Below are positions 1-33,633 of a DNA stretch of 33,633 nucleotides, piece after piece. The notes beneath the pieces are model-generated. The model ran no database searches. It had not been told where the DNA came from and worked only from the letters and a program-made list of their open reading frames with translations. Made by a program: the position numbers and the translations under genes. How positions within the stretch are numbered: the first letter of the stretch is position 1; every line of letters starts with the position of its first letter. Source of the stretch: Cycloclasticus sp. symbiont of Poecilosclerida sp. M (GTDB taxonomy: Bacteria; Pseudomonadota; Gammaproteobacteria; Methylococcales; Cycloclasticaceae). The DNA lies in assembly GCA_002101225.1 (NCBI GenBank), contig LWTN01000226.1, forward strand, positions 1 through 33,633. The letters run 5' to 3'.

Positions 1-84
1 ACAGAGAAATACTCCGAAAAATATCTGAAATCATTTGTAGGAATTCAAGTTGTTAAATATCCGTCATCATCAATCACTGTATAA
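1..84 (+). CDS. possible C-terminal end of a gene cut by the window edge
   Basis: Frame 1 is open from the first base for 27 codons and ends at TAA 82-84. The residues include a plausible beta-strand stretch (FVGIQVVKY). The other two plus frames close sooner. The piece is too short to assign to a family and could be chance in AT-rich DNA. It would fit an upstream gene of the LPS locus running in the same direction as waaC. Confidence 0.2.
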   Translation, partial: TEKYSEKYLKSFVGIQVVKYPSSSITV

Positions 85-133
85 GTTCAGAAAGGTATTA
101 CAATTAGCTTTTTCGATGTAATGTGTAGTATTA

Positions 134-242
134 ATTTTAGAAAATATGGGCTGAATGTGATGCTAAAATAATGTCTACTCTACCTAAGTTAGGCAATATT
201 CGCGCGTGCGTTTTAAAGCTGCATTAAATCCATTATCTTGTA
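134..242 (+). promoter_or_regulatory. candidate waaC leader and promoter
   Basis: The stretch before waaC holds an extended -10 like element, TGCTAAAAT at 161-169, but no good -35 box. There is no clear Shine-Dalgarno sequence directly before the waaC ATG at 243. The assignment rests only on motif and position and is tentative. Confidence 0.25.
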
Positions 243-1259
243 ATGAATGTTTTAATTGTTAAAACATCATCTTTGGGTGATGTTATCCATACTTTGCCCG
301 CAGTAACCGATGCGGTAAAAGCGATACCTGGTATTTCATTTGACTGGGTGATTGAAGAGTCATTTCAAGATATTCCTTTATTGCACCCGAATGTAAACAG
401 AGTTATTCCCGTATCTGTACGCCGCTGGCGCAAAAACTTGTGGAAACACAAGGCAGACATTAAGGCGAGCATTAAGAATATTCAGCAAGAAACCTATGAT
501 GCTGTTATTGATGCGCAAGGGTTGGTTAAAAGCGCCTTTTTAACGCGTTATGTCAAGGGAGAAAAGTACGGGCTTTCAAAAACAAGTTGTCCCGAGCCGT
601 TAGCGGCAATGGCATATCAACACAAAATAGATGTGCCCAAGGGGCAACATGCCATTACACGAGTTCGGCAGTTATTTGCACAAAGCTTAGGGTACGAATT
701 AGTCGCGGCTACGCTTTCGTACGGTTTGAGAGAAGATACATTGTTGCCACTGGAGTCACTTCAAAAGCCTTATTTAGTATTTCTTCATGGCACAACATGG
801 GCCAGTAAACATTGGCCGAACGAGTATTGGAAAGCGCTTATTTTATTGGCGACAAAGGCGGGTTTTAATGTGTATTTACCTTGGGGTAGCGAGCAAGAAA
901 AGGTACGTGCAGATAACTTGGCTGACGTATCGGCAAAAGCCAGTGTCTTGCCGCGTTCAAGTATTAAAGAGCTATCAGCAGTACTCATGCACGCGAGTGG
1001 TGTAGTGGGCGTGGACAGCGGTTTGGCGCATTTAACGGCAGCTCGCGGCACACCTGCGGTCACTATTTATGGCTCAACCAATGCGCTATTAACAGGCGCA
1101 TTGGGCGAAAACAGCCAAAGCCTACAAGCTGATTTTGCTTGTTCACCGTGTTTGAAAAAAGCGTGTGACTATAGACAGCCTTCATCTGTTGAGCCGGCTT
1201 GTTATCAATCGTTATCACCGCAACTGGTATTGAATAAACTACAGGCATTAATGAAATGA
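243..1259 (+). CDS. waaC: LPS heptosyltransferase I
   Basis: WaaC is a GT9 enzyme at the inner membrane that transfers the first L-glycero-D-manno-heptose from its ADP-activated form to Kdo of lipid A-Kdo2. The 338-residue length is normal. The N-terminus carries the family signature SSLGDVIHTLPA with the acidic residue at Asp13. The C-terminal GT-B domain shows HGTTWASKHWP and the nucleotide-sugar binding stretch VGVDSGLAHLTAA followed by TIYGSTN. The stop overlaps the next start as ATGA at 1256-1259, so translation of the kinase gene is probably coupled. The ATG at 243 matches the usual first residues, although no Shine-Dalgarno sequence is evident. WaaF is not present in this window. The family call is secure. 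Confidence 0.95.
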   Translation: MNVLIVKTSSLGDVIHTLPAVTDAVKAIPGISFDWVIEESFQDIPLLHPNVNRVIPVSVRRWRKNLWKHKADIKASIKNIQQETYDAVIDAQGLVKSAFLTRYVKGEKYGLSKTSCPEPLAAMAYQHKIDVPKGQHAITRVRQLFAQSLGYELVAATLSYGLREDTLLPLESLQKPYLVFLHGTTWASKHWPNEYWKALILLATKAGFNVYLPWGSEQEKVRADNLADVSAKASVLPRSSIKELSAVLMHASGVVGVDSGLAHLTAARGTPAVTIYGSTNALLTGALGENSQSLQADFACSPCLKKACDYRQPSSVEPACYQSLSPQLVLNKLQALMK

Positions 1260-2710
1260 ATATTGCGAAAGAAATAGATAGCTGGGCGCAAAGCCCTGCG
1301 GTGCCATTTAGTATTAAGTTCAGTGATGCCGATATTCAGTTAACTCAAAAACTTAGGCACCTAGCAGGCAAGCGCTTGACCTGTTTGGCGCTGTGGCAAA
1401 GTAGGGCTGTTATTGCTAAGTTTTTTTATGGTGTGCGTGCTCAACAACATGCCGCAAAAGAATCCGTTGTACTAAAAGCATTAATAAAAAAAGGCATTCG
1501 TACGCCGACGCTTTTATGTGTGTATGAGCAAGCAGATTGTACAGTCCTGCTGATTGAATATATAGAAGATGCCACCTCACTAGCGGACTGGTTGAAACGG
1601 GGACCTGACCAGTCAGCGTTTGAGAAAGTAATATTGGAAACAACGGCATTAATGTTTGAGTGTCACCGTGCGTTTTTTGAAATAAGAGATCCGCACCTAG
1701 ATAACTTTTTAACCAGTAAAGGTAACGTATATATTATTGATGCAGGTGACATCACTCAACTAAGTCAGCCGCTAAATAAGGAAAATTCGCTTCAGAACAT
1801 AGCACTTTTATATGCGCAATTGCCAGTCACGCATGATGTTATTGCCTATCAGTCTTTGAAAAAAGTGATGTTAGACGAAGGTTTTGTCGATGTGCCAAAT
1901 GAAAAAGAATGGCAGCAAAGCTTAATTCGCCAACGTCGCTGGAGGCAAAAAAAGTTCATTGATAAAAAAGTCTTCAGAGACTGTACTGCTTATCATTGCG
2001 AACAAAGCAGTTCAAGATTTTTAGTGGCCAAACGCGAATTCTTCACTGATGAAGTCGCGCAAGCATTAAAGAACCCAGATGCGCTTATTGAACAAGGAAC
2101 CTTATTAAAAGACGGTAATACAGCGACTGTTGCACGAGTGGATATAGCCGGTGAAACGTATGTTTTAAAGCGTTATAACATAAAGAAGCGAATGCGCTCT
2201 TTTATCAGAGGCTTTATGTGGTCAAGAGCTGCAGTTTCGTGGCGAAATGGCCTGTTATTGGAGATGCTGGGTATTCCAACGGCACAATCATATGTAATGA
2301 TCGAGGAGCGCTATGGGGCTTTGAGAAGGCGTTCTTATCTATTGTTGGAGTTTATTAGTGCGCCAACCGCTTGGGATGTTTTTGAAGACAAACAATTTAA
2401 TGAGCAAGATAGAAGTGATTGGGCTAAAAAAATATTTGAATTATTTATGCTTTTGAAGCGAAATCAAATAAGCCATGGGGACTTAAAGGCACAGAACATA
2501 CTTTGTTCTAAACAAGGTGCTTTTTTTATAGATTTAGATGGTTTGCAATCAGGGTTACCGTATAAAAAGTTCCTGCAAAGATATAAAAAAGACGTTCAGC
2601 GTTTTGAAGTGAGTTGGGGTGAGTTTGGCGGTTTACCGAAATTATTTAAAAAGAACGCTACTCAGGTCGCTAAAAACTCAAAGGGTTTAGAGGAAACGTT
2701 AAAAAGTTAG
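1256..2710 (+). CDS. tandem two-domain LPS core kinase (PA5006-like)
   Basis: This 484-residue protein appears to carry two protein-kinase-like folds of the WaaP/Kdo kinase type. Domain 1 (about residues 25-200) has the possible ATP-binding lysine in AKFF, the catalytic-loop stretch RDPHLDNF with Asp145, and the metal-binding IIDAGD with Asp162. Domain 2 (about 240-465) has VLKRYNIK, a classical loop SHGDLKAQNIL with Asp409, and FIDLDG with Asp426. Both domains keep the loop Asp and the metal Asp, so both may be active. From memory, Pseudomonas core loci contain a similarly long kinase (PA5006). The likely role is phosphorylation of core sugars on the cytoplasmic face, but the acceptor positions cannot be read from sequence. 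The gene overlaps waaC by 4 bp. Confidence 0.8.
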   Translation: MNIAKEIDSWAQSPAVPFSIKFSDADIQLTQKLRHLAGKRLTCLALWQSRAVIAKFFYGVRAQQHAAKESVVLKALIKKGIRTPTLLCVYEQADCTVLLIEYIEDATSLADWLKRGPDQSAFEKVILETTALMFECHRAFFEIRDPHLDNFLTSKGNVYIIDAGDITQLSQPLNKENSLQNIALLYAQLPVTHDVIAYQSLKKVMLDEGFVDVPNEKEWQQSLIRQRRWRQKKFIDKKVFRDCTAYHCEQSSSRFLVAKREFFTDEVAQALKNPDALIEQGTLLKDGNTATVARVDIAGETYVLKRYNIKKRMRSFIRGFMWSRAAVSWRNGLLLEMLGIPTAQSYVMIEERYGALRRRSYLLLEFISAPTAWDVFEDKQFNEQDRSDWAKKIFELFMLLKRNQISHGDLKAQNILCSKQGAFFIDLDGLQSGLPYKKFLQRYKKDVQRFEVSWGEFGGLPKLFKKNATQVAKNSKGLEETLKS

Positions 2711-2716
2711 ACTGTT

Positions 2717-3601
2717 TTGTTCGGTATCATCATCCCCTGCTATAACTATGCGCATACTATACAAAGAGCGATAGACTCAGTGCTATAACAAACAGGAAGT
2801 GATTTTGAATTGCTGGTTGTTGATGATGGTTCAACGGATGATTCAGCCAATATAGTGCGCGGAATATTATCAAAGCAGAAAGGCTTTCGTTTTGTTCAGC
2901 ATAAAAACTCTGGGCCTGCTGCAACAAGAAATAGAGGTATTGATAAAACACAAGGACGATACTTAATATTTTTAGATGCAGATGATGAAATGATGCCACA
3001 GGCACTAGAACATTATCGATGTGCGTTAGATAGCAATGAAATCATCGGTATGCTTGCTGGTGGGCATATTTCAAAAACGCCACTAGGCGACAAAAAAGAG
3101 TCCACAATGCCAGCTATTCCTAAGAGTGCTGAGGCAAGGCTTAAAGCCTATTTATTGGACAAATCACTCGCACTTTCAAATGGCGCGGTCGCTATTTCTC
3201 GTGAGGTATTCGATGCTTATCGGTATCCAGAACAGTTTAGGGCAAGCGAAGGTATTTCCATGTTCGCTTTTATACTGGCAAACTTCGAGGTGTTGCGTAT
3301 TAAAGAGCCGCTGGCTGTTATTTATAAGCATAATGACAGTTTAAGGCACAATGTGACAGATGCCAGTGCTGCTGGTTTGCTGGTTGTTGATGAAGTGTTT
3401 GGGTTGGCAAGAATTCCAGCTCAATTTCAGCATTTAAAAATTAAATTTATGGCACAACGTAGCTTATCTCTTTTTAGAACACTCTTTATAGCAGGTAATG
3501 TCAAAGAGGCAAGAACCTTTTATCATAGAGCGGTGCGATTCAACCCACTTGTTATTTTCCGTGCATCGTATTTTATTCAGTACCTTCGGTCTTGGTTTTA
3601 G
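2717..3601 (+). pseudogene. family 2 glycosyltransferase interrupted by an in-frame TAA
   Basis: The reading frame after the upstream kinase stop encodes a GT2 N-terminus, FGIIIPCYNYAHTIQRAIDSVL, then meets TAA at 2786-2788. It continues in the same frame as QTGSDFELLVVDDGSTDD and stays open to 3601. The remainder is normal for GT-A enzymes: PAATRNRG, then FLDADDE as the DXD motif. The stop removes the first beta strand of the nucleotide-binding fold from any product started downstream, for example at TTG 2810. No ATG or GTG precedes the broken part; TTG 2717 is the only plausible start and has no well-placed ribosome site. The gene probably once added a core or outer-core sugar. Read-through, a sequencing error or a recent nonsense mutation would each explain it. 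Confidence 0.75.
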
Positions 3602-3633
3602 CCGTTTCGTTTCAAAAGTTTTTATTAGTATAT

Positions 3634-3639
3634 AGGGGG
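3634..3639 (+). promoter_or_regulatory. strong Shine-Dalgarno that decides the start of the next gene
   Basis: The run AGGGGG at 3634-3639 overlaps the first possible GTG (3639-3641) and sits 8 nt before a second GTG at 3648-3650. Only the second start has correct spacing, so it is preferred. Confidence 0.6.
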
Positions 3640-3647
3640 TGTCTATT

Positions 3648-4565
3648 GTGAAAGTATTAATGCTGGTTATTGATCAGCAAAGAATTCAGCTTGAAAGTTT
3701 GTATCAGAGCATTAACCAGAATTGCGATTTAGATTTACGTCGTTTAAATTCAAAAGAGCAGGCCAACCTTGCTCGCTATTTTAGAAAAAATATAGATTTA
3801 AAAAAGTACCAACGCATTATTCTTTTCGTGAGGTTCAAGTGGCTTTATAGACAAACAGCATTTACTAGACGGCTTCCAAACGTAGTTATGCTGGAACACG
3901 ATGCGTGGCAAAATTATTTTCCAGAGTCTAAATATGCAGGAAAATTTTCACGACATTATAAGGCAATGCCTTGGGTTAGAATTCTGGTTTCTGGTGCAAC
4001 ATTGGCTGAGAAGTTAAAGGGGGAAGGTTTTGACGCTCAATTTGTACCAAAAGGCTACGATCAATTATTGTTGAAGAATAAAGATGAAGAAAGAACCGTT
4101 GAGCTAGGCTTTATTGGAAGTATTCAACATGATACATACTGTAAGCGGCGGCTTTTTCTTGAGCAGATGAAGGAGGAAATGGGCTTGTTTATAACAAGAA
4201 CGGAGTCAGGGAGAGAATATCTGGATATGTTAAATAAGATAAAATTCTTTTTAAGTGCAGACATTGGGTTTGGTGAAAATATGGCGAAGAACTTTGAAGC
4301 AATGGCTTGTGGCTGTGTATTGTTGGCTTATGACCAAGGTGAAAAAGAGGCCAAAGCATTGGGGTTTGAAGATATGGTCAATGTGGTTTTGTATTCAAAT
4401 TCAACGGAGTTAAAAGAGAAGTTAGCGCTACTTAGGGGTGATTCTCAGCTTGCCATAAAGATTGAAAAAAAAGGGCAAGAATTAGCGGAGTCGACATTCT
4501 CCCTTGATATTGTGGGTAAAAGATTATTGATGCAATCAGCCCAAATCTTAGAGAAAAAGGTGTAA
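3648..4565 (+). CDS. GT-B glycosyltransferase, CgeB / Glyco_trans_1_2-like
   Basis: The protein has 305 residues from GTG 3648. The N-terminal half has no motif I recognise beyond alternating strand-helix character. The C-terminal half starts with VELGFIGSIQ and contains NFEAMACGCVLLAYDQGEKEA, the donor-binding region typical of GT-B enzymes, most like the short CgeB-type transferases. It probably adds a sugar to the LPS core, as the neighbours suggest, but donor and acceptor are unknown. It follows the broken GT2 gene by 46 bp and precedes waaG by about 110 bp. It is not the GT4-type WapH that Pseudomonas carries nearby. Confidence 0.7.
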   Translation: MKVLMLVIDQQRIQLESLYQSINQNCDLDLRRLNSKEQANLARYFRKNIDLKKYQRIILFVRFKWLYRQTAFTRRLPNVVMLEHDAWQNYFPESKYAGKFSRHYKAMPWVRILVSGATLAEKLKGEGFDAQFVPKGYDQLLLKNKDEERTVELGFIGSIQHDTYCKRRLFLEQMKEEMGLFITRTESGREYLDMLNKIKFFLSADIGFGENMAKNFEAMACGCVLLAYDQGEKEAKALGFEDMVNVVLYSNSTELKEKLALLRGDSQLAIKIEKKGQELAESTFSLDIVGKRLLMQSAQILEKKV

Positions 4566-4634
4566 TCCCCCCATTAATAACCGAGATGGATTCAACCAAT
4601 CGTTACAACATGAAGTTGGTGGAATAAGGGTAGA

Positions 4635-4670
4635 ATGAAAATTATTAACCTCTTGTTTTCATGGTGTTGA
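4635..4670 (+). CDS. possible 11-codon leader ORF before waaG
   Basis: ATG 4635 opens MKIINLLFSWC and ends at TGA 4668-4670, five bases before the preferred waaG ATG at 4676. A purine run, AAGGG, lies at 4626-4630, four bases before the ATG, which is rather close for a Shine-Dalgarno site. waaG itself has no clear site, so coupling through this short frame is possible. It could equally be chance. Confidence 0.25.
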   Translation: MKIINLLFSWC

Positions 4671-4675
4671 AACGT

Positions 4676-5806
4676 ATGCGTTTAGCTTTTTCTCTGTATA
4701 AGTATTTTCCTTATGGCGGTTTAGCACGAGATTTTGTACGTATTGCGAAGCTGTGTATTGAGAAAGGGCACTCTGTTGACGTGTATGTGATGGAGTGGCA
4801 AGACGATCTTATATCTGAATTTAACGTGCATATATTGTCTTGCAAGGGCTGGAGTAATTACGCAAAAGTGGGCGATTTTCATAAGCGATTAAATGGAAAG
4901 TTAACAGCAGAAAACTATGACGCGGTGATTAGCTTTAACAAGATACCCAATGTGGACGTCTATTATGCCGCGGACCCTTGTTATATCGACCGATTCAAAA
5001 AGAAATCGTTGTTACAAATATTGAACCCACGATTTAGGTTTTATGCTGCCGTTGAGGAGGCTGTTTTTGGTAACAGCAGCAAGACGCTTTGTTTAATGAT
5101 TTCTGATATGCAAACAGCGTTGTTTAAAAGACACTATGGAATAACTGATGACAGGTTGGTTATGTTGCCGCCAGGGATCGACTCGGACAGGCGTAAGCCA
5201 AAGAATGCTGATGAAATACGGAAAAAGTTCCGTGTAGAGCATCAATTTGATGAGCAAAATCTGCTTATTTTAATGGTAGGGACGGGGTTTAAAACAAAAG
5301 GTGTAGATCGGGCTGTAAATGCCTTGGCATCACTGCCGGACGCACTACGTGATAAAGCACACTTAATTGTTGTGGGTGAAGGTGATTTTGCTTCGTACGA
5401 GCACTCCGCAGTTGAGAAAGGGGTGGGTAATCAAATTCACTTTATGGGTGGCCGCAGTGATGTGCCTGACTTTCTATTAAGCTGCGACATGTTGTTACAC
5501 CCAGCAAGAAAAGATAATACAGGCACGGTGATTTTAGAAGCGATGGTGGCGGGTTTGCCCATGTTGGTGACAAGTGTGTGTGGGTATGCAAAACATGTGC
5601 TGAAATCTGGAGCGGGTGAAGTATTGAATGCCTCCTTTTCTGAAGATGAATTAAATGAAAAATTACAAATAATGCTGTTCTCCGATAAAAAGGAGTGGAT
5701 AAGTAATGCGTTGAAATACGCAGAGGATGAAGATTTGTACAGTATGCCAGAGAAGGCAGTAGAGGCTATAGAGCGCGTGTTGGAGAGTCGACAAAATGCC
5801 GATTAA
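4676..5806 (+). CDS. waaG: LPS core glucosyltransferase I
   Basis: WaaG is a GT4 enzyme that transfers a hexose from a UDP-sugar to heptose II of the inner core on the cytoplasmic side of the membrane. The N-terminus MRLAFSLYKYFPYGGLARDF is diagnostic. The C-terminal domain has MVGTGFKTKGVDR, VVGEGDF and the donor-site stretch HPARKDNTGTVILEAMVAGLP with the EX7E pattern. I chose ATG 4676 because WaaG proteins begin MRLAF. An upstream in-frame ATG at 4661 would add five residues (MVLKR) and has no better ribosome site. The length is 376 residues, normal for the family. The 3' end overlaps waaP by 11 bp. Confidence 0.93.
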   Translation: MRLAFSLYKYFPYGGLARDFVRIAKLCIEKGHSVDVYVMEWQDDLISEFNVHILSCKGWSNYAKVGDFHKRLNGKLTAENYDAVISFNKIPNVDVYYAADPCYIDRFKKKSLLQILNPRFRFYAAVEEAVFGNSSKTLCLMISDMQTALFKRHYGITDDRLVMLPPGIDSDRRKPKNADEIRKKFRVEHQFDEQNLLILMVGTGFKTKGVDRAVNALASLPDALRDKAHLIVVGEGDFASYEHSAVEKGVGNQIHFMGGRSDVPDFLLSCDMLLHPARKDNTGTVILEAMVAGLPMLVTSVCGYAKHVLKSGAGEVLNASFSEDELNEKLQIMLFSDKKEWISNALKYAEDEDLYSMPEKAVEAIERVLESRQNAD

Positions 5807-6602
5807 AGTAACAGAACAGTTTAAATTAGCATGGGGTAAAGAAACCCCATCGTTTGATGATTTAATGGCGCTTGATGGTGAAATGTATCGACAAGTAGCG
5901 CGGCGGAGAACATTCAAGTTCACGCTAAAGAATAAAGATTACTTTGCAAAAATTCATAAAGGCGTGGGTTGGGGCGAGATAGCTAAAAACCTTTTACAAG
6001 GACGGTTGCCCGTTTTAGGGGCCGTTAATGAGTTTGATGCTATTAAGGCATTAACAGCGTTAGGCATTAAAACGATGACGTTAGTAGCGTATGGACAACG
6101 TGGCGATAACCTCGCTGAACTTGAATCGTTTGTTATTACCGAGTCTTTAGAGCCAGCGCTTAGTTTGGAAGATTTGTCGATGGATTGGGCGAGCAATAAG
6201 CCTAATTTAAGGCTGAAAAGAGCACTAATAAAATGTGTTGCAACGATAACGCGGCAATTGCACGATAATGGCATTAATCATAGAGACTTGTATATTTGTC
6301 ATTTTTTATTAAAAGAATCTGATTTGGAATCTGTTCAACAGGTAGAAGAATTACCATTGTATTTAATTGATTTACATCGGGTGCAGATGCGTAAAGAAGT
6401 ACCTGAAAGATGGCGAGTTAAAGACTTAGCGGCATTGTATTTTTCTAGTATGGGTATTGGTTTTACAAAGCGAGATTTTTATCGTTTTATCCAAGTATAT
6501 TCAGATAAGAGCTTAAGCGCGGAACTTAAATCGAATGAAAGTCGTTGGGCTAAGGTTTTTGCTAAAGGACAAAAACTAAATTTAAAGCCAATAAAAGATT
6601 AG
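5796..6602 (+). CDS. waaP: LPS heptose I kinase
   Basis: WaaP (RfaP) phosphorylates heptose I of the inner core with ATP, a modification that crosslinks LPS through divalent cations and is essential in Pseudomonas aeruginosa. The 268-residue length fits. The N-lobe has the lysine in YFAKIHKGVGWGEI. The catalytic loop is NHRDLYICHFLL with Asp164, and the metal-binding motif is LIDLHR. The start ATG 5796 lies inside the end of waaG, with an 11-bp overlap, so the two are probably co-translated. An inverted repeat spans its stop codon. Confidence 0.93.
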   Translation: MPIKVTEQFKLAWGKETPSFDDLMALDGEMYRQVARRRTFKFTLKNKDYFAKIHKGVGWGEIAKNLLQGRLPVLGAVNEFDAIKALTALGIKTMTLVAYGQRGDNLAELESFVITESLEPALSLEDLSMDWASNKPNLRLKRALIKCVATITRQLHDNGINHRDLYICHFLLKESDLESVQQVEELPLYLIDLHRVQMRKEVPERWRVKDLAALYFSSMGIGFTKRDFYRFIQVYSDKSLSAELKSNESRWAKVFAKGQKLNLKPIKD

Positions 6603-6619
6603 CTTTTTTTATTGGCTTT
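6584..6619 (+). other. perfect 13-bp inverted repeat across the waaP stop
   Basis: AAAGCCAATAAAA at 6584-6596 is matched exactly by its reverse complement at 6607-6619, with a 10-nt loop containing the TAG stop. The 3' arm is T-rich, but no U-tract follows on the plus strand, so it is a poor intrinsic terminator in that direction. It may slow 3' decay of the waaG-waaP message. Confidence 0.5.
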
Positions 6620-6721
6620 GTGAGGTATGGCTAAGGGGCTCTTTGTGTCAAAGTGTAATGGCTTAGCTTTCGTTGCTTCTCTGGAATTGAGTTTAAAAAT
6701 CCGGATGATTTAATTTTAAAA

Positions 6722-6745
6722 GCTTCATCGTGAAGCATGTTTTTT
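6722..6745 (+). terminator. candidate Rho-independent terminator after waaP
   Basis: GCTTCA, a TCG loop and TGAAGC form a six-base-pair hairpin at 6722-6736, followed closely by six T residues at 6740-6745. The stem is short. It would separate the waaP transcript from the InaA-like gene, which has its own candidate promoter 40 bp further on. Confidence 0.5.
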
Positions 6746-6780
6746 AATGTGGTATTTAATCGAACGACATGAAATATACC

Positions 6781-6797
6781 TCGATATAATGAATCGA
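6781..6797 (+). promoter_or_regulatory. candidate promoter with a dyad around the -10 box
   Basis: A perfect TATAAT lies at 6785-6790, about 44 bp before the InaA-like start. It sits inside the inverted repeat TCGAT (6781-6785) and ATCGA (6793-6797), a geometry that could let a dimeric regulator block the -10. No consensus -35 is seen at 16-18 bp spacing, which would suit an activator-dependent promoter. Confidence 0.4.
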
Positions 6798-6833
6798 AAA
6801 GTAACTCTCAATGTATGGGTTAAGAAGTAAGTG

Positions 6834-7598
6834 ATGCGGTATATAGCTGAAAAATGGCGAGAGATACTCGTTTTTAATAATTTAGACTCGCATGAGAAAA
6901 TATGGGCTTTACAAGCTGAGTGGTTTGAAGAACCTAACCACTGCCGCGGTGGCTGGAGCGGTGTTTCTCGGATAGAACTAAAATTGCCCGAAGGCGGTAT
7001 TGTTGGCGCCTTTCTTAAGCGTCAGGAAAACCATGTTACTCGAACGCTTCGAAACCCAATAAAAGGGGTTCTTACTTTTTCTAGAGAGTTTGAGGTTCTC
7101 AGAGTTTTCAATAAACATAAAATTCCATCACTAGACTTAATCCTGTTTGATCAATGGGAAGAGAGTGGCTGTCGACGTGGGTGTATTATCACGGAAGAGT
7201 TAGCTGGCTATCTCCCTTTATCATCAGAAGAATACCGGATGGGTGGCGATTTTTTGACAAGTGCCGACCAGAAGGCGCGGTTATTTGTGAAAATAGCCGC
7301 ACTGATGCATTTGACGCATCAGCAAGGTTTTAAGCACGGTTGTTTTTATCCCAAGCATATTTTTGTAAAACAGCTACCAGAAGGCGATGTTGATTTACGC
7401 GTTATAGACTTGGAAAAAGTGAAGAAGTTTTTTTGTAAAAAACGCGCGGCTTTTAGAGACTTGGACACTTTATTGCGCCATTCGAACGGCTGGAGCGAAG
7501 ATGATAAGTTGGCTTTTTTTAAGGTATATCAAGGCGAATATGTCTTAAAAGAGCTGTCTAAACAGCTTTGGAAGAAACTTTGTAATAGAAAAAAATGA
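6834..7598 (+). CDS. InaA / WapQ-like lipopolysaccharide kinase family protein
   Basis: This 254-residue protein belongs to the Kdo/WaaP kinase superfamily, in the InaA-like branch that occurs in Pseudomonas core loci. The N-lobe includes VGAFLKRQENHVTRTLRNP, which resembles the glycine/basic loop of WaaP, then a conserved FSREFEVL. The expected catalytic loop reads FKHGCFYPKHIFVK, so the HRD-type Asp is replaced by Cys170. The metal-binding VIDLEK with Asp192 is kept. I chose ATG 6834 because AAGAAG at 6822-6827 is well spaced from it; a GTG one codon earlier is also possible. It may phosphorylate core sugars by a variant mechanism or act as a pseudokinase. InaA of Pseudomonas is reported as weak-acid inducible. 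Confidence 0.72.
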   Translation: MRYIAEKWREILVFNNLDSHEKIWALQAEWFEEPNHCRGGWSGVSRIELKLPEGGIVGAFLKRQENHVTRTLRNPIKGVLTFSREFEVLRVFNKHKIPSLDLILFDQWEESGCRRGCIITEELAGYLPLSSEEYRMGGDFLTSADQKARLFVKIAALMHLTHQQGFKHGCFYPKHIFVKQLPEGDVDLRVIDLEKVKKFFCKKRAAFRDLDTLLRHSNGWSEDDKLAFFKVYQGEYVLKELSKQLWKKLCNRKK

Positions 7599-7732
7599 TA
7601 AGGCAGCGTTGGTGAGGTTACAGCCTTTGAAAGCTAGTTATATAAACAGCTAATTCAGTCTTTTTGAATCTTGTAAAATACAACAATGATGCTGCATTTA
7701 GGTGGCAAAATAGTTTATAAAAAAAGGTATTT

Positions 7733-9472
7733 ATGAAAGTTTTAGGTTTATCTGGTGCGGTTAATCATGACGCTTCTGCTGCTTTGTATGTGGACGGAAA
7801 ATTAGTAGCAGCGGTTGAAGAAGAACGTTTTTTGCGCGATAAACACGCTAAAGGAAAATTTCCATATGAGTCGACCAAATTTTGCTTAGATTACGCAGGT
7901 ATACAGCCGAGTGAAGTTGATGTGGTTGCATTTCCGTACGCAAAAATAGGTCTCTCTAGCCCCGCGCGTTGGCACTACGCAAAGAGGCATTGGTATGCAC
8001 CAGATCGTGCGCTGATGGCATTGTTTAATGGCAATAGGTGTTACGAACGTAATTTCCAAAGTGTCATGAAGATGCTGGATGACCTTGGTATCGACTCACA
8101 ACGCGTTAAATTTGTACCGGTTGAGCATCATTTGGCTCACGCGAGTAGCGCCTATCATTTAAGCGGCTTTAAGGAAAAGACAGCTATTCTTGGCATTGAT
8201 GGAAAAGGTGAATACGCGACGACTTTTTTTGGTTACGGCGAAAATGGGAAAATTCATAAAATAAAAGAATTTTATGACCCAGACTCTTTGGGGGGCGTTT
8301 ATGGCGCTATTACCGAGTTTTTAGGGTTCGAGATGCTAGATGGCGAGTTCAAAGTAATGGGAATGGCGCCCTACGGTGATCCCAAACGTTTTGATTTCTC
8401 ACGCCTCATTGATACAGACGACAAGGATTTTCGTGTCAATACAAAGTTGGTTAACTGCTTGGGTTTGCGACGTTATAAAGAAGATGGCAAGGGCTACTTC
8501 TTTAGCCCGAAATTAATTGACTGGTTAGGCCCAAAGCGGGAAGGCGATGAAATTGATGATCCGTATATTGATTATGCAGCGAGCATTCAAGCTCTGTTAG
8601 AAAAAGTGGCTTTAGGCCTGATTGATACTTACTTAAGCGATACGCTTAGGGAGACGGGCAAGCTTTGTTATGCGGGTGGTGTTGCGTTAAATGTTAAGTT
8701 GAATCAGAGAATTATTGCGCGTGATGATGTGAAAGAGCTTTTTGTGCAACCAGCAGCCAGCGATGCTGGGACTGCAATAGGCGCGGCGAGCTATGCAGCA
8801 CAAATGATGGGTGAGCGTGTTGAGAAAATGGAGCATGCCTACCTTGGCCCTAAATATACAAATGAGGATTGTATTCAAGCGTGTTTAGATCATCCTAATA
8901 AGCCTGAATACGAAGTGTTAAGGAATACCACTGAATACACTGCGAAGCTTTTAGCAGATGGTAATCCTATTTCATGGTTTCAAGGGCGTATGGAATTTGG
9001 CCCTCGTGCCTTAGGTAACCGAAGTATTATCGGTAACCCAAGTAGCCGTGGTGTGGCCGACAGAATTAACGCACAAATCAAATATCGTGAACGCTGGAGA
9101 CCATTTTGTCCGAGTATATTAGATACGGTGGCGGAAGATATTTTGCAAACGGACCATCCAAGTCCTTATATGACGTTTACTTTTGACGTGGCTGAAAGTT
9201 GGAAAAAGCGTATCCCAGAAGTGGTTCATAAAGATGGAACGGCACGAGCGCAAATAGTGACGGAGAAGACAAATCCACGTTATTACGATTTACTCAAAGA
9301 AGTAGAAAAGTTAACGGGTAATGGTGTGGTGTTAAACACTTCGCTTAATAGGCGCGGTGAACCGATGGTTTGCTCACCGACAGACGCTCTGAATATGTTT
9401 TATGGTTCGGATCTAGAATATTTGGTGATGGAAGATATTCTCGTTAAGAAGGTGGTAAAAGGAGAGAGTTGA
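7733..9472 (+). CDS. wapO: LPS core carbamoyltransferase, NodU/CmcH family
   Basis: This enzyme uses carbamoyl phosphate and ATP to carbamoylate a hydroxyl. In Pseudomonas the neighbour of the core kinases (PA5005, WapO) carbamoylates heptose II, and the context here supports the same role. The 579 residues show the N-terminal Kae1-like domain with LGLSGAVNHDASAAL, AVEEERFLRDKH, the metal-binding HHLAHASSAYH (His132, His133, His137), GIDGKGEYATT, and YAGGVALNVKLN with ASDAGTAIGAA. The C-terminal carbamoyl-transfer domain follows, with FQGRMEFGPRALGNRSI, RERWRPFCPS and NTSLNRRGEPMV. ATG 7733 has an AAAAAGG site 5 nt upstream. The last 29 bp overlap the convergent kinase gene. Confidence 0.88.
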   Translation: MKVLGLSGAVNHDASAALYVDGKLVAAVEEERFLRDKHAKGKFPYESTKFCLDYAGIQPSEVDVVAFPYAKIGLSSPARWHYAKRHWYAPDRALMALFNGNRCYERNFQSVMKMLDDLGIDSQRVKFVPVEHHLAHASSAYHLSGFKEKTAILGIDGKGEYATTFFGYGENGKIHKIKEFYDPDSLGGVYGAITEFLGFEMLDGEFKVMGMAPYGDPKRFDFSRLIDTDDKDFRVNTKLVNCLGLRRYKEDGKGYFFSPKLIDWLGPKREGDEIDDPYIDYAASIQALLEKVALGLIDTYLSDTLRETGKLCYAGGVALNVKLNQRIIARDDVKELFVQPAASDAGTAIGAASYAAQMMGERVEKMEHAYLGPKYTNEDCIQACLDHPNKPEYEVLRNTTEYTAKLLADGNPISWFQGRMEFGPRALGNRSIIGNPSSRGVADRINAQIKYRERWRPFCPSILDTVAEDILQTDHPSPYMTFTFDVAESWKKRIPEVVHKDGTARAQIVTEKTNPRYYDLLKEVEKLTGNGVVLNTSLNRRGEPMVCSPTDALNMFYGSDLEYLVMEDILVKKVVKGES

Positions 9473-10109
9473 CGTCTTGAATAATTTGCTTGTTTTGCTT
9501 GTCTGTCAAACCTGAAGCCAGCAAGTATGCAGTTATGAAGCTGTCTTTTTGTTTCTTAAAAAGGTCTTTATCAACTTGGTAAGGCAACATATGGGAGAAG
9601 TTTCTTATTCTAGATTTTGTGTTAAGTGGTTGGCGTCTAATTTTCATATCTGAAATATCGATTAGACCCAACTCTCCAGTTTTTAATAACAATACGTTTT
9701 TAAGGTGGATAGACCTAAAATAAATACCTTTTCCATGTAATAAAGCCAGAAATTCAGCAAATTGTTGATAGATTTTAATCGATTTATGAGTGCTTTTTTC
9801 TAGTGCATCACGAAGTATTTCGCCTTCAAGTTTTTTATAAATAACGATGTGTCTTTTAATCGCAGAGCAATACAGTAATTCTTTAACAACGACTGTTGGG
9901 ATCCCAAGTTTAGTTAGTTTTTTGGCATTATCCACAAATCTTTTAGCATAGGGGTAGTAAACAGCAGATGAGAAGGAGCGCTTCCGTCGAAACAACTTGA
10001 TGATTTCACCGCTAGGTGCTTCCAGCACTTTAATGGCTCCAAATTCTTTTTCGATTATTAAGCCGCCTTCAATTAATTTAAGGTACGCGTCTTTACTGAT
10101 TTTTTTCAT
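9444..10109 (-). CDS. toluene-tolerance (Ttg8)-type kinase-like protein
   Basis: This 221-residue protein has the layout of a small LPS-kinase-like fold: an N-lobe ending in KLFRRKR, a linker VIYKKLEGEILRDAL, then a catalytic-loop equivalent GIYFRSIHLKNVLLL and GLIDISDMKIRRQP. The position of the HRD Asp is Ser133, while the metal Asp (IDISD) and loop Asn are present. Proteins called putative toluene tolerance protein in Pseudomonas core loci have, from memory, a similar FRS.H..N pattern. The function is unproven; core phosphorylation or a regulatory pseudokinase role are both possible. Its start shares one base with the stop of the upstream DUF465 gene (TAATG), so the two are co-translated. 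It converges on the carbamoyltransferase gene with a 29-bp overlap. Confidence 0.6.
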   Translation of the reverse strand: MKKISKDAYLKLIEGGLIIEKEFGAIKVLEAPSGEIIKLFRRKRSFSSAVYYPYAKRFVDNAKKLTKLGIPTVVVKELLYCSAIKRHIVIYKKLEGEILRDALEKSTHKSIKIYQQFAEFLALLHGKGIYFRSIHLKNVLLLKTGELGLIDISDMKIRRQPLNTKSRIRNFSHMLPYQVDKDLFKKQKDSFITAYLLASGLTDKQNKQIIQDVNSLLLPPS

Positions 10110-10315
10110 TAGGCATCGATATCCGGAATCAAGTCGCTATGGAGGTGTATAAGTTGGTCTTTGACAAAGAGCTTACGCTTTTTAAGACGCCGTATTCTCA
10201 GCTGGTCAGGCTGAAGCTCTTGAACAAGCAGCTCAATCACGTAGTGAAGATCTTGGTGCTCTTGGTTAAGCTCCGCAATTCTATTTTCTATTTGTACGCT
10301 TTCGGTAATTCTCAT
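10109..10315 (-). CDS. DUF465 (YdcH-like) small protein
   Basis: This 68-residue protein is almost entirely helical and probably forms a coiled-coil hairpin. It has ENRIAELNQEHQDLHYVIELL, a short turn, then LRIRRLKKRKLFVKDQLIHL. The second helix, with the pattern LKK.KL..KD.., is the hallmark of DUF465. The molecular role of the family is unknown. The gene is the first of a two-gene minus-strand unit with the Ttg8-like kinase (TAATG junction), which is an uncommon partner and may indicate a shared function. Confidence 0.75.
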   Translation of the reverse strand: MRITESVQIENRIAELNQEHQDLHYVIELLVQELQPDQLRIRRLKKRKLFVKDQLIHLHSDLIPDIDA

Positions 10316-10380
10316 TGAGTATCAGTTGTTTAATAAGATGTGCTTTTCTACAATGACAGCGTAAATACTATGGAATATAA

Positions 10381-10908
10381 ATGATGGCGCATTATAAAAC
10401 ACTTTGGGGTGTATTTTTCGGTATTTGTCTGTTGAATAAAGGCCCACAAGACGTCGATACATCACGTGATGTACAACGCACTGTGCTGAGCTGTTACATT
10501 CTGATGGGTGTTCTCGTTATGTCAATCAGCACCGATGCGACACGTGCAGTTATTCAAACAGTACTTGAGACGGGTATGCTGATTTGTTTTGTCTATGTTG
10601 TCTTATCTCTGGCATCGTTGGCAAATAGGTTTTCTCAAACTATTATTGCCTTATTTGGGTCTGGAACGATAATGATGGCTATGAGTATACCGGCTATTAT
10701 CTGGCTTGAAAGGGTGCGCGAAGCAGAAACTCAGTCGGTTTCGTTAGGGTTTGTATTAGTTATTTTTTTATCTTGGAATATTGCTGTTATGGCGTATGTT
10801 TTACACCAAGCTGTAGATAAGAAATACTTTTTGAGTTTACTATTAACGATAGTTTATGTGTTTTTGTCCTACCAGCTAATTGATTTTATTTACCCTATTG
10901 TTGAGTAA
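10381..10908 (+). CDS. unknown integral membrane protein with about five membrane helices
   Basis: The 175-residue product has a short N-terminal hydrophobic patch (WGVFFGICLL) followed by the motif LNKGPQDVDTSRD. Four or five membrane segments then lie at roughly residues 34-51, 61-82, 87-109, 121-143 and 149-173. The GPQD stretch just after the first hydrophobic patch resembles small inner membrane proteins of unknown function I have seen in other beta- and gammaproteobacteria, but I cannot name a family. ATG 10381 has GGA six bases upstream; ATG 10384 is an alternative. The last 14 bp overlap the end of convergent rsmA. No function is assigned. Confidence 0.7.
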   Translation: MMAHYKTLWGVFFGICLLNKGPQDVDTSRDVQRTVLSCYILMGVLVMSISTDATRAVIQTVLETGMLICFVYVVLSLASLANRFSQTIIALFGSGTIMMAMSIPAIIWLERVREAETQSVSLGFVLVIFLSWNIAVMAYVLHQAVDKKYFLSLLLTIVYVFLSYQLIDFIYPIVE

Positions 10909-11680
10909 GTATATTAGCTAGAGCTACGTAGCGACTAATGTCAATGTCCTCTGCGCGTTCAGTAGGGTTTATGTCGGCTTGTTCGAGTTCGGATACGCCA
11001 CAAATCGTTTTTAACGAGTTACGTATGGTTTTACGGCGCTGTGAAAAAGCAGATGTCACCATGCGATTAAACGACGTTTTATCGTTAATTATATAGAGGT
11101 TTTTTTTATGGGGTGTCAGCCGTATGATGCTGGACATGACTTTGGGTGCTGGGTCAAAACTTTCAGGATTCACATCAAAAAGCGCTTCGGCATGACAATG
11201 TAGTTGAAGTATGATACTTAAACGCCCGTACTGTTTATTACCTGGTTGGGCTTGTAGCCTGTTGACGATTTCCTTTTGTAACATGAAGTGCATGTCATGG
11301 ATTGAATTTATGTATGTTAGTAAATGAAAAAGTAGAGGTGTAGAAATGTTGTAGGGTAAATTTCCTACGATGCGAATTTTTTCATTTGTCGCCAGCTGCG
11401 CGTAATTAAAGTTAAGTGCATCGGTACTGTAGAGCTTAAATTTTTCATGTTTGGAAAATTGCGCATTTAATCGCTCAACTAAATCACGGTCCAGTTCTAT
11501 TGCATCAACGTGGCAGCCAGTATCAAGTAAGGGTCCTGTTATTGCACCTTGGCCCGGGCCAATTTCAACGACGTAATCGTCTTGACTGGGCGCAATAGCC
11601 ATAACAATCTGATTGATAATATGTGTGTCCTGCAGAAAATTTTGGCCGAATCGTTTGCGTGCTTTATGTGATTTAGTCAT
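10895..11680 (-). CDS. rsmA: 16S rRNA (adenine1518-N6/adenine1519-N6)-dimethyltransferase
   Basis: RsmA (KsgA) uses S-adenosylmethionine to dimethylate the two adjacent adenines in the 3' terminal helix of 16S rRNA during late 30S assembly. The 261-residue protein shows KRFGQNFLQD, motif I VEIGPGQGAIT, the acidic ribose-binding residue in AIELDRDL, and the catalytic NLPYNISTPLLF. The C-terminal helical domain contains SAFSQRRKTIRNSLK. The start overlaps the pdxA stop as ATGA. The apaG and apaH genes that often follow rsmA are absent; a convergent membrane protein gene sits there instead. Confidence 0.95.
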   Translation of the reverse strand: MTKSHKARKRFGQNFLQDTHIINQIVMAIAPSQDDYVVEIGPGQGAITGPLLDTGCHVDAIELDRDLVERLNAQFSKHEKFKLYSTDALNFNYAQLATNEKIRIVGNLPYNISTPLLFHLLTYINSIHDMHFMLQKEIVNRLQAQPGNKQYGRLSIILQLHCHAEALFDVNPESFDPAPKVMSSIIRLTPHKKNLYIINDKTSFNRMVTSAFSQRRKTIRNSLKTICGVSELEQADINPTERAEDIDISRYVALANILTQQ

Positions 11681-12669
11681 GTAAGTTTTGATTGGTTTGC
11701 AAGTTCAATTGCTAGTTTTAGTGCCGCTTTAAGACTGCTTGACTTGGCTTTCCCGCTTCCGGCTAAAGGTAGTGCAGTTCCATGATCAACAGAGGTTCTT
11801 ATTATGGGCAGCCCTAATGTTACGTTTATTGCATCGCCAAAACCTGCATATTTAAGCGTTGGCAAGCCTTGGTCATGGTACATAGCTAGGATTGCGTCGT
11901 GTTGTTGAAGTATAGGCGGGGTGAATGCGGTATCTGCAGGTAAAGGCCCTGTTAAGCGAAGCCCCTGTTGTTTAAGAGACTCGATGACGGGTTCAATGAT
12001 GGTGCCTTCTTCCTTTCCGAGATGACCTCCTTCGCCTGCATGTGGGTTCAAGCCACAAATGGCAATTCTAGGCTTATCAATACAAAAGCGTTTTATAAGG
12101 CCCTGGTTTAAAATTGTGATGGTCTTATGTAGCAGTTTCTGAGTTAGGGTTTCGCTGACTTGGCGAAGAGGGAGGTGTGTAGTGGCGAGAGCTACTCGTA
12201 GTTGGTTCGCGACGAGCATCATGACGGGATGAGCAGCGTCACAATGAGCGGCAAGAAACTCAGTGTGTCCACTGAAATCGATGCCAGCATCGTTAATAAT
12301 GCTTTTTTGAACAGGGCCGGTAACTAGGGCCTGACAGTTGTTGTTTAGACATAGATCCACAGCCGTAGCTAAAGTATTTAGAACATAGTTAGCATTGTTC
12401 CGATCGAGTGTGCCAGGTGATTCAATTGTGTCAAGAGGTACATTAAGCACACTAACTACATTTTTTATGTGCTTTTTAGGCGCATGTTTTGTGCTAGCGG
12501 TTTGAAATTTTAAAGTTAGGCCGAGTGTTTGTGCGCGGCTAACCAACATGGATTTATCTGCAATGAATACAAGCTCGCAAGGCCAATTTAATTGACTAAG
12601 TTGTAAACAGATATCAGGGCCAATACCAGCAGGTTCACCAGGGGTAATCGCAATGCGAAGAACGGACAT
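11677..12669 (-). CDS. pdxA: 4-hydroxythreonine-4-phosphate dehydrogenase
   Basis: PdxA oxidises 4-phosphohydroxy-L-threonine with NAD, giving 3-amino-2-oxopropyl phosphate for pyridoxal phosphate synthesis through PdxJ. The 330 residues carry ITPGEPAGIGPDI at the N-terminus, a metal-binding His in DFSGHTEFLA, GLNPHAGEGGHLGKEE, and the MYHDQGLPTLKY motif with the second metal His. HGTALPLAGSGKA near the end completes the family pattern. It lies between surA (31-bp gap) and rsmA (4-bp overlap), the usual gammaproteobacterial order. Confidence 0.95.
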   Translation of the reverse strand: MSVLRIAITPGEPAGIGPDICLQLSQLNWPCELVFIADKSMLVSRAQTLGLTLKFQTASTKHAPKKHIKNVVSVLNVPLDTIESPGTLDRNNANYVLNTLATAVDLCLNNNCQALVTGPVQKSIINDAGIDFSGHTEFLAAHCDAAHPVMMLVANQLRVALATTHLPLRQVSETLTQKLLHKTITILNQGLIKRFCIDKPRIAICGLNPHAGEGGHLGKEEGTIIEPVIESLKQQGLRLTGPLPADTAFTPPILQQHDAILAMYHDQGLPTLKYAGFGDAINVTLGLPIIRTSVDHGTALPLAGSGKAKSSSLKAALKLAIELANQSKLT

Positions 12670-12700
12670 GAGGAATTGCTTTACGAATAATGCTTAGAAA

Positions 12701-13996
12701 TTAAAACTCGATGCGGTATTCAATGTAAGCTTCATCGCGTAGCTTTGTAAGCCATGTATTAATAGCTTGTTTAGATTTTCTTTGTTGAATCTGTCGACGT
12801 GCCTGTGCTTCACGAATCAGCTGTGTATTGTCTTGGTCTTCGCGTCCGAGGACTTGAATTAGGTGCCAACCAAATTGGCTTTGAACAGGAATGCCGATTT
12901 CATTAATTGCCAAATCATTCATGGCTGTTTCAAAAGCAGGCACGAGCGCGCCAGGTTGCACCCACCCGAGACTGCCACCTTTAATTGCGGATCCGCGATC
13001 CTCAGAATGTGCTCGGGCTAAAGCCTCAAAGTTTTCACCATTTTTTATACGAGATCTAAGATTTAGAAGTCGGTCTCGTGCAACTTGATCGGTGATGAGT
13101 GCATTAATTTTAATAAGAATATGGCGCACGTGTGTTTTAGTTGACATAAGCTTTTTTGGGCCTCTACTGTCATAAAGTTTAACGATATGAAAACCGCTTG
13201 GACTTTGAATAGGTTGAGACACATCCCCTTTATGCATTTTTCTAATGTAAGGCGATAGAATAGGCGACATTTGAGCTAGTTTTTGCCAGCCTAAATCACC
13301 ACCCTCAAGCGCATTATTGGCATCAGAAAGAGTAATCGAAAGGGTTGAGAATTTCGCGCCATTATTTAGCTTCTCAACAATCTCTTGAGCTTTTAGTTGT
13401 GCATTATTTATTTCACTCGGCGTTGCTCCCTCAGGAACGCTAATAAGAATGTGGCCAAGGTGGTACTCAGAAGATGGGTTATCTTGGCTTTGTTCTAAAA
13501 TTTTTAAGAAGTTATTAACCTCTTGTTCTGAAACCTTTACAGAATGGTGGACGTAACCTGCTTGTACATGTTGTATAAGGAGTTGCTCTCGAATAGTTTT
13601 TTTAAATAAATCAAGGTTCACATTATCCTTTTTAAGTAATTTCATAAAGGCTTTAGGTGAGACCTTGTTGGCTTTAGCTAAGCGGCCAATGGAGGCATCA
13701 ATTTCTGATGAGGGTACAGTGTAACCACTACGTCGTGCGATTTGTAATTGAAGCTCAGTCGTAACCATTCGTTCAAGAACGCGCTTCTGTATTTTTTTTA
13801 TAGGAATTGATTGTCGTTGTTTAAGTGGAATCCTTTGATACATGAGTTTGACTTGCTCATCTAAGTCACTTTTTAAAAGGACACCTTGATTTATAATGGC
13901 TACTATTTTGTTCATTTGGGTTTGAGCAGAGGCAAGCCCGAACCAAACATGTAGTAGAGTAAGTAAAAGAGTGATTAAGATTTTTGTTTTGAGCAT
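12701..13996 (-). CDS. surA: periplasmic chaperone and peptidyl-prolyl isomerase SurA
   Basis: SurA escorts unfolded outer membrane proteins, LptD included, across the periplasm to the BAM complex. I chose ATG 13996 because it opens a good signal peptide, MLKTKILITLLLTLLHVW, with a likely cut after LASAQ. A TTG 12 codons upstream (14032) would bury it. The mature protein has the SurA N-terminal chaperone domain (NKIVAIINQGVLLKSDLDEQ), two parvulin domains (HLGHILISVP...GGDLGW and HVRHILIKI...GGSLGWVQPG), each ending in a GFH/GWH motif, and a short C-terminal helix. No strong Shine-Dalgarno site is visible. It lies between lptD and pdxA, the standard order. Confidence 0.94.
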   Translation of the reverse strand: MLKTKILITLLLTLLHVWFGLASAQTQMNKIVAIINQGVLLKSDLDEQVKLMYQRIPLKQRQSIPIKKIQKRVLERMVTTELQLQIARRSGYTVPSSEIDASIGRLAKANKVSPKAFMKLLKKDNVNLDLFKKTIREQLLIQHVQAGYVHHSVKVSEQEVNNFLKILEQSQDNPSSEYHLGHILISVPEGATPSEINNAQLKAQEIVEKLNNGAKFSTLSITLSDANNALEGGDLGWQKLAQMSPILSPYIRKMHKGDVSQPIQSPSGFHIVKLYDSRGPKKLMSTKTHVRHILIKINALITDQVARDRLLNLRSRIKNGENFEALARAHSEDRGSAIKGGSLGWVQPGALVPAFETAMNDLAINEIGIPVQSQFGWHLIQVLGREDQDNTQLIREAQARRQIQQRKSKQAINTWLTKLRDEAYIEYRIEF

Positions 13997-14090
13997 GTTC
14001 AAGAGATGAAACTTTGTGTTATTAGCATACAAGGGTTATTTCATGACGAATTTAACCTGAAGCACTAATGGATTTGATGATGCTCCTATA

Positions 14091-14109
14091 ATTTTCAATT
14101 AATGAAAAT
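14091..14109 (-). other. AT-rich hairpin between lptD and surA
   Basis: ATTTTCA and TGAAAAT form a perfect 7-bp stem with a 5-nt loop, 13 bp beyond the lptD stop. It lacks a U-tract on the minus strand, so it is probably a weak pause or an mRNA-end structure rather than a full terminator. Confidence 0.3.
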
Positions 14110-14121
14110 GTATGGGGATAG

Positions 14122-16830
14122 TTAAAGTTCAGGCGATTCGTAACCTAATATACCATCTTCTAAGAAAGAGTCGACTTTCTTACCAAAGCTCGTCAAGCCT
14201 TTAAGTTCGAGTTGTACAAAAATACCTTGATTAGGTTCTTCGTCTTCTGTTCCATCAGCAAATTCTCTTGCGATAACTCTAAAGCGCCAGCAGCACGTGT
14301 CTTTCTCTAGTCCTAAGAAACTATCGAGAGTGATGTTGTCCTCAAGAGAATAATTCCAGCGGCCAACTGCACTCCAAGTCGATGTTAGGGGCCATTTGAA
14401 AGACACATCGGTCTGTTCAATGTCGGTATCGGTGGCTTCAATGTCGGTATCGGTGGCTTCAAACCGTGAGCGGTAAGTAACGTTAAATAACCTGTTTGAG
14501 GTGTCTTTGTAATGCGCACCAAAGGTTGCTCTTTCAGTTCTCGCGTCGTGGGTATCATATTGAACAGCAGACCTAAGTTGCCAGTTGTTGGTGATATGGC
14601 CTGATAATTCTGCTACGAGATCCGAAGTGCCATTGTTATTTTCTGGGCTAGTAGGTAGGGTAACTTGTGGGTTTTCAAAATAGATAATTGCGCCCACGCT
14701 GGCCTTTAAGCGTTCACGCCCTGTATTCGTCTCTAAGAGGCGCGTAGTAAGCGCGAGTGTTAATTGGTTTGCATCGCCTACTCTGTCCGCACCAGAGAAT
14801 CTATTTTCTCTAAAGAGTTGATTAACGCTGAAGTCGTGTTCTGCGGTATCAAATAAAGGAATGTTGTCTTGATTCTTGTGTGGGACATAGAGGTAAAAAG
14901 CACGTGGTTCGATTGTTTGAGTAAGTCCACCCGCAAAATCTAAGTTGCTTTCAAAAAATAGGCCGGCATCTACAGAGAAAATTGGCAAGGTACGGTCTTG
15001 GTTAGCGTCTACTTCGGCTGCTTGATTGTCAAGTCGGTAGCTTGTGTGTCTTATGCCAATTTTAGGCGTTACAAATCCTGATGCTGTTCTAAATGGAACA
15101 CTTATGCTTGGATGCACATCGTGGCGCTTACCACGAGTAATTGAGCTTGAGCTATGATCAAAATAAACAAATTCATTACGCATATCAAACTTAGCAAAAG
15201 CCAATACATCAATATCTTTAGCGTTAAATAAGATTTGTGGGATACGACGGTGTGGACGAGAGGTGCTGGAAATCAGTGGGTCAATAGAATCGTAGTTATC
15301 CGCCCTAGCCAACAGGCTCCACTTTTGAGCCTGATATTCTATCTTTGCTTCACTTTTTACGAATCGGCTGCTTGAAATATTTAAGGCTGTACCAAAGTCT
15401 TCGAGGTAGTCATCGTCTGAAATATAGTTTAAATCAAGTTCTACGGAGAGGCGTTTTGTGAACTTAGTTTTGTTTTGAATAGAAATCTGGCCTCGGAAGT
15501 CATCCGTTTGACTATCATCAAGGGTTTCTGCCGCAATTTGGCCTGTGGAGTTTTTAGTGAGGTAGCGAAACTCACCGCCTAGCATTAAGCCACGATCGGA
15601 CAGATAGCGCGGCGTTAATGTGGCATCATAATTTTCAGCTATATTCCAATAATAGGGTACCGAAATATCAGTGCCTGTTTCATCAGATGCGCCAAATGTT
15701 GGAGCCAAGAAGCCAGATAACCGCCTATCATCCAAAGGAAAACTTAAATAAGGCGTATATAAGAGCGGAACATCAAAAATTTCTATCCATACATTTCGGG
15801 CAGTACCTTTCCCTGTTTTGCTGTTTAACTCCAGCTTATCTGCTTGCATCTCCCAGCTCGTTTTACCCGGAGCGCAGGTTGTATAAGTGATGTTTTGAGC
15901 GCGTTTAATATCTTTGTCTACGAGCTGCATAGATTGGCTGGTGCCACGTGCGTGTGCATTTTCGATGATAAATTGTGTTTGTTCAAATTGCCCAGTATCT
16001 TGTCTCATCTGGAGTTCTGCACTTCCACTATAGAGTGCTAGGCCTTTTTCTTTGTAAAAATTATCTCCTGGTACGCTAACAGAGCCTTCTTTTTGATTAT
16101 AGCTAAGATGGTCTGCTGATATAGATTGGTCGGCACGTTTAATTAAGACATCGCCCGAAAATGTTGCATCAGCTTGATCAGCTAATTCAGCATAGTCAGC
16201 TTGTATCTCGAGTTCTGCGTCTTTGCGATTTTCAACAATCTCTAATCGTTTTGCACGCAAGTCTTTCGTTGTAACGGTGCAGGTATCCCAAGGGTTTACT
16301 GCAAGCTGTTTAGCCATTTGGCGAAATAAATCATCATGCCGGATACGCGCACTAACATGGTCATAAGACTGAGCTTCATCGAAGCGGGCATAATTTTGTG
16401 GGGAGGTGCTAGTTTGCGAACAACCCCACGTATTATTTTTTCCAGGCTCGCACTTCCAGTTACTTTTATTACTTAATGCAGAGGCGTTGCCCGGTGCATT
16501 TTTTAAATCTTGCTTTGCTTGGCGAGATAAGCGTACACGTGGTGCTTGTGCTTGAATATTTTCTGCTGGTTTGTTCTCTACGATGACTCTTTCACTACTG
16601 TCATCAATAACAGGTGTAGGTATAGGTGCTATAGCGATAGGTTGTTGTGATGCCGAACAATCCCAAGTTTCACCATCGCTTTCTAGTTTGCAATCCCATT
16701 TTGTGTTGTCATATGAAAACGAGGAAAGCGGCCATGCAAGCAGCAAAAAAACGCATAAAATTTTAGGATGGAAGAGTTTGATAGTAACGCCTTTTATTCT
16801 ATCTATTTTGTCGACCGTATAAAATCGCAT
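14122..16830 (-). CDS. lptD: LPS-assembly outer membrane protein LptD
   Basis: LptD is the 26-stranded barrel that, with LptE, inserts LPS into the outer leaflet. The 902-residue length is typical. A signal-peptide-like hydrophobic stretch, ILCVFLLLAWPLSSFSY, follows a basic N-terminus. The beta-jellyroll (OstA-type) domain shows ADATFSGDVLIKRADQSISADHL. Cysteines fit the two essential disulfides: DTC (Cys184), a TTCAPG cysteine, and the paired KDTCC near the C-terminus. The barrel has YWNIAENYDATLTPRYLSDRG. Two extra WxC...WxCS repeats precede the jellyroll at residues 45-58 and 125-137. A 21-bp tandem duplication lies in a late barrel loop. The C-terminus is normal. The gene diverges from amgK. 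Confidence 0.95.
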   Translation of the reverse strand: MRFYTVDKIDRIKGVTIKLFHPKILCVFLLLAWPLSSFSYDNTKWDCKLESDGETWDCSASQQPIAIAPIPTPVIDDSSERVIVENKPAENIQAQAPRVRLSRQAKQDLKNAPGNASALSNKSNWKCEPGKNNTWGCSQTSTSPQNYARFDEAQSYDHVSARIRHDDLFRQMAKQLAVNPWDTCTVTTKDLRAKRLEIVENRKDAELEIQADYAELADQADATFSGDVLIKRADQSISADHLSYNQKEGSVSVPGDNFYKEKGLALYSGSAELQMRQDTGQFEQTQFIIENAHARGTSQSMQLVDKDIKRAQNITYTTCAPGKTSWEMQADKLELNSKTGKGTARNVWIEIFDVPLLYTPYLSFPLDDRRLSGFLAPTFGASDETGTDISVPYYWNIAENYDATLTPRYLSDRGLMLGGEFRYLTKNSTGQIAAETLDDSQTDDFRGQISIQNKTKFTKRLSVELDLNYISDDDYLEDFGTALNISSSRFVKSEAKIEYQAQKWSLLARADNYDSIDPLISSTSRPHRRIPQILFNAKDIDVLAFAKFDMRNEFVYFDHSSSSITRGKRHDVHPSISVPFRTASGFVTPKIGIRHTSYRLDNQAAEVDANQDRTLPIFSVDAGLFFESNLDFAGGLTQTIEPRAFYLYVPHKNQDNIPLFDTAEHDFSVNQLFRENRFSGADRVGDANQLTLALTTRLLETNTGRERLKASVGAIIYFENPQVTLPTSPENNNGTSDLVAELSGHITNNWQLRSAVQYDTHDARTERATFGAHYKDTSNRLFNVTYRSRFEATDTDIEATDTDIEQTDVSFKWPLTSTWSAVGRWNYSLEDNITLDSFLGLEKDTCCWRFRVIAREFADGTEDEEPNQGIFVQLELKGLTSFGKKVDSFLEDGILGYESPEL
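14421..14462 (-). repeat. perfect 21-bp tandem duplication inside lptD
   Basis: Two identical 21-bp units occupy 14421-14441 and 14442-14462. They encode a doubled seven-residue unit (EATDTDI) followed by a degenerate third copy, EQTDVS. The reading frame is kept. The position, before a barrel strand ending FKWPLT, suggests a loop. Confidence 0.9.
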
Positions 16831-16905
16831 AAAATGGCTTTTTCTTCAATGAAACTTTACTGTTTTTTACGTATTTAGGCTAAATTTACAGGGTATTGAG
16901 GATTT
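16831..16905. promoter_or_regulatory. divergent lptD / amgK intergenic region
   Basis: Only 75 bp separate the two start codons, so both promoters must lie here or overlap the coding ends. TGAGGA just before ATG 16906 is a good ribosome site for amgK. On the other strand only a weak GAAG stretch precedes lptD. I do not see a GAACTT-type sigma-E box or a convincing -35/-10 pair. Confidence 0.4.
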
Positions 16906-17943
16906 ATGACGGTAATTAAGATGCAAGGTGACAAAAGAAGATGGCAATTAGAAAATTGGCTGCAAAAAACTTTTCAAGACAAAACGTTGAAATGTGAGCC
17001 CGCATCAAGCGATGCAAGCTTTAGGCGGTATTTCAGAATTGTTAAAAGTGGTAAGTGCTATGTTGTGATGGATGCACCGCCAGATAAGGAAGATTGTGAG
17101 CCATTTGTACGTGTTGCGCAGACTTTAAGAAGCCATGAAATCCAAGCACCCAAAATTTTTCATCGCTCTGAGGAGGACGGTTTTTTAGTGTTGAGTGATT
17201 TTGGTTCGATTTGTTACTTAGATGAACTTACTTCAAAAACGGTTGACAAACTCTATCGGGATGCGATTGAAGTGCTTCATAAGATGCATCAAATACAAGC
17301 TAAAGACGATTGCTTACCAAGCTATAACGATGAGTTATTAAGCTCCGAAATGGGTCTTTTTAAGAGCTGGTTTCTCGAACAATTATTAGACTTATCGCTT
17401 TCTGATGTTGAAACGAAGGGCTTAGAGAATACCCAAGCTAAGCTGTCAAAATCAGCAACAGAGCAACCACAGGTGTTTGTGCATCGTGACTATCATTCAA
17501 GAAATTTGATGGTAACTGCAGAGAATAACCCTGGTGTAATTGACTTTCAAGATGCTGTGTATGGCCCTTTGACCTATGACTTAGTTTCGTTGCTGCGCGA
17601 TTGCTATCTTTCTTGGCCAGATGAGAAGGTGTACGCTTGGTTAGATGCTTTTTTGGCAGAACGTAAAGCGCGAGGGTTTGCTGATGATTTCGATTCGTCA
17701 CAATTTTATATGTGGTTTGATTGGATGGGCGTTCAACGTCATATGAAAGCCGTGGGGATTTTTTCACGGCTATTAATTCGAGATGGAAAATCAAATTATC
17801 TGCAAGATATACCACGCACCTTAAATTATATTTCGCAGGCGTGTTGTCGTTATCAGGCGTTGGCTCCATTGAGTGAGCTTATTGAAAACCACAATATAAA
17901 TGAACGAATGAAGCAAGTTCTACTGGAAAAAGGGCTGGCATGA
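16906..17943 (+). CDS. amgK: N-acetylmuramate/N-acetylglucosamine anomeric kinase
   Basis: AmgK phosphorylates the anomeric hydroxyl of MurNAc (or GlcNAc) released from recycled wall, the first step of the MurNAc salvage route that bypasses fosfomycin-sensitive MurA. The 345-residue protein is an aminoglycoside-phosphotransferase-fold kinase. It has SSDASFRRYFRI at the N-terminal nucleotide region, YVVMDAPPDKEDCEPF, the catalytic loop VHRDYHSRNLMV with Asp195, and VIDFQDAVYGPLTYDL with Asp213. A TGAGGA site precedes ATG 16906. Its stop overlaps the murU start as ATGA. The order lptD / amgK-murU matches Pseudomonas. Confidence 0.92.
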   Translation: MTVIKMQGDKRRWQLENWLQKTFQDKTLKCEPASSDASFRRYFRIVKSGKCYVVMDAPPDKEDCEPFVRVAQTLRSHEIQAPKIFHRSEEDGFLVLSDFGSICYLDELTSKTVDKLYRDAIEVLHKMHQIQAKDDCLPSYNDELLSSEMGLFKSWFLEQLLDLSLSDVETKGLENTQAKLSKSATEQPQVFVHRDYHSRNLMVTAENNPGVIDFQDAVYGPLTYDLVSLLRDCYLSWPDEKVYAWLDAFLAERKARGFADDFDSSQFYMWFDWMGVQRHMKAVGIFSRLLIRDGKSNYLQDIPRTLNYISQACCRYQALAPLSELIENHNINERMKQVLLEKGLA

Positions 17944-18623
17944 AAGTGATGATTTTAGCCGCAGGGCGCGGTGAGAGAATGGGTGTATTAACAGATGAAC
18001 ACCCTAAGCCATTATTGCAGGTGAATGGCTGCAGTTTGATTGAGCACTTATTGCAGCAATTGATTCAATGCGGCTTTAAAGAGTTTGTAGTGAATGTGGC
18101 GTACCGTGGCGAGCAAATAAAGTACGTACTAGGAACGGGTGAACGTTGGCGCGTTGATGTCGTTTATTCGGATGAAGCAGAGACTGCACTTGAAACGGGC
18201 GGAGGTATATACAAAGCTTTGCCGCTACTCGGGGATACGCATTTTGCTGTGGTTAATGCCGATATTTGGACAGACTTCCCATTTGATACTTTGCGCGATA
18301 AAACAGAAAGAAAAGCTCATTTAGTGCTTATTGATAACCCATCGTACAATATAGGTGGTGATTTTTTGGTTAGTGTTGAGGGGTATGCATTAAATTCAAA
18401 CAACGATGCGGGTGAAAAAGGTGAGTCGTCAAAAACCTTTAGCGGGATTGGAGTTTATCACCCAAGTTTTTTTGTAGACGAAAAGCCAGGCGCTTTCCCG
18501 CTTGCGCCAATAATTCGACGGAGCATTGCAGCCGAGCAAGTGACCGCAGAATTTTACCAAGGGCTCTGGGTGGATATCGGTACGCCAGAGCGATTAGCAG
18601 CCGTACAAACGTCTAATCAATAA
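17940..18623 (+). CDS. murU: MurNAc-1-phosphate uridylyltransferase
   Basis: MurU joins MurNAc-1-phosphate with UTP to give UDP-MurNAc, returning recycled sugar to peptidoglycan synthesis. The 227 residues form a single nucleotidyltransferase domain: [23 protein letters not shown] is the signature loop, [13 protein letters not shown] binds the sugar, and [10 protein letters not shown] holds the metal Asp. IGTPERLAA closes the fold. The 4-bp overlap with amgK indicates co-translation. The gene ends inside lipA, with an 11-bp convergent overlap and no space for a separate terminator. Confidence 0.92.
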
Positions 18624-19581
18624 CGCCCGAAGCTTGTTGGTCGGCATGATATGAGGAGCGAACCATCGGGCCACTAGCGACGTGTGAAAAACCTATGTCT
18701 TTACCTATTTTTGCAAGAGCATCAAATTCAGCCGGTGTTACATATCGTTCTACGGCTAGATGATCTTTGCTTGGCTGTAGGTATTGTCCAAGCGTCAGCA
18801 TATTGCAGCCGTGGTCTCGCAGGTCCTGCATAACCACTTCTACTTCTTCAAGTGTTTCGCCTAGACCTAACATCAGGCCAGATTTGGTGGGGACCCCAGG
18901 GTGGGCTTCTTTGTAGCTCTGTAGTAAAGATAGAGACCACTGATAATCAGAACCTGGGCGCGCCTTTTTATAGAGGCGGGGCACGGTTTCTAAATTGTGG
19001 TTAAAAACATCAGGTGGCGTCTGCTGCATAATGCTGACTGCGATATCCATGCGCCCACGAAAGTCGGGCACGAGTACTTCTATTTGAATGCCTAGATTGT
19101 GTTCGCGAACAGCTTTGATGCAGGCTGCAAAATGGGCTGCGCCACCGTCGCGTAGATCATCCCTGTCAACAGAGGTGATAACAACGTAGTGCAATTGCAT
19201 CGCTTTAATCGTTTCAGCAAGCTTATTGGGCTCGTTAGTGTCGAGTGGTTTTGGCCGCCCGTGCGAGACGTCACAGAAAGGGCAGCGTCGTGTACAGATG
19301 TCACCCATGATCATAAAAGTGGCTGTGCCATTATTGAAGCATTCGCCTAGGTTTGGGCAAGATGCTTCCTCACAGACAGAATATAAGCCGTGTTCGCGTA
19401 GCGCTTTTTTAATGCGCGTTACTCGAGAGCCACTGGGCACTTTCGCACGGATCCAATCTGGCTTACGCAATAAAGAGTCTTTGTGCTCAACTTTAATGGG
19501 GATGCGAGAAAGCTTTGCCTCATTTCTCTGGTGTGTATCGGGTGTTGAACGCGAGGGTGCTTTATATGTGTTATCGGACAT
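18613..19581 (-). CDS. lipA: lipoyl synthase
   Basis: LipA is a radical-SAM enzyme that inserts two sulfurs into octanoyl groups bound to E2 subunits and the glycine-cleavage H protein. The 322 residues carry both clusters: the auxiliary cluster [13 protein letters not shown] (Cys-x4-Cys-x5-Cys) and the radical-SAM motif [17 protein letters not shown] and [12 protein letters not shown] at the C-terminus complete the family pattern, with the Arg-Ser-Ser-Tyr motif. It lies 16 bp after lipB and is the last gene of the long minus-strand series. Confidence 0.96.
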
Positions 19582-19597
19582 TATTATGGGTCATTAT

Positions 19598-20269
19598 TTA
19601 AACGGTGAAAGTATTGTCTGTCGCTTGAATATTTTTATAGCCGAGCTGCTGGGCAAACTCATCTAATAAGCCGCAGGCAAGCTCCATTGGGCGACAGTTT
19701 ACGCCATGATGGCTTAATTGAGTTATTTTTAGGTCTTTAAAACCACAAGGATTAATCTGTGAAAAAGGTGTGAGATCCATATCCACATTGAAACTGAGGC
19801 CGTGGTAGCTAAGTCCTTTTTTCACACGTAGTCCTAATGAAGCAATTTTTTCATCCTTCACGTAAACCCCGGGCGCATCTTTTTTAGCGATAGCGCTTAT
19901 TCCGTACTGCTTTAGTATATTAACGGCCGTGTTTTCGAGTACGTCGACGAGGGTGCGAACGCCTATGTCGAGCCGGTGTAAATCGAGCAACACGTACATC
20001 ATCAGTTGCCCTGGCCCATGATAGGTCACCTGCCCACCACGGTCACTTTGGATAATAGGTATGTTGCCTGCATTTAGGACATGCTCAGGCTTCCCGCTAA
20101 CACCTTGGGTAAAAACGGGTGGGTGCTGTAAAAACCAAACTTGATCGGGTGTATTGGGTGTTCGGTTTACGCAAAATTTTTTCATTGCTTGCCAGACGTC
20201 TAAGTAGGGCGCTAACTCGGCGTGCTGGATATAGAGCGCGCCTGTATCTGTCGGAAATATCTCGCTCAC
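19598..20269 (-). CDS. lipB: octanoyl-(acyl carrier protein):protein N-octanoyltransferase
   Basis: LipB moves octanoate from acyl carrier protein to the target lysine of lipoate-dependent enzymes, providing the substrate for LipA. The 223-residue protein has the signature SDRGGQVTYHGPGQLMMY, the lysine in DEKIASLGLRVKKGLSYHG, and the catalytic cysteine in INPCGFKDLKITQL. The start overlaps the end of ybeD as ATGA. Length and motifs are fully typical. Confidence 0.95.
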   Translation of the reverse strand: MSEIFPTDTGALYIQHAELAPYLDVWQAMKKFCVNRTPNTPDQVWFLQHPPVFTQGVSGKPEHVLNAGNIPIIQSDRGGQVTYHGPGQLMMYVLLDLHRLDIGVRTLVDVLENTAVNILKQYGISAIAKKDAPGVYVKDEKIASLGLRVKKGLSYHGLSFNVDMDLTPFSQINPCGFKDLKITQLSHHGVNCRPMELACGLLDEFAQQLGYKNIQATDNTFTV

Positions 20270-20553
20270 AAAGACATTAAGACGTGCTCACAGTCGGTGA
20301 GATCTTGATAAATAGCATCCATATGGGATTTACTTTCAGCCGTCATAGTGATGCTCACAGAAATATACTTCCCCGATTTACTCAACTTGGTTTTAATGGA
20401 CTTCTTTCTTTCAAGCTCCGGCGTATGTCGAAGAACAATCTCGTAAGCGATGAATTCAAAGTCATTGCAAGCCAAGCCCATTGTCTTAATGGTGAACGCG
20501 CACGGAAATTCCATGAGGGTTTCTTCTGGATCGGGCGGCGTTTTTTCAGCCAT
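20266..20553 (-). CDS. ybeD: DUF493 / YbeD family protein
   Basis: This 95-residue protein belongs to the small ACT-like YbeD family, found in many gammaproteobacteria between dacA and lipB. It has MEFPCAFTIKTMG near the start, then a conserved alpha-beta body ending SVSITMTAESKSHMDAIYQDL. The biochemical function is not established; an association with lipoate metabolism or allosteric regulation has been suggested from gene neighbourhood. The gene lies 1 bp after the aminotransferase gene and overlaps lipB by 4 bp. Confidence 0.9.
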   Translation of the reverse strand: MAEKTPPDPEETLMEFPCAFTIKTMGLACNDFEFIAYEIVLRHTPELERKKSIKTKLSKSGKYISVSITMTAESKSHMDAIYQDLTDCEHVLMSL

Positions 20554-20554
20554 C

Positions 20555-21421
20555 TCAGTTGCCTCTCAATTGCTGTTTAAATTCAGCATAGTATTGGGAT
20601 GCTTTCTGCCAAATTGCCCCGGGGTTACCGTCGCCTACGGGCCGGTTATTGAGCTTGGTGACAGGCATGATTTCACGCGTAGAGCTCGTCAGCCAAATTT
20701 CATCAGCACGAGTGAGCTCTTCTTCTGAAATTTCTTTCTCGATACAATTAATACCCTTACTTTGGGAAATTTCAAGCACCAAGTCGCGAGTAATGCCGGG
20801 GAGTAAGTGATGGCTTTTAGGCGGGGTTATGAGTTGATTATTCTTTACGATAAACACGTTGCTGGCAGAACCTTCTGTGGTAAAACCTTGGCGGATTAAG
20901 ATGGCCTCAGTGCAAGACTGATCAGCGGCTTGCTGCTTCAACAAGATATTACCCAACAGTGATACGGACTTGATATGGCACCAATCCCAACGGATATCGT
21001 CGAGTGTAATAGCGCTAACACCTTGCGCTGTTTTGTCTACAGAGCCTACGGGTATAGCTTGGCACATAGCGAAAACAGTTGGCGTGTATTGTTCGGGCAG
21101 TTGGTGATCTCGGTTGGCACCTGCACCACGTGTTATTTGGATATAAACAGCTTGGTCATCCAGTGTTTGCGGAGCGAGTAATTTTTTCAGTATCTCAGCC
21201 CACTGAGCATCCGACATGACGGCATTCATGCGGATGGCCGTTAAGTTATTATTTAGCCGGTCAAGGTGTTGTTGAAGGCGAAATAGCTTCCCACCGTATG
21301 CCGGGATAACTTCATAAACACCATCGGCGAATAGGAAACCTCTATCTAAAACAGATATTTTAGCCTCGCTGAGAGGCTCGAATTGGCCGCTGAGATAAAC
21401 TTGGGAGTTAGTGTTTGTCAC
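20555..21421 (-). CDS. dat: class IV D-amino acid aminotransferase
   Basis: This PLP enzyme interconverts D-alanine and D-glutamate with their keto acids, or acts on related D-amino acids, giving precursors for wall crosslinking. The 288 residues show the fold-type IV start VYLSGQFEPLSEAKISVLDRGFLFADGVYEV, the PLP lysine in CHIKSVSLLGNIL, and TEGSASNVFIV binding the phosphate. A branched-chain aminotransferase or aminodeoxychorismate lyase is less likely, given the D-AAT-like FADGVYEVIPAYGGK start and the position beside dacA. The start is GTG 21421 with AGGT upstream. The gene lies 9 bp after dacA. Confidence 0.82.
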   Translation of the reverse strand: MTNTNSQVYLSGQFEPLSEAKISVLDRGFLFADGVYEVIPAYGGKLFRLQQHLDRLNNNLTAIRMNAVMSDAQWAEILKKLLAPQTLDDQAVYIQITRGAGANRDHQLPEQYTPTVFAMCQAIPVGSVDKTAQGVSAITLDDIRWDWCHIKSVSLLGNILLKQQAADQSCTEAILIRQGFTTEGSASNVFIVKNNQLITPPKSHHLLPGITRDLVLEISQSKGINCIEKEISEEELTRADEIWLTSSTREIMPVTKLNNRPVGDGNPGAIWQKASQYYAEFKQQLRGN

Positions 21422-21430
21422 GCAGGTTAC

Positions 21431-22576
21431 CTATTGGAGCATCAATAAAACTTCGTCTTTCAGCACGTCAAATGTCGAACCTTTTTCTATCCCTTGTAAA
21501 GCAACTAAGGGACGCTGCTCTATTTCTTTGCCCTTTAGCATAACGTGAACAATACCAATTTTTTGCCCTTTGGATATGGGCGCAGAAAGCTGGGGGTTAA
21601 CGTCTAAATTGGCCTCTAAATGCTTATATGCGTCGCGAGGTACGGTGAGGTATAAGTCGGCAGCTAAGCCAGCCTCAATTGTTTTCTGTGCTCCCCTCCA
21701 AATGCGTGGTTTTGCAAGCGGTTGATTGGCTTTGTACAAGAGGTGAGTTTTAAAGAAACGGTAGCCGTAATTCAAAAGGGCTTGGTTATCATCGTTTCGA
21801 GTGCGCTCGCTTTTTGTTCCCATGACGACTGAAATGAGCCGCATATCTTTTCGTACAGCAGAGGAAACAAGACAATAACCGGCATCTTCGGTATGCCCAG
21901 TTTTCAAGCCGTCTACGCTGCTATCCCTCCACAGTAATTTATTTCTATTTTGTTGAGTGATACCGTTGTAGGTATATTCTTTAATAGCATTAATTTTGTA
22001 TAGCTCAGGGAATTGAGCAATGAGCGCACGGGTTAATAAAGCAAGGTCGTGTGCAGTCGTGTAATGATTCTCATCGGGCAGCCCAGAGCTATTGGTAAAG
22101 TGTGTGTTTGACATCCCTAATAGCTGGGCCTGTTGATTCATAAGCTGAGCAAAGGTATCCTCGTCACCTGCGATATGCTCTGCCAAGGCAACGGTTGCGT
22201 CATTGCCAGACTGTACGAGCATGCCGTGTAAAAGCTCATCGATGGAGACGAATTTACCGACCTCGATAAACATTCTTGAACCTTCTGTACGCCAGGCTTT
22301 TTCACTGACTCTGGTTTTCTCATCTAAGCTTAAATTGCCTTTTTCTACTTCTTGAAAGGCAATATAAGCGGTCATAATTTTCGTTAAGCTGGCCGGCGCA
22401 AGCTTCTGCTGAGAATTTTTTTCAGCGATGGTTTTACCACTATGAAAGTCGATGACTTCATAACTTTTTGCTTTTAGCTTTGGCGCTGTTGGTGTCGTTA
22501 GTGCAAACGCCTGAGAGGCGCTAAAAAAATAGATAACGAGGGCAATGAAAAGTGCTGAGTGATAGCTTCTATACAT
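21431..22576 (-). CDS. dacA: D-alanyl-D-alanine carboxypeptidase (PBP5/6 type)
   Basis: This low-molecular-mass PBP trims the terminal D-Ala from peptidoglycan pentapeptides in the periplasm. The signal peptide SALFIALVIYFFSASQAFA is clear. Motifs are complete: SLTK (in PASLTKIMTAY), SGN (in VQSGNDATVAL) and KTG (in LKTGHTEDAGY). The C-terminal PBP5_C beta domain follows from about residue 290, ending FDVLKDEVLLMLQ. No strong amphipathic anchor is obvious by eye. The 381-residue length is normal. The gene has a 103-bp spacer before it, with a candidate promoter, so it may be transcribed separately from rlpA. Confidence 0.94.
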   Translation of the reverse strand: MYRSYHSALFIALVIYFFSASQAFALTTPTAPKLKAKSYEVIDFHSGKTIAEKNSQQKLAPASLTKIMTAYIAFQEVEKGNLSLDEKTRVSEKAWRTEGSRMFIEVGKFVSIDELLHGMLVQSGNDATVALAEHIAGDEDTFAQLMNQQAQLLGMSNTHFTNSSGLPDENHYTTAHDLALLTRALIAQFPELYKINAIKEYTYNGITQQNRNKLLWRDSSVDGLKTGHTEDAGYCLVSSAVRKDMRLISVVMGTKSERTRNDDNQALLNYGYRFFKTHLLYKANQPLAKPRIWRGAQKTIEAGLAADLYLTVPRDAYKHLEANLDVNPQLSAPISKGQKIGIVHVMLKGKEIEQRPLVALQGIEKGSTFDVLKDEVLLMLQ

Positions 22577-22679
22577 GGGAATTGTTGGTGCTCATAAATA
22601 AACGCGCATTATAAAACAGGATAGCCCACCGAGGCTAGTTGCGCGGAATTAACGCAGAAACTGCGCAAAGGTAATAGGT
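22577..22679 (-). promoter_or_regulatory. rlpA-dacA spacer with a possible dacA promoter
   Basis: This is the widest gap in the minus-strand series below mreB. On the minus strand it holds a perfect TATAAT (plus coordinates 22608-22613) about 31 bp before the dacA ATG, without a good -35. Small hairpins precede it: CGCAG-AAA-CTGCG at 22653-22665 and TAGCC/GGCTA at about 22622-22637. The first is GC-rich but has no U-tract. A partial terminator followed by an internal promoter is plausible. Confidence 0.35.
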
Positions 22680-23552
22680 TTAGTAGCGGACATAGTGTGA
22701 ATTAAAGATATCGAGTTGTTGAAGCCTGAATTTCATAGAATCGGCCGTCTGTAGCGAAGCGAATGGACCTAGTTGAACACGGTAAAGCGGTGTTCCATTT
22801 CGTTGTTCGGGTGCTAAACGAATGTTATAAATTCCATGCGCTGAGATGCGAGATTTAAATTTCTCTGCATTTTTAAGTTCGCTAAAGGACCCAACCTGTA
22901 TGTATAAGGTTGTTTTATTCTGTTGAGGATGAGGCGAATTTTTAACAGGACTGTCCGCTTGATAAAAGTTTGGTTTGGTGGGGGCTGCGTACGTTACGGT
23001 TGTGCCGGTTGCTTGATAGTTATTTGGGTCAAGCGCACGAATCTCAACGGGTGCAGTGCCTGTCTTTAATACCCCCAGCTTTATCGCTGCTGCGTACGAT
23101 AAATCAACGATTCGCCCACCGTGAAAGGGCCCCCGGTCATTCACTCGAACGATAATCTTCTTTCCGTTGTTTAAATTATGAACCTGAAGGTAGGTCGGAA
23201 TAGGTAGGGTCTTATGCGCAGCCGTCATTGCGTACATATTGTATGTCTCGCCATTGGACGTTTTGTTGCCATGAAATTTTGTTCCATACCAGGAAGCAGA
23301 GCCGCGTTGCACAAAGTTTTTATTGGATGTCATCACGTGATAAGTTTTACCAAATACTTCATAAGAGGCAGGGTTTCCTCCGCGACTTCTTGGTTCCACT
23401 TTTGGAACGGCATCTGGAATATTGTGTAAATTTTCGGAATATGAGCTAGGCGCGGCGTCTTGAACAAAGGGTGTTTTACTGCTGCAACCGACCATGAGTG
23501 CTTGAGAAAGCATTAAGCAATAGGCGATAACTAAACCACGTCGTTGTGACAT
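22680..23552 (-). CDS. rlpA: rare lipoprotein A, SPOR-domain septal lytic transglycosylase
   Basis: RlpA is an outer membrane lipoprotein that cleaves denuded glycan strands at division sites. The N-terminus has a lipobox, LMVGC, giving a lipidated Cys23. The double-psi beta-barrel domain spans about residues 80-170, with GSASWYGTKFHGNKTSNGE, then AAHKTLPIPTYLQV, RVNDRGPF and RIVDLSYAAA; the Glu in SNGE and Asp in VNDRGPF are the likely active-site pair. After a linker, a SPOR domain (YIQVGSFSELKNAEKF...YRVQLGPFAS) binds denuded glycan. It lies 7 bp after mltB/sltB. Confidence 0.95.
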   Translation of the reverse strand: MSQRRGLVIAYCLMLSQALMVGCSSKTPFVQDAAPSSYSENLHNIPDAVPKVEPRSRGGNPASYEVFGKTYHVMTSNKNFVQRGSASWYGTKFHGNKTSNGETYNMYAMTAAHKTLPIPTYLQVHNLNNGKKIIVRVNDRGPFHGGRIVDLSYAAAIKLGVLKTGTAPVEIRALDPNNYQATGTTVTYAAPTKPNFYQADSPVKNSPHPQQNKTTLYIQVGSFSELKNAEKFKSRISAHGIYNIRLAPEQRNGTPLYRVQLGPFASLQTADSMKFRLQQLDIFNSHYVRY

Positions 23553-23559
23553 ATATTTT

Positions 23560-24594
23560 TTAAGGCTGCAGCATTTTTTTCTTAATTTCGACGCTCAATT
23601 GATAAGCGGCCATGGCGTACAGTTGGCTATGGTTGTAGCGTGTAATAACGTAAAAATTATGGAAGGCCAGCCAGTATTCTAGGCTCTCAGCTTGTGTTAA
23701 TTCAAGGAGTTTTACGCTTGTGTTGGGAGGTAAATCAGTCGGAGTATTGACTTGGTTGCTCGCTAAATTTTGCAAGGTATGGCGTGGTTTTAGAGACCCT
23801 GTTATGACGTTTCTATAGTCCTCGCCCTTAACCTTAGTTTGTTGAGTAATTGGTTTTCCCGTTTTCCAGCCGTGCTTAGAAAAATAATGCGCAACGCTGT
23901 AAATAATGTCGGCTGGGCTATCCCATAAATCACGTTTGTTATCGTTGTCGCCATCAACGGCGTATGCGCGATAGCTGCTGGCTATAAATTGCGATTGCCC
24001 CATCGCCCCTGCATAGGAGCCTTGTAGCTCTAGAGGGTTAAAGCCTTCTTCACGGCATAGCAGCAGAAAGTGCTCTAATTCACTTTGAAAAAAGGTGGTT
24101 CGCCTTGGAAAATGGAATCCTAACGTCACCAAAGCATCAAGCACACGGTGATAGCCAACGTTGCCGCCATAACGTGTTTCGACGCCTATGATAGCGACGA
24201 TGATTTCTGCAGGCACACCGTATTTTTTTGAAGCTTGCTCAAGCAGTTGTTTGTTTTTTTTCCAGAATTTAACGCCGCCGTCTATGCGCGCTTTTTTTAG
24301 AAAAATTTTTCGGTACTGATGCCACTCAAGGCGGTGCTCAGCTGGGCTAGTCATAGCCTCAAGAATGCGCGGTTGTAGCTCAGATTTTTCAAGTATTGCG
24401 GTGAGTTCATCGCGGTCAAATTTATGTTGTTCAACCATTTTGTTGATGAAAGCATGGTGTAGGCCAACATTTTTGGTTAACGCGGGCTCTACCGGTATTG
24501 GCTTATGGGTTGTACCGCGCGCGGTTAGGGCGAAAAGCATGAGAGCAAGCGTTAAACAGCTGCCGGTTTTATAAGATCCATTGGGTGTAGACAT
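23560..24594 (-). CDS. mltB: lytic murein transglycosylase B family (GH103), probably soluble
   Basis: This periplasmic enzyme cleaves MurNAc-GlcNAc bonds with 1,6-anhydro product formation. The catalytic Glu is in AIIGVETRYGGNVGYHR. Other family stretches are VLDALVTLGFHFPRR, FQSELEHFLLLCREEG, GSYAGAMGQSQFIASSYRAYAVDGD and DLWDSPADIIYSVAHYFSKHGW. The signal sequence CLTLALMLFALTARG ends without a lipobox cysteine, so this looks like the soluble form found at the same place in Pseudomonas (SltB1) rather than the lipoprotein MltB. The 344-residue length fits. It sits between rodA (8 bp) and rlpA (7 bp). Confidence 0.92.
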   Translation of the reverse strand: MSTPNGSYKTGSCLTLALMLFALTARGTTHKPIPVEPALTKNVGLHHAFINKMVEQHKFDRDELTAILEKSELQPRILEAMTSPAEHRLEWHQYRKIFLKKARIDGGVKFWKKNKQLLEQASKKYGVPAEIIVAIIGVETRYGGNVGYHRVLDALVTLGFHFPRRTTFFQSELEHFLLLCREEGFNPLELQGSYAGAMGQSQFIASSYRAYAVDGDNDNKRDLWDSPADIIYSVAHYFSKHGWKTGKPITQQTKVKGEDYRNVITGSLKPRHTLQNLASNQVNTPTDLPPNTSVKLLELTQAESLEYWLAFHNFYVITRYNHSQLYAMAAYQLSVEIKKKMLQP

Positions 24595-24602
24595 AGTTTT
24601 CC

Positions 24603-25739
24603 TTAAGAAGAGAGTAGTTTTCTGTGAGTATGGATCGACATTAAAATGCCAAAACCTATTAGCAAGCTAACCATTGATGTACCGCCATAACTAATTAAAG
24701 GTAAGGGTACACCAACGACGGGCAAAATACCGCTCACCATGCCAACATTAACAAACAAATAGACAAAAAAAGTTATCGCGATGCTGCCCGCGAGGAGACG
24801 GCAAAAATTATCTTGGGCCTGTATGGAAATCTGCATAGCGCGGGCAAAAAGTAAAAAATAAAGTAATAACAAACCAATACACCCAACCAGCCCGAACTCT
24901 TCTGCAAAAACGGCGAAGATAAAGTCCGTTGAGCTTTCAGGTAAAAACTCTAAACGAGCTTGAGAACTGTTCATCCACCCTTTGCCTAATACGCCACCCG
25001 AGCCTATGGCAATTTTCGATTGAATAATATGATAACCCGCGCCGAGTGGGTCGCTTTCGGGGTCAAGAAACGTTAGAACACGTTGTTGCTGGTACGTTTT
25101 CATAGAGCCCCACAGTATGGGCGCTAAGCCTGCGCCTGCGGCAACGACAAGACTGATAAGTTTCCATGAAATACCGGCCAAGAAAAGCACGGCGATGCCA
25201 GATGTTGCAATTAATATAGCTGTGCCAAGGTCAGGTTGTTTAGCGATTAATAACGTAGGAATCGCGATAAAAAGTGTGGCGTAAAAAATATGCTTCAGCT
25301 TGGGCGGTAAGTTTCGATTAGAGAAATACCAAGCAATCATCATAGGTGTTGCTAATTTCATAAGTTCTGAGGGTTGGAAACGAAAGAGTTCAAAATTCAA
25401 CCAACGTTGAGCGCCTTTACCCATATCACCAAACAATAAGACGCCGATTAGGAGTATTACGCCGCCCAGGAATAGAAAGGGGGAGAGCCTTTTCAATGTA
25501 TTGGGTGATATTTGCGCAATAACGAGCATGGTGATAAATGCGATACCCAAGCGCGTAAGTTGGCGGTAGATTAGATTGATATTTTCGTGTCCAGCGCTCA
25601 TTAGAATAAACAAGCCGACCGACGCTAAAGTTAATAATAAGACGAGTAAAAGGCTGTCTATATGTAAAGCCCTGAGTGAGAACCCCTGCTCCTGCTGTGC
25701 AGGTTTTGAAGAAAGTGGTTGTGGTGACTGCCAGTTCAT
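24603..25739 (-). CDS. rodA: SEDS peptidoglycan glycosyltransferase RodA
   Basis: RodA polymerises lipid II into glycan strands for lateral wall growth, in complex with PBP2. The 378-residue polytopic protein has about ten membrane segments. Family motifs include GDMGKGAQRWLNF, RFQPSELMKLATPM, QPDLGTAI, GAGYHIIQSKIAIGSGGVLGKG, FLPESSTDFIFAVFAEEFG and the C-terminal VPLPLISYGGTSMV. The start overlaps the mrdA stop as ATGA, which fits an obligate 1:1 complex. Confidence 0.96.
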   Translation of the reverse strand: MNWQSPQPLSSKPAQQEQGFSLRALHIDSLLLVLLLTLASVGLFILMSAGHENINLIYRQLTRLGIAFITMLVIAQISPNTLKRLSPFLFLGGVILLIGVLLFGDMGKGAQRWLNFELFRFQPSELMKLATPMMIAWYFSNRNLPPKLKHIFYATLFIAIPTLLIAKQPDLGTAILIATSGIAVLFLAGISWKLISLVVAAGAGLAPILWGSMKTYQQQRVLTFLDPESDPLGAGYHIIQSKIAIGSGGVLGKGWMNSSQARLEFLPESSTDFIFAVFAEEFGLVGCIGLLLLYFLLFARAMQISIQAQDNFCRLLAGSIAITFFVYLFVNVGMVSGILPVVGVPLPLISYGGTSMVSLLIGFGILMSIHTHRKLLSS

Positions 25740-27571
25740 TCGTTAACCTTTATATATTGATCAAAAATAGCCCGCGCAATGGGTGCAGCAACAGAGCCAC
25801 CGTGCCCGCCGTTTTCGACAATAACGGCAACGGCTAGTTGGGGGTTTTCGACAGGGGCGAAAGCAATAAATAAGGCGTGATCTTTTAAGTGTTCAACGAT
25901 TTTATTTTCGTCGTACTCCTCGTTCTGTTTTACACCGAATACTTGGGCCGTGCCAGTTTTACCCGCCATATCAAATTGCGCTCCAATTTTAATACGCCGT
26001 GCCGTGCCTCTTGGGCCGTGTATGACATCACGCATGGCGCTAATAATTTCTTGCCAGTGCTTTGGCTTTTTTAAGCTCACTTGAGGCTCGGTTGGTTGTT
26101 TAGCCGTAGCAGCCTTGTCATTAATCTTTTCTACAATAAATGGGCGTTTTATTCCTCCGCGATTTGCAATAATGGCGGTCGCGTTTGCAAGTTGTAAAGG
26201 CGTGGTTAAGTTAAACCCCTGCCCAATTCCAGCGATTAAAGTTTCACCGGGGAACCACACTTGGTTACGAGCACGCTTTTTCCATTCCTTAGAGGGGAGT
26301 AAGCCGCTTTTTTCGCCGAGAAGGTTAATCCCTGTTTTTGAACCAAACCCGAAGCGTGCTAAAAAGTTATGCATGCGGTCAATTTTAAGTCGGTGTGCAA
26401 GTTTGTAAAAGAAGACGTCGCAAGACTGCACGATTGCGTCGTGAACGTTGACGTTACCGTGGCCGCCTTTTTTCCAATCCCTATACTTATGCTCCTGTTT
26501 AGGTAGTTGGTAATAGCCAGGGCAATTTATACGGCCGTGGCTTGAAATAACATTTTCTTCCAGCCCCGCCAACGCCAGGAAAGGCTTGAGTGTTGAGCCT
26601 GGCGGATATTGGCCCCTTAGGGCACGATTAAATAAAGGTTTTTTTGCGGAGTGTTGCAGTGAATTGTAAGATGCGTGGTCTATACCTTGTACAAAAAGGT
26701 TGCTGTCAAACCCCGGTTTACTAACTAAAGCGCGTACAGCGCCTGTGCGTGTATCAATTGCTGCTATGGCCCCCGTTAAATCACCCAGTGCTTGATACGC
26801 AACGCGTTGTAGATTGATATCAATTGTTGTGGTCAGTGCATTGCCAGATATTGGGGGCGCTAGGCTGAGTGTTTTGAGCGTTCTACCCCTCGCGGTATTT
26901 TCTGTTTGTTGGTAGCCAACAAAGCCGTGTAGCTCGGTCTCAAATGATTTTTCGACACCTGTCTTGCCAATAAACCTAGAGTTACGGTAGTTAACGGTGT
27001 CAATTTTTTTTAATTCCTTTTCATTGATGGCAGCGACATAACCAACGACGTGGGAAACGAGCTCTGAGTGGGGGTAGTGTCTAACGGGTCGGGCTTGAAT
27101 TTCGACGCCTCGGAAGCGATGACGATTAACAGCAAATAAGGCAACCTCGCGTTCGTTGAGGCGTTGTCTTATTGGGATGCTATTAAAACGCCTTTCTTGT
27201 TTAATGCGTTTATTAAACCGTTTAATTTCATGCGCTGAAATGGGGATAATTTTTGATAGCGCCTTAACAGTAGCTTGCAGATCAGGAACTTGTTCAGGAA
27301 TAACTTCTAGGCTGTAGCTAGGATTGTTTTCCGCCAAAACTTGACCATTCGAGTCAAATATCAGCCCGCGTACAGGTGTAATAACAGAGAGCCTTACGTA
27401 ATTTCCTTGGGACAAGGCGGCGTATTTTTCGTGAGTTGTCGTTTGCAAGTAAGCCATCCTGGCGAGTAATGCAATCAGCAGAATCACTATAAAAATTATA
27501 GAAACCAGAGCCCGCGCACGAAACAGGCGTGATTCTTGATAGCTATTTTTGAGGTCGAATTGCGTATCCAT
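25736..27571 (-). CDS. mrdA: penicillin-binding protein 2 (elongasome transpeptidase)
   Basis: PBP2 is the class B transpeptidase that crosslinks strands made by RodA. It has a cytoplasmic tail, a membrane helix at about residues 22-45 (ALVSIIFIVILLIALLARM), a pedestal domain starting VRLSVITPVRGLIFDSNG, and the transpeptidase domain. The active serine is Ser326 in YPPGSTLKPF. The second motif is SCD in VQSCDVFFY, and the third is AGKTGTAQVF. GSVAAPIARAIFDQY ends the domain. The 611-residue length is typical. The gene lies 5 bp after mreD and overlaps rodA by 4 bp. Confidence 0.96.
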   Translation of the reverse strand: MDTQFDLKNSYQESRLFRARALVSIIFIVILLIALLARMAYLQTTTHEKYAALSQGNYVRLSVITPVRGLIFDSNGQVLAENNPSYSLEVIPEQVPDLQATVKALSKIIPISAHEIKRFNKRIKQERRFNSIPIRQRLNEREVALFAVNRHRFRGVEIQARPVRHYPHSELVSHVVGYVAAINEKELKKIDTVNYRNSRFIGKTGVEKSFETELHGFVGYQQTENTARGRTLKTLSLAPPISGNALTTTIDINLQRVAYQALGDLTGAIAAIDTRTGAVRALVSKPGFDSNLFVQGIDHASYNSLQHSAKKPLFNRALRGQYPPGSTLKPFLALAGLEENVISSHGRINCPGYYQLPKQEHKYRDWKKGGHGNVNVHDAIVQSCDVFFYKLAHRLKIDRMHNFLARFGFGSKTGINLLGEKSGLLPSKEWKKRARNQVWFPGETLIAGIGQGFNLTTPLQLANATAIIANRGGIKRPFIVEKINDKAATAKQPTEPQVSLKKPKHWQEIISAMRDVIHGPRGTARRIKIGAQFDMAGKTGTAQVFGVKQNEEYDENKIVEHLKDHALFIAFAPVENPQLAVAVIVENGGHGGSVAAPIARAIFDQYIKVNE

Positions 27572-27576
27572 AACGC

Positions 27577-28062
27577 TTATTTAATGCGGTATTGACGTCT
27601 AAAATATCTCAGCGTGGAGAAGAAAGTTGGCCAGCATAGAGCGCTTACAAGCGTCGATAGCCAAAAAAGGTAGGATAATTCTACTTGGCTGAAAGATGTT
27701 CGTATCCAAAAGTTAATGAGCTGTAAGGTGAGTAATAATAAGAAGATAAATCCAGCTTGTTGCCAAGTTGAATAGTTTCTTATTTGAGGGTAAAGCTTGT
27801 TGCCAAATAGAGCTATTAAGCTAAACAGCAGCGCGTTGTGGCCCAGCAAGCTGCCCGTTAGCACGTCTACTAATAAACCCGTTAACCAGCCCGTCCCTGC
27901 ATTTACTTTATTGGGTAGGGCAATGCACCAATAGAGAAACGTGAGTTGCGTCCAGTTAGGCATGATTTTAACGATAGCGTCGGGCCAAGAGAAAATATCC
28001 AGCCCCATCGATAAGGCTAACGTAAAAGTTATGAGCAGCCCGCTAGAAAAGCTACTCCGCAT
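27577..28062 (-). CDS. mreD: rod shape-determining protein MreD
   Basis: MreD is an inner membrane component of the elongasome that works with MreC. The 161-residue protein has five to six hydrophobic segments. Family features include the early proline/tryptophan region IFSWPDAIVKIMPNWTQLTFLYWCIALP, followed by GWLTGLLVDVLTGSLLGHNALLF, which is the most conserved MreD stretch. The C-terminus is basic (FRRQYRIK). The start lies inside mreC (11-bp overlap), so translation is coupled. Confidence 0.93.
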   Translation of the reverse strand: MRSSFSSGLLITFTLALSMGLDIFSWPDAIVKIMPNWTQLTFLYWCIALPNKVNAGTGWLTGLLVDVLTGSLLGHNALLFSLIALFGNKLYPQIRNYSTWQQAGFIFLLLLTLQLINFWIRTSFSQVELSYLFWLSTLVSALCWPTFFSTLRYFRRQYRIK

Positions 28063-28882
28063 TGCTTGGCTCGAGCTCGCTTTTTTTAGGTATTAGTTGG
28101 ATAGGCTGTTGGTTGCTCCAAACAAGTAATAACTCACGGCTGCTTTCAATCTTAGCTACGGTGTCGGCGTGTGCCTCAATGAATGCTTGGCCGGGCTCAG
28201 AATTGACGCTAGAAACAGTGGCAACGGGATAACCTTTGGGGTACAGGCCGCCAAGCCCTGATGTAACGAGTGTATCGCCTACTTGAATATCCGCGTTATG
28301 GGGTAAATACGGTAAGGAAAGCTGGTTGTAGATACCATTACCGGTAGCAATGGTACGCAACCCCGTTCGGATGATTTCGACAGGGGTTGCATGGTTTGGG
28401 TCAGTGATAAGCATAACCGAGGCGCTTAAGGCGTTAACTTGTGTAATTTGACCAATTACGCCGTCTGCATTTAACGCGGCTTGCCCAACGTATAGATTGA
28501 ATAGGCTGCCTTTATCGACGACAACTGTATGAGAAAAGGGATCTAGGCTAACGCGAAGCAGGGACGCCACTATAAACTGTTCGCCGAGCTTAAAAGAAGA
28601 ATCAAGCAAGCTGTGAAGCCGAGTGTTTTCTTTCTCGATGGCGTCGAGTTTTTGTAACTTTCCTTTTAAAATTAAGCGTTCGGCTTTAAGTGTTTTGTTT
28701 TCGCTGAGTAACGTAGCTCGGTCTGAAAACCCATTACTTATCGAGTCATATAATTGGCTGGGCGCATCTATAGCCAGTAGGATTGGGTGAGTTATATACG
28801 AGAGTGCATGCCTAAGCCACTGTAATTGACTCGTTTTCTGGGAAGCATAAATTAAGGACAACGCTGCGACAATCGCGAGCAA
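28052..28882 (-). CDS. mreC: rod shape-determining protein MreC
   Basis: MreC spans the inner membrane and activates PBP2-RodA from the periplasm. From TTG 28882, the only conventional start, the product has 276 residues: a membrane helix at its very N-terminus, a coiled coil (LLSENKTLKAERLILKGKLQKLDAIEKENTRLHSLL), and two beta domains with VVDKGSLFNLYVGQAAL, DGVIGQI and GDTLVTSGLGGLYPKGYPV. The same frame stays open upstream to the mreB stop. It encodes a family-like N-terminus, IIKSTFSKKRSANLQF, before the TTG. The real start may therefore be ATC at 28930-28928 (292 residues), with AGG six bases ahead. Without it the protein would lack its basic cytoplasmic tail. Confidence 0.9.
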   Translation of the reverse strand: MLAIVAALSLIYASQKTSQLQWLRHALSYITHPILLAIDAPSQLYDSISNGFSDRATLLSENKTLKAERLILKGKLQKLDAIEKENTRLHSLLDSSFKLGEQFIVASLLRVSLDPFSHTVVVDKGSLFNLYVGQAALNADGVIGQITQVNALSASVMLITDPNHATPVEIIRTGLRTIATGNGIYNQLSLPYLPHNADIQVGDTLVTSGLGGLYPKGYPVATVSSVNSEPGQAFIEAHADTVAKIESSRELLLVWSNQQPIQLIPKKSELEPSNAE

Positions 28883-28946
28883 AAACTGGAGGTTTGCCGA
28901 ACGTTTTTTTGAAAAAGTCGATTTTATGATGAATGACCTAAGTGGA

Positions 28947-30108
<1,162 letters not shown>

Positions 30109-30396
30109 ATGTCAATTCAAGAAGAAGATGTAAGGAAAATAGCGCATTTAGCGCGTATTGAAATACAAAATAAAGATACGCCCGCTTATGCTTCGGATTT
30201 GACAAATATCATGGGCCTGGTCGCGCAAATGGCTGCGGTCGACACGTCAAATATTGAGCCGATGGCGCACCCGATGGAGCAAACGCAACGACTGCGTGTT
30301 GACGAGGTGACAGAGCAAGACAATAGAGAGAAGTTTCAATCGATAGCGCCGGATGTTGAACAGGGTGTTTATCTCGTTCCACGTGTTATTGAATAA
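30109..30396 (+). CDS. gatC: aspartyl/glutamyl-tRNA amidotransferase subunit C
   Basis: GatC is the small belt-like subunit that stabilises GatA and GatB in the amidotransferase converting Glu-tRNA-Gln and Asp-tRNA-Asn to the amide forms. The 95 residues show the family pattern VRKIAHLARIEI, ASDLTNIMGLVAQMAAVDTS, the Asn-Ile-Glu-Pro-Met-Ala-His stretch, then LRVDEVTE and APDVEQGVYLVPRVIE. A GAAGGG site precedes ATG 30109. It starts the gatCAB operon; gatA follows after 15 bp. Confidence 0.96.
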   Translation: MSIQEEDVRKIAHLARIEIQNKDTPAYASDLTNIMGLVAQMAAVDTSNIEPMAHPMEQTQRLRVDEVTEQDNREKFQSIAPDVEQGVYLVPRVIE

Positions 30397-30411
30397 CGGG
30401 TTAATTTATAA

Positions 30412-31872
30412 ATGTATAACAAATCACTTAAAGAACTTTCACAATGTTTGCACCAAAAAGATCTCACAAGCGTTGCGATGACGCAGTATTTTTTAGCGCG
30501 TATCAAACGTTTTGACTCCGAGCTTAACTCAGTCATAACGCTGGACGAGGAAGGGGCTTTAAAGGCAGCGCAAGCCGCGGATAAGAAACTTCAGCAAGGC
30601 AATGCAGGTGTGTTGACGGGCATTCCGTTATTACATAAAGATATTTTTTGTACAGAGGGTCTAAAAACTAGCTGTGGTTCAAAGATGCTCGATAACTTTA
30701 TTGCGCCTTATTCGGCTACAGTTGTAAATCGGCTTAACCAGCAAGGCACCGTCATGTTGGGCAAGACGAATATGGATGAGTTCGCGATGGGTTCATCCAA
30801 TGAAACCAGTTATTATGGGGCGGTCAAAAACCCGTGGGAAAGAACAGCAGTTCCCGGTGGTTCTTCAGGTGGTTCTGCGGCGGCCATTGCCGCGCGTCTT
30901 GCACCGATGGCGAGCGCCACAGATACCGGCGGTTCGATACGCCAGCCGGCTGCTTTTTGTGGAATAACGGGTGTTAAACCCACGTATGGAAGAGTGTCTC
31001 GTTTCGGCATGATTGCATTCGCATCGAGCCTAGACCAAGGTGGTGTGATGACAAAAAGTGCTGAAGATGCCGCGCTTATGTTGCAGGCGATGATAGGGTT
31101 TGACGAAAAAGACTCAACCAGTGTCGATAAGCCTATCGAAGATTATAGCGGTTCACTAGGCGACTCGATAAAAGGGCTGACAGTTGGCTTGCCAAAGGAA
31201 TTTTTTACGGATGACTTAGATTCAGGTATTCGCGAAAAAGTAGAGCAAGCAGTTGATGTGATTAAAAGCGCGGGCGCAAATATTAAAGAAATTAGTTTGC
31301 CTAATATCAATTTATCGGTTCCTGCTTATTATGTCGTTGCGCCTGCGGAATGTTCAGCTAATTTATCGCGCTTCGATGGTGTTCGTTTTGGCTATCGTTG
31401 TGAAGATCCAAAAGACCTTGAGGATCTTTATAAGCGTTCTCGTGGAGAAAGTTTCGGGCCCGAAGTTAAACGACGTATTTTAATAGGTGCTTACGTGTTA
31501 TCTGCTGGATATTATGATGCGTATTATAAGAAGGCACAGCAAGTGAGGCGCTTAATTCAAGAGGATTTTGCGCAAGCTTTTAAAGGCGTTGACGTTATCG
31601 CCAGTCCAACTGCGCCTTCAGTAGCGTTTGCAGCGGGTGAGAAAAAAGATGACCCAGTCGCGATGTATCTGTCGGACATATTCACTATTGGGGTTAATCT
31701 AGCAGGCTTACCTGGCATGTCAGTGCCTTGTGGCTTTGTTGAAGAAAAACCCGTTGGCTTGCAATTGATAGGTAATTACTTTGAAGAGTCACGCTTGTTA
31801 AACGTAGCGCATCAGTACCAGCAGTTGACAGATTGGCATACGGCCGTGCCTATAGGCTTTGGGCAGGAGTAA
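30412..31872 (+). CDS. gatA: aspartyl/glutamyl-tRNA amidotransferase subunit A
   Basis: GatA is the glutaminase subunit of GatCAB, releasing ammonia that is channelled to GatB. The 486-residue amidase-signature protein has the catalytic triad: Lys in [13 protein letters not shown], the cis-Ser in [14 protein letters not shown], and the nucleophile Ser in the same GGSIRQP segment. The glycine-serine region [14 protein letters not shown] precedes them. Its stop at 31870-31872 lies four bases before the preferred gatB start, so the two genes are tightly coupled. Confidence 0.96.
31865..31869 (+). promoter_or_regulatory. Shine-Dalgarno deciding the gatB start
   Basis: AGGAG lies seven bases before ATG 31877. 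It selects that ATG over an upstream in-frame start at 31859 that would read through the end of gatA. GatB proteins begin [12 protein letters not shown] or similar, in agreement. Confidence 0.7.
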
Positions 31873-31876
31873 AGAG

Positions 31877-33310
31877 ATGGAATGGGAAACGGTTATAGGT
31901 CTAGAGATTCACGCGCAACTAGCGACTAATTCAAAAATATTTTCCGGTGCATCAACGGCTTATGGTGCGGAGCCTAATACACAAGCTTGTGCGGTTGACC
32001 TTGGGTTGCCCGGCACCTTGCCGGTACTCAATCATCAGGCGGTTTGTTTTGCCGTTAAGTTTGGCTTAGCGATAGGCGCGCATATTGCGCCACTGTCTGT
32101 TTTCGCTCGCAAAAATTATTTTTATCCTGATCTACCAAAGGGCTACCAAATTAGCCAGTTTGAACTGCCTATCGTTGGGTTGGGGAAATTAGATATTACG
32201 GTTGATGGAGAAACTAGAAGCATTGGCGTTACGCGTGCGCATTTGGAAGAAGACGCAGGTAAGTCGATGCATGAGGATTTTCAGGGGATGACGGGCGTTG
32301 ATTTAAACCGCGCTGGTACGCCCCTTTTGGAAATCGTCTCTGAACCCGATATGCGTTCATCCGCAGAGGCAGTTGCATACGTCAAAACCATACATAGTTT
32401 GGTGCAATACCTAGGCATATGCGACGGAAATATGCAGGAAGGCTCATTTCGTTGTGACGTCAACGTATCGGTAAGGCCGAGGGGTCGGGCTGAATTTGGT
32501 ACCCGCGCTGAAATCAAAAACCTTAATTCATTCAGGTTTATTGAAAAGACAATTCACCACGAGGTAGAACGGCAGATTGATATTATTGAGTCGGGTGGAA
32601 AAGTCGCGCAAGAAACGCGGTTATACGACGCTAACAAGGATGAGACGCGTTCAATGCGCTCAAAGGAAGAAGCGAACGATTACCGCTATTTTCCAGATCC
32701 AGATTTGTTGCCCGTAGAGATTACAGCTGAATTGCTGGATACCATGCGTGCTGAACTACCCGAATTACCAAAAGCTAAGCGTCAGCGCTTTGTTTCACAA
32801 TACGAACTCAGTGAATACGATGCAGAGATGTTAACTGCGCAATGTTCGTTGGCCGATTTTTATGAAAAAGTGGTTCTCAGTGCAGGTGGGCAAGCAAAGC
32901 TTTGTGCAAACTGGGTTATGGGTGAGCTAAGCGCCAAGCTAAACCAAACAGGACTTGATATTACGTCAAGTCAGGTGAGTGCAGAACGCTTAGGTGGTTT
33001 GGTTAAAAGAATTGCAGACCAAACAATCTCCGGTAAGATTGCAAAAGAAGTATTTGAAGAAATGTGGCAGGGTGCCGAAAGTGCCGAGGAAGTTATCGAG
33101 CGTAAAGGGCTAAAGCAAATTTCAGATACAGGAGCGCTCGAGAAAATTGTCGACCAGTTGATGGCTGATAATCAAGCTCAAGTTGATCAATATCGAGCGG
33201 GTAAAACCAAAATGTTAGGGTTCTTTGTGGGTGGCGTCATGAAGCAGACGCAAGGTAAAGCGAATCCACAGCAAGTCAATAAGTTGCTGCAAGACAAATT
33301 AAAAGGCTAA
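31877..33310 (+). CDS. gatB: aspartyl/glutamyl-tRNA amidotransferase subunit B
   Basis: GatB binds the misacylated tRNA, activates the side-chain carboxylate with ATP and transfers ammonia from GatA. From ATG 31877 it has 477 residues, normal for the family. Signatures are [28 protein letters not shown]-like [61 protein letters not shown] and [11 protein letters not shown], then the YqeY-like tail domain ending in [18 protein letters not shown]. Together with GatA and GatC it implies that this organism makes Gln-tRNA or Asn-tRNA at least partly by amidation. Confidence 0.96.
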
Positions 33311-33345
33311 AACGTAATAATCTAAGCTATTGCGGGTTTAATGCA

Positions 33346-33379
33346 TATTTTTATAAAGGGCGTATTTTTATAAAGGACG
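33346..33379. repeat. 17-bp tandem direct repeat
   Basis: TATTTTTATAAAGGGCG at 33346-33362 is followed directly by the same sequence with one change (A for G) at 33363-33379. The TATTTTTATAAAGG core is AT-rich. Confidence 0.85.
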
Positions 33380-33589
33380 CCTGAGGCACTTATTATGCGA
33401 ATCTAGGTTATTTAAGTTCTTTTTTAATAGTATGAGACCTCAGCATAACCAACAACTTTATCCATATTCATTAGGCTTCCCCTATTTTTTCGTCAATTAC
33501 ACTGTCCTTTAGGTCATTTAATACATTAAATCAATTTTATTCCTGTTTTTCAGTGGTTTTCCCCGATTTTTGACACATTTACCCCGCAT

Positions 33590-33631
33590 AACTTGGCTCT
33601 GGTATGCCGTAGAGCGTTAAAAACTTGGCTC
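33590..33631. repeat. AACTTGGCTC direct repeat, 32-bp period
   Basis: The 10-mer occurs at 33590-33599 and 33622-33631, next to the right window edge. It could be the start of a longer iterated array or of an element beyond the window. Confidence 0.5.
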
Positions 33632-33633
33632 CT

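Follow-up and report, generated by a model that had tools for sequence, protein, structure and literature searches.

Contig LWTN01000226.1 of the draft genome of Cycloclasticus sp. symbiont of Poecilosclerida sp. M (GCA_002101225.1) carries a GT2 glycosyltransferase gene with a TAA codon in its frame. Does this codon mark the loss of the gene, an on/off switch in LPS structure or a wrong base? These three options had been left side by side by the first-pass annotation of the window (the whole 33,633-nt stretch analysed here). We find that the gene, which lies among the accessory (variable) genes of an LPS-core cluster, once specified an inverting GT2 glycosyltransferase and is now probably a pseudogene. 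The stop after 23 residues and the loss of a catalytic residue are together better explained by a pseudogene than by an error at one base, phase switching or readthrough, and of the three options it is the loss of the gene that is borne out.

Reading frame and nonsense codon

Read from TTG 2717, the frame encodes LFGIIIPCYNYAHTIQRAIDSVL, meets TAA at 2786–2788 and resumes with QTGSDFELLVVDDGSTDDSA..., after which it stays open through 3598 and ends at TAG 3599–3601. The part after the nonsense codon had been described as 271 open codons; it is indeed open, with 270 sense codons, the higher figure including the final stop. The features of the gene are as follows:

2717–3601, + strand: probable GT2 glycosyltransferase pseudogene, beginning at a weak TTG and ending at TAG 3599–3601
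2717–2785, + strand: 23-codon N-terminal stub 5′ of the nonsense codon, corresponding to the first GT-A strand and helix (PF00535 match)
2786–2788, + strand: in-frame TAA nonsense codon (sequence and homologue alignment)
2794–2812, + strand: possible restart site, AGGAAG (2794–2799) 10 nt before TTG 2810 (sequence and pairing with the 16S tail)
2975–2983, + strand: DXD motif (D-A-D), kept (LDADD in the translation, and alignment)
3251–3253, + strand: second lesion, where the catalytic base of the xED motif is replaced by Gly (GGT) (alignment and TarS profile)

The TAA lies inside a single gene, as had been proposed, because PF00535 is matched on both sides of it: the 23 codons 5′ of the stop cover model positions 2–21 (E 5e-4, which is under the cut-off because the piece is so short), and the part 3′ of it covers positions 31–166 (E 2.8e-19, 70.1 bits against a cut-off of 23.3). 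By descent the gene belongs to GT2, with the post-stop part above the PF00535 cut-off and the DXD motif noticed at first reading present within LDADD. It shares with inverting GT2s of the GT-A fold, such as TarS and SpsA, the N-terminal IIIPCYNYA strand, the VVDDGSTDD sequence and the DXD motif, and one of its loops aligns with the xED loop of these enzymes. Unlike TarS/SpsA-type GT2s, it is interrupted by a nonsense codon after residue 23, within the first-strand region, and at 3251–3253 its catalytic-base Asp is replaced by Gly. The position of the TAA is itself variable among relatives, and four homologues from other genomes as well as the paralogue in the same genome have sense codons there.

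Recoding of TAA as a sense codon was rejected, in agreement with the original reading, because TAA is the commonest stop of the 28 scored genes in the window (TAA 15, TGA 7, TAG 6). A tRNA scan of the window found none, a result with no bearing on suppressors. Between 2300 and 4800, promoter-like sites were not in excess (4, with 6.6 expected from shuffled sequences), and three terminator-like sites were found where 1.5 were expected, none of them at the TAA. The frame also contains a 29-nt direct repeat (2798–2826 and 3365–3393, 83% identical), which we take to be due to chance.

The start of the frame was considered separately. TTG 2717 lies 6 nt after the stop of the upstream kinase gene and has a Shine-Dalgarno pairing of –0.4 kcal/mol; several clearly intact genes of the window score no better, and so a weak start alone proves nothing. 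In the corresponding operons of two genomes from other families (G027 and G029), the ATG of the GT2 homologue overlaps the kinase stop, and the window has no such ATG. Its start is not a proven lesion.

A second lesion at the catalytic base

GT2 homologues were gathered by a search of related genomes, and their frames were extracted by tblastn and then aligned, giving 31 rows besides the window after duplicate loci were dropped (L032 = L064, L004 = L063). At the column of codon 3251–3253, Asp is found in 29 of the 31, so that the gene can no longer be called otherwise intact or free of further damage. The two rows lacking Asp (L022 and L029) read TTS at this column and look like GT2s of the phosphate-acceptor or dolichol-phosphate type. 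As described in PMC7185993, the GT2-LpsRelated class, the dolichol-phosphate type and some other classes are without the xED-Asp, which is otherwise nearly always conserved in inverting families. The ED pair is kept in all five close homologues, namely those in G118 (a Methylococcales symbiont of Hymedesmia, 62% identical to the window gene over 262 residues), G027 (42%), G074 (40%) and G029 (34%), and the only near paralogue in the genome itself (G000:C202; L037 714–1549, 38%). A changed base need not always mean loss, given GT2-LpsRelated, but the close relatives in this case all keep the Asp.

We also compared an HMM of the subfamily (five rows, including the window's own, with the alignment cut to the catalytic part) with solved structures, and codon 3251–3253 aligned with Asp178 of TarS. 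This residue is the proposed catalytic base of TarS, in which activity falls severely with D178N and is abolished by the adjacent change E177A (PMC5156392). The equivalent Asp acts as the base in SpsA, ExoM and AglD, and its replacement in ExoM leads to complete loss of activity (PMC2877612). By analogy with the family, Gly at 3251–3253 would be expected to cost the enzyme its activity.

Relative to the intact genes in G118, G027, G074 and G029, the window gene thus carries two lesions, as a pseudogene would, both of them read from one assembly (a draft of 244 contigs and 2.32 Mb, estimated to be 99.99% complete). It follows that a sense codon at 2786–2788 alone would not make the gene intact. 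Reads showing such a codon had been put forward as a way of removing the finding; with the second lesion, they are no longer sufficient to refute gene loss. The annotation is accordingly corrected from an intact gene with one suspect base to a pseudogene with two lesions.

As to consequences, translation would end after 23 residues, and the remaining frame, being without the xED catalytic-base Asp as well, would yield no active enzyme. One sugar would then presumably be missing from the LPS core. The weak restart at TTG 2810 may hold ribosomes on the message and so limit polarity on the core genes downstream.

Towards the C terminus, the helices of this GT2 subfamily (approximately 3467–3578 in the window) matched TPR proteins in a profile search of the PDB, and the tail may be TPR-like. 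A structure prediction for the intact Hymedesmia-symbiont homologue from a two-row alignment had a mean pLDDT of 37.

The LPS-core neighbourhood and the age of the probable loss

The gene lies between two parts of an LPS-core cluster, with the following neighbours:

243–1259: heptosyltransferase-family gene, 5′ of the kinase gene
1256–2710, + strand: two-part Kdo/WaaP-type kinase, 484 aa, upstream of the GT2 gene
3639–4565, + strand: Glyco_trans_1_2 glycosyltransferase, open, the second gene of the variable cassette
4661–9472, + strand: conserved downstream LPS-core block with a GT4 glycosyltransferase, two WaaP-family kinases and a carbamoyltransferase

The heptosyltransferase–kinase and GT4–kinase–kinase parts occur in the same order in two other genomes of the genus (G004 and G001), and in G004 the second part is also followed by the carbamoyltransferase. 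Different genes lie between these conserved parts: an ABC transporter, a protein that weakly matches PMT_2, a methyltransferase and a glycosyltransferase in G004, and a GT4 and a weak O-antigen-ligase match in G001, where two genes were scanned. At an E-value of 1e-25 or better, the GT2 gene has no orthologue in any of the 17 genus mates, and matches at this level were found in five of the 301 genomes of the order, its own included. Taken together, the differing genes and the lack of an orthologue in the genus place the broken GT2 in a variable cassette. Intact homologues (G118, G027, G074 and G029) occur in other families of the order. The adjacent Glyco_trans_1_2 gene had a match in only one of the 21 genomes searched, its own, and its open frame indicates that not all of the cassette is dead.

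In G027 and G029, the kinase and GT2 homologues adjoin with overlapping stop and start codons (L062 and L063), in the same order as in the window. Unlike the window gene, the GT2s of these pairs are intact and have an ATG start that overlaps the stop of the kinase gene. This arrangement supports an old kinase–GT2 operon pair and suggests that the two genes may form a conserved functional pair. The Hymedesmia-symbiont GT2 (L032/L064) likewise has an intact frame and keeps the ED, and it lies in another neighbourhood, not beside a kinase gene.

To judge how far the gene has eroded, we counted departures from columns that are uniform among the other five close sequences. The window gene departs at 4 of 49 such columns, one of them being the catalytic Gly; the same count gives 3 of 48 for G118, 4 of 49 for G027, 3 of 48 for G074, 9 of 54 for G029 and 11 of 56 for the paralogue. 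The window is thus close to its nearest homologues and shows no general erosion, which tells against an old pseudogene. Across the 270 codons, stop-making changes account for 4.3% of all single-base changes, so that after 30 substitutions since the loss the frame would still be open about a quarter of the time (indels ignored). Differences from the 62% orthologue number 90, 51 and 144 at codon positions 1, 2 and 3 over the 270 codons, a distribution which fits past purifying selection and cannot date the loss. A recent loss of the gene would fit the absence of any further stop or frameshift.

Competing explanations and decay elsewhere in the genome

The strongest competitor is a consensus or base-calling error, with a full-length protein made in reality. 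The assembly is a draft in 244 contigs with a run of N elsewhere, and the frame otherwise looks constrained. Even so, we consider an error unlikely, as it would leave the independent second lesion, at the catalytic base, in place and the other scored genes in the window are open frames. Alternatively, an intact allele might be carried by part of the population and the dead one assembled, with the locus being polymorphic. Assemblies collapse strains, and the open frame looks recent, both of which would suit such a mixture; against it, no second allele was seen in the assembly, and a DNA search of the genome found one copy of the gene at that identity, on contig 226. We regard this explanation as quite unlikely.

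Two further explanations are highly improbable. Programmed readthrough or an internal restart might in principle give a working enzyme, and AGGAAG, 10 nt upstream of TTG 2810, has a pairing energy of –5.0 kcal/mol with the 16S tail. Yet the restart product, if it were expressed, would have a GT-A fold missing its first strand, no relative has the stop, 15 of the 28 scored genes normally end in TAA and the catalytic base is gone from either product. On/off switching of a phase-variable contingency gene is no more credible. LPS glycosyltransferases are classic contingency genes, and the C202 paralogue, which is frameshifted at an A8 tract (891–898 of L037) and also holds a G8 tract (804–811 of L037), has tracts of the slipping kind. 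At 2786, by contrast, there is neither a repeat nor a homopolymer, to our knowledge a substitution-type nonsense codon is no known switch, and the second lesion is a substitution too. Tandem Repeats Finder reported only one two-copy 8-mer between 2300 and 4700 (3370–3385) and none at the stop, and the repeats found gave no sign of an invertible segment. The suggestion of phase-like variation is therefore abandoned: neither a tract nor an invertible segment lies at the TAA, and with the catalytic base changed the enzyme would be impaired whatever the codon at 2786.

We therefore return to the pseudogene. Pseudogenes of this kind are common in bacteria, and the case is one of ordinary gene decay. 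The decay appears recent, which would fit a host-associated lineage that is rich in mobile elements and has a second GT2 broken. When the genus was searched with PF00535 (103 matches in 18 genomes), an internal stop occurred in only two of the matches listed, both in this genome: the window GT2 and the C202 paralogue. The corresponding search with PF00534 (137 matches) found one with a stop, in G007. This genome has three PF00534 matches, the second lowest number among the ten more complete genomes, and it is not short of GT2 matches by the standard of the genus. That the two GT2 genes of the same subfamily were lost independently through selection for a simpler surface glycan in an animal host, and not by mere drift, seems to us rather unlikely. 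If the organism is a symbiont, as it appears to be, the locus is one further small example of a host-associated bacterium losing a surface-glycan gene and leaves the general picture unchanged. A literature search on pseudogenes in Cycloclasticus symbionts returned no match.

Other signs of a host-associated lifestyle were found across the genome. It has ten matches to the rve transposase domain, the most of the 18 genus genomes, and 41 ankyrin matches, compared with none in 16 of its 17 genus mates and four in the remaining one; transposases and ankyrins in such abundance are as expected of a host-associated lineage. Cycloclasticus symbionts and methanotrophs of the G118 kind are reported to live in the same sponges, with eukaryote-like proteins common to both (PMC6474228). 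When the ankyrin DNA was searched in four genomes, no match was found. On the contig of the paralogue, a frame at the very start (L037 2–319) looks like the end of what we take to be an IS30-type transposase, and a Pfam scan of this frame gave no match. Another contig (G000:C190; L098 1–11322) consists over its whole length of an array of ankyrin-repeat frames, several of them short or interrupted, and includes a run of N.
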